Below, piece by piece: positions 1 to 64,000 of a stretch of DNA of 64,000 nucleotides; within the stretch, counting starts at the first letter, position 1; each line of letters opens with the position of its first letter. Made by a program: the position numbers and the translations under genes. Origin of the DNA: Pseudomonas chlororaphis (GTDB lineage: Bacteria > Pseudomonadota > Gammaproteobacteria > Pseudomonadales > Pseudomonadaceae); NCBI RefSeq assembly GCF_003731765.1, contig NZ_MOAL01000001.1:682001-746000 (forward strand). The letters are read 5' to 3'. The notes beneath the pieces were generated by a model. The model had not been told where the DNA came from. It searched no databases and worked only from the letters and a program-made list of their open reading frames with translations.

Positions 1-738
1 CCGGTGGACAGCGACATCCCCATCGGCTGGCTGCTGAGTCTGACCGACCTCAGCGTTGAGCGTGATGCCGAACGCCAGCGTGGGCTGTTGCTGCGCTTTC
101 TCTCCCACGACCTGCGTGCGCCCCATTCGGCGATCCTGGCCTTGCTTGACGTGCAGCGCCTTCAGGCGCCCGACGATCAGCCTGTGTATAACCAGATCGA
201 ACTCCAGGTGCGCCGTGCCCTGGAGTTGACCGAAGCTTTTGTGCAATTGGCCAGGGCCGAGTCCGAGGCCTATCAGTTTGAACCGAGCATGTTCGCCATG
301 CTGGTGCTGGATGCTTTCGACCAGGCCAACACCCTGGCCCAGCTGAAGCAGATCCAATTGCTCCACGAGCTGGATGACGAGGATGAAGGATTGGTGCTGG
401 CCGATCAGGCCCTGCTGACCCGGGCCTTGTTCAACCTGCTGGAGAACGCCATCAAATACAGCCCGCCCGGCTCCACGGTGCGTGTGCAACTGCACGCGGA
501 TGAGCATTGGTTGACTTGTGAAATCATCGATCAGGGCCGGGGGATCGCCGCCGCAGAGTTGCCTCGGTTGTTCAACCAGTACCAGCGCTTTGCCTCGGCC
601 CAAGGAATCGAAGGGCTCGGTTTGGGCCTGGCCATGGTCAAGGCGGTGGTGGATCGCCATGAGGGGCTTATCCGTTGTCAGAGCGTGGTGGGCCAGGGCA
701 CGTGCTTCACGCTGGGTCTGCCCTTGCTCAAGGAGTAA
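1..738 (+). CDS. Sensor histidine kinase, C-terminal part (5' end outside window)
   Basis: The frame is open to the first base, so the N-terminal sensor region is missing. What remains is the catalytic core of a membrane-type sensor kinase that autophosphorylates on histidine and passes the phosphate to a response regulator. The H-box SHDLRAP sits about 35 residues in (His35 of the visible part). It is followed by the N-box NLLENAIKYSP, the G1 box DQGRGIAA and the G2 box GLGLGLAMVKAVV of an HATPase_c domain, then a normal C-terminus. A strong hairpin terminator follows directly. The sensed signal cannot be judged. The assignment as a histidine kinase is secure; the subfamily is not. Confidence 0.9.
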   Translation, partial: PVDSDIPIGWLLSLTDLSVERDAERQRGLLLRFLSHDLRAPHSAILALLDVQRLQAPDDQPVYNQIELQVRRALELTEAFVQLARAESEAYQFEPSMFAMLVLDAFDQANTLAQLKQIQLLHELDDEDEGLVLADQALLTRALFNLLENAIKYSPPGSTVRVQLHADEHWLTCEIIDQGRGIAAAELPRLFNQYQRFASAQGIEGLGLGLAMVKAVVDRHEGLIRCQSVVGQGTCFTLGLPLLKE

Positions 739-750
739 AAATCGAGGCAA

Positions 751-781
751 AAAAAACCGGCTTTTCAGGCCGGTTTTTTTA
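751..781 (+). terminator. Rho-independent terminator after the histidine kinase
   Basis: An 11-bp stem (AAAAAACCGGC with GCCGGTTTTTT) with a 7-nt loop ends in a T-run. It starts 12 bp after the kinase stop codon. Confidence 0.85.
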
Positions 782-893
782 TCACCTAAAAACTTATGCA
801 CGTTTTCAGTGATTTTATGAACTTCAGAAATATGTATTTAAATCATTAGCTTACAGATCAAATCCAGGGCTTTTCGACAATCTCGTACACAGG

Positions 894-902
894 TTATCCA
901 CA
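894..902 (+). other. DnaA box (exact TTATCCACA)
   Basis: This is an exact consensus DnaA box in the gap between the kinase terminator and plsC. Further exact copies on either strand start at 1780, 6007, 6913, 6936, 7485, 7672, 12187, 12805, 13546, 19978, 20030 and 20789. I found none after 21 kb. Confidence 0.6.
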
Positions 903-907
903 GATGC

Positions 908-1678
908 TCATAACGCCACTTGATCGGCCTTTGTGGCCACCGCAGGCAGGGAGCCCATGTCCCGTTGTGCCTGCTCGTTCCAGGCCTGTACCCGCTCGTT
1001 GAGCTCGGCGATGGCCCGTGGGCCGCTGCCTTCGGCGTACATCGGCGCGCCGATGGTCACGGTGATGGTGCCGGGGCGCTTGGCCCAGCCAGCCTTGGGC
1101 CAGAACTTGCCGGCGTTGTGGGCGATCGGCAACACCGGCAAGTCGGCATTCACCGCCAGGGCACTGCCGCTGCGGGAGAACTTGCCAATCTGGCCATAAG
1201 GCACTCGGGTGCCTTCCGGGAAAATCAGCACCCAGACATTGTCCTTGAGCAACTCGTCGCCCTTGCTCGCCACCTGCTTGAGGGCGGCCTTGGGGTTATC
1301 ACGATCAATCGCGATGGGGCGCAGCATGGCCATGGCCCAGCCGAAGAACGGCACGTACAGCAGCTCACGCTTGAGCACTTGGCTCAGGGGCTCGAAGTAC
1401 GCCGAGAGAAAGAACGTTTCCCAGGTGCTCTGGTGGTTCGAAACGATCACGCACGGCCGCTCCGGGACGTTTTCTGCGCCCTTCACGTCCACGTGGATAT
1501 TCAGGAAGACCTTGGTCAGCCACAACGCGCAGCGACACCAGTACACATTGATAAAACGGTAGCGCGCCTTGAACGGCAGGAACGGCGCAATAAAAAAGCT
1601 CAGGGAGCACCACAGCAGCGAGCTGGTGCCCAACAGCAGGTAAAAGAAAAAGGTTCTGATTGCCTGCAGGATCGACAT
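908..1678 (-). CDS. plsC: 1-acyl-sn-glycerol-3-phosphate acyltransferase (PlsC family)
   Basis: It transfers a fatty acyl group to the sn-2 position of lysophosphatidic acid in phospholipid synthesis at the inner membrane. A hydrophobic N-terminal segment (about residues 5-35) is followed by the acyltransferase motif NHQSTWE (H-x4-E instead of the commoner H-x4-D) and by FPEGTR. I chose the ATG giving MSILQAIRTFFFY; an in-frame ATG 15 bp upstream is possible. It matches PA0005 of P. aeruginosa in position and length (about 256 aa). It lies upstream of gmhB-glyS-glyQ on the opposite side of a short gap and is read in the same direction. Confidence 0.9.
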   Translation of the reverse strand: MSILQAIRTFFFYLLLGTSSLLWCSLSFFIAPFLPFKARYRFINVYWCRCALWLTKVFLNIHVDVKGAENVPERPCVIVSNHQSTWETFFLSAYFEPLSQVLKRELLYVPFFGWAMAMLRPIAIDRDNPKAALKQVASKGDELLKDNVWVLIFPEGTRVPYGQIGKFSRSGSALAVNADLPVLPIAHNAGKFWPKAGWAKRPGTITVTIGAPMYAEGSGPRAIAELNERVQAWNEQAQRDMGSLPAVATKADQVAL

Positions 1679-1774
1679 AGCGGCATTTACCATTGCGGGC
1701 AGTGCCCGCCTATAAAAAGCGTCCTCCTGAGCAGTCCTTGTCCAGGATGTCGGAAGTGCACTTGGTGAATAAAT

Positions 1775-2308
1775 TCAGTTGTGGATAAGTTCAGCAGCCA
1801 CGGCCGCCAGGTCGTCAAAAATCAACGTCCCCACCGGCAGGGTTTTCCCCAGGGTCTTTTCACCTTTCCCGGTCTTTACCAAAACGGGTTGTGAATCGAC
1901 GGCTTTCGCGGCCTCCAGGTCACCGAGGCTGTCGCCCACGAACCAACATCCGGCGAGATCGACCTGATAATGCTCGGCAATTGTCCGCAGCATCCCCGGC
2001 TTGGGTTTGCGGCAGGCGCAACCTTCATCCGGGCCGTGTGGGCAATAAACGATCAAACCGACCTCGCCACCCTGCTCCGCCACCAACGTGCGCAAGCGCT
2101 CGTGCATGGCGTCGAGGGTGGCCAAATCGTAGTAGCCACGAGCGATGCCGGACTGGTTGGTGGCGATTGCCACGGTCCAGCCGGCCTTGCTCAACTGCGC
2201 GATGGCCGCGATCGAGCCGGGGAGCGGAATCCACTCCGCCACCGATTTGATGTACGCATCGGAGTCATGGTTGATGACCCCGTCCCGATCGAGAATCAGC
2301 AGTTTCAA
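1775..2308 (-). CDS. gmhB: D-glycero-beta-D-manno-heptose-1,7-bisphosphate 7-phosphatase
   Basis: This HAD-superfamily phosphatase removes the C7 phosphate during ADP-heptose synthesis for the LPS inner core. The nucleophile motif LDRDGVIN is at the N-terminus, and the zinc-binding loop CPHGPDEGCACRKPKPGM is typical of GmhB. The longest frame would run 24 codons further up, but that part lies inside glyS in another frame. I therefore chose the TTG at 2308 (protein LKLLILDRDG...), 7 bp after the glyS stop, with the ribosome site GGGGTAAG supplied by the glyS tail. This gives 177 aa, normal for the family. It is the last gene of glyQ-glyS-gmhB. Confidence 0.92.
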   Translation of the reverse strand: MKLLILDRDGVINHDSDAYIKSVAEWIPLPGSIAAIAQLSKAGWTVAIATNQSGIARGYYDLATLDAMHERLRTLVAEQGGEVGLIVYCPHGPDEGCACRKPKPGMLRTIAEHYQVDLAGCWFVGDSLGDLEAAKAVDSQPVLVKTGKGEKTLGKTLPVGTLIFDDLAAVAAELIHN

Positions 2309-2315
2309 CGCGCGC

Positions 2316-4370
2316 TTACCCCAGCAACGAGATGTCGGCGACACCCAGGAACAAGCCACGCAGACGCGCCAGCAGCGCATAGCGGTTGGCCCGTACCTTG
2401 GGGTCTTCAGCGTTGACCATCACCGCTTCGAAGAACGCGTCCACCGGCTCGCGCAAGGCGGCCAGGCGCGCCAGGGTCTCGCTGTATTGACGGGCCACGG
2501 CCATCGGCTGCACTGCCTGGTCCGCTTGCTGGATCGCCGAATACAGGGAGAACTCGTTGGCGTTGTCGAAGTACTTGGCTTCCACGGTGCTTGGCACGCT
2601 GCCTTCAACCTTGCTCAGCAGGTTCGACACGCGTTTGTTCACTGCCGCCAGGGCGGCGGCTTCCGGCAATTTGCGGAAGGCCTGCACGGCTTGTACACGC
2701 TGGTCGAAGTCCAGGGCCGAACCCGGCTTCAGGGCACGTACCGACAGGTATGTGGCCACGTCCACGCCTTCGTCTTCGTAACGCGCACGCAGGCGGTCGA
2801 AGATGAATTCCAGCACCTGGTCGCCCAGGCCGGCGGCCTTGACCTTGGCACCGAACGCGCTGACGGCGAATGCCACGGCTTCGGTCAGGTCGAGGTCGAG
2901 CTTCTTGTCGATCAGGATGCGCAGCACGCCGAGGGCGGCACGACGCAGGGCGTAGGGGTCTTTGCTGCCGGTAGGCAACATGCCGATGCCGAAGATCCCC
3001 ACCAGGGTATCCAGCTTGTCGGCGATGGCCACGGCGGCACCGGTCAGGGTGCTTGGTAGCTCGGCGCCGGCGCCACGGGGCATGTACTGCTCGTTCAGGG
3101 CCAGGGCCACGTCTTGCGGCTCGCCGTCATTGAGGGCGTAGTAGTAGCCGGCGACACCTTGCATCTCCGGGAACTCGCCGACCATTTCGGTGGCCAGGTC
3201 GCACTTCGACAGCAGGCCGGCACGGGCTGCACGCTGGGCGTCGCCACCAATGCGCGGGGCAATGAACGCCGCCAGCTTGGAGATGCGTTCGGCTTTGTCG
3301 TAGACGCTGCCCAGCTTCTCCTGGAACACCACGTTCTGCAGGCGCAGGTTGAAGGCTTCGAGCTTCTGCTTCTTGTCCTGCTTGAAGAAGAACTCGGCGT
3401 CGGTCAGGCGTGGGCGCACGACTTTCTCGTTGCCCTCGATGATCTGGCGCGGGTCCTTGCTTTCAATGTTGGCCACGGTAATGAAGCGCGGCAGCAGCTT
3501 GCCGTCCACGTCCAGCAGGCAGAAGTACTTCTGGTTGTCCTGCATGGTGGTGATCAGGGCTTCTTGCGGCACGTCGAGGAAGCGTTCCTCGAACGAGCAC
3601 ACCAGCGGCACAGGCCATTCCACCAGGGCGGTCACTTCGTCCAGCAGGTCGGCCGGAACGATGGCGGTGCCTTCTTGCAGGGTGGCCAGTTCGGCGGTGC
3701 GCTTGCTGATCAGCTCGCGACGCTCGTTGGCATCGGCCAGTACGTAGGCAGCACGCAGGTCGTTGAGGTAGTTGGCCGGGGCACTGATGCGCACGTTTTC
3801 CGGGTGATGGAAACGGTGGCCACGGGACTCGCGACCGGCTTTCTGGGCAAGGATGGTGCAGTCGATCACCTCATCGCCCAGTAGCATGACCAGCCATTGG
3901 GTCGGACGCACGAACTCTTCTTTGCGCGCAGCCCAGCGCATGCGCTTGGGAATCGGCAGGTCGTTCAGCGAGTCTTCGACGATGGTCGGCAGCAGGCTGG
4001 CAGTAGGCTTGCCCTGGATGCTCTGGCTGTAGCGCAGTTTCGGACCGCTCTGGTCGATCTCGCTCAGGTCCACGCCGCACTTCTTGGCAAAACCCAGGGC
4101 CGCCTGGGTCGGGTTACCGTCGGCGTCGAACGCGGCCTGGCGCGGCGGGCCGTCCAGGTTGATGCTGCGATCGGGCTGCTGAGTGGCCAGTTGGGTGATC
4201 AGCACCGCCAGGCGCCGTGGCGCGGCGTAGACCTGCTTGGCTTCGAAGCTCAGGCCAGCGGCTTGCAGGCCTTTGTCGATGCCGGCCAGAAAGGCTTCGG
4301 CCAGGGTGTTCAGGGCTTTGGGTGGCAGCTCTTCAGTGCCCAGTTCAACCAGAAAATCTTGCGCACTCAT
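2316..4370 (-). CDS. glyS: Glycyl-tRNA synthetase beta subunit
   Basis: It is the beta chain of the alpha2beta2 bacterial glycyl-tRNA synthetase, needed for tRNA binding and aminoacylation. Its 684 aa are normal for the family. It begins [20 protein letters not shown], the usual N-terminus, and has the HD-like and C-terminal anticodon-binding regions. Its ATG overlaps the glyQ stop codon (ATGA), so the two subunits are translationally coupled, which suits their equal stoichiometry. Confidence 0.98.
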
Positions 4371-5321
4371 TGTGCCGCCTCCAACTTAGCCAACACTTCA
4401 TCACGCAGGTCCGGGGTCGCCATCGGGAAGCCCAGCTTGGCGCGAGCCATCAGGTAGGCTTGGGCGACGGAACGCGCCAGCGTGCGTACCCGCAGGATGT
4501 ACTGCTGACGGGCGGTAACGGAGATTGCCCGGCGCGCATCCAGCAGGTTGAAGGTGTGGGATGCCTTGAGGACCATTTCATAGCTTGGCAGCGGCAGCGG
4601 CTGATCCAGTTCAATCAGGCGCTTGGCTTCGCTTTCGTAGAAGTCGAACAGTTCGAACAGCTTCTCGACGTTGGCGTGTTCGAAGTTGTAGGTGGACTGC
4701 TCCACCTCGTTCTGGTGGAACACGTCGCCGTAGGTCACCTTGCCGAACGGGCCGTCGGCCCAGACCAGGTCGTACACCGAGTCCACGCCCTGCAGGTACA
4801 TGGCCAGGCGTTCCAGGCCGTAGGTGATCTCGCCGGTCACCGGGTAGCACTCGATGCCACCGGCTTGCTGGAAGTAAGTGAACTGAGTCACTTCCATGCC
4901 ATTGAGCCAGACTTCCCAGCCCAGGCCCCAGGCGCCCAGGGTCGGCGATTCCCAGTTGTCTTCAACGAAACGGATGTCGTGGACCAGCGGGTCCAGGCCG
5001 ACATGTTTCAGCGAGCCCAGGTACAGCTCCTGGAAGTTGTCCGGGTTGGGCTTGAGCACCACCTGGAACTGATAGTAGTGCTGCAGGCGGTTGGGGTTTT
5101 CGCCGTAGCGGCCGTCAGTCGGGCGACGACTGGGCTGCACATAAGCGGCGTTCCAGGTTTCCGGGCCAATGGCCCGCAGGAAGGTAGCGGTGTGGAAAGT
5201 GCCGGCGCCTACTTCCATATCGTAGGGCTGAAGTACCACACAACCTTGCTCGGCCCAGTACTGCTGGAGGGCGAGGATCAAGTCTTGGAAGGTACGCACG
5301 GCTGGCGTAGGCTGGCTCACG
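4367..5321 (-). CDS. glyQ: Glycyl-tRNA synthetase alpha subunit
   Basis: It is the catalytic alpha chain of the heterotetrameric glycyl-tRNA synthetase, which activates glycine and charges tRNA-Gly. Class II synthetase features are visible ([33 protein letters not shown]). The frame is open to a GTG at 5329. The GTG at 5321 (protein [12 protein letters not shown]) has a good ribosome site AGGTGA 6 nt upstream and gives the usual Pseudomonas N-terminus, so I prefer it (about 317 aa). It is the first gene of glyQ-glyS-gmhB, divergent from tag. Confidence 0.97.
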
Positions 5322-5401
5322 AAATTCACCTGTTACTTGGGCTGCGATTTAAGGAGCGGGAGTATACCCGATTCGGTCCTGCGCACGCCCCCTGGAGCCT
5401 T

Positions 5402-5965
5402 ATGCCACGCTGCTTTTGGTGTTCCGAAGATCCGCTGTACATGGCTTATCACGATCAGGAGTGGGGCGTGCCGCTACGGGATGCGCAGCGCTTGTTCGAG
5501 TTGTTATTGCTCGAAGGGTTCCAGGCGGGCTTGTCGTGGATCACCGTATTGAAGAAGCGCGAACGCTATCGGCAAGTGCTCTGGGGCTTCGATGTACAGC
5601 GTGTGGCGCAGATGAGCGATGCGGAAATCGACGAGCTGATGCTCGACCCCGGGATCATCCGCAACCGCTTGAAACTCAATGCCGCCCGGCGCAATGCCGA
5701 GGCCTGGCTGGCCCTGGAAGACCCGGTGGAATTTCTCTGGTCGTTCGTCGATGGCCAGCCCAAGGTCAATCATTTCAAGGATCGCAGCGAAGTCCCGGCG
5801 GTCACGCCCGAGGCGCTAGCCATGAGCCATGGCCTGAAAAAGGCCGGCTTCACCTTCGTCGGCCCGACCATTTGTTATGCCCTGATGCAAGCCTCGGGCA
5901 TGGTCATGGATCACACTCAAGACTGTGATCGTTACGCCGTCCTGTTGAACAGCCGGTTAGAATAG
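5402..5965 (+). CDS. tag: DNA-3-methyladenine glycosylase I
   Basis: It excises 3-methyladenine from alkylated DNA to start base excision repair. The 187 aa match the E. coli enzyme in length. The structural zinc ligands are in place: Cys4, His17 (AYHDQEWG), and the C-terminal His and Cys in MDHTQDCDRY. The catalytic region GLSWITVLKKRE is intact. A much longer open frame upstream in the same phase is antisense to glyQ and is not coding. It is divergent from glyQ and followed by the lpxL-like gene 42 bp later. Confidence 0.97.
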   Translation: MPRCFWCSEDPLYMAYHDQEWGVPLRDAQRLFELLLLEGFQAGLSWITVLKKRERYRQVLWGFDVQRVAQMSDAEIDELMLDPGIIRNRLKLNAARRNAEAWLALEDPVEFLWSFVDGQPKVNHFKDRSEVPAVTPEALAMSHGLKKAGFTFVGPTICYALMQASGMVMDHTQDCDRYAVLLNSRLE

Positions 5966-6007
5966 CCGGCTCGCGACAGATCATGACCTACAGATCAGGA
6001 GTCACTT

Positions 6008-6895
6008 GTGGATAAGTTCAAAGGCGCCCTGCTGGTGGGCGCCCTGCGATTGTTTGCCCTGCTGCCATGGCGCGCGGTGCAAGCCGTTGGCTCGGCCATT
6101 GGCTGGGTCATGTGGAAAACCCCCAACCGTTCCCGGGACGTGGTGCGCATCAACCTGGCCAAGTGCTTTCCGCAGATGGACCCGGCTGAGCGCGAGCGCT
6201 TGGTCGGCCAGAGCCTGAAAGACATCGGCAAATCCCTGACCGAAAGCGCCTGCGCCTGGATCTGGCCGGCCCAGCGCTCCATCGATCTGGTGCGCGAAGT
6301 CGAAGGCCTGGATGTGCTCAAGGAGGCCCTGGCTTCGGGCAAGGGCGTGGTGGGCATCACCAGCCACCTGGGCAACTGGGAAGTGCTCAACCATTTCTAC
6401 TGCAGCCAGTGCAAACCGATCATTTTCTACCGTCCACCCAAGCTCAAGGCTGTGGACGAGCTGTTGCGCAAGCAGCGGGTGCAACTGGGCAACCGCGTCG
6501 CCGCCTCGACCAAGGAAGGCATCCTCAGCGTCATCAAGGAAGTGCGCAAAGGCGGTGCAGTGGGTATTCCCGCCGACCCGGAACCGGCCGAATCCGCCGG
6601 GATCTTCGTGCCCTTCTTCGCTACCCAGGCCCTGACCAGCAAGTTCGTGCCGAACATGCTGGCCGGCGGCAAGGCGGTGGGCGTGTTCCTGCATGCCCTG
6701 CGCCTGCCGGATGGTTCGGGCTACAAGGTGATCCTCGAAGCAGCCCCGGAAGACATGTACAGCACCGACACCGAAACCTCCTGCGCCGCCATGAGCCGGG
6801 TGGTCGAGCGTTACGTGGCGGCGTATCCGAGCCAATACATGTGGAGCATGAAGCGCTTCAAGAAACGCCCACCGGGCGAAGAACGCTGGTACTGA
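6008..6895 (+). CDS. lpxL: Lipid A biosynthesis lauroyl/myristoyl acyltransferase (LpxL/HtrB family)
   Basis: It adds a secondary acyl chain to lipid A at the inner membrane. An N-terminal membrane anchor (about residues 6-30) precedes the acyltransferase motif HLGNWEV and the FYRPPK and IPADPEP segments usual in the family. The 295 aa are normal. The start is a GTG with a good AGGAG 5-6 nt upstream. The start codon lies inside an exact DnaA box sequence (TGTGGATAA, 6007-6015). Pseudomonads have two or more LpxL paralogues; this one matches PA0011 in position. Confidence 0.93.
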   Translation: MDKFKGALLVGALRLFALLPWRAVQAVGSAIGWVMWKTPNRSRDVVRINLAKCFPQMDPAERERLVGQSLKDIGKSLTESACAWIWPAQRSIDLVREVEGLDVLKEALASGKGVVGITSHLGNWEVLNHFYCSQCKPIIFYRPPKLKAVDELLRKQRVQLGNRVAASTKEGILSVIKEVRKGGAVGIPADPEPAESAGIFVPFFATQALTSKFVPNMLAGGKAVGVFLHALRLPDGSGYKVILEAAPEDMYSTDTETSCAAMSRVVERYVAAYPSQYMWSMKRFKKRPPGEERWY

Positions 6896-6911
6896 CCGGC
6901 GCTGGCACGAT

Positions 6912-6945
6912 CTGTGGATAACTGGACTGACCTGGTTATCCACAG
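6912..6945. promoter_or_regulatory. Inverted pair of exact DnaA boxes
   Basis: Two perfect 11-bp arms (CTGTGGATAAC and GTTATCCACAG) are separated by 12 bp, and each arm contains an exact DnaA box. The pair is in the gap between lpxL and the PilZ gene. It could bind DnaA, form a terminator-like hairpin after lpxL, or both. Confidence 0.6.
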
Positions 6946-6968
6946 CCATTGATCAAAGGGCGCTAAAG

Positions 6969-7208
6969 ATGTCCGAACACCGCAAATCCTTCCGCATCAA
7001 GATCCAGCACGAAAGCTTCGGCGAGTGTTTGGGGCAGACGCGCCAGTTGTCCGCCAGTGGCGTGTATGTGCAGAGCCCGACCCTGGCCCGGCTGCCCAAG
7101 GGCGCCGTGGTGTATGGCCAGGTGCAGGGCTTGCCGGTGACGGCGCCGCGGGTGCGCATGGAAGTGGTGCAAGTGGACGCTGAGGGCATTGCCCTGCGCT
7201 ATTTGTAG
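6969..7208 (+). CDS. PilZ domain protein
   Basis: This small protein (79 aa) is a single PilZ-like domain. PilZ domains bind cyclic di-GMP through an RxxxR motif and a D/NxSxxG motif. Here RKSFRI stands at the N-terminus and LSASGVYV at the second site, so the binding residues are only partly conserved. It matches PA0012 in location. The function in this cell is not known; c-di-GMP-dependent control of motility or surface traits is the family expectation. Confidence 0.8.
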   Translation: MSEHRKSFRIKIQHESFGECLGQTRQLSASGVYVQSPTLARLPKGAVVYGQVQGLPVTAPRVRMEVVQVDAEGIALRYL

Positions 7209-7213
7209 GCGTT

Positions 7214-7528
7214 TCAGGGCGCCTTGCGCTCGAGCTTCTTAAGAAACACGGTCATTTCCTTTTCCGCCTGTTTATCGCCATGCCCGCGAGCGACTTCCAG
7301 GCCCTGCTCCCAGGCTTGGCGCGCCGCCGGATAATCGTCCTGGGCCAGGTAGGCCTTGCCCAACAGCTTCCAGGCGGCGGAGTACTTGGGGTCGAACCCC
7401 ACGCAGCGTTGCAGGTGTTCGGCGGCTTTGGAGTTATCCCCAAGGTCCAGGTAACCCTTGCCCAGGCCGAAGCGCAACAGGGCGTTATCCACACCCTTGG
7501 CGAGCATTTTTTCCAACGATTCCAGCAT
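7214..7528 (-). CDS. Tetratricopeptide-repeat protein
   Basis: This is a 104-aa soluble protein with two to three TPR helices (LRFGLGKGYLDLGDNSKAAEHLQRC, then AAWKLLGKAYLAQDDYPAARQAWEQGL). TPRs mediate protein contacts; the partner is unknown. The start MLESLEKM has the ribosome site GGGGAG about 8 nt upstream and is preferred to the ATG 27 bp upstream. It is convergent with the PilZ gene and matches a conserved hypothetical (PA0015-like). Confidence 0.85.
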   Translation of the reverse strand: MLESLEKMLAKGVDNALLRFGLGKGYLDLGDNSKAAEHLQRCVGFDPKYSAAWKLLGKAYLAQDDYPAARQAWEQGLEVARGHGDKQAEKEMTVFLKKLERKAP

Positions 7529-7560
7529 CACAGACTCCCCTTCTATGCCGCGCAAATGTG

Positions 7561-7613
7561 CGTAGGAGCTGGCTCGCCAGCGATAGGCCGTTCAAGCCCG
7601 CCATCGCTGCCTA
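7561..7613. repeat. REP/REPIN element
   Basis: GTAGGAGCTGGCTCGCCAGCG is followed by a degraded inverted partner ending GCCATCGCTG. It lies in the gap between the TPR gene and trkA, in the sequence class scattered through this window. Confidence 0.65.
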
Positions 7614-7616
7614 GCC

Positions 7617-8990
7617 TCAGAAGAAGCTCAACCCTACGTGGAACAGCTTCTCTACATCGCGAATGTGCTTTTTATCCACAAGGAACAGAATCACGTGGTC
7701 GCCCGCTTCGATCACTGTGTCGTCGTGGGCGATGAGCACCTCTTCGTCACGGATGATTGCGCCAATAGTGGTGCCCGGCGGCAGGCCGATGTTCTCGATG
7801 GCCCGGCCGATGACCTTGCTCGATTTGGCGTCACCGTGGGCGATGGCCTCGATGGCCTCTGCCGCCCCGCGGCGCAGGGAGTGCACGCTGACGATATCGC
7901 CACGGCGCACGTGGGCCAGCAAGGTGCCGATGGTGGCCAGCTGCGGGCTGATGGCGATGTCGATGTCGCCGCCCTGGATCAGGTCTACGTAAGCCGGGTT
8001 GTTGATGATGGTCATGACCTTCTTGGCGCCCAGGCGCTTGGCCAGCAGCGACGACATGATGTTGGCTTCGTCGTCGTTGGTCAGGGCCAGGAAGATGTCG
8101 GCATCGGCGATGTTCTCTTCCAGTAGCAGGTCGCGGTCCGAGGCACTGCCCTGCAACACCACGGTGCTGTCGAGGCTGTCGGACAGGTAGCGGCAACGTG
8201 CCGGGTTCATCTCGATGATCTTCACCTGGTAGCGGCTTTCGATGGCCTCGGCCAGGCGCTCGCCGATCTGCCCACCGCCGGCGATAACGATGCGCTTGTA
8301 GGATTCGTCGAGACGACGCATCTCACTCATCACCGCCCGGATGTGGACCTTGGCGGCGATGAAGAACACCTCGTCGTCCGCCTCGATCACCGTGTCGCCC
8401 TTGGGCATGATCGGCCGGTCACGACGGAAGATCGCCGCCACCCGGGTGTCGACGTTTGGCATGTGCTCGCGCAGCTGGCGCAATTGCTGGCCCACCAACG
8501 GCCCGCCATAGTAAGCCTTGACCGCCACCAGTTGGGCCTTGCCTTCGGCGAAGTCGATCACCTGCAGGGCGCCGGGGTGTTCGATCAGGCGCTTGATGTA
8601 GTTGGTCACCACTTGCTCGGGGCTGATCAACACGTCCACCGGGATCGCGTCGTTGTCGAACAGGCCGGCGCGGGTCAGGTAGGCGGCTTCGCGTACCCGG
8701 GCAATCTTGGTCGGGGTGTGGAACAGGGTGTGGGCTACCTGGCAGGCGACCATATTGGTCTCGTCGCTGTTGGTCACCGCCACCAGCATGTCGGCGTCGT
8801 CGGCACCGGCCTGGCGCAGCACTGTGGGGAACGAGCCCCGGCCCTGCACGGTGCGGATGTCCAGGCGGTCGCCGAGGTCGCGCAGGCGTTCGCCGTCGGT
8901 GTCGACCACGGTGATGTCGTTGGCTTCGCTGGCCAGGTGTTCCGCCAGGGTGCCGCCCACTTGCCCTGCGCCGAGGATGATGATTTTCAT
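7617..8990 (-). CDS. trkA: Trk system potassium-uptake regulator TrkA
   Basis: It is the cytoplasmic NAD(H)-binding regulatory subunit of the TrkH/TrkG potassium transporter. It has two tandem RCK halves: an N-terminal Rossmann motif [16 protein letters not shown] and a second one [16 protein letters not shown], each followed by a TrkA_C domain. The 457 aa are standard. The ATG has GGGAG 7 nt upstream. It is the last gene of def-fmt-rsmB-trkA. Confidence 0.98.
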
Positions 8991-9013
8991 CCAGTCACTC
9001 CCTTAAACCCGTG

Positions 9014-10339
9014 TTAGCCGCGTGCTGCGGCGATCTTGATCAGCTTGGCGTAGTAGAAGCCGTCATGGCCGCCCTCTTGCGCCAGCAACTGGCGTCCGTG
9101 GGGCTGCTTGAGGCCCGCGGCAGGCTGGCCGAGTTGGCCGGCGATGTCCAGTTCGCGAGCGCCCGTGGTCCGGGCCAGGAAAGCCTCGATCACCTCGGTG
9201 TTCTCGGTGGGCAAGGTGGAGCAGGTGGCGTAGACCAGGATGCCGCCGACCTCCAGGGTTGGCCACAGGGCGTCCAGCAACTCACCTTGCAACTGGGCCA
9301 GGGCGGCAATGTCGTCGGGTTGGCGAGTCAGCTTGATGTCCGGGTGGCGACGGATTACGCCGGTGGCCGAGCACGGCGCGTCCAGCAGGATGCGCTGGAA
9401 CGGCTTGCCATCCCACCAGGCCTGGGTGTCGCGACCGTCGGCGGCGATCAGTTCAGCGGCCAGGCCCAGGCGCTCAAGGTTCTCGCGAACCCGCACCAGG
9501 CGCTTGGCTTCCAGGTCCACGGCGACCACACCGGCCAGGGCCGGTTCGACTTCGAGGATATGGCAGGTCTTGCCCCCGGGCGCACAGCAGGCGTCCAGCA
9601 CCCGTTGCCCCGGCGCCAGCTCCAGCAGGTCCGCAGCCAGTTGCGCGGCTTCATCCTGGACGCTGATCCAGCCTTCGGCAAAACCCGGCAGGTTGCGCAC
9701 GTCGCAGGCTTCATCGAGGACGATGCCGTCCTGGCTGAAGACGCATGGCTTGGCCTCGACGGCGGCGGCACTCAGTAACTGCAGGTACGCGTCCCGGGAA
9801 TGATGGCGGCGATTGACCCGCAGGATCATCGGCGGGTGGGCGTTGTTGGCGGCGCAAATGGCTTCCCACTGCTCGGGCCAGAAGGCCTTGAGGGACTTTT
9901 GCAGCCAGCGCGGGTGGGCCGTGCGCACCACCGGGTCATGTTCCAGCTCGGCCAGCAGCGCTTCGCTTTCGCGCTGGGCGCGGCGCAGCACGGCGTTGAG
10001 CAGGGCCTTGGCCCAGGGCTTTTTCAGCTTTTCGGCGCAGCCCACGGTTTCACCGATGGCGGCGTGGGCCGGCACCCGGGTGTAGAGCAGTTGGTAAAGC
10101 CCCACCAGCAGCAGCGCCTCGACATCGGCGTCGGCAGCCTTGAAGGGTTTTTGCAGCAGCTTGGCCGCCAGCGCCGACAGCCGTGGCTGCCAGCGCGCGG
10201 TGCCGAACGCCAGGTCCTGGGTAAAGCCGCGATCGCGGACCTCGACCTTGTCCAGTTGGGTGGGCAACGAACTGTTGAGGGAGGCCTTGCCGTTGAGTAC
10301 GGCGGTCAGGGCCTTGGCAGCGGCCAGACGTGGGTTCAT
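9014..10339 (-). CDS. rsmB: 16S rRNA (cytosine-967-C5)-methyltransferase
   Basis: It methylates C967 of 16S rRNA using S-adenosylmethionine. The N-terminal NusB-like RNA-binding domain (residues 1-140) precedes the Rossmann methyltransferase domain, with the SAM motif [14 protein letters not shown] and the catalytic pair of cysteines in [15 protein letters not shown] and [11 protein letters not shown]. The 441 aa are normal. The start codon overlaps the fmt stop (ATGA). Confidence 0.97.
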
Positions 10340-11283
10340 TGGGCGTCCACCGCTTGACCGAGGACGGTGCCGAGGGCGAATTTCTCACGGCGGCTGTTGA
10401 ACAGGTCGCTGAAGTTCAGGGCCTTGCCGCCGGGCAATTGCAGGCGGGTCAGGCACAGCGCCTGTTCACCGCAGGCGACGATCAGGCCGTCTTTGCTGGC
10501 GTCGAGGATCTCACCGGGTGTGCCCTGGCCTTCTGCCAGGTTGGCGGCCAGGACCTTCAGCGATTCGCCGTTGAGGGTGCTGTGGCAGATCGGCCACGGG
10601 TTGAAGGCGCGCACCAGGCGCTCCAGTTCCGGTGCCGGACGGCTCCAGTCGACGCGCGCCTCGTCCTTGTTCAGTTTGTGGGCGTAAGTGGCCAGGCTGT
10701 CATCCTGTACTTCGCCTTCCAGGGTGCCTGCCGCCAGGCCGGCAATGGCCTGGAGCACGGCCGGCGGGCCCATTTCGGCTAGACGGTCATGCAGGCTGCC
10801 GCCGGTGTCTGCGGCGCTGATCGGGGTGCTGACCTTGAGCAGCATCGGCCCAGTGTCCAGGCCGGCTTCCATGCGCATCACTGTCACGCCGCTCATCGCA
10901 TCGCCGGCTTGCACGGCGCGCTGGATCGGCGCCGCACCGCGCCAGCGCGGCAGCAGCGAGGCGTGGCTGTTGATGCAGCCCAGGCGCGGAATATCCAGCA
11001 CCACTTGCGGCAGGATCAGGCCGTAGGCCACTACCACCATCAGGTCCGGCTTGAGTGCCGCCAGTTCGGCCTGGGCCGCGGCGTCACGCAGGGTCGGCGG
11101 TTGCAGCACCGGGATGTTGTGCTCCAGCGCCAACTGCTTGACCGGGCTTGGCATCAGCTTCTGCCCACGCCCCGCTGGACGGTCCGGCTGGGTGTAGACC
11201 GCTACGATCTCGTCAGGGCCGGCAAGCAGGGCCTTGAGGTGTTCGGCGGCAAATTCCGGGGTGCCGGCAAAGACGATGCGCAT
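10336..11283 (-). CDS. fmt: Methionyl-tRNA formyltransferase
   Basis: It formylates the initiator Met-tRNA with 10-formyltetrahydrofolate. The formyltransferase domain carries the [15 protein letters not shown] signature with the catalytic Asn-His-Asp set ([10 protein letters not shown] and [17 protein letters not shown]). A C-terminal OB-like domain follows. The 315 aa are normal. It sits between def and rsmB, the usual translation-initiation cluster. Confidence 0.98.
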
Positions 11284-11323
11284 GATGGGTACTCGCTTGG
11301 AAAGGGGACGCAGGTGAAACGAC

Positions 11324-11379
11324 CGCGGGCAAGCCCGCTCCTACACAAATGAACCATTGTAGGAGCGGGCTTGCCCGCG
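11324..11379. repeat. REPIN: perfect inverted REP pair
   Basis: Two perfect 21-bp arms (11324-11344 and 11359-11379) flank a 14-bp loop between fmt and def. It can fold as a long hairpin in either transcript and could act as an mRNA stabiliser or attenuator. Confidence 0.85.
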
Positions 11380-11399
11380 ATGCACCACTGGATAAGGAA

Positions 11400-11906
11400 T
11401 CAAGCGTTCTGGCGATGCTGCTTTTCCAGCTTCTTCTTGATCCGGTCACGCTTGAGGGTGGACAGGTAGTCAACGAACAGCTTGCCGTTGAGGTGGTCGC
11501 ATTCGTGCTGGATGCACACCGCCAACAGGCCTTCGGCGATCAGTTCATAAGGCTGGCCATCACGGTCCAGGGCCTTGATCTTGACCCGCTGCGGGCGATC
11601 GACGTTTTCGTAGAAACCCGGTACCGACAGGCAGCCTTCCTGGTACTGGTCCATCTCATCGGTGAGGGCCTCGAACTCAGGGTTGATAAACACCCGTGGC
11701 TCGCTGCGGTCTTCGGACAGGTCCATGACCACGATGCGCTTGTGCACGTTGACCTGGGTCGCCGCGAGGCCGATGCCCGGGGCTTCATACATTGTTTCAA
11801 ACATGTCATCGACCAACTGACGCACTTCGTCGTCCACTACGGCCACGGGTTTGGCGATAGTGCGCAGGCGCGAATCGGGGAATTCGAGGATGTTTAAAAT
11901 GGCCAT
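11400..11906 (-). CDS. def: Peptide deformylase
   Basis: It removes the formyl group from nascent proteins and is a metallopeptidase. All three motifs are present: [17 protein letters not shown] (Cys ligand) and [12 protein letters not shown] (HExxH). The start [11 protein letters not shown] is the family standard; the frame extends 51 bp further up without a family match. It is the first gene of def-fmt-rsmB-trkA. Confidence 0.98.
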
Positions 11907-12241
11907 AAGCTTGATTGCTGCACGTGTGAAGTAAGGGCGGAGTCGGGGGCCGGGCAAGTCGTGGACCAGGGCCGCCGATGCGAAACGTGCTCGGTAGGAG
12001 CTGCGAGCCGCGCAGGCTCTGGCGTTTCACGCGAACGCACATAATAAAGGGATTCAGCCCCTGAGGAAATGACTACTCGCCAGGCTCTTGCCGCTCCGGC
12101 CTCAGTTGGCGCTGTGGGCAATGACGCCGGCCAGCCCCCTTCGGCGCCCCTGAAACGAATAAAGATTCAACAAGTTACCAACAGACTTATCCACAGCTTG
12201 TTCTCGCTGCGGCGGGAGCTGAAACGATCAAGGATGATCCG
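11907..12241. other. Gap between divergent def and dprA; possible small leader ORF
   Basis: These 335 bp hold no recognised gene. There is a short imperfect REP-like stretch (about 11995-12020) and an exact DnaA box at 12187. A 57-codon frame (12069-12245, beginning MTTRQALAAP) ends overlapping the dprA start as ATGA. Its upstream GAGG is too close to the ATG to be convincing. In P. aeruginosa a LysM-protein gene (PA0020, from memory) stands here; no trace of a LysM motif is visible. Confidence 0.4.
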
Positions 12242-13342
12242 ATGACTGCGTCTGTCCCGGCGACGATTTCCCCTGCGGAACTCGAAGCCTGTTTACGTCT
12301 GCACCGTCTGCCCGAGCTTGGGCCGGCGCGCTTTCAACGTTTGCTGCACGCCTTCGGCTCGGCCTCCAAAGCCCTCAGTGCACCGGCTGCCGCCTGGCGG
12401 TCCCTGGGGTTGCCGGCGGCCTGCGCCGAGGCCCGGCGCAGTGCCCAGGTGCGGGACGGCGCAAGCCATGCACTGGCCTGGCTGGAGCGTCCGGGCCAGC
12501 ATTTACTGATGTTGGGCCAGCCCGGCTACCCGGCCTTGCTCGCCGAGTTGCCCGACGCCCCGCCGCTGCTGTTCGTGGCCGGCGCCCCGGAAATCCTGGA
12601 AAAACCGCAACTGGCGATGGTCGGTAGCCGGCGCGCATCGCGACCGGGCCTGGACACCGCGACGGCGTTTTCCCGCGAGCTGGCCGCCGCCGGTTTTGTC
12701 ATCACCAGCGGTCTGGCCCTGGGCATCGACGGTGCGGCTCATCAGGCGGCGTTGGCCGTGGGTGGCCAGACCGTAGCGGTGTTGGGCACCGGTCTGGAAA
12801 AACTTTATCCACAGCGCCACCGAGCCTTGGCCGAGGCGATGATCGAGCGCGGCAGCGCGGTAATTTCTGAGTTCCCGCTGGACACGCCCCCCCTGCCCGA
12901 CCATTTCCCGCGGCGCAACCGGATCATCAGCGGCCTGTCCCTCGGTGTGCTGGTGGTGGAAGCCAGCGTCGCCAGCGGTTCGCTGATCACTGCGCGCCTG
13001 GCTGCGGAACAAGGGCGCGAGGTGTACGCCATTCCCGGGTCCATCCACCACCCCGGCGCCCGGGGTTGCCACCAGTTGATTCGTGACGGTGCGGTGCTGG
13101 TGGAAACCATCGAACACATCCTTGAGGCCTTGCGGGGCTGGCAGAACGTGGGGCCGGTCAGTGTGCCGTCGGCGCCGGAGCATCCCTTGCTGGCGCTGTT
13201 GCACGCTGCGCCCCACAGCAGCGAAGCCTTGGCTGCCGCTATGGGCTGGGCATTGCCCACTGTTCTGGCGGCCCTGACGGAACTTGAGATCGAGGGTCGC
13301 GCGGTGTGCGAAAACGGTCGCTGGTTTGCGCGTACCCGCTAG
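12242..13342 (+). CDS. dprA: DNA-processing protein DprA (Smf)
   Basis: It binds single-stranded DNA and loads RecA during natural transformation, and is conserved even in species not known to be competent. The Rossmann-like core shows AMVGSRRASRPGLDTA and ITSGLALGIDGAAH, the usual DprA signature, then FPRRNRIISGLS and VYAIPGSIHHPGARG. A C-terminal winged-helix (DML1-like) segment closes the 366 aa. It is followed 54 bp later by tsaC on the same strand. Confidence 0.96.
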   Translation: MTASVPATISPAELEACLRLHRLPELGPARFQRLLHAFGSASKALSAPAAAWRSLGLPAACAEARRSAQVRDGASHALAWLERPGQHLLMLGQPGYPALLAELPDAPPLLFVAGAPEILEKPQLAMVGSRRASRPGLDTATAFSRELAAAGFVITSGLALGIDGAAHQAALAVGGQTVAVLGTGLEKLYPQRHRALAEAMIERGSAVISEFPLDTPPLPDHFPRRNRIISGLSLGVLVVEASVASGSLITARLAAEQGREVYAIPGSIHHPGARGCHQLIRDGAVLVETIEHILEALRGWQNVGPVSVPSAPEHPLLALLHAAPHSSEALAAAMGWALPTVLAALTELEIEGRAVCENGRWFARTR

Positions 13343-13396
13343 GCTTTACGGGCAAGATCGGTAAACTGCGCACAGCTTTTATCCGGAGAATCAGCA

Positions 13397-13954
13397 ATGG
13401 TCAGCAGTTGGCGTGTGCAGCAAGCCGCACGAGAAATTCGCGCAGGGGCGGTGATTGCCTATCCAACCGAAGCGGTGTGGGGCCTGGGCTGTGATCCGTG
13501 GAACGAAGAGGCGGTGGATCGGTTATTGGCGATCAAGTCCCGGTCTGTGGATAAGGGCCTGATCCTGATTGCCGACAACATCCGTCAATTCGATTTCCTC
13601 TTCGAGGACTTCCCCGACACCTGGATCGAGCGCATGTCCAGCACCTGGCCGGGGCCCAATACCTGGCTGGTGCCCCATCAGGGTTTGCTGCCCGAGTGGA
13701 TCACCGGGGTGCACGACACCGTGGCGCTGCGGGTCAGCGACCATCCTCAAGTGCGTGAGTTGTGCTCCTTGGTAGGGCCGCTGATTTCCACCTCGGCCAA
13801 CCCTCAAGGGCGCCCGGCGGCGCGCACGCGGATTCGCATCGAGCAATACTTCCGCGGGCAGTTGGACCTGGTGCTGGGGGGTAGCCTGGGTGGCCGCAAG
13901 AACCCGAGCCTGATTCGGGATTTGGCCACGGGCAAGGTGGTGCGGCCTTCGTAA
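13397..13954 (+). CDS. tsaC: Threonylcarbamoyl-AMP synthase (Sua5/YrdC family)
   Basis: It makes threonylcarbamoyl-AMP from threonine, bicarbonate and ATP, the first step of the t6A37 tRNA modification. The single YrdC domain (185 aa) has the conserved [32 protein letters not shown] and [12 protein letters not shown] segments. The ATG has GGAGAATC upstream. It is the short YrdC type, without the extra Sua5 domain. Confidence 0.96.
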
Positions 13955-13960
13955 CAAGCA

Positions 13961-14003
13961 TCGCCGGCAAGCCGCCTCCCGCAGGAGCCGACTTGCCGAC
14001 GAT
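13961..14003. repeat. REPIN between tsaC and qor
   Basis: ATCGCCGGCAAGCCGCCTCC and GCAGGAGCCGACTTGCCGAC form an imperfect inverted REP pair in the convergent gap, where it may also end transcription from both sides. Confidence 0.6.
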
Positions 14004-14008
14004 AACCC

Positions 14009-14986
14009 TCAAGGCAGCAGGATGGTCGAGCCGGTCGTACGCCGCGCCGACAACTCCACGTGGGCCTTGGCTGCGTCGGCCAGTGAGAAGCGCTGGCCGA
14101 TCTCGATCTTCAGCTTGCCGCTGGCAATCATCGCGAACAGATCATCGGCCATGTGTTGCAGGTTTTCGGCATTGTTGGCGTAGGTCGCCAGGGTCGGCCG
14201 GGTGACGTACAACGAGCCCTTGGCCGAGAGAATCCCCAGGTTCACCCCGTCCACCGCCCCCGAGGCATTGCCGAAGCTGACCATCAGCCCGCGCGGCGCC
14301 AGGCAGTCCAGGGAGGTGAGCCAGGTGTCTTTGCCGACGCCGTCGTAAACCACCGGGCATTTCTTGCCATCGGTCAACTCCAGCACGCGCTGGGCCACGT
14401 TTTCATGGCTGTAGTCGATGGTTTCCCAAGCCCCGAGGGCTTTGGCGATGGCGGCTTTTTCCGGCGAGCTGACGGTACCGATCAGCTTCACGCCCAGGGC
14501 CTTGGCCCACTGGCAGGCCAGGGAACCCACGCCCCCGGCAGCGGCGTGGAACAGTACGGTTTCACCGGCCTTGAGTTCATAGGTCTGACGCAATAGGTAC
14601 TGCACGGTCAGGCCCTTGAGCATGACCCCGGCGGCCTGCTCAAAGCTGATGGCGTCCGGCAGGTGCACCAGGTTGGCCGCCGGCAGCACATGCACGTCGC
14701 TGTAGGCGCCCAGCGGGCCGCTGCCATAGGCCACACGATCGCCGACCTTGAACTGGCTGACCTCGCTGCCCACGGCCTCGACCACCCCGGCACCTTCAGC
14801 CCCCAGGCCCGAAGGCAGGGCTGGCGGCGCGTAGAGGCCGCTGCGGAAATAGGTGTCGATAAAGTTCAGGCCAATGGCCTTGTTGCTGACGCGAACCTGT
14901 TGCGGGCCAGGCTCGGCGGGGACGTAGTCGACATACTCAAGCACTTCGGGGCCGCCATGGGCACGGAACTGGATACGTTTGGCCAT
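14009..14986 (-). CDS. qor: NADPH:quinone oxidoreductase (zeta-crystallin family)
   Basis: This medium-chain dehydrogenase/reductase of the zinc-free quinone reductase group reduces quinones with NADPH. The nucleotide-binding motif HAAAGGVGSLACQWAKALG is present, and the N-terminus MAKRIQFRAHGGPEVLEY is typical. The 325 aa are normal. The ATG has GGAGAAAT upstream. The open frame runs far beyond this start as antisense to hemF and was disregarded. Confidence 0.95.
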   Translation of the reverse strand: MAKRIQFRAHGGPEVLEYVDYVPAEPGPQQVRVSNKAIGLNFIDTYFRSGLYAPPALPSGLGAEGAGVVEAVGSEVSQFKVGDRVAYGSGPLGAYSDVHVLPAANLVHLPDAISFEQAAGVMLKGLTVQYLLRQTYELKAGETVLFHAAAGGVGSLACQWAKALGVKLIGTVSSPEKAAIAKALGAWETIDYSHENVAQRVLELTDGKKCPVVYDGVGKDTWLTSLDCLAPRGLMVSFGNASGAVDGVNLGILSAKGSLYVTRPTLATYANNAENLQHMADDLFAMIASGKLKIEIGQRFSLADAAKAHVELSARRTTGSTILLP

Positions 14987-15130
14987 CTGCAATTTCTCCT
15001 CGGTCGTGTCGCGAAAGTGCTCTATCGGACTCTTCTGCTTGACCGTCGTCAACTGTGGCAGACCCTGGCGCGGTGTTATGCTACGCGCCCATTTGCGCCG
15101 GCCCACCGCTGCACCCCTGGCGCCGCGTAG

Positions 15131-16072
<942 letters not shown>

Positions 16073-16151
16073 TCGCTTACCCACTGTAGGGGCCGGCTCG
16101 CCGGCGAACGGGCTGCGGCTGCAGGTGGGTGCTGAGCAAAAGGGGTGAGAG

Positions 16152-16973
16152 ATGGATCAGTACGTCGTTTTTGGTAACCCGATCGGCCACAGCAAGTCGC
16201 CGCTGATCCATCGGCTGTTTGCCGAGCAGACCGGCCAGTCACTGGACTACAACACCTTGCTGGCGCCCCTGGATGATTTCGTCGGCTGCGCCCAGGCGTT
16301 TTTCGCCGAGGGCCGGGGCGCCAACGTCACCGTACCGTTCAAGGAAGACGCCTATCGCCTGGCCGATACCCTCAGCGAACGGGCCCAGCGTGCTGGCGCG
16401 GTCAACACCCTGAGCAAGCTCGCCGACGGCCGCCTGCTGGGTGACAACACCGACGGCGCCGGCCTGGTGCGCGACCTGACGGTGAATGCCGGTGTCAGCC
16501 TCAAGGGCAAGCGCATCTTGTTGCTGGGGGCCGGCGGCGCAGTGCGTGGGGTGCTGGAGCCGTTGCTGGCCGAGCAACCGGCGTCGGTGGTGATCGCCAA
16601 CCGTACCGTGGCCAAGGCCGAGTTGCTGGCTGAGCTGTTCGCTGATTTGGGGCCGGTATCGGCCAGCGGCTTCGATTGGTTGGAGGAGTCGGTGGACCTG
16701 ATTATCAACGCCACTTCGGCCAGCCTGTCCGGCGACCTGCCACCGATTGCCAGCAGCCTGATCGAGCCCGGCCACACCGTTTGCTACGACATGATGTACG
16801 GCAAGGAGCCCACGCCGTTCTGCCGCTGGGCCACTGAACACGGCGCGGTGGCGGCGCTGGATGGCCTGGGAATGCTGGCCGAACAAGCGGCGGAAGCCTT
16901 CTACCTGTGGCGCGGTGTCCGCCCGGACAGCGCCCCGGTGCTGGCCGAACTGCGCCGCCAACTGGCCCTGTGA
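16152..16973 (+). CDS. aroE: Shikimate dehydrogenase (NADP+)
   Basis: It reduces 3-dehydroshikimate to shikimate in aromatic amino acid synthesis. The substrate-binding N-terminal domain shows [18 protein letters not shown] and the catalytic Lys in [11 protein letters not shown]. The NADP domain shows [16 protein letters not shown] and [11 protein letters not shown]. The 273 aa are normal. The ATG has GGTGAG 5 nt upstream. Confidence 0.98.
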
Positions 16974-16982
16974 CACGCCCTG

Positions 16983-17345
16983 TGTAGGCGCTGGCTCGCC
17001 AGCGATAGCGCCTTCAACATCGCCATCGCCGGCAAGCCGGCTCCTACGGTTCTGAGGCCGCCCATTTGTAGGAACTGGCTCGCCAGCGACAGCGCCCTCA
17101 AGATCGCCATCGCCGGCAAGCCGGCTCCTACGGTTCTGAGGCCGCCCATTTGTAGGAGCTGGCTTGCCAGCGATGAGGCCCTCAAGATCGCCATCGCCGG
17201 CAAGCCGGGCTCCTACGGTTCTGAGGTCGCCTATTTGTAGGAGCTGGCTTGCCAGCGATGAGGCCCTCAAGATCGCCATCGCCGGCAAGTCGGCTCCTAC
17301 GGGTTTGGGGCCGCCTAATTTGTTGGCGCTGGCTTGCCAGCGATT
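16983..17345. repeat. Tandem REPIN array, four full units and a partial fifth
   Basis: Units of 84-85 bp begin TGTAGG at 16983, 17067, 17151 and 17236, and a partial one (TGTTGG) at 17321. Each unit contains a REP (GTAGGAGCTGGCTTGCCAGCG) and its inverted partner (CGCCGGCAAGCCGGCTCCTAC), joined by 'TTCTGAGGCCGCCCATT'-like spacers. The middle units are nearly identical, so copy number probably changes by recombination or slippage. The array fills the 402-bp convergent gap between aroE and the SulP gene; no gene lies there. Confidence 0.95.
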
Positions 17346-17375
17346 ACGGGCTTGATCCCCGTCCCGATAAAAACC

Positions 17376-18947
17376 TCAATCTTCAAAACGGATCGGGCAT
17401 TTCTCCGGGCCTTCCAGCTTGATCAATTCCTCCATCACCGGTTGCCGGGCGCGGCGCAAGGTCAGGCTGCGGCGTTGGCGTAACAGCCGGCGGGCTTCCT
17501 GGTGGAGCATTTCCACCCCGGAATAGTCGATGAAGTTGATGTGCTGGGCATCGATCACCAGCTTCGGGGCCTGGCAGCGCTGCATGCGCACTTGCAGGTA
17601 ATGGCTGGCGCCAAAGAAGATCGAGCCCCCCACCCGCAGAATGTCCTCATCACCCTCGCGCCACTGCTGCACCCGCGGCTGGGAAGTGCGCTTGAGGTAG
17701 AAGAACAGCGACGCCAGCACCCCGGCATAAATCGCCGTTTGCAGCTCCAGGAGCAAGGTGGCGACGCAGGTCAGGCTCATTACCACGAACTCAGCGCGGC
17801 TGACCCGGAACAGGGCTCGAATGCCCCGGTGGTCCACCAGCCCCCAGCAGATCAGAAGAATGCTCGCGGCCATGCCCGGGATCGGGATATGTGCAATCAG
17901 CCCGGCCCCGGCCACCGCGAACGAAGCCACCCACAGTGCGGAAAACACCCCGGCCAGGGGCGAGCGGGCGCCGGCGTCGTAGCTCAGCCCGGAGCGGGTG
18001 AACGAGCCGGAAGACAGGTAGCCGGAGAAGAATCCGCCGATGATGTTCGACAGGCCCTGGGCGCGGACCTCCTGGTTGGCGTCCAGCAGTTGTTCGGAGC
18101 GTGCCGACAGCGAGCGGGCGATCGACAGGCTGGTGACCAGGCCGAGCATGCCCACCGCCACCGCACTGGGCAGCAGGCGCAGGATCATCTCCAGGTCCAG
18201 CAATGGCAGAGGGCTCAAGGGCGGCAGGTGGCCGACGAAGGCGCTGACCAGCTTCACGTGGCCGAACAGGGCCGGCCACAGCCAGACCACCAGGCTGCTG
18301 AGCACCAGGGTGATCAGCAATGTCGGCCAGCGCGGCACCAGCAACTTGAGTCCGACCCCGACAACCAGGGTCCCCAGACCCAGCAGCAGCGAGGGTTTAT
18401 CCAGGTCATGCAGGTGCTCCAGCAGGCTGTTGAGGCTATTGAGGGCGGTGGCCTGGCTGGGCAGGTCCAGCCCCAGCAGGTTGGGTAACTGGCCGAGGGC
18501 GATCACCACCGCAGCGCCCAGGGTGAAACCCAGCACCACGGAATGGGAGACGAAGTTCACCAGGGCGCCGAAACGCAGCAGGCCCAGCAGCCATTGGAAA
18601 ACCCCGGCAAGAAAGGTCAGCAACAGGATCAGCGTGATGTAGTCCTGGGACGCCGGCACCGCCAGGGGGCTGACGCTGGCGTAGAGGACGATGGAAATGG
18701 CCGCAGTGGGCCCGCAGATCAGGTGCCAGGACGAGCCCCAGAGGCAGGCAATCAACACCGGGACAATGGCTGCGTACAGGCCGTACTCCGGGGGCAGGCC
18801 GGCGATCAGGGCGTAGGCAATGGATTGCGGTAAAGCGAGGATGGCACCGCTCAGACCCACCAGCAGGTCGCGGCCGACGCTGGCGCGGGTTTGTTGCGGC
18901 AGCCAGCTCAGGAACGGCAAGAGGGAGTGGCGGTTGGGCCAGGCCAT
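17376..18947 (-). CDS. SulP family anion permease with STAS domain
   Basis: This inner-membrane secondary transporter of the SLC26/SulP family is a sulfate or related anion carrier. About a dozen hydrophobic segments fill residues 25-410 (the signature PQSIAYALIAGLPPEYGLYA is at about residue 40). The C-terminal STAS domain (LVIDAQHINFIDYSGVEML) regulates it. The 523 aa are normal. It stands next to the choline-sulfate genes choX and betC, so moving the sulfate released by BetC, or the substrate itself, is a reasonable inference but not shown by sequence. Confidence 0.9.
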   Translation of the reverse strand: MAWPNRHSLLPFLSWLPQQTRASVGRDLLVGLSGAILALPQSIAYALIAGLPPEYGLYAAIVPVLIACLWGSSWHLICGPTAAISIVLYASVSPLAVPASQDYITLILLLTFLAGVFQWLLGLLRFGALVNFVSHSVVLGFTLGAAVVIALGQLPNLLGLDLPSQATALNSLNSLLEHLHDLDKPSLLLGLGTLVVGVGLKLLVPRWPTLLITLVLSSLVVWLWPALFGHVKLVSAFVGHLPPLSPLPLLDLEMILRLLPSAVAVGMLGLVTSLSIARSLSARSEQLLDANQEVRAQGLSNIIGGFFSGYLSSGSFTRSGLSYDAGARSPLAGVFSALWVASFAVAGAGLIAHIPIPGMAASILLICWGLVDHRGIRALFRVSRAEFVVMSLTCVATLLLELQTAIYAGVLASLFFYLKRTSQPRVQQWREGDEDILRVGGSIFFGASHYLQVRMQRCQAPKLVIDAQHINFIDYSGVEMLHQEARRLLRQRRSLTLRRARQPVMEELIKLEGPEKCPIRFED

Positions 18948-19077
18948 GGGTCCTCGCGGTGTGGGGAAATGGAGCGTCAGGGTGGCGTGTCAGCGATTGG
19001 GGTGCAAGTTCCAAAGGCCGTTCGCCCGGGGCGGCCGCCGGTCGGCGACGGTCACAGGGCGAACGGTGCGCCTCGAT

Positions 19078-19995
19078 CTACAGCTTGGCCTTTACCGCCG
19101 CCAACGCGTCTTTGCCGTCCAGGGTCTTGACCCCGTCCAGCCACTTGTCCAGCACCGCCGGGTTGGCCTTGATCCAGGCCTTGGCCGCTACCGCATTGCT
19201 GACTTTCTTGTTCACCACCTCGGACATGATGCTGTTCTCCATCTCCTGGGTGAAGCTCAGGTTGGTCAGCAGCTTGCCGACATTCGGGCAGGCCTGTGCA
19301 TAACCTTTGCGGGTCAGGGTGTAGACGCTGCCGGTGTCGCCGAAGTACTTCTCGCCGCCCTTGAGGTAATGCATGTTCAACTGCACGTTCATCGGGTGCG
19401 GGGTCCAGCCGAGGAAGGTCACGAACTTCTGCTTTTTCACCGCCCGCGACACTTCGGCCAGCATCGCCTGCTCGCTGGACTCCACCAGCTTCCACTGGCC
19501 GAGTTCGAAGTCGTTCTTCTTGATGATCTCCTGCAGCGAGATATTGGCCGGGGCGCCGGAGCCGATGCCGTAGATCTTCTTCTCGAATTTGTCGGCGAAT
19601 TTGTTCAGGTCGGCAAAGTCGTGCACCCCCGCGTCCCAGACGTAGTCCGGCACGGCCAGGGTGAACTCGGTGCCGTCGAGGTTCTTGGCCAGTTGAGTGA
19701 CATCGCCATTGGCCACGAACTTGTCGTAGAAGCCCTGCTGCGCCGGCATCCAGTTACCCAGGAACACATCCACCTGGCCGTCCTTGAGGCCGCCAAAGGT
19801 GATCGGCACCGCCAGGGTGTCGACCTTGGCCTTGTAGCCCAGGCCGTCCAGCAGGAACCCGGTGATGGCGTTGGTTGCGGCGATGTCGCTCCAGCCCGGA
19901 TCGGCCATTTTCACCGTCTCGCACGAGTCGGCCCAGGCCGATGCGCTGCCCAGGGCCAGGAGCCCGAGCGTCAGTGCTGTGGATAACCTTTGCAT
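19078..19995 (-). CDS. choX: Choline ABC transporter substrate-binding protein
   Basis: This periplasmic binding protein for choline belongs to the OpuAC family. A signal peptide (MQRLSTALTLGLLALGSASA, cleaved near AWA-DS) precedes the mature domain. Aromatic-cage positions are visible: DPGWSD, LGNWMP and GWTPHPMN. The 305 aa are usual. It is 15 bp downstream of betC and read from the same side, so it is probably cotranscribed. The permease and ATPase subunits are not in this window. Confidence 0.93.
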   Translation of the reverse strand: MQRLSTALTLGLLALGSASAWADSCETVKMADPGWSDIAATNAITGFLLDGLGYKAKVDTLAVPITFGGLKDGQVDVFLGNWMPAQQGFYDKFVANGDVTQLAKNLDGTEFTLAVPDYVWDAGVHDFADLNKFADKFEKKIYGIGSGAPANISLQEIIKKNDFELGQWKLVESSEQAMLAEVSRAVKKQKFVTFLGWTPHPMNVQLNMHYLKGGEKYFGDTGSVYTLTRKGYAQACPNVGKLLTNLSFTQEMENSIMSEVVNKKVSNAVAAKAWIKANPAVLDKWLDGVKTLDGKDALAAVKAKL

Positions 19996-20010
19996 GCGCT
20001 TCCCCTTACA

Positions 20011-21525
20011 TTATTGGTGTTGGCAGGGTTGTGGATAACGAGCCTTGCGCTCCAGGTCATCGAGGTCGATGTGGTTGCGCATGTATTGCTGACTGGCGTC
20101 GACCAGGGGCTGGTGATCCCAGCTCTTCAGCGTACCCAGGGTCAGCGCCTGGGCGACGAAACGCCGGCGGCGCTGACTGGCAAGCACCTGTTGGCGGATG
20201 ACCGGGATGTCCCACTTGGCCCGGGCTTCGGCGAGGAAGGCCGCGAACAGTGATCGATGGGCCGGCGACTGGCTGAGTTCTTCCTGCTCACGCGGGTCGT
20301 TGTGCACATCGAAGAGTAGGCAAGGGTCATCTTCGCTGTAGATGAATTTGTAGGCGCCGCGACGAATCATCATCAGTGGGCTGATGGTGCCTTCGGCCAT
20401 GTACTCGCCGAACACCTCGTCGTGGCCGCCCTGCCCCTGCAAGTGCGGGACCAGGGAGCGGCCATCCAAGGGCAGGCCGGGTTGCAACTCACCGCCGGCC
20501 AGTTGCACCAGGGTGGGCAGCAGGTCGGCCGTGGACACCGCGGCGCTGACCCGGCCGGCGGCGAACTGCCCCGGCGCGCTGATCAGCAGCGGCACCCGGG
20601 CGGCCATTTCAAACCAGTGCATTTTGTACCAGAGGCCACGCTCGCCGAGCATGTCGCCGTGGTCGCCGGAGAAGACAATGATGGTGTTCTCGGCCAAGCC
20701 TGTTTCTTCAAGGGTTTGCAGGAGTTTGCCGACGTTGTCGTCGATATAGCTGCACGCCCCGAAGTAGGCCCGGCGCGCATCGCGAATCTTATCCACAGGC
20801 AGTGGCTTGTCCCACAGGTCGTAGACCTTGAGCAGACGCTGGGAATGGGGGTCTTGGCTGTCCTGCGGCGGGGTCTGCGGCAAGGGGATGTCGGCGTCCT
20901 GGTACAGGTCCCAATAGGCCTTGGGGATGGTGTACGGGTCGTGGGGGTGGGTCATGGACACGGTGAGGCAGAACGGCTGGTCGCCGTCTTCGCGGATGTG
21001 ATCGAACAGGTATTGTCGGGCCTTGAACACCACCTCTTCGTCGAAATCCAGCTGGTTGGTGCGCACGCAAGGGCCGGCCTGCAGCACCGAGGACATGTTG
21101 TGGTACCAACTGGGGCGCACGTCGGGCTCGTCCCAGTTCACCGCCCAGCCGTAGTCGGCGGGGTAGATGTCGCTGGTCAGGCGTTCCTCATAGCCGTGCA
21201 ACTGGTCCGGGCCGCAGAAATGCATCTTTCCCGAGAGCGCGGTGCGATAACCCAGGCGGCGCAGGTAGTGGGCGTAAGTCGGCACATCGGCGGGAAAGTC
21301 CGCAGCGTTGTCATAGGCGCCGATCTTGCTCGGCAGCTGGCCGCTGACCAGGGTGAAGCGCGACGGGGCGCACAGTGGGCTGTTGCAATAGGCGGCGTCG
21401 AACACCACGCCTTCGGCCGCCAGGCGACTGAGGTGGGGCAGCTTGATCGGGGAGGCACCGTAGAACGGCAACAAGGGCGCGGCCATTTGATCGGCCATGA
21501 TGAAAAGAATGTTCTTGCGCTTCAT
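20011..21525 (-). CDS. betC: Choline-sulfatase
   Basis: It hydrolyses choline-O-sulfate to choline and sulfate, giving carbon, sulfur and the glycine-betaine precursor. The type I sulfatase signature is CAPSR with Cys52 (converted to formylglycine), followed by SGQLPSKIGAYDNAADFP. The metal site MADQM is at the N-terminus, and GKMHFCGPDQLHGYEERL and FSGDHGDMLGERGLW are present. The tail WDHQPLVDASQQYMRNH is characteristic of BetC. I chose MKRKNILF; a start 18 bp further up is possible. Confidence 0.96.
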   Translation of the reverse strand: MKRKNILFIMADQMAAPLLPFYGASPIKLPHLSRLAAEGVVFDAAYCNSPLCAPSRFTLVSGQLPSKIGAYDNAADFPADVPTYAHYLRRLGYRTALSGKMHFCGPDQLHGYEERLTSDIYPADYGWAVNWDEPDVRPSWYHNMSSVLQAGPCVRTNQLDFDEEVVFKARQYLFDHIREDGDQPFCLTVSMTHPHDPYTIPKAYWDLYQDADIPLPQTPPQDSQDPHSQRLLKVYDLWDKPLPVDKIRDARRAYFGACSYIDDNVGKLLQTLEETGLAENTIIVFSGDHGDMLGERGLWYKMHWFEMAARVPLLISAPGQFAAGRVSAAVSTADLLPTLVQLAGGELQPGLPLDGRSLVPHLQGQGGHDEVFGEYMAEGTISPLMMIRRGAYKFIYSEDDPCLLFDVHNDPREQEELSQSPAHRSLFAAFLAEARAKWDIPVIRQQVLASQRRRRFVAQALTLGTLKSWDHQPLVDASQQYMRNHIDLDDLERKARYPQPCQHQ

Positions 21526-21639
21526 GTATTCGCGGCATTCCATAGTCGATGGTTATGCGAAAGTGCTGCGATTGAGGATGAAACCCCTGCCATTCGCGGT
21601 AAAGCCCATGCGCGGCAATGACTAGGATAAGCCCAGCTT

Positions 21640-22590
21640 ATGTATGACGCCCTTGGTGACCTGTCCCTGGACCTGTTACGTGCCTTTGAAGCGGCGGCGC
21701 GGCAACGCAGTTTCACCGCCGCTGCCGTGGAGTTGGGCACCACCCAACCGGCCATCAGCCAGCAGATCAAGCGGCTGGAGGAGCAACTGGGCACCCGCTT
21801 GTTCGACCGGATCTACCGCGGTATCGAACTCACGGAGGCCGGGATGATTCTGTTCGAGCAGGTCCAGGCTGGCTTGCAGAGCATCGACGCCGGCCTCAGT
21901 GCCATCAGTGCCCAGCACCAGCACGAGGTGCTGCACGTGGCCACCGACTTCGCCTTCGCCGCTTATTGGCTGATGCCGCGCCTGCACCGCTTTCATGAAG
22001 CCAACCCGCAGGTGGATGTCAGCCTGGTCACCAGCGAGCGCAGCCACAGCATGCTGCGCAGCGATATCGACGTGGCGGTGCTGTTCGGTGATGGCCGCTT
22101 CAAGCAGGGCCAGAGCCATTGGCTGTTCAGCGAGGAAGTGTTTCCGGTGTGCAGCCCCGTGCTGCTCAAGGAGCGGGCCACACCCCTGCCCGCCCAGGCG
22201 TTGCTGGACTGGCCGCTGCTGCACCTGCGGGGCGAGAACAGCAGCCACTGGTTTGACTGGAGCGGGGTCTTTCGCGAACTGGGCATCAGCACGCCGCCCG
22301 CGCCCGGGCAGTTGCGCTTTGATAACTACACGCTGTTGATCCAGGCGGCGATCGGCGGCCAGGGCGTGGCCATTGGCTGGCGGCACCTGGTGGATAACTT
22401 GTTGGAACAGGGCCTGCTGTGCCGACCGCTGGCCGAGACGGTGATCTCCACCTACGGCTATTACGTGGTGTTGCCCCAGCGCAAACGCCGCAGTGTGCTG
22501 ATCCAGCAGTTCGTCGATTGGCTGATGACCGAGCAGGCCGGCAGTGCCCAGTCGCTGAATGGCGTCGGGCTGCCGTCGATTGCGGTCTGA
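21640..22590 (+). CDS. LysR-type regulator of the choline-sulfate genes
   Basis: This is a DNA-binding activator/repressor with an N-terminal winged helix (RQRSFTAAAVELGTTQPAISQQIKRLEEQLG) and a periplasmic-binding-like effector domain, 316 aa. It is divergent from betC-choX with 114 bp between the starts, the classic layout for a LysR protein that controls its neighbour. The likely inducer, choline-O-sulfate or choline, is an inference from context. Confidence 0.92.
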   Translation: MYDALGDLSLDLLRAFEAAARQRSFTAAAVELGTTQPAISQQIKRLEEQLGTRLFDRIYRGIELTEAGMILFEQVQAGLQSIDAGLSAISAQHQHEVLHVATDFAFAAYWLMPRLHRFHEANPQVDVSLVTSERSHSMLRSDIDVAVLFGDGRFKQGQSHWLFSEEVFPVCSPVLLKERATPLPAQALLDWPLLHLRGENSSHWFDWSGVFRELGISTPPAPGQLRFDNYTLLIQAAIGGQGVAIGWRHLVDNLLEQGLLCRPLAETVISTYGYYVVLPQRKRRSVLIQQFVDWLMTEQAGSAQSLNGVGLPSIAV

Positions 22591-22649
22591 GCGCATCCCC
22601 GGCGAGTCGTGGCACCATAGCCGGGTTCGGCTTTCTTCCGAGGGTTCTT

Positions 22650-22976
22650 ATGCAACGTATCAAGGGCTACCACGCCCACGTCTACTTCGACGCCAGCACC
22701 ATCGAGCAGGCCCGGTCCTTGTGTGAACAGGCTGCGCAGTTGTTTGCGCTGAAGATGGGCCGGGTGCATGAGCGGCCGGTGGGCCCGCACCCGGACTGGA
22801 GCTGCCAGTTGGCGTTCGAGCCGCAGTACCTGGCCGTGGTGTTGCCGTGGCTGGCGCTCAATCGAAAGGGGCTGGTGGTGTTCCTGCACCCGGATACGGG
22901 CAATGACCTGCTGGACCACACCGAGCACGCCCTGTGGATGGGGGCGATGCGGCCGTTGGATCTGTCGGGTTTTTGA
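22650..22976 (+). CDS. DOPA 4,5-dioxygenase family protein
   Basis: This 108-aa protein begins MQRIKGYHAHVYFDAS, with conserved histidines in YHAHVYF, VGPHPDWSCQLAF and VFLHPDTGNDLLDHTEHALWMG, the pattern of the small dopa-dioxygenase-like family. The true substrate in bacteria is unknown; an extradiol-type ring cleavage is the family inference. It follows the LysR gene on the same strand after 59 bp. Confidence 0.85.
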   Translation: MQRIKGYHAHVYFDASTIEQARSLCEQAAQLFALKMGRVHERPVGPHPDWSCQLAFEPQYLAVVLPWLALNRKGLVVFLHPDTGNDLLDHTEHALWMGAMRPLDLSGF

Positions 22977-22985
22977 GGGCGGGGG

Positions 22986-23034
22986 ATCGCCGGCGAGCCG
23001 ACTCCTACAAGGGCACAGGGCGGATTGTGGGAGC
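22986..23034. repeat. REP-like element
   Basis: ATCGCCGGCGAGCCGACTCCTAC and a degraded partner (GTGGGAGCCGGTGGGCGG) fill the convergent gap between the dioxygenase-like and RcnB-like genes. Confidence 0.55.
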
Positions 23035-23060
23035 CGGTGGGCGGGCTGTACGAAAAGTGA

Positions 23061-23510
23061 TCAGTTAAGCACGCCGTCGAGAATCTCATAGACGATGCCG
23101 CTGCCAATGGCGATCAGCACGATATCGCCGCCCATGCGCCGCCATTCGTAGCCCTGGTAGCGTGGCAGATGGTTCAGGGCGCGGTTGTCCAGGCGTTCGC
23201 CGTAGTAGCCCCGGGGCAGCGGCTGGCCACGCACCAAGTGGATGCCGGGCGGTGGCGGCGCGCCGCGGACGAAGTAGCCATGGTTGTCGCGGATGGTCTG
23301 GCGCACCGGGCCGAAGTCCTTGGGCGGGCCGCCACGGCGATCATTCTGTGGGCCGCGATGATCGTTACCCCGGTTGTCCCGTTGTTCCTGCTGCGGGCCG
23401 CCACGATCGCCACCGCGATCATTGTCGCCGCGTTGATCGGCCATGGCGTTCATCAGCGGGCTGGCGCTGAGCATCAGCACACCGAGACCGGCAATCAGAC
23501 GTTTGGGCAT
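23061..23510 (-). CDS. RcnB-family periplasmic protein
   Basis: A signal peptide (MPKRLIAGLGVLMLSASPLMNAMA) is followed by a long low-complexity stretch rich in Asp, Arg, Gly, Asn and Gln (residues about 25-75). The RcnB-like domain comes last: RGQPLPRGYYGERLDNRALNHLPRYQGYEWRR and a C-terminal hydrophobic DIVLIAIGSGIVYEIL. RcnB of E. coli influences nickel/cobalt efflux; here the role is unknown. The start could also be the ATG 6 or 21 bp upstream. Confidence 0.75.
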   Translation of the reverse strand: MPKRLIAGLGVLMLSASPLMNAMADQRGDNDRGGDRGGPQQEQRDNRGNDHRGPQNDRRGGPPKDFGPVRQTIRDNHGYFVRGAPPPPGIHLVRGQPLPRGYYGERLDNRALNHLPRYQGYEWRRMGGDIVLIAIGSGIVYEILDGVLN

Positions 23511-23543
23511 TTTCATCAGGTCTTTCCTCACAGCGCGAACAGC

Positions 23544-23576
23544 AAAAAGGGGTTCAGAACCTGGTCCTGAACCCCT
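23544..23576 (-). terminator. Terminator of trpBA
   Basis: A 10-bp perfect stem (AGGGGTTCAG with CTGAACCCCT, 9-nt loop) is followed on the minus strand by a T-run. It lies 60 bp after the trpA stop. Confidence 0.85.
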
Positions 23577-23637
23577 CGGTCTTGCTAGTTAGTCTGTGGC
23601 TTCGGGCGCTAATTCCTCTGTATCAGGAACTTTACCT

Positions 23638-24449
23638 TCAGCTGACCCGGGCTTGACGCACGCCCTCGGACAGCGCCGCGCACAGGCTCAACACGCCGTC
23701 CACGGCCTGCTCGTGAGTGCTGGCATTGGCGATGTGGTCGATCAGCGCCGAGCCCACGACCACGCCGTCCGCCAAGCGGGCGATGGCAGCGGCCTGCTCC
23801 GGGGTGCGGATGCCGAAACCGATGCTGATCGGCAAGTCGGTGTGGCGACGCAGGCGGGCCACGGCCTCTTCCACATGTTCCAGGGTGGCGGCGCCGGCAC
23901 CGGTTACCCCAGCAACCGAGACGTAGTAGACAAAGCCGGAGCTGCCGTCGAGTACCTTGGGCAGACGGGCGTCGTCGGTGGTCGGCGTGGTCAGGCGGAT
24001 AAAGTCGATGCCGGCGGCCTGGGCCGGGTCGCACAGCTCATTGTTGTGCTCCGGTGGCATGTCCACCACGATCAGCCCATCCACACCAGCAGCCTTGGCG
24101 TCGGCGATAAAGCGCGGCACGCCGTAGTGGTGGATCGGGTTGAAGTAGCCCATCAGCACCAGGGGCGTGTCGCTGTTGCCTTCGCGGAATTCGCGAACCA
24201 TCTGCAGGGTTTTCGCCAGGTTCTGCTTGGCACCCAGGGCGCGGATGTTAGCCAGCTGGATGGCCGGGCCGTCAGCCATTGGGTCGGTGAAGGGCATGCC
24301 CAGCTCGATCACGTCGGCACCCGCGGCCGGCAAGCCCTTGAGGATCGCCAGGGAGGTGTCGTAGTTCGGGTCGCCGGCGGTGACGAAGGTCACCAGGGCG
24401 GCGCGATTCTGTTCTTTAAGCTGCGCGAAGCGGGTTTGCAGGCGGCTCA

Positions 24450-24450
<1 letters not shown>
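23638..24450 (-). CDS. trpA: Tryptophan synthase alpha chain
   Basis: It cleaves indole-3-glycerol phosphate to indole, which tunnels to the beta chain. Catalytic regions are present: [17 protein letters not shown] (catalytic Glu and Asp), [14 protein letters not shown], and the phosphate-binding GFGIRTPEQ and [10 protein letters not shown]. The 270 aa are normal. Its ATG overlaps the trpB stop (TGATG). Confidence 0.98.
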
Positions 24451-25731
<1,281 letters not shown>

Positions 25732-25799
25732 TACCCCTGACACCGGGCCCTGAAAACCGATAAGATCGCCGCAACCTGTCAGGAAAACTCACATATCCC

Positions 25800-26693
25800 A
25801 TGAGCCACGACCTGCCCCCTCTGAATGCCCTCCGTGCCTTCGAAGCCACCGCCCGCCTGAACAGCGTCAGCCAGGCTGCCGAAGAACTGCACGTGACCCA
25901 CGGTGCCGTGAGCCGGCAGTTGAAGGTGCTTGAAGAGCACTTGGGCGTGAGCCTGTTCATCAAGGATGGGCGCGGCCTGAAACTCACAGATGCAGGGCTG
26001 CGTCTGCGGGACGTCAGTAGTGAGGCGTTCGAGCGCGTGCGCGTAGTGTGCGCCGAGTTGTCCCAGGGCGGCGTGGATGCGCCGTTCGTCCTCGGCTGCT
26101 CCGGCAGCTTGCTGGCGCGCTGGTTTATTCCCCGGCTGGGGCGCTTGAACGCCGACTTGCCGGACCTGCGCCTGCATTTGTCCGCCGGCGAAGGTGACCT
26201 CGACCCGCGCCGCCCAGGGCTCGACGCCCTGTTGGTGTTCGCCGAACCCCCTTGGCCGGCCGACATGCAGGTCTATGAACTGGCCCGCGAGCGCATCGGC
26301 CCGGTGTTGAGCCCGCGTTATGCCCGTTACGAGGCGCTGCGCCAGGCCCCGGCCGAGGCATTGCTCAACGAACCCTTGCTGCACACCACGTCCCGCCGCC
26401 AGGCCTGGCCCAGTTGGGCGCAGCACAACGGCCTCGATGCCCAGGCCCTGAATTACGGGCAAGGTTTCGAGCATTTGTATTATTTGCTGGAAGCGGCAGT
26501 GGCCGGGCTGGGGGTGGCGATTGCACCCGAGCCATTGGTGGCCGAAGACTTGCGGGCTGGACGCCTGGTTGCCCCGTGGGGGTTTTGTGACACCCCGGGG
26601 CAACTGGCGCTGTGGCTACCCAAGCGCGCCGCAGACGGGCGCGCCCGGCAATTGGCCCAATGGCTCAGGCACGAGCTGGGCCAGACGGCTTAG
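25800..26693 (+). CDS. trpI: LysR-type activator of trpBA
   Basis: It activates trpBA in response to indole-3-glycerol phosphate. The N-terminal HTH ([35 protein letters not shown]) belongs to the GcvA/TrpI group of LysR proteins. The effector domain follows, for a total of 297 aa. It is divergent from trpBA. Its last codons overlap the end of the DUF883 gene on the other strand. Confidence 0.96.
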
Positions 26694-27016
26694 TCGCCGC
26701 GTTTGCACAACAGATAAGCAGCCAGCAGGCCAATGGCCCCGACCGCAACGCCGGCGGTGGTCCAAGGGTGTTCCTGGGCGTAGTCGCGGGTGGCAATCCC
26801 GGTTTCACGGGTTTTCACTTTGACTTCTTCATAGGCATCGCTGAGCAGGCTGCGCGAATGCTTCAGCGCGTTCTCGGCATTGCCTTTCAAGGCCTTGAGG
26901 GTTTTACGCGACTCGTCAGACGCGTCGTCCTTGAGGCTCTCCAGGGATTTGAGCAGGCTGGAGATCTCGGCTTCCATACTTTCCAGTGAGGCTTTGCGTA
27001 ACGAGGTGTTGGCCAT
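26690..27016 (-). CDS. DUF883 (ElaB/YqjD-like) membrane-anchored protein
   Basis: It is 108 aa: a long amphipathic, coiled-coil-prone helix (residues 5-75) with one C-terminal membrane segment ([23 protein letters not shown]) after the family motif [13 protein letters not shown]. coli ElaB and YqjD are stationary-phase proteins that attach to ribosomes and the inner membrane; the same role here is inference. The ATG has GGAGAGCC upstream. The gene is convergent with trpI, with a 4-bp overlap. Confidence 0.9.
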
Positions 27017-27173
27017 GTCGGCTCTCCTGCAGGGTGATGATTGGCGTGTGTAGGTTCCGACTGCGGGGTGCGGCGAAAGTGCAGAAAATCTGAACTTCAC
27101 TGCGTTCCGGGCGCCACAGGAAATAGCAACAATCACTGCTAGGCTGTCTTCACAGCCAAAAAAGGAGAGCGTT

Positions 27174-27389
27174 ATGACTGATCACCACACTTATAAGAAA
27201 GTCGAGCTGGTCGGCTCCTCCCCGACCAGCATCGAGGAGGCCATCAACAATGCGCTGGCCGAGGCTCACAAGAGCATCAAGCACCTGGAGTGGTTCGAAG
27301 TCATCGACACCCGGGGCCATATCAAGGACGGTAAAGCCGCGCACTTCCAGGTCACCCTCAAGGTGGGCTTCCGAATTGCCAATAGTTGA
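27174..27389 (+). CDS. Dodecin flavin-binding protein
   Basis: This 71-aa protein forms dodecameric hollow spheres that store flavin or coenzyme A. The family pattern is clear: [24 protein letters not shown], then the flavin-stacking Trp in [14 protein letters not shown], and [12 protein letters not shown] good AGGAGAG ribosome site is upstream. It is a single-gene unit. Confidence 0.95.
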
Positions 27390-27521
27390 AGCCTTGGTCT
27401 AGGCTCTTGAACTTGTGCGCTGGCCGAGTGCCATAGGAAATGGCAAAGCGCTACATGTCTTGAGCCTCAGTCAGGCCGGCGTAAATGCTGACCCTTTTGA
27501 TCCGACCAGGGAATGTGACCG

Positions 27522-27746
27522 ATGAAAAAACTAGTATTAGCTGCAGCGCTGTTGAGCCTTGCGGGAACAGCCCTTGCTGCAGGCAAGCCGTGTGACGAGC
27601 TGAAAAGCGAAATCGCCGCGAAAATCGATGCCAAGGGTGCGTCAGGCTATTCGCTGGAAGTGGTCGATAAAGGCGCGGCTGCTGACGGCAAAGTGGTAGG
27701 CACCTGCGAAGCCGGCTCCAAGGAAATCGTCTACAAACGCGGCTGA
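27522..27746 (+). CDS. DUF1161 small secreted protein (copy 1)
   Basis: It is 74 aa with a signal peptide (MKKLVLAAALLSLAGTALA). The mature part starts AGKPCDELKSEIAAKI and ends VVGTCEAGSKEIVYKRG. The two cysteines are probably disulfide-linked in the periplasm. Its function is unknown. A close paralogue lies at 30367, sharing the P-C-(D/E)EL and VGXCE motifs. Confidence 0.9.
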   Translation: MKKLVLAAALLSLAGTALAAGKPCDELKSEIAAKIDAKGASGYSLEVVDKGAAADGKVVGTCEAGSKEIVYKRG

Positions 27747-27764
27747 CGTTTCTGCTGCGCAAAG

Positions 27765-27793
27765 AAAACCGACGCCATGGCGTCGGTTTTTTT
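27765..27793 (+). terminator. Terminator after DUF1161 copy 1
   Basis: The palindrome AAAACCGACGCCATGGCGTCGGTTTT with a T-run lies 18 bp after the stop codon. Confidence 0.85.
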
Positions 27794-27809
27794 ATGCCTG
27801 AAAGCGGCC

Positions 27810-28811
27810 TCAGCCTTTCATTATTTGCGCCAGCAGCTCGTAGGAGTGCACGCGGTCGGCGTGTTCGTAGAGGTCGCAGGTGAAAATCAGCTCATCGGCG
27901 CCGGTCTGTTCGATCAGCACTTCCAGCTTGGCGCGGATCTTCGCCGGGCTGCCGACCATGGCCAGGCCAAGGAAGCTGGCCACCGCTTCTTTCTCGTGGG
28001 GCAGCCACAGGCCGTCCATGGACGCCACCGGTTTGCGCTGCACCAGGCTCTGGCCGCGCATCAGGGCGAGGATGCGCTGGTACACCGAGGTCGCCAGGTA
28101 GTCGGCCTGCTCGTCGGTGTCGGCGGCCACCAGGGGTACGCCGAGCATCACGTAAGGTTTGTCGAGCACTGCCGAAGGCTTGAAGTGATTGCGGTACACG
28201 CGAATCGCTTCGTGCATGTAGCGCGGGGCGAAATGCGAGGCGAAGGCGTAAGGCAAGCCGAGCTCGCCGGCCAGTTGCGCGCTGAACAGGCTCGAACCCA
28301 GGAGCCAGACCGGGACGTTGGTGCCGGTGCCGGGCACGGCGATCACTCGTTGTTCCGGGCTGCGTGGGCCGAGGTAGGCCATCAGTTCGGCGACGTCTTC
28401 AGGAAAGTCGTCGGCGCTGCCGGAGCGCTCCCGGCGCAGGGCGCGGGCGGTCATCTGGTCGGAACCCGGGGCGCGGCCCAGGCCCAGATCGATGCGCCCC
28501 GGGTAAAGGCTTTCCAGGGTGCCGAACTGCTCGGCGATCACCAGCGGCGCATGGTTGGGCAGCATCACCCCGCCGGAGCCGACGCGAATGCTCGAGGTTC
28601 CGCCGGCCAGGTAGCCCAGCAGCACCGAGGTGGCGGAACTGGCGATGCCGTCCATGTTGTGGTGCTCGGCGACCCAGAAGCGCGTGTAGCCGAACTTCTC
28701 TACGTGTTGCGCCAGGTCCAGGGAATTGCGCAGGGATTGCGCCGGGCTGCCGTCTTCACGTACGGGCACCAGGTCGAGGGTGGAAAACTTGATCTCGGAC
28801 AGCGGTTTCAT
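27810..28811 (-). CDS. Luciferase-like flavin-dependent monooxygenase
   Basis: This is a single-domain LLM-class oxidoreductase of 333 aa (bacterial luciferase fold, FMN or F420). It carries the family segments [47 protein letters not shown] and [20 protein letters not shown]. The group with this N-terminus is annotated MsnO8-like. The substrate is unknown. It is convergent with DUF1161 copy 1. Confidence 0.9.
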
Positions 28812-29053
28812 AAGCCTGCTTCTCCAATGGCTGCGCAGGCGTTTGTCGTGGGCGGCAAAACCTGGCGAATTCTATAAGTCAGTTCTATGCAATGTGGGCA
28901 TATACCCGAGATTCAATAGCAGGCTGTGAATTGCTCGCCGATAAATGGCTTGGAATACCCGGGTGAACTTTGCCCGTCCTTCTATCCTCAGACCTTTGAG
29001 CAGCACAAACCAATGGCGCGCCACCCGTCGCGTCGGTTCTTGAGGAGACGGAT

Positions 29054-29485
29054 ATGAGTATCAAAAAGAAAGCATCGGCTCATTGGGAAGGTGACCTGAA
29101 AACCGGCATCGGTTCGATTTCCACTGAAACCGGAGTCCTGCGTGAAGCGCCTTATGGCTTCAAGGCGCGCTTTGAAGGGGGCAAGGGCACCAACCCGGAA
29201 GAGCTGATCGGCGCCGCCCATGCGGGTTGTTTCTCCATGGCGTTTTCCATGATTCTCGGTGACGCCGGCTTGAAAGCCGACAGCATCGACACTCAGGCAG
29301 AAGTCACCCTGGACCAGGTCGACGGCGGTTTTGCGATTACGGCGGTGCACCTGATCCTCAAGGCGAAAATCCCCGGCGCCAGCCAGCAGCAATTCGAAGA
29401 GTTGAGCACCAAGGCCAAGGAAGGATGCCCAGTGTCCAAGGTTCTGAATGCCAAGATCAGCCTCGACGCGACCCTGGTCAGCTAA
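29054..29485 (+). CDS. osmC: OsmC-family peroxiredoxin-like protein
   Basis: It detoxifies organic hydroperoxides using two conserved cysteines, seen in AAHAGCFSMAFSM and KEGCPVSKVLNA. The 143 aa and the opening MSIKKKASAHWEGDLKTGIGSIST are OsmC-like rather than Ohr-like. GAGGAG precedes the ATG. In other bacteria osmC is induced by osmotic and stationary-phase stress; no clear promoter was identified here. Confidence 0.92.
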   Translation: MSIKKKASAHWEGDLKTGIGSISTETGVLREAPYGFKARFEGGKGTNPEELIGAAHAGCFSMAFSMILGDAGLKADSIDTQAEVTLDQVDGGFAITAVHLILKAKIPGASQQQFEELSTKAKEGCPVSKVLNAKISLDATLVS

Positions 29486-29542
29486 AGACCCTACTCGGCC
29501 TGCACGGCCATTGCCGACAACATGTCGGCGATGGCCGGCTGG

Positions 29543-30202
29543 TCAACCCTCCACATCCAGCATCCAATGACGCCGCACCTGGCGCCGTTGCCAGCGTGAG
29601 TTGTATTGCTGGCTTTCGCGGCTTTGGGCGAACAACTGGCAACCGCCCTCCGCGGCTTCCCCCAAGTTGAAAGTTCGGCGTGCGCCGATGGCGTGTTTGT
29701 CTGAGCCGTAGAAGGCGATCACGCGAATTTCCAGGTCGAGAAAACGCCAGGCTGCATCGGGCAGGTGCCCCTGCATGGGGATGTCGTGCAGCAGCGCCAG
29801 GCGCTGGATCAAGGTGGCGAAGGTGCCGATGTGGGTGAAGTCGCCCGTGCGCAACGGCCCTTGGCGCGTGGCCTTGTGCAGGATCAGGTCCTGTTCGATC
29901 TCGCCCTTGCTCTCTTCGCGGATATCGGTGACGTCGCAGCACAGCGGGCCTTGGCTGGTGTTGAGCCGCAACACGATCTGGTTGATGAAGATCGGTTCGG
30001 CGCTCATGTTGCTGATCAGGCACAGCGAGCCGATGCCTTTGCCGGCGCCACGGTTGATGATGATGCGCGGGCGCCGCTGGCGCTGGTAATTGTTGAGCAG
30101 CAGTTGTGCATAGAGAATCCACACCACCAGGGTGCCAACGCTCACTAGCAGCGTCAGGGGATCCTTGTATTCGCGTAGCCATTCCACCAGTTGCCAGTTC
30201 AT
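29543..30202 (-). CDS. Conserved membrane-anchored protein of unknown function
   Basis: It is 219 aa beginning MNWQLVEWLREYKDPLT, with one membrane helix (TLLVSVGTLVVWILYAQLLL, about residues 15-35). A soluble domain of mainly beta character follows (INRGAGKGIGSLCLISNMSAEPIFINQIVLRLN). I do not recognise a domain. An overlapping frame on the same strand (to 30182) is Pro/Arg/His-rich and is a shadow. The frame extends 42 bp further up, but MNWQ looks like the natural start. Confidence 0.75.
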   Translation of the reverse strand: MNWQLVEWLREYKDPLTLLVSVGTLVVWILYAQLLLNNYQRQRRPRIIINRGAGKGIGSLCLISNMSAEPIFINQIVLRLNTSQGPLCCDVTDIREESKGEIEQDLILHKATRQGPLRTGDFTHIGTFATLIQRLALLHDIPMQGHLPDAAWRFLDLEIRVIAFYGSDKHAIGARRTFNLGEAAEGGCQLFAQSRESQQYNSRWQRRQVRRHWMLDVEG

Positions 30203-30366
30203 GTGCGCGCCTATTGTGCTATTCACCCTCTTCGAGCCCGGCATCGGGCGCGGGGTTCAGCTGAATGTGCGTGGGCTCAGAACTCGCTTGGTCAAAAGGC
30301 AGTCAGACAAAGTGTCTGCAGCTTCAGCTCATGGGTATGGGCGCTGCAGCAAGGGAGCGGTACATC

Positions 30367-30600
30367 ATGAAACGTTTTGCCTTGGCGGTAGTTTGTTGCG
30401 CGCTGGCCACGTCGGCCCTGGCGGCCCCCAAGCCCTGTGAAGAACTCAAGGCCGAGATCGAAGCCAAGATCCAGGCCCAGGGCGTGGCGTCCTACACCCT
30501 GGAAATCGTCAGCAATGACGAAGTCCACGACAACAACATGGTGGTCGGCAGCTGTGAAAACGGCACCAAGAAGATCATCTATCAGAAGAACGATCGCTGA
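30367..30600 (+). CDS. DUF1161 small secreted protein (copy 2)
   Basis: It is 77 aa with the signal peptide MKRFALAVVCCALATSALA and the mature start APKPCEELKAEIEAKIQ. The end is VVGSCENGTKKIIYQKNDR. It is a paralogue of the gene at 27522, with the same cysteine spacing. The function is unknown. Confidence 0.9.
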   Translation: MKRFALAVVCCALATSALAAPKPCEELKAEIEAKIQAQGVASYTLEIVSNDEVHDNNMVVGSCENGTKKIIYQKNDR

Positions 30601-30606
30601 ACCCAC

Positions 30607-31026
30607 TCAGGGCACGCAGTGGATCAGGCGCTCTTCGGCCACCACCTGGCGTTGCGGGTTATACAGCCGGGCGCTGGGGGTGAAGGTCAGCGAGCGGGCT
30701 TCCAGCAGGTAACGCTGGCCGGCCTCGAACCGGTCGTAGTTCAAGGTCAGGTAGCACAGGCGTTCTTGCGGGCTGTTCATGCCGCTCATGCCGCTGCCGG
30801 GCACTTCGAAATCGAAGCGCACCGTCAGTTCATGGCTGCCGGGGCTGACCTGGAAATAGCGCCCGTCGGTGAGTTTTTGCTTGTCCAGCCGTTCGGCCAT
30901 CACCAGCTTGCCGCCCGGGGTGCGGGTGATCAGGTCGACCCAGGCCTGTTGCGGGTCGGCGCTGGGCAAGGGGCTGGAGCAGGCGGTCAGGGTGGTGAGG
31001 GCGAAAAGCAGCAGGAGCGGGCGCAT
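30607..31026 (-). CDS. Putative lipoprotein (paralogue 1 of a tandem pair)
   Basis: It is 139 aa with a lipoprotein signal (MRPLLLLFALTTLTAC, lipobox LTAC). The mature part has the pattern DPQQAWVDLITRTPGG.L, DGRYFQVSPGSHELTVRFDFE and F.AGQRYLLEA, shared with its neighbour. This looks like a beta-rich domain resembling PEGA/carbohydrate-module lipoproteins, but I cannot name it. It follows the paralogue at 31069 on the same strand, 42 bp away. Confidence 0.8.
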   Translation of the reverse strand: MRPLLLLFALTTLTACSSPLPSADPQQAWVDLITRTPGGKLVMAERLDKQKLTDGRYFQVSPGSHELTVRFDFEVPGSGMSGMNSPQERLCYLTLNYDRFEAGQRYLLEARSLTFTPSARLYNPQRQVVAEERLIHCVP

Positions 31027-31068
31027 GATGTCGGCCGATGGGACGCGAAGGGCTCAGCATAACGCCGA

Positions 31069-31482
31069 TCAACTGCGCTGACAGCCTGCCGGTTGTCCGC
31101 TGCCCACCAGTTTGCGCTGTTCGTCGTAGAGCTTGGCCCACGGGCGCCAGCCGATGGCCCCGGCCTGCAGTTGGTAGCGCTGGCCGGCGTTGAAGTCGCT
31201 GAAGGTCAGGTTCAACTGACAGTCACGCCACAGCGGTTGGGCTTCGGGGCCGATATTGGTCGGCGCCACGGCGAACTGGTAGCGCACGGTCAATTGATGG
31301 TTGCCGGGCTGGACTTCAAAATAACGTTTATCGACGGCGGTCTTTTCGTCCACTTCCAGGGCTTGCAGGGTGCTGTCCTGGTGGGCAGCGAGGTCGATCC
31401 AGGCTTGCGTCGGATCGGGGTCGGGCAGGCTGGCGCAGCCATTCAGGGCGAGCAATCCAGTGGTCAACAGCAACACGCGCAT
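31069..31482 (-). CDS. Putative lipoprotein (paralogue 2 of a tandem pair)
   Basis: It is 137 aa with the signal MRVLLLTTGLLALNGC (lipobox LNGC). It shares DPTQAWIDLAAHQDSTL, DKRYFEVQPGNHQLTVRYQFA and FNAGQRYQLQAGAIGW with the next gene, so the pair arose by tandem duplication and has since diverged strongly. It is divergent from the aminopeptidase gene. The function is unknown. Confidence 0.8.
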   Translation of the reverse strand: MRVLLLTTGLLALNGCASLPDPDPTQAWIDLAAHQDSTLQALEVDEKTAVDKRYFEVQPGNHQLTVRYQFAVAPTNIGPEAQPLWRDCQLNLTFSDFNAGQRYQLQAGAIGWRPWAKLYDEQRKLVGSGQPAGCQRS

Positions 31483-31541
31483 GGCGAAACTCCAGGCAGG
31501 CGAGATAGTCTGGCGGGCAGACCCTCGGAGGATGATTCGAT

Positions 31542-32636
31542 TTGACTAGGCCGCGTTCAAGCCATGGGTTACTTGATCCCGTTTTGCGTCTTTTGTTTCC
31601 GGGCCTGGTGCTTTTGTTGCTCAACGGTTGTTCCAGCCTGGGCTACTACGGGCAGTTGGCCAGCGGCCAGTGGCAGTTGTTGCGGGCGCGTACGCCGGTG
31701 CAACAGGTGCTCGACGACCCCGCTCGCGACCCGCAATTGCGGGCCCACCTGGCCCAGTCGCAAAAAGCCCGGGCCTTCGCCAGCCAGCACCTGCACCTGC
31801 CGGACAATCAGAGCTATCGCCTGTTTGCCGACATCGGCCGGCCCTATGTGGTGTGGAATGTGTTCGCCACGGCGGAGTTTTCCCTGAGCCCGCAAACCCA
31901 TTGCTTCCCGATTGCCGGTTGCGTGGCCTATCGCGGCTATTACAGCCAGGGCGCCGCGCGCGGGGCGGCAGCGCTGCAACAGCAGCAAGGCATGGACGTG
32001 GCGATAGGCGGGGTGGAGGCTTATTCCACACTGGGCTGGTTCGATGACCCGATCATCAGTTCGATGCTGCACTGGGGGGATGAGCGCCTGGCGACCTTGA
32101 TCTTCCACGAGCTGGCGCATCAGCGCTTTTATGTGCAGGACGACACCGAGTTCAACGAGTCCTTTGCCAACTTTGTCGAGCAGGAAGGCACTCGGCAATG
32201 GCGTGCTTATCGCGGCCTGCCGCCCTTGGCGGAAGGGGATCGGCGTCAGCGCGATGAGTTTATCCAGTTGCTGCTCGATTGCCGCAAGCGCTTGGGGCAG
32301 CTCTACGCTCTGCCCTTGCCCGCCGAGCAGATGCGCCAGCGCAAGGCCGCGGAGTTCGACCGTCTGCGGCAAGACTATCGCCAACGGCGGGATCACCGGT
32401 GGGGCGGCTCCAAGCGCTACGACGCCTGGATCGACGCCCCATTGAACAACGCGCGCTTGCTGCCCTTTGGCCTGTACGACCAATGGGTGCCGGCGTTCGC
32501 CGCGTTGTTCGCCCAGGTGAAGGGGGATTGGCCGGCGTTCTACACCGCCGTGGAACAGCTCGGGCGCTTGCCGATCGAGCAACGCAAGGCGGCCCTGGCG
32601 AGGCTGGCCGGCGAGAGCTTCGCCCTAGCTCCCTAA
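31542..32636 (+). CDS. Lipoprotein aminopeptidase (zinc, HExxH; DUF2265-type)
   Basis: This is a predicted zinc aminopeptidase of 364 aa, with N-terminal lipobox LLNGC. The active-site motif is TLIFHELAHQRFYVQDDTEFNESFANFVEQEG (HExxH plus a downstream Glu). The frame begins at a TTG 10 bp after GGAGG; no ATG precedes the lipobox. The substrate is unknown. Confidence 0.85.
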   Translation: MTRPRSSHGLLDPVLRLLFPGLVLLLLNGCSSLGYYGQLASGQWQLLRARTPVQQVLDDPARDPQLRAHLAQSQKARAFASQHLHLPDNQSYRLFADIGRPYVVWNVFATAEFSLSPQTHCFPIAGCVAYRGYYSQGAARGAAALQQQQGMDVAIGGVEAYSTLGWFDDPIISSMLHWGDERLATLIFHELAHQRFYVQDDTEFNESFANFVEQEGTRQWRAYRGLPPLAEGDRRQRDEFIQLLLDCRKRLGQLYALPLPAEQMRQRKAAEFDRLRQDYRQRRDHRWGGSKRYDAWIDAPLNNARLLPFGLYDQWVPAFAALFAQVKGDWPAFYTAVEQLGRLPIEQRKAALARLAGESFALAP

Positions 32637-32639
32637 ACC

Positions 32640-33290
32640 CTAGCTCCGTAAAAACGCCTGATGCAGCTCGGCCAGGGTCTCGAAGTGATAGGCCGGCGCC
32701 TCGGCGGTCAATTCCTCACGGCTGCCAAACCCGTAGCCCACCGCCGCCGCGTCCAGCCCGTTGCGCTGGGCGCCGATCAGGTCGTGCTTGCGGTCGCCGA
32801 TCATCAGGGTGCTGGCCGGGTCGAGGTGTTCTTCGGCCAGCAGATGGGCGATCAACTGCACTTTGTCGGTGCGGGTGCCATCCAGCTCGCTGCCGTAGAT
32901 CACCTTGAAGTGCTTGGCAAAATCGAAGTGCCGGGCGATTTCCCGGGCGAATACCCAAGGCTTGGAGGTGGCGATGTACAGCTGTCGGCCCTGCCCGCTC
33001 AAGGTTTCCAGCAGCGGCGTGACGCCGTCGAACACGCGGTTTTCATAGAGACCGGTGACCTTGAAGCGCTCGCGGTAGAAATTCACCGCCTCCCAGGCCC
33101 GGGCCTCGTCGAAGTCGTAGAACTGCATAAAGGCCTGCAACAAAGGCGGGCCGATAAAGTGTTCGAGCTTGGTCAGGTCTGGCTCGTCGATCCCCAGTTT
33201 GCCCAGGGCGAACTGGATCGAGCGGGTAATGCCTTCGCGGGGGTCGGTCAGGGTGCCATCGAGGTCGAACAGAACGGTTTGGTAATGCAT
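32640..33290 (-). CDS. HAD-family phosphatase (phosphoglycolate phosphatase-like)
   Basis: It is 216 aa of HAD subfamily IA. Motif I is LFDLDGTLTDPREG, motif II is YIATSKPW, and motif III/IV is MIGDRKHDLIGAQRNGL. It resembles Gph/PhnX-type enzymes, but the substrate cannot be set from sequence. I chose MHYQTVLFDLDG, the family start; the frame runs 24 bp further up. It is cotranscribed with the gene at 33319, 28 bp upstream of it. Confidence 0.88.
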   Translation of the reverse strand: MHYQTVLFDLDGTLTDPREGITRSIQFALGKLGIDEPDLTKLEHFIGPPLLQAFMQFYDFDEARAWEAVNFYRERFKVTGLYENRVFDGVTPLLETLSGQGRQLYIATSKPWVFAREIARHFDFAKHFKVIYGSELDGTRTDKVQLIAHLLAEEHLDPASTLMIGDRKHDLIGAQRNGLDAAAVGYGFGSREELTAEAPAYHFETLAELHQAFLRS

Positions 33291-33318
33291 GGGGTTTCCT
33301 GGGCAGTGGGGCAAAAGG

Positions 33319-33885
33319 TCAGGGACGGTCGTAGCCTTCGGCCAGGTGCAGGTCCTTGAGTTTCACGTAATTGGCGGCGCTGTAGGTGAAGAACGCACGC
33401 TCCTTGTCGGTCAGCGGGCGCACGGCTTTCACCGGGCTGCCCACATACAGGAAGCCGCTTTCCAGGCGTTTGCCCGGCGGCACCAGGCTGCCGGCGCCGA
33501 TGATCACCTCGTCTTCGACCACTGCACCGTCCATGACGATGCTGCCCATGCCGATGAGGATCCGGCTGCCGATCTGGCAGCCATGGAGCATGACCTTGTG
33601 GGCTACGGTGACGTCATCACCGATCAGCAGCGGAAAGCCGTCGGGGTTGAACGGTCCGGCGTGGGTGATGTGCAGCACGCAGCCGTCCTGCACGCTGGTG
33701 CGGGCGCCGATGCGGATGCGGTGCATGTCGCCGCGGATCACCGTGAGCGGCCAGATGGAGCTGTCGGTGCCGATTTCGACGTCGCCGATCACCACCGCCG
33801 AGCTGTCGACGAAGGCCCGTTCGCCGAGGCTCGGCGTGAGGTTCTGGTAAGTGCGAATGGCCAAGTGGGGTTGCCTCTCTGACAT
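33319..33885 (-). CDS. Gamma-carbonic-anhydrase-like hexapeptide-repeat protein
   Basis: It is 188 aa forming a left-handed beta-helix, with repeats such as VVIGDVEIGTDSSIWP and RIGARTSVQDGCVLHITH. Metal-binding histidines are visible in VLHITHAG and VAHKVMLHGC. It is related to E. coli YrdA/CaiE and the gamma-class carbonic anhydrases; many members show no anhydrase activity. The substrate is unassigned. Confidence 0.9.
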   Translation of the reverse strand: MSERQPHLAIRTYQNLTPSLGERAFVDSSAVVIGDVEIGTDSSIWPLTVIRGDMHRIRIGARTSVQDGCVLHITHAGPFNPDGFPLLIGDDVTVAHKVMLHGCQIGSRILIGMGSIVMDGAVVEDEVIIGAGSLVPPGKRLESGFLYVGSPVKAVRPLTDKERAFFTYSAANYVKLKDLHLAEGYDRP

Positions 33886-33966
33886 TTATTAATGGGGTCG
33901 ATAGCTGCGGTTGGCATCGATTGTAATTAAGATGGCGCTACGTTTCTTCCAGCCAAGGTGCCAACC

Positions 33967-36018
33967 GTGAGCCTGAACAACCCTCTTCTACAGTCCTACG
34001 ACCTGCCGCCGTTCTCGGCGATCCGTGCCGAGCATGTGCAACCGGCCATCGAACAGATCCTGGCGGACAACCGGGTTGCCATCGCTGAAATCCTCAAGAG
34101 CCAAGGCCAGCAGCCGACCTGGGCCGGCCTGGTGCTGGCCATGGACGAGCTGAATGATCGCCTGGGCGCCGCCTGGAGCCCGGTCAGCCACCTGAACGCC
34201 GTGTGCAACAGCGCAGAACTGCGTGAAGCCTATGAAGCGTGCCTGCCGGCGTTGAGTGCCTACTCCACCGAAATGGGCCAGAACCGTGAGCTGTTCCAGG
34301 CCTTCGAAGCCCTGGCCAATGGCCCGGAAGCCGCGACCTTCGACGTTGCGCAAAAAACCATCCTGGAACATTCCCTGCGGGATTTCCGCCTGTCGGGTAT
34401 CGACCTGCCGCCTGAGCAACAGCAGCGTTATGCCGAAGTGCAAAGCAAGCTCTCGGAGCTGGGCAGCCGCTTCTCCAACCAGTTGCTCGATGCCACCCAG
34501 GCCTGGACCAAGCACGTCACCGACGAAGCGTCCCTGGCCGGCCTGACCGATTCGGCCAAGGCGCAAATGGCTGCCGCCGCGCAAGCCAAGGACCTGGACG
34601 GCTGGCTGATTACCCTGGAATTCCCTAGTTACTACGCCGTAATGACCTACGCCGAAGACCGCGCCCTGCGCGAAGAAGTCTATGGCGCCTACTGCACCCG
34701 TGCGTCGGACCAAGGCCCGAACGCCGGTCAGAATGATAACGGCCCGGTGATGGAACAGATCCTCGACCTGCGCCAGGAATTGGCCCAGCTGTTGGGTTTC
34801 GCCAGCTACTCCGAGCTGAGCCTGGCCACCAAGATGGCCGAGTCCAGCGACCAAGTGCTGAGCTTTCTGCGGGACCTGGCCAAGCGCAGCAAGCCGTTCG
34901 CCGCCCAGGACCTGGAGCAGCTCCAGGCCTACGCCGCCGAACAAGGCTGCCCGGACCTGCAAAGCTGGGACAGCGGTTTCTACGGTGAAAAACTCCGCGA
35001 GCAGCGCTACAGCGTGGCCCAGGAAGCCCTGCGCGCCTACTTCCCGATCGACAAGGTGCTGAGCGGCCTGTTCGCCATTGTCCAGCGCCTGTACGGCATC
35101 GAGATTGCCGAACAGAAGGGCTTCGACACCTGGCACCCGGATGTCCGCCTGTTTGAAATCAAGGAAAACGGCCAGCACGTTGGGCGTTTCTTCTTCGACC
35201 TGTACGCCCGCGCCAACAAGCGTGGCGGTGCCTGGATGGACGGCGCCCGCGATCGCCGGCGCACCCTGGAAGGCACCTTGCAGAACCCAGTGGCCAACCT
35301 GGTGTGCAACTTCACCCCTGCCGTGAGCGGCAAGCCGGCGCTGCTCACCCACGACGAAGTCACTACCCTGTTCCACGAATTTGGCCATGGCCTGCACCAC
35401 CTGCTGACCCGGGTCGAGCACGCCGGTGTCTCCGGCATCAACGGCGTGGCCTGGGATGCGGTGGAGCTGCCGAGCCAGTTCATGGAGAACTGGTGCTGGG
35501 AGCCGGAAGGCCTGGCGCTGATCTCCGGTCACTACGAAAGCGGCGAACCCTTGCCCCAGGACCTGCTGCAGAAAATGCTCGCGGCGAAGAACTTCCAGTC
35601 CGGCCTGATGATGGTGCGCCAGTTGGAGTTCTCGTTGTTCGACTTCGAACTGCACGCCACCCACGGTGATGGCCGCAGCGTGCTGCAGGTGCTTGAAGGC
35701 GTGCGTGACGAGGTCTCGGTCATGCGTCCGCCGGCCTACAACCGCTTCCCCAACAGCTTTGCGCACATCTTCGCCGGCGGCTACGCGGCCGGTTACTACA
35801 GCTACAAGTGGGCTGAAGTGCTGTCGGCGGACGCCTTCTCCAAGTTCGAGGAAGACGGCGTGCTTAACCCGCAGACCGGTCGTGCCTTCCGCGAGGCGAT
35901 CCTGGCCCGTGGCGGTTCCCAGGCGCCGATGGTGCTGTTCGTCGATTTCCGCGGACGCGCCCCGTCGATTGACGCACTCTTGCGCCACAGCGGCCTGAGT
36001 GAGGACGCTGCAGCATGA
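33967..36018 (+). CDS. prlC: Oligopeptidase A (M3 zinc metallopeptidase)
   Basis: This cytoplasmic zinc peptidase degrades signal-peptide remnants and other oligopeptides. The M3 active site is TTLFHEFGHGLHHLLTRVEHAGVSG. Length is 683 aa from the GTG at 33967 (MSLNNPLLQSYDLPPFSAI), with AAGG upstream; another in-frame GTG lies 9 bp earlier. Its stop overlaps the start of the next gene. Confidence 0.96.
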   Translation: MSLNNPLLQSYDLPPFSAIRAEHVQPAIEQILADNRVAIAEILKSQGQQPTWAGLVLAMDELNDRLGAAWSPVSHLNAVCNSAELREAYEACLPALSAYSTEMGQNRELFQAFEALANGPEAATFDVAQKTILEHSLRDFRLSGIDLPPEQQQRYAEVQSKLSELGSRFSNQLLDATQAWTKHVTDEASLAGLTDSAKAQMAAAAQAKDLDGWLITLEFPSYYAVMTYAEDRALREEVYGAYCTRASDQGPNAGQNDNGPVMEQILDLRQELAQLLGFASYSELSLATKMAESSDQVLSFLRDLAKRSKPFAAQDLEQLQAYAAEQGCPDLQSWDSGFYGEKLREQRYSVAQEALRAYFPIDKVLSGLFAIVQRLYGIEIAEQKGFDTWHPDVRLFEIKENGQHVGRFFFDLYARANKRGGAWMDGARDRRRTLEGTLQNPVANLVCNFTPAVSGKPALLTHDEVTTLFHEFGHGLHHLLTRVEHAGVSGINGVAWDAVELPSQFMENWCWEPEGLALISGHYESGEPLPQDLLQKMLAAKNFQSGLMMVRQLEFSLFDFELHATHGDGRSVLQVLEGVRDEVSVMRPPAYNRFPNSFAHIFAGGYAAGYYSYKWAEVLSADAFSKFEEDGVLNPQTGRAFREAILARGGSQAPMVLFVDFRGRAPSIDALLRHSGLSEDAAA

Positions 36019-36296
36019 GTGATGCACCCGTGACCACGACCAAGAAACGTTTTATCGCCGGGGCGGTTTGCCCGGCGTGCAGTGAGCCGGACCGGCTGAT
36101 GATGTGGAGCGAAGACGGCGTGCCCCACCGTGAGTGCGTGGCCTGCGGTTATGCCGACACCCTGAATGAACAGGGGTTGTCGGTGCCCAAGGAGTTGGGC
36201 ACGCGGGTCAACACCACAGCGTTGAAAGTGCCGGATACCAAGGTGCAGGCGGTGCAGTTCTTCCCCAACCCCAAGCTCAAGAAAAAGCCCGAATAA
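36015..36296 (+). CDS. YheV-like zinc-ribbon protein
   Basis: It is 93 aa with a treble CxxC pattern (AVCPACSEPDRLMMW and RECVACGYADTL). It overlaps the prlC stop (ATGA), so it is translationally coupled to it, as in other gammaproteobacteria. The function is unknown. Confidence 0.9.
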   Translation: MSDAPVTTTKKRFIAGAVCPACSEPDRLMMWSEDGVPHRECVACGYADTLNEQGLSVPKELGTRVNTTALKVPDTKVQAVQFFPNPKLKKKPE

Positions 36297-36337
36297 CCCC
36301 GTAAGGGGGCGGGCTGTCTGCACTGGTGACGCGGTTT

Positions 36338-36402
36338 TGGCAGGAGCCGACTTGCCGGCGATGGCGGTCCTGAGGACGCTATCGCTGACACGCCAGCTCC
36401 TA
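36338..36402. repeat. REPIN after the YheV-like gene
   Basis: GCAGGAGCCGACTTGCCGGCG and an inverted partner (CGCTGACACGCCAGCTCCTA) lie in the convergent gap. Confidence 0.65.
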
Positions 36403-36411
36403 TCGCGGCGG

Positions 36412-37068
36412 TCAATGGGCGGGTTTGCTGGCGCTGACGGTCGATAGCCAACTTTTGACCGAGCAGGTGGCAAACACGCTGGTGCTGCAATCGCCATTGG
36501 CCAATGCGCTACGCAGTTTGTCGACATCGGCCTGCATCATGTAGCGAACACTGTCCTTGAAGTGGGTACTTTCGCCGAACCCGCCCTGGGTCATTTCATT
36601 CAGGGCGTCCTCTTTGCTCCAGCCCTGGACCACCACTCGGTACATCGCCGACATCAACCCTGTGCGATCGGAACCGTGCTTGCAATGCATCAGCACCGGG
36701 CCTTGGCTCTCGGCTTCTTGAATGGCCCGCAACGCCGCCAGCACATCGGCATCGTCCACATGGTTGGTCCGATAAGGCAATTGCATCTGCTTGATCCCCG
36801 GGCTCGACAGCCAGTCGGCGTCGGACTCCGGCAGGAAGGTGATTACCGTCCCCACCTTGAGTTTTTCCAGCAACGGCACCGCCCCTTTGTCGGGCAAGGC
36901 GCTGCGATAGAGGGTGGGCGACATCTGATACAGGTTGTATTGCACCTCCACCGGCTGCGCCCATTGTTCCGGGCGAGTCGAGGGCGTGGAGGCGGCCTGC
37001 ACCTGTGGCCACGCGAGCAGCGCCAACAATGACAAACAGAGAGCAGGGAGGACGCGGGTTCTGGACAT
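36412..37068 (-). CDS. Secreted dual-specificity/tyrosine phosphatase
   Basis: It is 218 aa. A signal peptide (MSRTRVLPALCLSLLALLAWPQVQA) precedes the phosphatase domain with the active-site loop VLMHCKHGSDRTGLMSA (CX5R, Cys nucleophile) and a plausible general-acid Asp in NHVDDADVL. It resembles the Siw14-type bacterial PTPs. The substrate, in the periplasm, could be a phosphoprotein or an inositol phosphate. The frame is open to 37152, but the signal peptide sets the start. Confidence 0.85.
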   Translation of the reverse strand: MSRTRVLPALCLSLLALLAWPQVQAASTPSTRPEQWAQPVEVQYNLYQMSPTLYRSALPDKGAVPLLEKLKVGTVITFLPESDADWLSSPGIKQMQLPYRTNHVDDADVLAALRAIQEAESQGPVLMHCKHGSDRTGLMSAMYRVVVQGWSKEDALNEMTQGGFGESTHFKDSVRYMMQADVDKLRSALANGDCSTSVFATCSVKSWLSTVSASKPAH

Positions 37069-37303
37069 GCGCAGTGAGCCGTAGATGAGGGATGGGCGGA
37101 TGCCAGGCAGCTTCGGCCTCGGGCAGTCAAAGGCCCGTGAGGCGTTCGTCAAAGATTCGTGAAGTCGCCGGTTTCAGGGGGCTTTTCCGGTCTTTCGTGA
37201 CGGTTTGCACCCGCTTCGATGGTGGCAAGGATCAAGGCCCAGGCGAACCGGTGCCCTGAAGGTCACGGGGTTTCGGTCGGGCGGTGCTGGTCAGATAAAT
37301 CTG

Positions 37304-37337
37304 GCTCCATTACTGTATGTGCATACAGTAATGGAGC
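37304..37337. promoter_or_regulatory. 34-bp palindrome containing a LexA-type SOS box, upstream of the split radical SAM gene
   Basis: Two perfect 16-bp arms (37304-37319 and 37322-37337) surround a 2-bp centre. The middle 16 bp, CTGTATGTGCATACAG (37313-37328), fit the gammaproteobacterial LexA consensus CTGT-N8-ACAG. The palindrome ends 7 bp before the ATG of the radical SAM fragment, so a bound repressor would block initiation there. From memory the P. aeruginosa orthologue (PA0069) was listed in the LexA regulon. Confidence 0.8.
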
Positions 37338-37344
37338 GCCGTCC

Positions 37345-37575
37345 ATGTTCACGCCTTTACCTCCCCGCGGTCGCGGCACTGCGAGCAACCCGCACAACCG
37401 TTTTGCCGCCCACCGCTCGGTGGCCGAGGACGATGGCTGGTATCAGGAAGTGCCGCTGACCCAAGGCACGGAAGTCCGTTTTGAAACGGCGAAGACCATC
37501 ATCACCCGCAACCAGTCGCCGGACCTGCCCTTTGACCGCTCGATCAACCCCTATCGCGGTTGCGAGCATGGCTGA
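37345..37575 (+). pseudogene. PA0069-family radical SAM protein, N-terminal fragment (split by the element)
   Basis: It encodes 76 residues, MFTPLPPRGRGTASNPHNRF to SINPYRGCEHG, then a TGA created at the insertion junction. The intact family has the Fe-S motif CxxxCxxC in RGCEHGCIYCYARPSHAY and about 350 aa. Only the first cysteine remains here. The rest of the gene resumes at 43590. Joining the halves at the shared GCTG restores the exact motif and frame. Related proteins resemble spore photoproduct lyase and a DNA-repair role is suspected. In the present state no active enzyme can be made. Confidence 0.95.
37571..37574. other. attL core (GCTG)
   Basis: This is the left junction: host GAGCATG joins GCTG and then element ACTGTAGTGCC. 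The 4 bp are shared with attR. The central dinucleotide cut by the recombinase must lie within these 4 bp. Confidence 0.85.
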
Positions 37576-38315
37576 CTGTAGTGCCTAATTGGTACATATG
37601 AGCGCAGGGTGATTTTCTACATATATAGAAGAGAGGTGAGCTGCCACGTCTTGGGGGAGTTTCTCCCTAGGAACATTTAGTGACAAACGGCGCAATCCAG
37701 CCGCAGTAAGGCCTACACGGATGTTCCGCGTTTCATACACATTTTACCCACAGCCTTGTCCACAGGTAGTGCGTTGATAAGCCCCCAAAAACGCATTATC
37801 TTGTACCCCGAATTCCTCCGAGACCCCACATGTAGTGTTTTTGGCTGTTTTCACGGCGAAAAAGCATGCTAAAACGCACTGTTTTCAGCGGTTTTATCAC
37901 TTTTAAGTGCATTCCGATGAGATATGCCGGTAAGGGCTTAATAAGGGCCTATTGAGGCTCTTTCGGTGCGTTTGTGGGCGTTTGGGGGGTGTTAGAGGGG
38001 CGTGAGGGGGGTAATTCGATAATTACGCTCACAGGGGCTCATAGGGGCTTGCAGAGCCTCTGACTTAACGATATGATGCTGACAGAAACGCGAAAACCGC
38101 CAATCAAGGCGGTTTTAGCAGAAGATGTCTACGAGTAGCCACGCCACGTTTGGCGACAGAAACGTGACTACCCGTACCCTCCGACGCATACGTTTCAGTA
38201 CTGTCGAAAGAAGGACGCCATTAAAAGCCAATTGATGCAATTGCGTCAATCGGTGATTGATCGGTGGTCGTCTCCAGACTGTGCGCCTTAACTCAACGTA
38301 CTGGAGACTGCCCTA
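37576..38315. other. 740-bp non-coding, hairpin-rich left arm of the element
   Basis: No credible gene was found. Palindromes seen: TTCTACATATATAGAA (37615-37630, one mismatch pair), GGGAG-TTT-CTCCC (37655-37667), GTAATT-CGAT-AATTAC (38011-38026), a terminator-like hairpin at 38093-38116, and GTCTCCAG/CTGGAGAC (38270-38277 and 38301-38308). G-rich direct repeats of AGGGG lie at about 37990-38060. The density of hairpins suggests a replication origin or a promoter/regulatory region. Confidence 0.6.
38093..38116. terminator. Hairpin with terminator shape inside the element
   Basis: A 9-bp stem AAAACCGCC with GGCGGTTTT and a 6-nt loop is flanked by A and T runs, so it could work in both directions. 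Confidence 0.6.
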
Positions 38316-38447
38316 ATGGACATGTCGATTGGTTTCACCCGCAACACAACCGTCGGTGCCAAAACGGTGCCGGTTCGTCAATATCGTCGGTTCCGCTTCG
38401 GTGAATGGGAAGATGTTTGCCACCACCGCCGTAGCCCGCCGCGTTAA
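38316..38447 (+). CDS. Small basic protein, 43 aa, unknown
   Basis: It reads MDMSIGFTRNTTVGAKTVPV, then an Arg/Tyr/Phe-rich RQYRRFRFGEWEDVCHHRRSPPR, ending TAA. A good GGAG stands 9 nt before the ATG, inside the right arm of the GTCTCCAG/CTGGAGAC hairpin, so translation may depend on RNA folding. The strongly basic aromatic composition suggests nucleic-acid binding. I have a weak impression of similar small proteins in pseudomonad phage-like elements, without certainty. Confidence 0.55.
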   Translation: MDMSIGFTRNTTVGAKTVPVRQYRRFRFGEWEDVCHHRRSPPR

Positions 38448-38795
38448 GACGTGAAAGTCGCCACCAAGCTTGTGCTGATTTGGTGGCTTCCTGCGGCAGT
38501 CCACCCCTAGCGGTGATTTCTTCGCCACTCGCAACACCTCAGGCCTCCCCCCCCCCCCGGTCTGTACTCGAATACACCCTAGGCACCCACCGCCCGAAAT
38601 TCATCTATCGCTATGCTTATATTGATAGCTATAAGCTATCAAAGATACTCCAGAAATGGACGGCCTGCGTGCATCTGTTAGGTACGTGAGTGCCCTCCAC
38701 CTAAGTAGGTGCATCCCGCCCCCCACCCTTAGTGATGGCATCGGGCTATTTCAATGGCTAGTATTGCCAGACCAATTTTTCGTCTGAGAGTAGTC
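38448..38795. other. Gap with poly-C tract and palindrome
   Basis: No gene is recognised. It contains a run of 12 C (38547-38558) and a perfect palindrome with 9-bp arms TTGATAGCT and AGCTATCAA around ATA (38622-38642). The palindrome may be an operator or a recombinase site for the Rap1a gene side of the element. Confidence 0.6.
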
Positions 38796-39164
38796 ATGAA
38801 AGCAGGGATACTAGCCGTGGCTGCACTGGTCGGAATGAGCGGCCTAACTTCACAGGCGCGGGGCGATACTGGGAACGAAATGGCAGAGAACTGCCGTGCT
38901 TTTCTTAAAGAGAAGACACCCAGAGAGCGATACTTTAATGCCGGAGTCTGCGCTGGGTTTGTGAATGGCGTTACAGACACGTTGGTGCTAGCCCGTATAG
39001 CCAGCCCCGAAACTATCGCGATCTGTATTCCCCGCGAAGGGTTCACCATGGGGCAGGCAGCGAGGGTCCTCCTCAAATATCTTGATGATCACCCGGAAAC
39101 TCTTCACGAGAATGCGTCGATGCTGGCGCTTCAAGCCTATAGAGCGGCCTACCCCTGCAATTGA
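38796..39164 (+). CDS. Rap1a/Tai-family secreted protein
   Basis: It is 122 aa. From the ATG at 38796 a signal peptide is formed (MKAGILAVAALVGMSGLTSQARG); a start 42 bp upstream would bury it. The mature part has the family pattern AENCRAFL, FNAGVCAGFVNGVTDTL, TIAICIPREGFTMGQAARVLLKYLDDHPETLHENASMLALQAYRAAYPC with four cysteines. Rap1a and Tai proteins are periplasmic immunity proteins against type VI amidase effectors, but most family members have no assigned effector. No effector gene is visible beside it. Confidence 0.82.
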   Translation: MKAGILAVAALVGMSGLTSQARGDTGNEMAENCRAFLKEKTPRERYFNAGVCAGFVNGVTDTLVLARIASPETIAICIPREGFTMGQAARVLLKYLDDHPETLHENASMLALQAYRAAYPCN

Positions 39165-39215
39165 TCAAGCCATTTAAACTGATGATTGCTGCACGTCGCC
39201 GCATCAGGATCGTAA

Positions 39216-39332
39216 GTGGATGGGCGATTGGATGTTTTGGCTGGAAAAATAACCCAGGGGCACAGCGACTTGCCTGAGCTGTTAAACGAGCTGCAAGAGG
39301 GCTCATTGCAAACTGTTGTTTTCTTAAAATAA
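39216..39332 (+). CDS. Possible 38-aa ORF
   Basis: A GTG with AGGA 6 nt upstream opens MDGRLDVLAGKITQGHSDLP, then ELLNELQEGSLQTVVFLK and a stop. Codon use is plausible and the sequence looks protein-like, but it is short. It may be the tail of a lost gene. Confidence 0.3.
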   Translation: MDGRLDVLAGKITQGHSDLPELLNELQEGSLQTVVFLK

Positions 39333-39393
39333 GTGTTGGGCTGGGTGCCGCTGAGCTTGCCTCTGGTGGACGTTGGGTGCAGTGAACAGGATG

Positions 39394-39933
39394 TCAGTCC
39401 TTCATTGCCCGCTGCACAGTGGAAAGGCTGACGCCAAGTGCCTTGGCCGTATCACGGTAGGACGCCCCGTTGGCGACGTGCGTACGGATTGCATCAGCGT
39501 TGGTGGTCTTCACTCCACCTTTGTAGACGCCTCTCGCCTTGGCCCCGGCGATGCCTTCACGTTGGCGTTCTTTGATCATTGAGCGTTCGAACTGAGCGAC
39601 GGCGCCCATCATGCTCAACATCAAGTCTTGGTTAGCGTTCTGCTCGTTAGTGAACAGCAAGTTCTCTTTGTGGAAATGGACGTTCACACCTCGGGCTTTG
39701 AGGTCACTCACCAGACCAAGCAAATCAACCAAGCTACGGGCAAGCCTATCAATCGAGTGGACATGAATCGTGTCACCCTCACGAACGTAGCGAAGCATTT
39801 CCTGTAAGGCGGGACGCTCAGTAGTGGAACCTGACACCTTGTCTTCAAACACCTGGGCGAAGGTCATGCCATCCAGTTGGCGAGCGGTAGTCTGGTCTAC
39901 CGTTGAAACGCGCTTGTAGCCAACATCTGCCAT
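39394..39933 (-). CDS. Small serine recombinase (resolvase/invertase)
   Basis: It is 179 aa. The catalytic domain starts VGYKRVSTVDQTTARQLDGM (catalytic Ser in YKRVST) and continues DTIHVHSIDRLARSLVDLLGLVSDL, then the E-helix and a C-terminal HTH (ASYRDTAKALGVSLSTVQRAM). It belongs to the Hin/Gin/Tn3-resolvase size class and can invert or resolve DNA between short sites. The ATG has AGGAAC upstream. A GTGTAC/GTACAC inverted repeat is at 40047-40066, upstream of its start. No second copy of the element or invertible segment was seen. Confidence 0.92.
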   Translation of the reverse strand: MADVGYKRVSTVDQTTARQLDGMTFAQVFEDKVSGSTTERPALQEMLRYVREGDTIHVHSIDRLARSLVDLLGLVSDLKARGVNVHFHKENLLFTNEQNANQDLMLSMMGAVAQFERSMIKERQREGIAGAKARGVYKGGVKTTNADAIRTHVANGASYRDTAKALGVSLSTVQRAMKD

Positions 39934-40046
39934 TTCCTTGTTCCTGTATTCATCTGGGTCTAGATGGTGTCATTCTGGCTCTCATGGCCGGTGAAAACAA
40001 CGCTGGAACCCACGAAACTGTATTCATCCGACAAGTGGTCAACAGG

Positions 40047-40066
40047 GTGTACCGTAATGAGTACAC
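40047..40066. promoter_or_regulatory. Inverted repeat upstream of the small recombinase gene
   Basis: GTGTAC and GTACAC arms are 8 bp apart, 114 bp before the start of the resolvase gene on its strand. Small serine recombinases often bind sites next to their own gene. Confidence 0.35.
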
Positions 40067-40146
40067 GCAGACCAGCCAAAATGACCATGGAAATCAACTC
40101 CTAACGCCTACGGAGCTCGAGTCATGCGAAATGCTTAACCCAAGCT

Positions 40147-40968
40147 TCACTTCGCTCGAAAGACACATATCTGAGCAAACTGCTTCCCAAGTGTCGTCAC
40201 CCGGAGCCCTCCCCGTTGAATACTGCACATCCTTAAAGGGTCAGATTCAATGCGCTGCTTCATGAGCAGTACATCTGGATGATTCTCCAAGGGGTCGTAA
40301 ACGCCCTTTGCCGTGTACTCAAAACCCATCCCAGGCACATCTGCCAGACCTAAACGACACAAATTATCGAGATAAGCAGGCGTCATTTGTGGGAATTCAA
40401 CGCCAGCTTCAACACCCAGCAAGGAAAAGTTGGTTAGGACCTCACGCCCTCCCCTACGGCCTTCTTCCTCGACCCGGTAGTTAGAGCTAAGAGTTAGCAG
40501 CGGGTATGCTCGATTTCCAGTGAAGAGCTTCACAAGCTTTGCCTCATCAGGCGTGAGTTGCTTGATAATCTCAACGAATGCCGGATGCGCTCCTGACGCA
40601 GTTTTCTTGTCCATCGAAGACGCGAGCAAATTCGCGTACAAATCGCTTAAATCTTCCTCGTGACCCGTGTATCTCAGTGCTTCGATTGCGGGGCCAGCAA
40701 CATTCGGCTTTGGCGTGATGATGTCTTCAGGCGGAACATCCTTGAGACGATCTGCCACCTTCGTGGATATGAAGTCTTGGCATTTTTCATAACCCCAAAC
40801 CAACGCCCCGACTGGGGCAAGAGCAACGTTGATTGCCTTCCCTACAGTCTCAAGTGCTTTGCCTACCTGCTTCACAGCAGGCTGAGCCAGGTCCTGATAA
40901 ATTGGAATGGCTTGTACCAGCCCTGTTACGGCCTCAACCGTTTCCTTGACCTTGTTATCCTCACCCAT
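40147..40968 (-). CDS. Abi-alpha (DUF4393) domain protein, candidate phage defence
   Basis: It is 273 aa. The N-terminus is amphipathic and partly hydrophobic (AIPIYQDLAQPAVKQVGKALETVGKAINVALAPVGALVWGYEK). It is followed by the DUF4393 core NVAGPAIEALRYTGHEEDLSDLYANLLASSMDKKTASGAHPAFVEIIKQLTPDEAKLVKLF. The Pfam family is named Abi_alpha for an abortive-infection system, although most members are untested. The ATG has GAGGAG 8 nt upstream. It lies 73 bp after the unknown gene at 41042, on the same strand. Confidence 0.82.
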   Translation of the reverse strand: MGEDNKVKETVEAVTGLVQAIPIYQDLAQPAVKQVGKALETVGKAINVALAPVGALVWGYEKCQDFISTKVADRLKDVPPEDIITPKPNVAGPAIEALRYTGHEEDLSDLYANLLASSMDKKTASGAHPAFVEIIKQLTPDEAKLVKLFTGNRAYPLLTLSSNYRVEEEGRRGGREVLTNFSLLGVEAGVEFPQMTPAYLDNLCRLGLADVPGMGFEYTAKGVYDPLENHPDVLLMKQRIESDPLRMCSIQRGGLRVTTLGKQFAQICVFRAK

Positions 40969-41041
40969 TACAGCTCCTCAACGCCATACGCTACGGGACT
41001 GGCAGAACGCCACACTGGCTCATACTCTAGCCACCCTTCCG

Positions 41042-41506
41042 TCAAACCGCATCATTCAATTCGGCTAGATGCTGCTTATTGAGCAATGTCCACCGATTGA
41101 TCCCAACCTTGTCGAATACCTTGGATAAGTCTTGCGGCTTCTGTTTCTCGATTGCCCTTGCGATCTGATCGTGCTTCTCGACGGAGAGCGTCTTGCCCAT
41201 GACGTTCATGATCGACGGGAAGACTTTGTTCGCGATCTTTCGCAGATCTTCGACTTTCTTGGTGGTGAAGATGGTCAGGTAGGCTTGGTGAGTTGCTGAC
41301 CCCTTCTTAAGCGTCTGTATACGGACCAGGAATGGCTGATCTGGGCACCGTCTACGAAGTACCTGTTTGAATCTCACCATGTGCTCAAGCAATGCATGGC
41401 TTTCTTCAGGATCATCGTAGAAGACTGAATGCTGATACGACCATTCGTAGTCACGAAACACTGCCAGATACTTTCTCTTCGTCTTCTCTTCACTGGTTTC
41501 ACTCAC
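41042..41506 (-). CDS. Unknown 154-aa element protein
   Basis: I do not recognise a family. The start is taken as the GTG at 41506 (MSETSEEKTKRKYLAVFRDY), with GGAG 8 nt upstream; a GTG 30 bp earlier is possible. It is soluble, charged and rich in Lys and Glu, with a beta-type middle part (FLVRIQTLKKGSATHQAYLTIFTTKK) and helices after it. No signal peptide or membrane segment is seen. It lies between the integrase terminator and the Abi-alpha gene and may be cotranscribed with Abi-alpha. Confidence 0.65.
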   Translation of the reverse strand: MSETSEEKTKRKYLAVFRDYEWSYQHSVFYDDPEESHALLEHMVRFKQVLRRRCPDQPFLVRIQTLKKGSATHQAYLTIFTTKKVEDLRKIANKVFPSIMNVMGKTLSVEKHDQIARAIEKQKPQDLSKVFDKVGINRWTLLNKQHLAELNDAV

Positions 41507-41839
41507 ACACTGATCTCCATCTACAAATGAACACACTCACTCGGAGTCCCCCTCCTATACTTGCGAACTCAATCGCCCTTCTGCGTCACTAGCCAATAAA
41601 TGCTGGAGCCAGCGTCAACACTGGCGTGCGTGGAAGCTAAGAATGGCGAGTCAGGGACCAATTTTGGACACGATTATGCATTAGTAGTGCGGTAAACCTC
41701 AAACCGGATCGCAATCAAGCCTTTGTTAAACGATCGCCCCAGAAACCGGCCATCCCGCGAGTCGTCACTCTCCGTCACAATGAAAAAACCATATGTCCTA
41801 TATGGGTTTAATAGACGTTTCAGGGAGGTTATTGGCATG
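41507..41839. other. 333-bp gap between integrase and unknown gene
   Basis: It holds the integrase terminator (41783-41810) and, nearer the unknown gene, probable minus-strand promoter DNA. A CCAATTTTGG motif lies at about 41661-41675. No coding frame is convincing. Confidence 0.6.
41783..41810 (-). terminator. Terminator of the large serine recombinase gene
   Basis: On the minus strand an imperfect hairpin (AAACCCATAT/ATATGGTTT) is followed by a run of T. It starts 30 bp after the stop codon. Confidence 0.7.
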
Positions 41840-43552
41840 TCAACGCAAGGGCTTCTTCATCACAGGCGACAACAGCGGTATTGGTGCTTTCCACTGCACT
41901 CCCTTGAGTGTTTCGAGTTCTTCCGGAGTAAAGACGTCGGGCATTGTTGATGGCACTCTGCGACGCTTACCAGCGATCCTGACAGGCCCTTTAACAACCT
42001 TGAAGCGTTTATCTGGTGGACTGCTGATGGTGGCTTGGAACTCCGTAACCTTGCCCTTGAGCGCAGGCTTAACCACCGTGCTGAGGGTCTTTCCCTCGAA
42101 GTCAATCACCAGCGTTTCAAAGATGTTTGACAGGTACCGATTGATCCTTGCTCGCTCCAGTGCAGCCGCCTCGGTACGGTCGTTCAACATCCACTCCACA
42201 CGGTTGCCAATATCCAACCCGGCAATGGTAAAGGCGTCTTCCAGCTCTGATAGTTGTGTTTCAGTGGCTGCCAGCTTGGCACGTGCATCCCTGTCGTCTC
42301 CCTTAGCCTTGGTGAGCATGTCCAGCAGCACGGATTGCCGGTCTGAGTCGTCTTCGTCCATGAGGCGCTGTTGTGTCTGGCTGGTACGTGTGCCGATCTT
42401 CTCTATCAGCGCCAGTAACGCGTCACGCTCACGACGAAGGGTCTTTAGGTCTTCACTGGACTGCATGAAGTAGGTGCGAAGGTTGGTCCAGTGCTCAAAC
42501 TTGAACAGCAAGCGGCGTAGGTGCTCACCTCGGATACTGCGAATTCCTGGCCCTGTGCAACTGTTGCTCATGCTGGCGGTACAGTGGAAATACTCCTTGC
42601 CGGTCTTGAACATGAACCGGACGCTACCGCCACAAGCTGCACACTTCACCAAGCCTCTATAGATGTTGAGATTGCTGGCGTCTTGCTTACCGGCGAAGGG
42701 TTTACGCTTGTTAATGACCGCTTGCACCTCGGCGAACAGGTTCTTGTCCACGACCACCGGGTAATAGTCAGTCAACACCCGGTCGGATGGCATGTTCTTC
42801 CCGGCCTGTTCGCTGTAGTTGGTTATGGTGTGTTCACCAATCAAGCGACGGTTCTTCAACAGGTATTGTACTTGGTGAATCTTCCAACCTGAACCGAACT
42901 GCTCGTTAACCCTTCTGCACGACTCAGCCACGCCGTATTGAAGGGACGCGGTGAACAAGGCCCGTATCTGTTCGGCAATGTCCTCCTTTACCTTGAACCG
43001 GCGTTCTCCATCAATTCGCTCAACCTCAAGCCATTGGGCAACCTTGTCCGTCGTCACGTCGCCCGCCTCCATACGAACATGAGCCTTGGCCCAACCAGCA
43101 CGGCCAAAATCGCTCTTCCGTTTTGACTCGGCGTTGGCACGTTCCATATCGACAAGAATGGTCATGAGGCCACCGAGGTCGAGTGTTCCAGGCGTATACA
43201 CCTGTAGGCGGTCGGCAATGCCAATCCTCAAGCCAGCACCTAGGATTTCAAAGAACAGGGGGACGGCGTGAGCGAGTTGCATCCTCGACATACGGTCGGC
43301 GTTCTCAAACAGGAGAAGGCTACCGGGTGGAATCTCGCCACGTTTTGCACGGTTGATGAAATCACGGAGCTTTCCTTCGTGAGCATTCTTGCCCCGAAAG
43401 CTGGTCATACCGGGGTCGGTGATCTCTTCCACTAATGTCATGTCGTAATGCTTGCAGAAAGCCTCTTGAGCCGCACGCTGACGGGCTTCGGTTGATCCGT
43501 CTGATTGGCGGTCTGTACTCCACCGCATGTATGAATAGACATTGCCTGACAT
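41840..43552 (-). CDS. Large serine recombinase (integrase) of the element
   Basis: It is 570 aa. The resolvase domain opens MSGNVYSYMRWSTDRQSDGS (catalytic Ser12 in YMRWST), with LLFENADRMSRMQLAHAVP and DLGGLMTILVDMERANAE. Then come a recombinase domain and a zinc beta-ribbon (GLVKCAACGGSVRFMF and FHCTASMSNSC). A coiled-coil segment with a charged tail ends the protein. This layout is that of phage-type serine integrases. The ATG at 43552 lies only 37 bp from attR; an in-frame GTG 9 bp upstream is possible. The longer open frame past 43590 is antisense host sequence. Confidence 0.95.
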   Translation of the reverse strand: MSGNVYSYMRWSTDRQSDGSTEARQRAAQEAFCKHYDMTLVEEITDPGMTSFRGKNAHEGKLRDFINRAKRGEIPPGSLLLFENADRMSRMQLAHAVPLFFEILGAGLRIGIADRLQVYTPGTLDLGGLMTILVDMERANAESKRKSDFGRAGWAKAHVRMEAGDVTTDKVAQWLEVERIDGERRFKVKEDIAEQIRALFTASLQYGVAESCRRVNEQFGSGWKIHQVQYLLKNRRLIGEHTITNYSEQAGKNMPSDRVLTDYYPVVVDKNLFAEVQAVINKRKPFAGKQDASNLNIYRGLVKCAACGGSVRFMFKTGKEYFHCTASMSNSCTGPGIRSIRGEHLRRLLFKFEHWTNLRTYFMQSSEDLKTLRRERDALLALIEKIGTRTSQTQQRLMDEDDSDRQSVLLDMLTKAKGDDRDARAKLAATETQLSELEDAFTIAGLDIGNRVEWMLNDRTEAAALERARINRYLSNIFETLVIDFEGKTLSTVVKPALKGKVTEFQATISSPPDKRFKVVKGPVRIAGKRRRVPSTMPDVFTPEELETLKGVQWKAPIPLLSPVMKKPLR

Positions 43553-43589
43553 TGGGTTCACCGTGCATTGGTTCTTTTTAAAGAGTATA

Positions 43590-43593
43590 GCTG
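43590..43593. other. attR core (GCTG)
   Basis: This is the right junction: element AAGAGTATA joins GCTG and then host TATCTACTGC. Removing 37571-43589 leaves GAGCATG-GCTG-TATCTACTGC, which encodes E-H-G-C-I-Y-C. Confidence 0.85.
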
Positions 43594-44422
43594 TATCTAC
43601 TGCTACGCACGGCCCAGCCATGCTTATTGGGATATGTCGCCGGGGCTGGATTTCGAGACCAAGCTGATCGCCAAGAGCAACACCGGCGCGCTGCTGGAGC
43701 AGCAGTTGTCCAAGCCGGGTTATCGCTGCGCGCCGATCAACCTGGGTTCCAACACCGATCCCTATCAGCCCATCGAACGTGAACAGCAGCTCAGCCGGCG
43801 CACCCTGGAAGTGCTGCTGCGCTATCGCCATCCGGTGACCATTGTCACCAAGGGGTCGCTGATCCTCCGGGACCTGGACCTGCTGGTCGAGTTGGCGCAG
43901 CGACGGTTGGTGGCGGTGATGATCAGCCTGACCACCCTGGACGATGAGCTCAAACGCATCCTCGAGCCCCGTGCGGCGGCGCCCAAGGCCCGCTTGCGGG
44001 CAATTCGGGTGATGCGTGAGGCGGGGATTCCGGTGGGGGTCTTGTGTTCGCCGATGATCCCTATGATCAATGACAGCGAGTTGGAGAGCCTGCTCAGTGA
44101 AGCCAAGGCCGCCGGCGCGCAAAGCGCGGCCTATATGATGCTGCGGTTGCCGCTGGAGGTGGCGCCGCTGTTCGAGGAATGGCTGTTGGCGCATTATCCC
44201 CAGCGCGCCGCCCATGTCTTGAGCCTGATCCGCCAGACCCGTGGCGGCGAACTGTACGACAGCCGCTTTGGTGCACGGATGCGCGGTGAAGGCCCCTTCG
44301 CCGAACTTCTGGCCCAGCGTTTTGCCAAAGCCAGCAAGCGCTTGGGGCTTGATCGTCGTGACAACTTCAACCTGGATTGCACGGCCTTTTGTCCGCCAGG
44401 CGGGCAGATGTCGTTGCTCTAG
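43590..44422 (+). pseudogene. PA0069-family radical SAM protein, C-terminal fragment
   Basis: It continues CIYCYARPSHAYWDMSPGLDFETKLIAK through GSNTDPYQPIE and ends PPGGQMSLL, the family C-terminus, about 276 aa. It holds two of the three Fe-S cysteines. The element end keeps the frame open upstream to a TTG at 43568 (MVLFKEYSCIYC), so a truncated protein without the first cysteine could be made. The sequence is otherwise undamaged, with no stop or frameshift, as expected for a recent or reversible split. Confidence 0.95.
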
Positions 44423-44451
44423 CAGCCCATGGCCTAAGGTTTAAGGGCTGC
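44422..44451 (+). terminator. Hairpin after the radical SAM gene
   Basis: GCAGCCC and GGGCTGC arms with a 16-nt loop start at the stop codon. There is no T-run, so this is only a possible terminator. Confidence 0.4.
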
Positions 44452-44655
44452 CCCGGACAGGCTGGTCACGCTTTTGCAGAGGCAATAGTGGCGATCTAGA
44501 GCCTTCCGTTCAGTTTGAGTTAAGTTTTTGCCGCTACCTTGTTCACCAAGTGACCCACAGGTCGCGATGGGCGGTCTGGTTGTTTTTTAATCAATCACTG
44601 GCGTCCTGCCGGATAAATCTGGAAAATTCACCTAATCCGTCAAAGAGGATGAATC

Positions 44656-45390
44656 ATGAGTGACAAGGATAAACAGCCATTGGCTGCATCGGCTTCAGCC
44701 CCCAGCCAGGGCGCCGAAAGCGCCGATGCAGCGCTGCAAAATATCGTTGAGGGTTTTTTGCGTTTTCATCACGAGGTTTTTCCGCAACAGGAAGAACTCT
44801 TCAAAAAACTCGCCACCGCCCAGCAACCCCGGGCGATGTTCATTACCTGCGCGGACTCGCGCATCGTTCCAGAGCTGATCACCCAGAGTTCCCCCGGCGA
44901 CCTGTTCGTTACCCGTAACGTCGGCAACGTGGTGCCGCCCTACGGACAGATGAACGGTGGCGTCTCCACCGCCATCGAGTACGCGGTGCTGGCCCTTGGG
45001 GTGCATCACATCATTGTTTGCGGGCATTCGGACTGTGGCGCCATGCGCGCCGTGCTCAACCCGCAAAGCCTGGAAAAAATGCCCACGGTCAAAGCCTGGC
45101 TGCGCCACGCCGAAGTGGCCAAGACCATGGTTCATGAAAACTGTGATTGCGCCGACGAAAGCGCCAGCATGCATGTGCTGACCGAAGAAAACGTCATCGC
45201 CCAGTTGCAGCATTTGCGCACCCACCCTTCCGTGGCTTCGCGCATGGCTAACGGCCAGTTGTACATCCACGGCTGGGTGTACGACATCGAAACCAGCGCC
45301 ATCAAGGCCTACGACGCCGATCAAGGCTGTTTCCTGCCGCTTGATGGCAGCCATCCGGTGCCGGTTGCGACGCCCAAAGCGCGCTTCTAA
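44656..45390 (+). CDS. Beta-class carbonic anhydrase
   Basis: It interconverts CO2 and bicarbonate with a zinc at the active site. Zinc ligands are in CADSRIVPELI and CGHSDCGAM (Cys, Asp, His, Cys), with the flanking VTRNVGNVVPPYG. The 244 aa include an extra N-terminal tail of about 30 residues. It lies 91 bp before a SulP-family transporter gene, a pairing seen in several bacteria and suggestive of bicarbonate handling. Confidence 0.95.
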   Translation: MSDKDKQPLAASASAPSQGAESADAALQNIVEGFLRFHHEVFPQQEELFKKLATAQQPRAMFITCADSRIVPELITQSSPGDLFVTRNVGNVVPPYGQMNGGVSTAIEYAVLALGVHHIIVCGHSDCGAMRAVLNPQSLEKMPTVKAWLRHAEVAKTMVHENCDCADESASMHVLTEENVIAQLQHLRTHPSVASRMANGQLYIHGWVYDIETSAIKAYDADQGCFLPLDGSHPVPVATPKARF

Positions 45391-45481
45391 ATCCTCCTAA
45401 CGACCTGTGTGGTTCAAGCCATGACTGCCTTTTGTGCGGTCTGGCTTCGCCATGCCTGAAGAAAACTTCGGGAGAATTGTC

Positions 45482-47038
45482 ATGCGTGCAGCACAACTCA
45501 AAGCGGTTTTGCCACGGGAGCTGATGGCGTCCGTGGTGGTGTTTCTGGTGGCTCTGCCCCTGTGCATGGGGATTGCCATTGCCTCGGGCCTGCCGCCGGC
45601 CAAGGGCTTGATTACCGGAATCATCGGCGGGCTGGTGGTGGGCTGGCTGGCCGGCTCTCCCCTGCAGGTCAGCGGCCCGGCCGCCGGGCTGGCGGTGCTG
45701 GTGTTCGAACTGGTGCGCCAGCACGGGGTGGTGATGTTGGGGCCGATCCTGCTGCTGGCGGGCTTCCTGCAACTTTTGGCCGGGCGTTTGCGCCTGGGCT
45801 GCTGGTTCCGGGTCACGGCGCCAGCAGTGGTCTACGGCATGTTGGCGGGGATTGGTGTGTTGATCGTGCTATCCCAGGTCCATGTGATGCTCGACGCCAA
45901 GCCCAACGCCTCGGGGCTGGATAACCTGGCAGGCTTCCCGGGGGCGGTGGCCGAGGCCTTGCCGAGCCTGGGCTGGCAGGCCGGGGCATTGGGGCTGGGC
46001 ACCATCGCGGTGATGTACCTCTGGGAAAAACTTCGCCCCCAGGCGCTGCGCTTTATCCCGGGCGCGCTGCTCGGCGTAGGGGCGGCGACCTGCGCAAGCC
46101 TGGTCCTGGCGTTGCAGGTGAAGCGGGTCGACGTGCCGGAAAACCTGGCCGAGGCCATCGACTGGTTGCGCCCCAGCGACCTGCTCAACCTGGCGGATCC
46201 GCAGTTGTTGATCGCGGCCTTCGCCGTGGCCTTTATCGCCAGCGCCGAAACCCTGCTTTCGGCCGCTGCGGTGGACCGCATGCACAGCGGCCAGCGTTCG
46301 GATTTTGACCGCGAACTCTCGGCCCAAGGCGTCGGCAATATGCTCTGCGGATTGCTGGGGGCGTTGCCCATGACCGGCGTCATTGTGCGCAGTTCGGCCA
46401 ATGTCCAGGCGGGGGCGACGACGCGTTATTCGGCGATTTTCCATGGCTTGTGGCTGCTGGGTTTTGTGCTGTTGCTGTCCAGCGTGCTGCAAAGCATTCC
46501 GGTGGCGAGCCTGGCCGGGGTGCTGGTCTACACCGGTTTCAAACTGGTGGACCTCAAGGCTTTCCGTGGCCTGGGACGTTACGGGCGGATGCCGATGCTG
46601 ATCTACGGGGTCACGGCCCTGGCGATTATCTTCAGCGACTTGCTCACCGGGGTACTGATTGGTTTCGGCCTGACCCTGGCCCAGCTGGCCTGGAAAGCCT
46701 CGCGCTTGAAAATCAGCCTGATCGACCTGCCGGAGCCCGAAGAGATGGAGTTGCGACTGGTGGGGGCGGCGACCTTCCTCAAAGTGCCGGCGCTGACCCG
46801 GGTGCTGGGGACCATCCCGGCGGGCACCACCGTGCACGTGCCGCTGAACAACCTGAATTACATCGATCATTCCTGCCTGGAATTGCTGGAGGAATGGGCA
46901 CGGGCCAACAGCGCCAAGGGCAACCGGCTGCTGATCGAGGAGCGAGGCTTGAAGCGGCGCCTGGAGGGACGCTTGACCACCACCACGGGCGTGGGGGCGG
47001 GGCGGGCGATGGTTGCGGTCGATACCGGCGGGCGCTGA
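45482..47038 (+). CDS. SulP family transporter next to the carbonic anhydrase
   Basis: It is 518 aa with about ten to twelve membrane segments (VVVFLVALPLCMGIAIASGLPPAKGLITGIIGG at the start) and a C-terminal STAS-like domain (VHVPLNNLNYIDHSCLELLEEW). SulP members carry sulfate, bicarbonate or dicarboxylates; the carbonic anhydrase next door favours bicarbonate, by inference only. The start MRAAQLKAVLPRELM has GGGAGAATT upstream and replaces a start 48 bp earlier. Confidence 0.9.
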   Translation: MRAAQLKAVLPRELMASVVVFLVALPLCMGIAIASGLPPAKGLITGIIGGLVVGWLAGSPLQVSGPAAGLAVLVFELVRQHGVVMLGPILLLAGFLQLLAGRLRLGCWFRVTAPAVVYGMLAGIGVLIVLSQVHVMLDAKPNASGLDNLAGFPGAVAEALPSLGWQAGALGLGTIAVMYLWEKLRPQALRFIPGALLGVGAATCASLVLALQVKRVDVPENLAEAIDWLRPSDLLNLADPQLLIAAFAVAFIASAETLLSAAAVDRMHSGQRSDFDRELSAQGVGNMLCGLLGALPMTGVIVRSSANVQAGATTRYSAIFHGLWLLGFVLLLSSVLQSIPVASLAGVLVYTGFKLVDLKAFRGLGRYGRMPMLIYGVTALAIIFSDLLTGVLIGFGLTLAQLAWKASRLKISLIDLPEPEEMELRLVGAATFLKVPALTRVLGTIPAGTTVHVPLNNLNYIDHSCLELLEEWARANSAKGNRLLIEERGLKRRLEGRLTTTTGVGAGRAMVAVDTGGR

Positions 47039-47049
47039 GCGCACCCTTC

Positions 47050-47079
47050 GTGGCGAGTGGGGTCAAGCCCCCTCGCCAC
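47050..47079. terminator. Convergent hairpin terminator
   Basis: A long GC stem (GTGGCGAG-T-GGGG with CCCC-CTCGCCAC, loop TCAAG) lies between two convergent genes, so it can end both transcripts. Confidence 0.75.
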
Positions 47080-47120
47080 GCGTTTTGGGTTCAATCAGCC
47101 CGGGTCATGTGGGCTGTGAT

Positions 47121-47771
47121 TCAGGCGGCAGGCTGGTCCAGTTCCAGTTCCACACCCAGTTGGCGTGACAGGCACGGCCAGCGTTTCCAGGCGGCTTCGG
47201 TGTCCGGGCTGGCGAGTTTGTCGCGGTAGGCTTCCACCGATTCCAGGGCGAAGCTGTCTTCATCGAGCATGGCGTCCACGGCGTGGTGCACCGCTTCATC
47301 CAGTTGGTTGGCGAAGTCTTCGCCGATCAGTTGGTGGGCGATCAGGTTGGCGACCGTGGTGTCCAGGGGGATCAACGGCTGGCCGAAGTGTTTGATGTAG
47401 AGATCGTTGACCTCTTCCACCAGGCGGTGAGCCAGGTAGGCCTCGTCCAGCAGGCTATCGAGGCCGACATGGCCGTCCATGATGGCCGGCGGCTGGATAA
47501 AGAACTGCTCGGCAATTTTCAGTACCGGCTTGATCTGCGATTCGATGCCGGCCTCGCGGGCGACTTCGTTGGCAGCGTCGAGCAGGTCGGGCACTTGGTC
47601 GATATACGCGGCGACAAAACGGGTCATCACGCCGTTGGCGTCGACATCAGGCAGTTGGATGGCGGGGTGCAAGTGAGGCAGTTGGGTTTCCAATTGACGC
47701 GTCAATTGGCCAGTGCTGGCTTCGTGTTGCTGGGCCAGTCGGATTTGCTCGCGCAACGCGGCGGTGTTCAT
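47121..47771 (-). CDS. Conserved protein of unknown function (PA0104-like)
   Basis: It is 216 aa, acidic, mostly helical, with no signal peptide or membrane segment. Its conserved-looking central part is FFIQPPAIMDGHVGLDSLLDEAYLAHRLVEEVNDLY. The start MNTAALREQIRLAQQHEA has GGAG 8 nt upstream. It sits between the SulP gene and the cox cluster in the same place as in P. aeruginosa. I do not recognise a function. Confidence 0.75.
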   Translation of the reverse strand: MNTAALREQIRLAQQHEASTGQLTRQLETQLPHLHPAIQLPDVDANGVMTRFVAAYIDQVPDLLDAANEVAREAGIESQIKPVLKIAEQFFIQPPAIMDGHVGLDSLLDEAYLAHRLVEEVNDLYIKHFGQPLIPLDTTVANLIAHQLIGEDFANQLDEAVHHAVDAMLDEDSFALESVEAYRDKLASPDTEAAWKRWPCLSRQLGVELELDQPAA

Positions 47772-47973
47772 GAAAACTCCAGGGACCATGGGCAATTAAA
47801 GAGGGCAGACATAAGTTAGCCTGATCAAAAAAGCGGCTAAGACGCATTTGTCATAATTATTTCATGCTTAGTCATGGCGGTTATATCGAATTGCCATCTT
47901 CCTCTGCCAACCCCCCTCTTTTCGTGGCTTGTGTGGCCTGTCCATGCTGTTTTTGCTGATTTGCCCCCCTGCG

Positions 47974-48001
47974 TTGCGAGGTCGAACTCGCTGTCTATAC
48001 T
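47974..48001 (+). promoter_or_regulatory. Candidate promoter of the aa3 oxidase cluster (RpoS-like -10)
   Basis: TTGCGA and TATACT are 16 bp apart, 144 bp before coxB. The extended -10 CTATACT is the type favoured by sigma-S. In P. aeruginosa the aa3 oxidase is known to be starvation-induced and RpoS-dependent. The remaining part of the 373-bp gap (47772-48144) shows no gene. Confidence 0.5.
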
Positions 48002-48144
48002 CGGCCTTGTATGAAGTTAGCTGATGACGCCCTGCTGCCCGTGCAGCGAAGGCTCGGCGGTTTAAGTTCGTAGTCTAGGCAGCCGCTCCCTTGGCCGCAG
48101 GCGTTAAGCCTACGGGATAACAAGAACGATAAGGGGAACCCGCA

Positions 48145-49272
48145 ATGATGCGACATCCACAAGTCTGGATGGGCCTCCTGTTGTGGTCGATATTCAGCCA
48201 GGCGAACGCCGCCTGGACCGTGAATATGGCGCCTGGAGCGACCGAAATAAGCCACGCGGTCTTCGATCTGCACATGACCATTTTCTGGATCTGTGTGGTG
48301 ATAGGCATCATTGTCTTCGGCGCGATGTTCTGGTCGATGATCGTTCATCGTCGCTCCACCGGGCAGGTGGCCGCCAAGTTCCACGAAAGCACCACGGTCG
48401 AAATTCTCTGGACCATCATCCCCTTCCTGATCCTGGTGGCCATGGCTGTGCCGGCCACCGCGACCCTGATCAAGATGTACGACGCCAGCGAGTCGGACGT
48501 GGACATCCAGATCACCGGCTACCAATGGAAATGGCACTACAAATACCTGGGCCAGGACGTGGAGTTCTTCAGCAACCTGGCCACCCCCGCCGAGCAGATC
48601 CATAACCAGGCCGTCAAAGGCGAGCACTACCTGTTGGAAGTGGACCAGCCGCTGGTGCTGCCGGTGGGCGCCAAGGTGCGTTTCCTGGTGACGGCGGCTG
48701 ATGTGATCCACTCCTGGTGGGTGCCGGCCTTTGCGGTCAAGCGCGACGCCATCCCCGGCTTCGTCAACGAGGCCTGGACCCGGGTCGACAAGCCCGGCAT
48801 CTACCGTGGCCAGTGCGCCGAACTGTGCGGCAAGGACCATGGGTTCATGCCGATCGTGGTCGAGGTCAAGACTAAAGCCGACTACGACACCTGGATGGGC
48901 GAGCGCAAAGCCGAAGCCGCCAAGCTCAAGGAACTGACCAGCAAGGAATGGACCCTCGACGAGTTGGTGGCGCGCGGCGACAAGATCTACCACACCACCT
49001 GCGTTGCCTGTCACCAGGCGGAAGGCCAGGGCCTGCCGCCCATGTTCCCGGCCCTCAAAGGCTCGAAAATCGCCACCGGGCCCAAGGAGGCTCACCTGAG
49101 CATCGTCTTCCACGGCAAGCCAGGCACCGCCATGGCGGCCTTCGGCAAGCAGTTGTCGGAAGTCGATATCGCTGCGGTCGTCACTTACGAGCGCAACGCC
49201 TGGGGCAACAACAAGGGCGACATGGTCACGCCAAAAGAAGTGCTGGCGCTGAAACAGGCGGAAAGCCAATGA
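48145..49272 (+). CDS. coxB: Cytochrome c oxidase subunit II (aa3 type, with fused cytochrome c)
   Basis: It receives electrons from cytochrome c through the CuA centre. Signal or first helix at 1-22; two membrane helices follow (TIFWICVVIGIIVFGAMFW and ILWTIIPFLILVAMAVPA). The CuA ligands are in VIHSWWVPAF and GQCAELCGKDHGFM. The C-terminal heme c domain has CVACH and a distal Met in PPMFP. The 375 aa fit the caa3-like class. It is the first gene of the operon. Confidence 0.97.
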   Translation: MMRHPQVWMGLLLWSIFSQANAAWTVNMAPGATEISHAVFDLHMTIFWICVVIGIIVFGAMFWSMIVHRRSTGQVAAKFHESTTVEILWTIIPFLILVAMAVPATATLIKMYDASESDVDIQITGYQWKWHYKYLGQDVEFFSNLATPAEQIHNQAVKGEHYLLEVDQPLVLPVGAKVRFLVTAADVIHSWWVPAFAVKRDAIPGFVNEAWTRVDKPGIYRGQCAELCGKDHGFMPIVVEVKTKADYDTWMGERKAEAAKLKELTSKEWTLDELVARGDKIYHTTCVACHQAEGQGLPPMFPALKGSKIATGPKEAHLSIVFHGKPGTAMAAFGKQLSEVDIAAVVTYERNAWGNNKGDMVTPKEVLALKQAESQ

Positions 49273-49354
49273 GCCGGCTTATTGGGTATTTCCGCAACCG
49301 CTCGGGGTGCAGTGCCCTTGAGCGTCCAGCCCACCCGTTTGCAGGAGACAGGGC

Positions 49355-50950
49355 ATGAGTGCAGTGATCGATGACCACGGCCACGCCGGCCATGATGACC
49401 ACGCCCATGGCCCGGCCAAGGGCCTGATGCGCTGGGTTCTGACCACCAACCACAAGGACATCGGGACCCTGTACCTGTGGTTCAGCTTCTGCATGTTCCT
49501 GCTCGGTGGCTCCTTCGCCATGGTGATCCGCGCCGAGCTGTTCCAGCCCGGGCTGCAGATCGTCGAGCCGGCGTTCTTCAATCAGATGACCACCATGCAC
49601 GGCCTGGTGATGGTCTTCGGCGCGGTGATGCCGGCCTTTGTCGGCCTGGCCAACTGGATGATCCCGCTGATGATCGGGGCGCCGGACATGGCCCTGCCGA
49701 GGATGAACAACTTCAGCTTCTGGCTGTTGCCGGCAGCCTTTCTGATGCTGGTCTCGACCCTGTTCATGCCCGGTGGCGGGCCGAACTTCGGCTGGACCTT
49801 CTACGCCCCGCTCTCCACCACTTATGCCCCGGAAAGCGTGACCTTCTTTATCTTCGCCATCCACCTGATGGGCATCAGTTCGATCATGGGCGCGATCAAC
49901 GTGATCGCCACCATCCTCAACCTGCGTGCCCCGGGCATGACCTTGATGAAAATGCCGCTGTTCGTCTGGACCTGGCTGATCACCGCGTTCCTGTTGATCG
50001 CAGTGATGCCGGTGCTGGCTGGCTGCGTGACCATGATGCTGATGGACATTCACTTCGGCACCAGCTTCTTCAGTGCTGCCGGCGGCGGCGACCCGGTGCT
50101 GTTCCAGCATGTGTTCTGGTTCTTCGGGCATCCCGAGGTGTACATCATGATCCTGCCGGCCTTCGGCGCTGTCAGCTCGATCATTCCGACCTTCAGCCGC
50201 AAGCCGTTGTTCGGCTACACCTCGATGGTCTATGCCACGGGCTCCATCGCCTTCCTGTCGTTTATTGTCTGGGCGCACCACATGTTCGTGGTGGGCATTC
50301 CGTTGGTGGGCGAACTGTTCTTCATGTACGCGACCCTGCTGATCGCCGTGCCCACCGGGGTCAAGGTGTTCAACTGGGTCAGCACCATGTGGCAGGGCTC
50401 GCTGACCTTCGAGACGCCGATGCTGTTCGCTGTGGCCTTCGTCATTCTGTTCACCATCGGCGGCTTCTCCGGCTTGATGCTGGCCATCGCCCCGGCGGAC
50501 TTCCAGTACCAGGACACCTACTTCGTGGTGGCGCATTTCCATTACGTGCTGGTGCCGGGGGCGATCTTCGGGATCTTCGCTTCGGCCTATTACTGGCTGC
50601 CGAAGTGGACCGGGCATATGTATGACGAAACCCTGGGCAAGCTGCACTTCTGGCTGTCTTTCGTGGGCATGAACATGGCGTTCTTCCCCATGCACTTCGT
50701 CGGGCTGGCGGGGATGCCGCGACGGATCCCGGACTACAACCTGCAGTTCGCCGACTTCAACATGGTCTCGTCCATCGGTGCCTTCACCTTTGGCGCCACG
50801 CAGATTTTCTTCCTGTTTATCGTCATCAAGTGCATCCGTGGCGGCAAGCCGGCACCGGCCAAACCGTGGGATGGGGCCGAAGGGCTGGAATGGAGCATTC
50901 CTTCGCCTGCGCCGTATCACACCTTCACCACGCCGCCGGAAGTGAAATGA
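49355..50950 (+). CDS. coxA: Cytochrome c oxidase subunit I
   Basis: It is the catalytic core with heme a, heme a3 and CuB, reducing oxygen and pumping protons. It has twelve membrane helices in 531 aa. Heme and copper ligands are visible: TTMHGLVMVFG, WFFGHPEVYIMILPAFG (His-Pro-Glu-Val-Tyr crosslink), WAHHMFVVG and VVAHFHYVL. It follows coxB after 82 bp. Confidence 0.98.
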   Translation: MSAVIDDHGHAGHDDHAHGPAKGLMRWVLTTNHKDIGTLYLWFSFCMFLLGGSFAMVIRAELFQPGLQIVEPAFFNQMTTMHGLVMVFGAVMPAFVGLANWMIPLMIGAPDMALPRMNNFSFWLLPAAFLMLVSTLFMPGGGPNFGWTFYAPLSTTYAPESVTFFIFAIHLMGISSIMGAINVIATILNLRAPGMTLMKMPLFVWTWLITAFLLIAVMPVLAGCVTMMLMDIHFGTSFFSAAGGGDPVLFQHVFWFFGHPEVYIMILPAFGAVSSIIPTFSRKPLFGYTSMVYATGSIAFLSFIVWAHHMFVVGIPLVGELFFMYATLLIAVPTGVKVFNWVSTMWQGSLTFETPMLFAVAFVILFTIGGFSGLMLAIAPADFQYQDTYFVVAHFHYVLVPGAIFGIFASAYYWLPKWTGHMYDETLGKLHFWLSFVGMNMAFFPMHFVGLAGMPRRIPDYNLQFADFNMVSSIGAFTFGATQIFFLFIVIKCIRGGKPAPAKPWDGAEGLEWSIPSPAPYHTFTTPPEVK

Positions 50951-50975
50951 ACAGCTCCTACCCGGGGAGGTTGAA

Positions 50976-51533
50976 ATGGCCGAGATCTCGCTGAAGAAAC
51001 TGGTGACGCGCCTGTTGCTGGTGGTGGTGGCGATGTTTGTCTTCGGTTTTGCCCTGGTGCCGATCTACGACGTGATGTGCAAGGCCCTGGGCATCAACGG
51101 CAAGACCGGCGGGCAGTACGCGGACCAGGGGCAGCAGGTCGACGCATCGCGCCAGGTGCGGGTGCAGTTCTTGTCGACCAACGCCATCGACATGGTCTGG
51201 GACTTCTACCCCAAGTCCGAAGACATCGTGGTCCACCCCGGAGCGGTGAACGAAATGGTGTTTATCGCCCATAACCCCAGCGATCGCCCGATGAGCGCCC
51301 AGGCGGTGCCGAGCATTTCACCGAGCAGCGCGGCGATGTATTTCCACAAGACCGAATGCTTCTGTTTCACCCAGCAAGTGTTGCAGCCCGGTGAAAAGAT
51401 CGAGATGCCGGTGCGCTTCATCGTGGACCGTGACATGCCCAAGGATGTGAAGCACCTGACGCTGGCTTACACGCTGTTCGATATCACCGCGCGTCATCCA
51501 CCTGTGGCGGTCACTGCCAAGACCGGTGGTTAA
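50976..51533 (+). CDS. ctaG: Cytochrome c oxidase assembly protein Cox11
   Basis: It delivers copper to the CuB site of subunit I. One N-terminal membrane anchor (LVTRLLLVVVAMFVFGFALVPIYDVMC) precedes the periplasmic beta domain with the copper-binding motif ECFCFTQQVLQPGE. The 185 aa are normal. The gene starts 25 bp after coxA. Confidence 0.96.
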   Translation: MAEISLKKLVTRLLLVVVAMFVFGFALVPIYDVMCKALGINGKTGGQYADQGQQVDASRQVRVQFLSTNAIDMVWDFYPKSEDIVVHPGAVNEMVFIAHNPSDRPMSAQAVPSISPSSAAMYFHKTECFCFTQQVLQPGEKIEMPVRFIVDRDMPKDVKHLTLAYTLFDITARHPPVAVTAKTGG

Positions 51534-51567
51534 GACGTTCTAGCGTGCCCGATAAGGAGAACAATCA

Positions 51568-52455
51568 ATGGCGACTCATGAGCACTATTACGTTCCCGCC
51601 CAGAGCAAGTGGCCGATCATCGCGACGGTGGGCATGTTCGTCACCGTGTTTGGCCTGGCGACCTGGTTCAACGACCTCAAGGCGGCGCGTCCGGAATCCC
51701 ATGGCCCGCTGATCTTCTTTGTCGGCGGCCTGTTGCTGGCCTACATGCTGTTCGGCTGGTTCGGGGCGGTGATCAAGGAAAGCCGTTCCGGCTTGTACAG
51801 CGCTCAGCTCGACCGCTCGTTCCGCTGGGGCATGAGCTGGTTCATCTTCTCCGAGGTGATGTTCTTCATCGCCTTCTTCGGTGCGCTGTTTTACGTGCGC
51901 CATATCTCCGGGCCAGCCCTGGGCGGGGAAGGCAGCAAGGGCCTGGCCCATATGCTGTGGCCGAACTTCGAGTTCGTCTGGCCGCTGCTCAATAACCCCG
52001 ACCCCAAACTCTTCCCTACGCCCAAGGGCACCATCAGCCCCTGGGGCCTGCCGCTGCTTAACACCGTTCTTCTGGTGAGTTCCAGCGTCACGGTGACCAT
52101 CGCCCACCATGCCTTGAAGCGAGGTCATCGCGGCGCGCTGAAAATCTGGCTGGCGCTGACCGTCCTGCTCGGCTGCGCGTTCCTTGGTTTCCAGGCCGAG
52201 GAATACATCCATGCCTACAAAGAGCTGGGGCTGACCCTGGGATCGGGGGTGTATGGCGCGACCTTCTTCATGCTCACCGGTTTCCACGGTGCCCACGTGA
52301 CCATCGGCACGCTGATTCTGTTCGTGATGCTGATGCGCATCCTGCGCGGGCATTTCGACGCCGAGCACCAGTTCGGCTTTGAGGCCGCGAGTTGGTATTG
52401 GCACTTCGTCGATGTGGTGTGGATCGGGCTGTTCGTCTTCGTCTACGTGCTCTGA
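51568..52455 (+). CDS. coxC: Cytochrome c oxidase subunit III
   Basis: It is 295 aa with seven membrane helices: an early helix (PIIATVGMFVTVFGLATWF), the conserved FSEVMFFIAFFGALFYVRH, and the end YWHFVDVVWIGLFVFVYVL. It stabilises the oxidase and its proton uptake. A ribosome site AAGGAG precedes the ATG. Confidence 0.97.
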   Translation: MATHEHYYVPAQSKWPIIATVGMFVTVFGLATWFNDLKAARPESHGPLIFFVGGLLLAYMLFGWFGAVIKESRSGLYSAQLDRSFRWGMSWFIFSEVMFFIAFFGALFYVRHISGPALGGEGSKGLAHMLWPNFEFVWPLLNNPDPKLFPTPKGTISPWGLPLLNTVLLVSSSVTVTIAHHALKRGHRGALKIWLALTVLLGCAFLGFQAEEYIHAYKELGLTLGSGVYGATFFMLTGFHGAHVTIGTLILFVMLMRILRGHFDAEHQFGFEAASWYWHFVDVVWIGLFVFVYVL

Positions 52456-52462
52456 AGCGCCG

Positions 52463-52666
52463 CTACCAGGGGGCGTGTGAGACCAACTGGCCGCTGAAGA
52501 AACCCCAGGCGATCAAGCCCACGGTGATCGCGGCCAGGCACACCCGAACGGTCAGCAGATTGACCACGCGCTTGGAGCCGCTGTCGTCCTTGACCAAAAA
52601 GAACAGGCCGCTGAACAGGCTGATAACCGTGGCAATCAGCATCAGGACGATCGCTGCTTTGAGCAT
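52463..52666 (-). CDS. DUF2909 twin-transmembrane protein
   Basis: It is 67 aa: MLKAAIVLMLIATVISLFSG forms one helix and a second follows in VRVCLAAITVGLIAWGFFSG. It lies on the opposite strand inside the cox cluster, as in other pseudomonads (PA0109-like). Its function is unknown; a role in oxidase assembly is only guessed from position. Confidence 0.85.
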   Translation of the reverse strand: MLKAAIVLMLIATVISLFSGLFFLVKDDSGSKRVVNLLTVRVCLAAITVGLIAWGFFSGQLVSHAPW

Positions 52667-52738
52667 GGCGGGACTCCCGGGGGGAATGACGATGAACAGC
52701 AGTATAGCGAGTCGATCTGCGCACTTTACGGCGCCCAC

Positions 52739-53479
52739 ATGAAGCGCTTTCGCCCCGGCCTGGCGCCGAGCCTGGTGGTGCTGTTGCTGCTGCCCATCCT
52801 GGTGGCCCTGGGGTTTTGGCAACTGAGTCGTGGCGAGCAGAAGCGCGAGCTGCTGGCCAGTTACGCCGAGCGCCGGGCCGCCGAGCCACTGTCGGTGCAT
52901 GAGCTGCTAAGTGTTCAGGATCCGGCCTTCCGCCGGGTGCGCTTGCACGGTCATTTTGATCCCGAGTACAGCTTGCTGCTGGACAACCGCCAGCACGACG
53001 GCCAGGTCGGCGTGGAGTTGCTGCAACCCTTTCAGGACCAGGCCAGCGGAAACTGGTTGCTGCTCAATCGCGGCTGGTTGCCCTGGCCTGACCGGCGCAC
53101 GCCACCGGTGTTCAGCACCCCGGAGCAGCCGGTAAGCCTGGATGCCTGGGTCTATGTCGCCCCGGGCGCGACCTTTCAACTGCACGCCGATCCGGCCGGC
53201 GCCCGCTGGCCCCGGCTGGTGACGGCGGTGGAGCCGGGCAAGCTTTGGAGTGAGTTGGGCCGCAGCGGTTTTGCTTACGAAGTGCGCCAGGAATCCGGCC
53301 CGGGCGCCTACCTCACCCAGTGGCCGGTGGTGGCCATGGGGCCGGAAAAACACCTGGGCTACGCGGTGCAGTGGTTCGCCATGGCCCTGGCTTTGTTTGC
53401 GCTCTACCTCTATCTCGGCTGGCACAACGCAAGGGAGAAACCGCATGGGAACGGCCATCAATCCAACCAACATGTCTGA
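52739..53479 (+). CDS. SURF1 family protein
   Basis: It helps insert heme a into subunit I. It is 246 aa, with two membrane helices at the ends (PSLVVLLLLPILVALGFWQL and WFAMALALFALYLYLG) and the family motif LLNRGWLPWPDRR. Its end overlaps the next gene by 35 bp. Confidence 0.93.
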   Translation: MKRFRPGLAPSLVVLLLLPILVALGFWQLSRGEQKRELLASYAERRAAEPLSVHELLSVQDPAFRRVRLHGHFDPEYSLLLDNRQHDGQVGVELLQPFQDQASGNWLLLNRGWLPWPDRRTPPVFSTPEQPVSLDAWVYVAPGATFQLHADPAGARWPRLVTAVEPGKLWSELGRSGFAYEVRQESGPGAYLTQWPVVAMGPEKHLGYAVQWFAMALALFALYLYLGWHNAREKPHGNGHQSNQHV

Positions 53480-54038
53480 GCCGTCGGCACCGCAGAGCCG
53501 GCGTCGCGGGCGCTGGCAACTGATCCTGATCCTGGCCATGGTGATCGGCCCCATGGTCCTCGCCACCGGCATGTACAAGCTGCAGTTCTGGGTGCCGGAA
53601 AGCCGCAGCTACCACGGTGAGCTGATCGGTAACGGCCAGACCCGCGCCCAGATCGGCGTACAGGCCGACGAGGAGCGCTGGCAGATCCTGGTGACCGCGC
53701 CCAAGGGCTGTGCCGAGGATTGCCAGCAACTGGTGTACCTGGCGCGGCAGATCCAAGTCGCCCTGGGGCGCGATGCATCCCGGGCCAGCCATGCCCTGGC
53801 CAGCGCCCAGCCCTTGAGTGCCAACTACCAGGCCACGCTGGCGCGTGAGTACCCGCAGTTGCAGCGCTACCCCCTGGACCTGCCGACTTTTATCAAGGGC
53901 GCCCATGAGCAAGAGGCGCCGCAGCTGTGGATCGTCGACCCCCACAGCAACCTGGTGCTGCGCTACGACGCCCGGGTCAACGGCAAGGACTTGCTTAACG
54001 ACCTGCGCCACCTGCTGAAACTGTCGAACATCGGATAA
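53445..54038 (+). CDS. Cox-cluster membrane protein (PA0111-like)
   Basis: It is 197 aa with one membrane helix (LILILAMVIGPMVLATGMY) and a periplasmic part carrying a CAEDC motif (APKGCAEDCQQLVYLARQIQVALG), thioredoxin-like in layout. The start overlaps surf1 by 35 bp with GGGAG upstream. The CxxxC pair might bind copper or act as a thiol site; this is inference. Confidence 0.85.
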   Translation: MGTAINPTNMSEPSAPQSRRRGRWQLILILAMVIGPMVLATGMYKLQFWVPESRSYHGELIGNGQTRAQIGVQADEERWQILVTAPKGCAEDCQQLVYLARQIQVALGRDASRASHALASAQPLSANYQATLAREYPQLQRYPLDLPTFIKGAHEQEAPQLWIVDPHSNLVLRYDARVNGKDLLNDLRHLLKLSNIG

Positions 54039-54048
54039 GGGCATCGTC

Positions 54049-55128
54049 ATGGCCAAACCTGGATTTCGCCTCGCGTTGTTTGCCACCTTGCTGGCGCTGA
54101 TTGTGGTGCTGCTCGGTGCCTATACTCGGCTGACCCACGCCGGCCTCGGCTGCCCGGATTGGCCCGGCTGCTACGGCTTTATCAGCGTGCCCGCCAGCGA
54201 AGCCCAGTTGGCCCATGCCGAGCTGCATTACCCCGACACGCCGGTGGAGGCTCATAAAGGCTGGAACGAGATGGTCCACCGCTACTTCGCCGGCACCCTG
54301 GGGCTGTTGATCGTGTTGTTGGCGGCACGCGCCTGGCGTCATCGGCAGTACCCCGGGCAGCCCTTGAAACTGCCGTTGTTCCTGTTGGCGGTGGTGTTTG
54401 CCCAGGCGGCCTTCGGCATGTGGACGGTGACCCTCAAGCTCTGGCCGCAAGTGGTCACTGCGCATTTACTCGGCGGCTTTGCCACCTTGAGCCTGTTGTT
54501 CCTGCTGACCTTGCGGTTGTCCGGGGTGTTGCCGGCGTTGATTGTGCCGCGGCGCCTGCAATATTGGGCCACGGCCAGCTTGGTGTTGGTGATCGGGCAG
54601 ATCGCCCTGGGCGGCTGGGTCAGTTCCAACTATGCGGCGGTGGCCTGTATCGACTTGCCCACCTGTCACGGCCAGTGGTGGCCGGCGGCGGATTTTGCCA
54701 ACGGCTTTCACCTGACCCAGCACATCGGCCCCAACTACCTGGGCGGCCAGCTCGACAGCGAGGCGCGCACCGCCATTCACCTGACCCATCGCATCGGTGC
54801 GCTGGTGGTGACCCTGGTGCTGCTGGGGCTGGCCTGGCAGTTGCGACACGTGGGTATGACCCGCCTGGCCGGGTTGGTGCTGCTGGCCCTCGGGGTGCAG
54901 ATCACCCTGGGGGTGAGCAACGTGCTGTTCCACCTGCCGCTGCCGGTGGCCGTGGCCCACAACGCCGGGGGCGCGGCGCTGTTGCTGACCCTGGTGCTGG
55001 TCAATTACCACGCCCGCACCAGCCTGGTCCGGGTCAAGGACCAACGGCCCTTTGGCTGGCGCCTCAGCCCACGTAAACACGTGGCCGGGCTCATAACCTT
55101 AAAAGGAGAGCTGCCATGGCGACTCTGA
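54049..55128 (+). CDS. ctaA: Heme A synthase
   Basis: It oxidises the C8 methyl of heme O to a formyl group, making heme A. It is 359 aa with eight membrane helices and the paired conserved histidines ([42 protein letters not shown]). The extracytoplasmic Cys pair is in [10 protein letters not shown]. Its end overlaps ctaB by 13 bp. Confidence 0.96.
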
Positions 55129-56015
55129 TCGGTGAACGGGCGGGCCAGGCGATCTGGCGCGACTACCTGGAGCTGACCAAGCCCAAGGTGGTGGTGTTGA
55201 TGCTGATCACTTCCCTGGTCGGCATGTTCCTCGCCACCCGCGCCGGCGTGCCCTGGACGGTGCTGGTGTTCGGCAACCTGGGGATCGCCTTGTGCGCGGG
55301 GGGCGCGGCGGTGGTCAACCACGTGGTGGATCGGCGCATCGATGCGGTGATGGCCCGGACCCACAAACGCCCGCTGGCCCAGGGCCGGGTTTCGCCGAGC
55401 GCGGCCCTGACCTTCGCCCTGCTCCTGGCCCTGGCCGGCCAGGCCCTGTTGCTGGCGTTCACCAACCCGCTGACTGCCTGGCTGACCTTGGCTTCCCTGC
55501 TCGGTTACGCGGTGATCTACACCGGCTTTCTGAAACGCGCGACCCCGCAGAACATTGTGATCGGTGGCCTGGCCGGCGCCGCGCCGCCCCTGCTCGGCTG
55601 GGTGGCGGCCACCGGGCATGTCAGTGCCGAGCCGCTGTTGCTGGTACTGATCATCTTCGCTTGGACCCCGCCGCACTTCTGGGCCCTGGCCATTCACCGC
55701 AAGGAGGAGTACGCCAAGGCCGATATCCCCATGCTGCCGGTGACCCACGGCGAGCATTACACCAAGGTGCATATCCTGCTCTACACCTTCGCCCTGCTGG
55801 CGGTCAGCCTGCTGCCCTTCGTGATCCACATGAGCGGCGTGTTGTACCTGGTGTGTGCCCTGGGATTGGGTGCGCGCTTTCTGCAATGGGCCTGGGTGCT
55901 GTACCGTGGCACTCGGCCGCACGCGGCGATCAACACCTTCAAGTACTCTATTTATTACTTGTTCCTGCTGTTCATCGCCCTGCTCGTAGACCACTACCTA
56001 TTGTTGACCCTATGA
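55116..56015 (+). CDS. ctaB: Protoheme IX farnesyltransferase (heme O synthase)
   Basis: It attaches a farnesyl group to heme B to make heme O, the ctaA substrate. It is a UbiA-type prenyltransferase of 299 aa. The active-site motif [20 protein letters not shown] and the second loop [16 protein letters not shown] are intact. It overlaps ctaA at its start and sco at its end. Confidence 0.97.
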
Positions 56016-56647
56016 CTCGAACTCAGAAAACCGTCTTTATTCTTGTGGCGCTGGTGGCCCTGGTGCTGGGCCTGACCGTTAACAAAGTGCTGTCCGGCAA
56101 GGGCCAGGGCGACCCCACTGCGTTGATCGACGCCGGGATTATCCTGCTGCCGCAAAGCCGCAATCTGCCGAGCGTGAAGATGACGGACCAGAATGGCCAG
56201 CCGGTGGTGATCGATGAGCTCAAGGGCAAGTGGTCGCTGCTGTTCTTCGGTTACACCTTCTGCCCGGACATCTGCCCCACCACCTTGGCCCAACTGCGGC
56301 AGATCAAGAGCGAGCTGCCCAAGGAGGCGGTGGACAAGCTGCAGGTGGTGCTGGTGAGCGTCGACCCCCATCGTGATACGCCGCAGCAGCTCAAGCAGTA
56401 CCTGGGCTATTTCGACAAGGACTTCCAGGGGCTGACCGCCTCTTCGGTGGAAGATCTGCAGACGCTGGCCAATGCGGTGAGCATCCCGTTTATTCCGGCG
56501 GACACCAGCAAACCCAACTACACCGTGGACCACAGCGGCAACCTGGCGGTGATCGGCCCGGACGGCACCCAGCGGGGCTTTATCCGTGCGCCGCTGAACA
56601 ACCAGAAGTTGGTGGCCCAGTTGCCGGTGATGTTGCAACGCCCGTAA
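56012..56647 (+). CDS. senC: SCO1/SenC copper chaperone
   Basis: It delivers copper to the CuA centre. It is 211 aa: one N-terminal anchor ([18 protein letters not shown]) and a thioredoxin-like domain with the copper ligands CPDIC and the His in [11 protein letters not shown]. Its ATG overlaps the ctaB stop (ATGA). It is the last gene of the oxidase operon and is followed by a strong terminator. Confidence 0.96.
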
Positions 56648-56668
56648 GCGGAAGAACCGCCGCAAATA

Positions 56669-56696
56669 AAACGGGGCGCCCTGAGGCGCCCCGTTT
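56669..56696 (+). terminator. Terminator of the aa3 oxidase operon
   Basis: A perfect 12-bp stem (AAACGGGGCGCC with GGCGCCCCGTTT) with loop CTGA lies 21 bp after the senC stop. Confidence 0.85.
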
Positions 56697-56710
56697 GTGT
56701 TTCTACAACG

Positions 56711-56776
56711 TGTAGGAGCCGGCTTGCCGGCGATAGCGCTCTTGAGCGGCGCATCGCTGGCAAGCCAGCTCCTGCG
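56711..56776. repeat. REPIN between senC and metQ
   Basis: GTAGGAGCCGGCTTGCCGGCG and its inverted partner (CGCTGGCAAGCCAGCTCCTGC) lie in the convergent gap. Confidence 0.85.
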
Positions 56777-56780
56777 GTTG

Positions 56781-57554
56781 TTAGAAGGCTGGCAGTACCG
56801 CGCCTTTGTATTTCTCGAGAATGAATTGCTTCACTTCCGGGCTGTGCAGGGCAGCGACCAGTTTCTTCATGGCGTCCGAGTCTTTGTCGTCAGGACGGGC
56901 CACCAGGATGTTCACGTAAGGCGAGTCGTTGCCTTCGATTACCAGGGCGTCCTTGGACGGGTCCAGCTTGGCTTCCAGGGCGTAGTTGGTGTTGATCAGC
57001 GCCAGGTCGACCTGGGTCAGCACGCGGGGAATGGTGGCGGCTTCCAGTTCACGGAACTTCAGGTCTTTCGGGTTCTCGGTGATGTCTTTGACGGTGGACA
57101 GGATGTTGTTCGAGTCCTTGAGCTTGATCAGCCCGGCCTTGGCCAACAGCAGCAAGGCACGGCCGCCGTTGGTGGCGTCGTTGGGGATCACTACGTTGGC
57201 GCCGCCTGGCAGCTCGTCGAGTTTCTTGACCTTGTTGGAGTAGGCGCCCAGGGGCTCCAGGTGCACGCCGGCAACGCTCACCAGGTGAGTGCCCTTGGCC
57301 TTGTTGAACTCATCCAGGTACGGCTGGTGCTGGAAGAAGTTGGCGTCCAGGCGTTTCTCGGCCACTTGCACGTTGGGCTGCACGTAGTCGGTGAAGACTT
57401 TGACCTTGAGGTCCACGCCTTCTTTGGCCAGGGCCGGTTTGACGAATTCCAGGATCTCGGCGTGGGGCACCGGTGTGGCGGCCACGGTCAGGGTTTCGGC
57501 GGCGTGGGCGGAAAACGCGGCCACGGCTGCGAAAGCGACGAGTAGTTTTTTCAT
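56781..57554 (-). CDS. metQ: Methionine ABC transporter substrate-binding protein
   Basis: It binds D- or L-methionine for MetNI. It is 257 aa with the signal peptide MKKLLVAFAAVAAFSAHA and the NlpA-family body (TVAATPVPHAEILEFVKP, DANFFQHQPYLDEFN, IPNDATNGGRALLLL). There is no cysteine at the cleavage site, unlike the lipoprotein MetQ of E. coli, so it is probably a soluble periplasmic protein. It is the last gene of metNIQ. Confidence 0.94.
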   Translation of the reverse strand: MKKLLVAFAAVAAFSAHAAETLTVAATPVPHAEILEFVKPALAKEGVDLKVKVFTDYVQPNVQVAEKRLDANFFQHQPYLDEFNKAKGTHLVSVAGVHLEPLGAYSNKVKKLDELPGGANVVIPNDATNGGRALLLLAKAGLIKLKDSNNILSTVKDITENPKDLKFRELEAATIPRVLTQVDLALINTNYALEAKLDPSKDALVIEGNDSPYVNILVARPDDKDSDAMKKLVAALHSPEVKQFILEKYKGAVLPAF

Positions 57555-57602
57555 CGAACAAGCTCCTTGTAAGACGCCCGGTCCCGGGCGCCGGCATTGC
57601 AT

Positions 57603-58268
57603 TTATTTGCGGGAAAAGTGCACCACCAGCTTATCGCCGACGGTTTGCAGAACCTGAACCAATACCAACAGCAAGATCACCGTCACCACCATCACATCGG
57701 TCTGGAAGCGCTGGTAACCGAAACGGATCGCCAGGTCGCCGAGGCCCCCCGCACCCACAACGCCGGCCATGGCGGTGTAGGACACCAGGGTGATCGCGGT
57801 CACGGTGATGGCTGCAAAGATGCCCGGGCGGGCTTCCGGCAGCAAGGCATTGGTGATGATCTGGCGGGTGGTGGCGCCCATGGACTGGGTGGCCTCGATG
57901 ATGCCGCGGTCCACTTCACGCAGGGCGGTTTCCACCAGGCGTGCAAAGAACGGCGTGGCGCCCACCACCAGCGGCGGAATGGCCCCGGCGACGCCCAGGG
58001 ACGTACCGGTGATCAGCACCGTGAAGGGGATCATCACAATCAGCAGGATGATGAACGGCAGCGAGCGCAGGATGTTCACCACCAGCGACAGCAGCGCGTA
58101 GAGGTTCTTTTGCTCGAGCAATTGGCGCGGGCTGCAGAGGAACAGCAGCACGCCCAGGGGCAGGCCCAGGAGCACGGTGAACAGCAGCGAACCGCCGAGC
58201 ATCATCAGGGTGTCGCCGGTGGCCAGCCAGATTTCCAGCCAGTCGATGTTGGCGAAGAAGGTATCCAT
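57603..58268 (-). CDS. metI: Methionine ABC transporter permease
   Basis: It is 221 aa with five membrane helices and the permease EAA loop (EVDRGIIEATQSMGATTRQIITNALLPEARPGI). It overlaps the metN stop by one base (TGATG). Confidence 0.96.
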   Translation of the reverse strand: MDTFFANIDWLEIWLATGDTLMMLGGSLLFTVLLGLPLGVLLFLCSPRQLLEQKNLYALLSLVVNILRSLPFIILLIVMIPFTVLITGTSLGVAGAIPPLVVGATPFFARLVETALREVDRGIIEATQSMGATTRQIITNALLPEARPGIFAAITVTAITLVSYTAMAGVVGAGGLGDLAIRFGYQRFQTDVMVVTVILLLVLVQVLQTVGDKLVVHFSRK

Positions 58269-59275
58269 CAGCGCAGCACCTCCATGTGGACGTCCGCTGC
58301 GGTGAAGCGGGCGAAGGCCGCTTCCATGTCACCGCCTGTCACGGCCAGGGTCAATTGCCCGTAAGGGGTGTCTTTGATGCGGTCGATGCGCCCGGCGAGG
58401 ATGCTGTAATCCACGCCGGTTTCGCGGGCCACGGTGCCCAGCAGCGGCGCGTAGGTGGCGTCGCCCTGGAAGGTCAGGCGCACGATGCGCCCGGGCACGT
58501 GGGCAAAGTCGTCGCGCTGTTCGCTTTCATCGATCTGCTCGTCTTCCTGGACGAAGCGCTTGGTGGTCGGGTGCTTGGGATGCAGGAACACCTCGGCCAC
58601 CGAGCCTTGCTCGACGATGACCCCAGCGTCCATTACCGCCACCTGGTCGCAGACGCGGCGGATCACATCCATTTCGTGGGTGATCAGCACAATGGTCAGC
58701 TTCAGCTCACGGTTGATCTCGGCCAGCAGTTGCAGGACCGACGCCGTGGTTTGCGGGTCGAGGGCACTGGTGGCCTCGTCGCACAGGAGGATTTTCGGCT
58801 TGGTCGCCAGGGCGCGGGCGATGCCGACGCGCTGCTTCTGGCCGCCGGACAACTGGGCAGGGTACTTCTTGGCGTGGTCGGCCAGGCCGACTCGGGCCAG
58901 CAATTCGGTGACCCGCTTGTCGATCTCGCTGCGGGACAGCTCGCCGGCCAGGGTCAGTGGCAGGGCGACGTTGTCGGCCACGGTCTTGGACGCCAGCAGG
59001 TTGAAGTGCTGGAAAATCATCCCGACCTGCTGGCGGAAACGGCGCAGGCCGTTGGCGTTGAGGGCGGTGACTTCTTCGCCGTCGACGATGATCTTGCCGC
59101 CACTGGGGTTTTCCAGGCGGTTGATCAGGCGCAACAGGGTGCTTTTACCCGCCCCGGAGTGGCCGATCAGGCCGAACACCTGGCCGTTTTCGACCCGCAG
59201 GTTGGTCGAATGCAGGGCGGGAATATCCTTGCCGGCAACCCGGTAGGTTTTATGGACGTCTTGAAACTCGATCAC
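58268..59275 (-). CDS. metN: Methionine ABC transporter ATP-binding protein
   Basis: It is 335 aa. Walker A is GHSGAGKST, the signature is LSGGQKQR, Walker B is [12 protein letters not shown], and the switch His is in VLITHEMD. The C-terminal NIL domain (about residues 260-335) senses methionine. It is the first gene of metNIQ; the 268-bp gap to katE shows no clear MetJ-like or riboswitch signal by eye. Confidence 0.97.
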
Positions 59276-59463
59276 GTAGCGAACCTTGTGGGGCGCGTTG
59301 AAAAGGGGTCAGCGGTAAGCCGGGCGGGCATTTTAGCCTGTCCGTATAGAGGTTCTTAGCATTTATTTCGCGATCATCCTTCCATTTGGCAATAACGCGA
59401 TCAAAGGTCATAAAAAAGGAACGGTGCTCTTCGCTCATCAGTCACTACTTAGCCACTCCAAAG

Positions 59464-59516
59464 TGTCCAGGTACCGTGCCTGGACAACTTGCTCATGAAG
59501 CCCGGGTTCGCCCGGG
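59464..59516. promoter_or_regulatory. Two hairpins upstream of katE
   Basis: TGTCCAGG/CCTGGACA (59464-59486) is followed by CCCGGG-TTCG-CCCGGG (59501-59516) and a short T-run. They lie 28-80 bp before katE and could attenuate or terminate transcription. They may also serve as the end of an upstream transcript. Confidence 0.45.
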
Positions 59517-59543
59517 ATTTTGCACACGAGGAGTTTTTGTCTG

Positions 59544-61682
59544 ATGAGTACCAAGAAGCCAAGCGCCCGCAAAAGCCAGCTGGCCGGGACTGACACCCTG
59601 GATCGGGGCAATAGCAACAGCAAGCTGGAGAGCCTGGAGCCCTTCCGTTCCGATGCCACCGAACAGGCGTTGCGCACCAACCAGGGCGTCAAGATCGCCG
59701 ATAACCAGAACAGCCTGAAAGCCGGTGCCCGCGGGCCTTCGTTGCTGGAAGACTTCATCATGCGGGAGAAAATCACCCATTTTGACCATGAGCGGATCCC
59801 CGAGCGCATCGTCCATGCGCGCGGCGTGGGCGCCCATGGCTACTTCCAAAGCTACGGCAACCACTCGGCCCTGACCAAGGCCGGGTTCCTTTCTGACCCG
59901 ACCAAGCAGACCCCGGTATTCGTGCGTTTTTCCACCGTGCAGGGGCCTCGCGGTTCCGGCGATACGGTGCGTGACGTGCGCGGTTTTGCCGTGAAGTTCT
60001 TCACCGACGAGGGCAACTTCGACTTGGTGGGCAATAACATGCCGGTGTTCTTCATTCAGGACGCCATCAAGTTTCCCGACTTTGTACACGCGGTGAAGCC
60101 CGAGCCCCACAACGAAATACCCACCGGCGGTTCGGCCCACGACACCTTCTGGGACTTCGTCTCCCTGCAGCCCGAATCGGCCCATATGGTGATCTGGGCC
60201 ATGTCCGACCGGGCCATTCCGAAAAGCCTGCGCAGCATGCAGGGGTTTGGCGTGCACACCTTTCGCCTGATCAATGCCGAGGGCCAGTCGAGCTTCGTCA
60301 AGTTCCACTGGCGGCCAACGGTGGGCACCTGTTCCCTGGTCTGGGATGAAGCGCAGAAGCTCGCCGGCAAGGACACCGACTTCCATCGGCGGGACTTGTG
60401 GGAGTCCATCGAAGGGGGGGATTACCCGGAATGGGAATTTGGCGTACAGATCATCGCCGAAGAGGACGAGCACAGTTTCGACTTCGACATTCTCGACCCC
60501 ACCAAGCTGATTCCCGAGGAGCTGGTGCCCATCACGCCTCTGGGCAAAATGGTGCTTAACCGCAACCCGGACAACTACTTCGCCGAGACCGAGCAGGTCG
60601 CCTTCTGCCCGGGGCATATCGTGCCGGGTATCGACTTCTCCAATGACCCACTGCTGCAGGGCCGGTTGTTTTCCTACACCGACACGCAGATCAGCCGCCT
60701 GGGCGGGCCGAACTTCCACGAACTGCCGATCAATCGGCCAGTGGCGCCCTTCCACAATGGCCAGCGCGATGCCATGCACCGCACCACCATCGACAAGGGG
60801 CGGGCGTCCTACGAGCCCAACTCCATCGATGGCGGCTGGCCGAAGGAAACGCCGGCGGCCGCACAGGATGGCGGTTTTGAGAGTTACAACGAACGGATCG
60901 ACGCCCACAAGATTCGCCAGCGCAGTGAGTCGTTCAGCGATCACTTCTCCCAGGCCCGGCTGTTCTTCAAGAGCATGAGCAAGCACGAGCAGGAGCACAT
61001 CATCGCGGCCTACAGCTTTGAGTTGGGCAAGGTCGAGCGCTTGTGGATCCGTGAGCGGCAGGTGAATGAGATCCTCGCCAATATCGACCTTGAACTGGCC
61101 GGCCGTGTGGCCCAGAACCTTGGCCTGCCAGCGCCGAAAGCGCCCACGGTGGCCGAGCGCAAGACCTCGTTGGCGCGCTCGCCGGCGTTGAGCCAGGTCA
61201 ACTTGCTGCCGGGCGGTATCAAAACCCGGAAAGTAGCGATTCTGGCGGCCAATGGCGTCGATGGTGCGGCGATCAGCGCATTTCAGAAAGCCCTTAACGC
61301 CGAAGGGGCCCATGCCAAGTTGCTTGGCCCGACCTCGGCACCGGTGACTACGGCCGATGGCAAGCAGTTGCCGGTGGATGCCTCGATGGAGGGGCTGCCG
61401 TCGGTGGCGTTTGATGCGGTGTTTGTGCCGGGTGGTGCGGCCTCGATCAAGGCGCTGAGCAGCGACGGTGTGGCCCTGCATTACCTGCTGGAAGCCTACA
61501 AGCACCTCAAGGCCATCGCCCTGCACGGGGATGCCGGGCAATTGCTGGATGTGCTGAGGTTGGAGGCGGATGCCGGCTTGATCGTTGGCAAGGATGCCCA
61601 GCTGTTCAAAGCGTTGTTTGCCGCGATGGCTGAGCACCGGGTCTGGGACAGGGAGGCGAAAGCCAAGGCCGTGCCGGCCTAA
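59544..61682 (+). CDS. katE: Large-subunit catalase (HPII type)
   Basis: It breaks hydrogen peroxide into water and oxygen. It is 712 aa with the clade 2 layout: a catalase core with the distal His in [14 protein letters not shown], the Asn in [12 protein letters not shown], and the heme-ligand Tyr in [19 protein letters not shown]-terminal class I amidotransferase-like domain follows ([19 protein letters not shown] and [13 protein letters not shown]). The start [12 protein letters not shown] has GAGGAG upstream; a start 24 bp earlier is less likely. Confidence 0.97.
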
Positions 61683-61693
61683 AGAGCGTGCTA

Positions 61694-61723
61694 GGGTCGG
61701 CCAGCCTGGGCTGGCCGACCCTG
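61694..61723. terminator. Convergent hairpin between katE and the next lipoprotein gene
   Basis: A perfect palindrome with 14-bp arms (61694-61707 and 61710-61723) lies 11 bp after katE and just after the lipoprotein stop on the other strand, so it can serve both. Confidence 0.75.
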
Positions 61724-61727
61724 GGCG

Positions 61728-62447
61728 TTATTGCGCCTTGCGCGGGATCAGCACCATTTGTGCTGGAATGTGCCGCAGGATCTGGCGCTCGATCTTCAGG
61801 TCGAAGGTGCTGTCCAGTTTCTTCACCCGCTTGCTCAGCAGCGTGGCCAGCCACGGGTAATCCTGGGTACGGGGCGCCTGGATGCTCACTTCACACTCAT
61901 AATTCACGACATCGGTGGCAATCGCGTCCAGTTGTCGGCGCAGTTGCTTGATATCGCGGATGTTCAGCGCAATGGTGGTGCTTTCCGCCGTCGGGTCGAT
62001 CACTTTGGCCACTGGGCGGGCTTCGGCGGCTTTCAGGGCGGCCTCGGCCTGGTCCAACTCGGCTTTGCGAGCGTGGGTGATGGCGCTGTTGACGCCACCG
62101 GTCAGGGCCGGCGCCTTGGGCATCAGCGCCCGGGCACGGCTCAGGGCCGTAGCGGCGGCGTTGACGTCACCTTTTTGCAGGACGATCTGGCTGCGCTGCA
62201 AATAGGCTTCGGCCAGCTGGCGCTGGTATTGCTCAAGCTGCGGATCGTTGGGCGACTGGGCCTGCAACGCTGCCAGTTGGTCTTCGGCGGTGGCCAACTC
62301 GCTGCTGGCGATGTTTTGTTCCAGCTGCGCGATGGCCGTGGCCCGTGCATCCGGGACCTGGGTGGCCGCGGGCGGCGTGCTTTGGCAGGCTCCCAGCAGC
62401 AGGGAAAATGCAACAAGGAGCAGATAACGGGAGGCGAACGGCTTCAT
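61728..62447 (-). CDS. Lipoprotein next to znuB (PA5502-like)
   Basis: It is 239 aa with the lipobox SLLLGAC. A helical, TPR-like region follows (AIAQLEQNIASSELATAEDQLAAL, AYLQRSQIVLQKGDVNAAATALSRA) and a C-terminal basic part. It is encoded 37 bp after znuB on the same strand and may be cotranscribed. Its function is unknown. Confidence 0.82.
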   Translation of the reverse strand: MKPFASRYLLLVAFSLLLGACQSTPPAATQVPDARATAIAQLEQNIASSELATAEDQLAALQAQSPNDPQLEQYQRQLAEAYLQRSQIVLQKGDVNAAATALSRARALMPKAPALTGGVNSAITHARKAELDQAEAALKAAEARPVAKVIDPTAESTTIALNIRDIKQLRRQLDAIATDVVNYECEVSIQAPRTQDYPWLATLLSKRVKKLDSTFDLKIERQILRHIPAQMVLIPRKAQ

Positions 62448-62484
62448 TCCTGCGACTCTCTAATTGCGCAAAAAGCGAGCAAGT

Positions 62485-63273
62485 CTACACCCCTCGACGG
62501 GGCAGAACAAAACTCAGCAGAAACAGTGCGGCGGCAGTGACCACAATCGACGGCCCGGCCGGGGTGTCCTTGAACCAGGACAAGGCCAGCCCGCCGCACA
62601 CCGCGAGCATGCCCAGCAGGCTCGCGCCCAAGGCCATCTGCTCCGGCGACCGGGCGTGGCGCTGAGCCGCTGCCGCTGGAATGATCAGCAGCGAAGTGAT
62701 CAGCAAAACGCCGACGATCTTCATCGCCACGGCAATCACCACCGCGATCAGCAGCATCAACGCCAGGCGCAGGGAGGCCACGGGTAGGCCTTCGACCCTG
62801 GCCAGTTCCTCGTGCACGGTGATCGCCAACAGCGGCCGCCACAAGGTCACCAGCAGCAACAGCACCCCGGCGCTGCCGCCGAGGATCCAGGCCAGGTCGC
62901 CGGGGCTGATCGCCAGCAGGTCGCCAAACAGGTAGGCCATCAGGTCGATGCGCACTTCATGCATGAAGCTTAGTACCACCAGGCCCAGGGACAGGGTGCT
63001 GGGCGCGAGAATCCCCAGCAGCGTGTCGGATGCCAGGGGTTGGCGTTGTTGCAGGGTCACCAGCAACACCGCCAGCAGCAGGCAGCCGACGGTCACGGCC
63101 ACAGCCGGGCTGATGTCCAGTAGGAAGCCCAGGGCCACGCCGAGCAGCGCGGCGTGGGACAGGGTGTCGCCAAAATAGGCCATGCGCCGCCAGACCACGA
63201 AGGACCCCAGCGGGCCGGCAACCAGCGCCAGGGCCAGGCCTGCAAGCAGGGCGTAGAGCAGAAAATCAGCCAT
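62485..63273 (-). CDS. znuB: Zinc ABC transporter permease
   Basis: It is 262 aa with about eight membrane helices and the ABC-3 family segments [24 protein letters not shown] and [21 protein letters not shown]. It imports zinc together with ZnuC and ZnuA. Its start overlaps the znuC end by 8 bp. The longer open frame beyond this start is znuC in another phase. Confidence 0.96.
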
Positions 63274-64000
63274 GCTTGCAGCTTTCTCCGTGAACATGGG
63301 CGTGGCCGGTCGGGGCCTCGGCAACCACTGACCCGTGCAAATCATGGGCGTGGTCGTGGTGGTGGTGATAGATCGCCAGGCTTTGCGCGTTCTTGCCGAA
63401 CAGTTCGACAAAGGCCGGGTCGCCGCTGACCTGTTCCGGGTGCCCGGAACAGCAGACGTGACGGTTCAGGCACACCACTTGGTCCGTGGTGCTCATCACC
63501 AGGTGCAGGTCGTGGGAGACCATGAGTACGCCGCAGCCGTGCCGGTCGCGCAGGCGTGTGATGAGGCTGTAGAGCTCGGCCTGGCCGGCCACGTCGACAC
63601 CTTGCACCGGCTCGTCGAGCACTAGCAGTTCGGGTTCGCGCAGCAGCGCCCGGGCCAGCAGCACACGCTGCATTTCACCGCCGGAAACACTTTGCACCGG
63701 GCTGTCGATCACCTGCTCGGCGCCCACTTCCTTGAGCGCCGCCAAGGCGCGGGTGCGGTCCACGCCCGGCACCAGGCGCAAAAAGCGCAGCACCGAGAGC
63801 GGCAAGGTCGGGTCGACATGCAGCTTCTGCGGCATATAGCCGACTCGCAGTTTGGGTTTGCGCCAAACGTTGCCGCTGTCGGGCTTGAGCAGGCCGAGCA
63901 CGGCCCGAACCAGGGTGGTCTTTCCGGCGCCGTTGGGGCCGATCAGGGTGACGATCTGCCCCGGCTCGACGCTGAGTTGGATGTTATCCAGGACGTTTTG
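63266..64000 (-). CDS. znuC: Zinc ABC transporter ATPase, 3' part (start outside window)
   Basis: The frame is open to the window end. Walker [10 protein letters not shown] is close to the edge (about 63923-63950); the signature is SGGEMQR, Walker B is [12 protein letters not shown], and the switch His is in MVSHDLH. The C-terminus is rich in histidine ([14 protein letters not shown] and [12 protein letters not shown]), suited to zinc binding. The usual zur gene and Zur box are expected just beyond the edge. Confidence 0.95.

Follow-up and report, generated by a model that had tools for sequence, protein, structure and literature searches.

The integrase gene of a mobile element in the window (the whole stretch of 64,000 nucleotides of Pseudomonas chlororaphis DNA that was analysed) starts 39 bp from the crossover that joins the element to the chromosome, and this gap consists of the integrase-side half of the attP site and a Shine-Dalgarno site. 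The DNA upstream of the gene is swapped at this crossover, as it is host DNA at the integrated junction and the left arm of the element at the joint of the circle. A hexamer resembling a sigma-70 -10 box is found in the half-site, and such hexamers are enriched in the corresponding half-sites of related elements in the direction of the integrase. As a tentative explanation, possible but far from secure, we propose that the half-site serves both as recombinase site and as integrase leader, and that a promoter split by the crossover would be weak in both states, stronger in the circle, and shut by the integrase. The element of the window will be referred to as W; G-numbers designate genomes of the genus and L-numbers the loci that were compared. 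The features of W needed for the argument are as follows.

41840-43552, minus strand: large serine recombinase (integrase), 570 aa, with Pfam Resolvase and Recombinase domains and a match to PHROG 95 (integrase)
37573-37574, plus strand: crossover dinucleotide TG of the left junction (attL), from the junctions of 8 elements and the G071 empty site
43592-43593, plus strand: crossover dinucleotide TG of the right junction (attR), from the junctions of 9 elements and the G071 empty site
43564-43591, minus strand: half-site of attP on the side of the integrase (28 bp), taking up most of the integrase leader, from the attP dyad
37575-37602, plus strand: left-arm attP half-site, which would replace host DNA upstream of the integrase in the circle, from the attP dyad
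43584-43589, minus strand: -10-like hexamer TATACT, separated by 2 bp from the crossover dinucleotide and lying in the half-site (TATACT, TATACT, and TATAAT in W, G095, and G367)
43558-43562, minus strand: Shine-Dalgarno-like GGTGA, 5 nt ahead of the ATG, recognized by eye in the sequence

The integrase has its ATG at 43552-43550 on the minus strand. Two of its domains scored above their Pfam cut-offs (PF00239, 41.9 bits with a cut-off of 23.3; PF07508, 32 bits with a cut-off of 21.1), and the zinc ribbon PF13408 scored 22.2 bits, under the cut-off of 25.3. With these domains the protein is classed as a large serine recombinase, and it is predicted to catalyse recombination between attP and attB. 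Of the other proteins named below, NrdA, the sulfate permease, the response regulator, and both the tyrosine and the serine recombinases were also confirmed with Pfam. Serine integrases have an attP that is a longer dyad than attB and that lies beside the integrase gene, and the layout of W is ordinary for the family by this description; no difference was found.

The gene interrupted by W, in a host genome of 7.0 Mb, is a radical SAM gene of the PA0069 family. When the two fragments were compared with NF033668, the upstream fragment covered model positions 1-70 and the downstream fragment positions 68-348, and the gene is broken after the first cysteine (GCEHG) and ahead of the second and third (CIYC) in what we take to be an iron-sulfur motif. 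When 398 Pseudomonas genomes were searched for the recombinase, 33 had a match at E <= 1e-30, and the integration site was compared in the best 9 of the 33. These nine, W included, are 34-100% identical to W in the recombinase (27-33% for the rest of the matches listed) and form about four groups, which were drawn by identity and not from a tree. The radical SAM gene adjoins the recombinase in all nine, and the 8 elements besides W are inserted at the same base of the same gene; for G221 this was read from two contigs, one per junction. Both junctions were available for eight of the nine elements and the integrase side only for G234. The closest relative of W was found in Pseudomonas sp. K2I15 by a scan of genome contigs. 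Additional genome searches gave no elements beyond the nine, viral contigs searched with two of the integrases gave no further relatives, and all matches in plasmid and phage records were below 60% identity.

An empty site is present in G071, a genome of the same species, and the crossover was derived by comparing this site with the junctions; the remaining attB sites were reconstructed from the joined flanks. The dinucleotide common to all compared junctions is CA in the orientation of the integrase (TG on the plus strand), and the two copies in W are 6,019 bp apart. A 2-bp crossover common to attL, attR, and attB is thus found, as for a serine integrase. The attP site is a dyad around this CA, with 14-18 of 28 positions matching compared to means of 6.8-7.4 (14 of 28 in W), and the CA centre ranked first of 371 in all eight elements with both junctions.

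Eight of the nine elements found were scored for the distance from the dinucleotide to the integrase start, which was 39, 39, 42, 45, 44, 44, 44, and 44 bp, with start codons chosen by the analyst (GTG for G087). A short gap of 39-45 bp is therefore the rule in this group. A preliminary description of this DNA had placed the gene 37 bp from attR; the short gap stands, and the measured distance from TG to ATG is 39 bp, with 37 being within the uncertainty of the attR end. It had also stated that there is almost no room for a promoter within the element, which is too strong, since no -35 box fits inside the element but a -10, a start site, and a Shine-Dalgarno site do. Shine-Dalgarno-like sites were recognized by eye as GGTGA in W and G095 and as AGGAG in G367. 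Because the half-site and the Shine-Dalgarno site both lie within the element, the start codon is inside the element in both states and only the promoter is in question. The junctions and the G071 empty site agree with the earlier statement that the DNA further upstream is host radical SAM antisense when the element is integrated and the left arm when it is circular. With the excised circle deduced from the junctions, the upstream DNA of the integrase is predicted from sequence to differ between the integrated and excised forms.

State-dependent folding of the leader RNA was considered and rejected. The W leader was predicted to fold at -24.9 kcal/mol (z -2.2) in attR with the Shine-Dalgarno site paired with host sequence, and at -8.6 kcal/mol (z 1.5) in attP without this pairing; in the integrated leader RNA (43550-43620, minus strand), host GGGCCGTGC is predicted to pair with element GCACGGTGAACCC and to cover the Shine-Dalgarno site. 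G095 and G367 do not have this fold and no consistent direction was seen over 8 elements, so the W case is attributed to chance. Strong attP folds, as expected from the dyad, were obtained for G285 (z -3.8), G119 (z -3.3), and G009 (z -2.2).

The best -10-like hexamer in the integrase-side 28 bp exceeded mononucleotide shuffles, when scored with a sigma-70 matrix, at P = 1.2e-4 for the nine elements and P = 0.006 with one element per group; taken singly, four of the nine elements had P < 0.05. The controls gave (all elements, then one per group) 0.38 and 0.43 for the other half-site read outward, 0.17 and 0.059 for the same half-site reversed, and 0.83 and 0.47 for the host attB half. The borderline value of 0.059 comes from G087, where a TATAAT is present on the opposite strand. 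In the mechanism that we propose, the -10 (TATACT, 43584-43589) and the start site (at about 43577, about 7 bp further on) would belong to the element, and the -35 or upstream part would lie across the dinucleotide, in radical SAM antisense when W is integrated and in the left attP arm when it is circular. Recombination would exchange the -35 side of the promoter, with weak transcription in both states that would be somewhat higher in the circle, and integrase bound to attP would close the promoter. This autorepression is expected because the left attP arm covers the -35 position. We infer from this arrangement that the hexamer acts as a promoter element, that promoter strength may differ between the two states, and that the integrase may repress its own gene.

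Since the -10 lies inside the element, a start site within the element is possible in both states, which is the case that the preliminary description had itself named as contradicting a state-dependent promoter. It would correspond to a state-independent promoter inside the element, in which the -10, TG-extended in several relatives, suffices and the gene is read equally from the chromosome and from the circle. Extended -10 promoters need little of a -35, and the best hexamer is preceded by TGn in five of the nine elements (G087, G285, G009, G221, and G234), always within the element. W and its two closest relatives do not have the TGn, however, and the five extended sites have modest -10 scores of 4.0-5.7 even with the TG bonus of 1.5 included. 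We regard such a promoter as unlikely.

Full sigma-70 sites directed toward the integrase were scored with a matrix over a region that begins 200 bp upstream of the core and ends 30 bp beyond it. At the integrated junction of W the best score was 5.08; for 812 windows of this sequence the null mean was 5.09 and the 90% quantile 7.51. One of the nine integrated junctions, that of G087 (8.45), was over the quantile. The circle scored higher than the integrated junction in all eight elements, and its scores (7.57-11.51) were over the quantile in all eight. The left arms have a GC content of 0.38-0.51 versus 0.56-0.64 on the host side. When the circle scores were compared with dinucleotide shuffles of the same left arms there was no enrichment (Fisher P = 0.26 overall and 0.17 with the -10 fixed in the element), and AT content can therefore explain the higher circle scores. 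The integrated scores of the 8 elements were not enriched over shuffles either (Fisher P = 0.98 and 0.92). When the -10 was required to lie inside the element, attP had a higher top score for a full promoter than attR in all eight elements, and the number of shuffles (of 300) that equalled attP was 156 for W, 232 for G095, 230 for G367, 51 for G087, 138 for G285, 4 for G009, 30 for G119, and 238 for G221. The -35 candidates for the TATACT of W are poor, with GTACCA at a spacing of 19 in the circle and GTGCGT at a spacing of 15 in the integrated form. G009 is the most striking single case of a circle promoter (TTTACA, 18 bp, TATGTT), and G285, the integrase of which is 96% identical to that of G009, does not have this -35.

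The earlier inference of a state-dependent promoter is thus borne out in part: the upstream DNA is swapped and -10-like hexamers are enriched, but full sigma-70 scores exceed shuffles in neither state. It had been proposed that the integrated integrase is read from antisense DNA of the radical SAM gene; the DNA upstream is indeed antisense, but the junction scores are like those of random windows. The radical SAM gene, followed by the carbonic anhydrase and sulfate permease genes, is on the strand opposite to the integrase, and no host gene reading toward the integrase was found near the insertion; an antisense promoter that sequence scores do not reveal is possible. These scores fit a reading in which there is a dedicated promoter in neither state, traces of integrase would come from pervasive antisense transcription or read-through, and the hexamer would be a recombinase contact only. 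Compared by eye, the sequence GCTATACTC at the hexamer and the attB motif GCCATGCTC have 7 of 9 positions in common, and because the hexamer coincides with a motif common to attP and attB it may be only a recombinase site. On the other side, -10-like hexamers are most clearly enriched when the half-site next to the integrase is read toward the gene, and a Shine-Dalgarno-like site is kept inside the element in W, G095, and G367. We consider the absence of any dedicated promoter quite unlikely.

A simple consensus scan of 41500-44000 gave one site compared to 1.3 expected and none at the junction, and a scan of 37400-38800 gave two sites compared to 1.2 expected, one of which is the nrdA-like pair described below. 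Sigma-54 sites were looked for by eye, and the sole match of an Rfam search of 37000-45000 at E <= 1 was far under its gathering score. Across the attP core from the integrase, the left arm of W contains the following features.

37659-37845, plus strand: nrdA-promoter-like block, directed into the element and away from the integrase, from alignments of Pseudomonas nrdA upstream regions
37774-37802, plus strand: nrdA-like promoter with -35 TTGATA, 17 bp, and -10 TATCTT, from the alignment and the consensus scan
38316-38447, plus strand: 43-aa ORF that follows the nrdA-like promoter, PHROG 21154 (unknown function)

The left-arm query (37576-38460) matched 284 of the 398 genomes, and most of the matches listed lie within query positions 79-271 (about 37654-37846), with a few elsewhere in the query. 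In 26 of the 27 loci fetched (L061-L087), nrdA follows the match in the same orientation, and its start is 379-552 bp from where the match begins; the exception, L062, is a short fragment from the end of a contig. One nrdA product was checked and has an ATP cone and a ribonucleotide reductase large-chain domain, and at the host locus that was checked the block is flanked by nrdA on one side and by a divergent gene for a response regulator on the other. This position between divergent genes means that a second promoter on the other strand, toward attP, is possible. A DnaA-box-like TTATCCACA (TTGTCCACA in W) and the -35/-10 pair are kept in the alignment, and two aligned stretches, one overlapping the -10, are presumably NrdR boxes, judged against the consensus of this box. 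In the accessible text of a study of P. aeruginosa, each reductase promoter has two NrdR boxes, the first overlapping the -10 (PMC4409342). Like the nrdA promoter of that study (PMC4409342), the block of W, which aligns with the nrdA upstream region of Pseudomonas genomes, includes a stretch that we read as an NrdR box overlapping the -10; the block of W precedes the 43-residue ORF and its host counterpart precedes nrdA. The block is carried by W and G095 and is absent in six of the eight complete elements (the G221 piece is without the first bases of the integrase end).

The 43-aa ORF differs between W and G095 by 7 synonymous and 2 non-synonymous nucleotide differences, and relatives of it were found in 26 of the 398 genomes, also in other mobile elements. 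The nrdA-like promoter is upstream and in the same direction in 6 of these 26 loci, including all four in which the ORF is at least 88% identical, and none was found within the flank examined in the other 20. The promoter and the ORF occur together beside at least two types of serine recombinase. Relatives of the ORF adjoin serine recombinases in L089 and L093 and tyrosine recombinases in L090 and L091. The L093 record (MT836130.1), an unannotated 'Bacteriophage sp.', combines a different large serine recombinase with an nrdA-like block, the 43-aa ORF, and a further ORF similar to one of the G095 element. It is conceivable, though we think it improbable, that integration is wired to a promoter completed at the joint and closed by the integrase, and that a second step, perhaps excision, is wired to the captured nrdA promoter, with the 43-aa protein (possibly a directionality factor or regulator) being made when the host prepares to replicate its DNA. 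A search of the literature by titles and abstract openings, mostly outside subscription journals, found no nrdA promoter in a mobile element.

The left arm could also act on the integrase directly, with a promoter reading across attP in the circle only, like Pcirc of ICEclc, and the integrated gene depending on radical SAM antisense transcription. The best left-arm sites directed toward the integrase scored 8.97 (W, at -89) and 7.57 (at -172 in W and -173 in G095, with identical hexamers), and both W sites overlap the nrdA-derived block, which could carry a promoter toward attP as well. ICEKp1, ICEclc, and ICEEc1 provide precedents in the accessible part of PMC13023037. The left-arm sites do not exceed shuffles, however, as 145 of 300 shuffles were as good in W and 251 of 300 in G095, and the nrdA-like block is missing in most of the complete elements, as noted above. 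In addition, G009 and G285 have a common integrase but a different left arm past -26. On the integrase side 229 of 248 positions are identical in these two elements, and in the left attP arm 18 of 26; past -26 they agree at 28 of 100 positions ungapped and at 53% gapped compared to 52% for shuffled sequence, i.e., they are unrelated. Given integrases that are 96% identical, no promoter common to both elements can lie in this part of the arm, and the exchange means that the deeper left arm is no fixed partner of the integrase. The earlier proposal of a promoter coming from the left arm across attP gains no support from these results, since its scores are not over shuffles, the promoter identified by homology points away from the integrase, and the G009 and G285 left arms are unrelated. 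We find a left-arm promoter doubtful, and retain the promoter split by the crossover as our working explanation.

A promoter formed at the joint has a precedent: the TnpX gene of Tn4451 is said to be read from a promoter at the circle joint, the -10 and -35 of which are joined by circularisation. Like Tn4451, W has a large serine recombinase, and a joint-formed promoter is what our tentative explanation proposes for W; unlike in Tn4451, the joint promoter of W is a candidate, with a poor -35 in the left arm and an enriched -10-like hexamer. State-dependent transcription of the integrase has been documented for ICEKp1, ICEclc, and ICEEc1 in the accessible part of PMC13023037, and the available text on ICEclc gives Pcirc as the promoter of intB13 (PMC2892462). 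In these elements (PMC13023037, same part) as in W, the integrase gene occupies the element end that adjoins the integration site, and the state changes its upstream DNA. There, the sites are tRNA genes, the tRNA promoter serves the integrated form, the integrase is about 200 bp off, and a promoter is found at the other end. In contrast, the integrase of W is a serine recombinase whose gene starts 39 bp from its crossover and lies antisense within a protein gene, and sequence scans identified neither a host promoter reading toward it nor an integrase promoter at the other end. W would be a further case of a state-dependent integrase promoter and not a new kind. What is distinctive is the antisense position in a protein gene together with the captured nrdA promoter across attP, the latter being the more unusual. 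In literature searches, mostly outside subscription journals, for a serine recombinase at the radical SAM/PA0069 site of Pseudomonas, only work on Wolbachia phages matched.

Should the crossover indeed split the promoter, a single recombination event would alter the expression of the enzyme that performs it, which would be a simple memory made of one protein. This can be tested directly, given nine elements inserted at one base of one gene and a pair, G009 and G285, in which left arms have been exchanged in nature. With the captured nrdA promoter, mobile DNA would be able to read the replication state of the host.

W also carries a second, small serine recombinase of the invertase/resolvase type (39394-39933, minus strand) and, as cargo, an Abi_alpha protein (40147-40968, minus strand), the best PADLOC match of which is PDC-S47, a candidate defence gene. 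Resolvase-domain proteins are also carried by the G095, G367, and G087 elements. No relaxase was found among the six W genes scanned. The G009 element (L049:2869-4978) has a relaxase (PF03432) and a MobC-like match just under the cut-off, and some members of the group may therefore be mobilizable.
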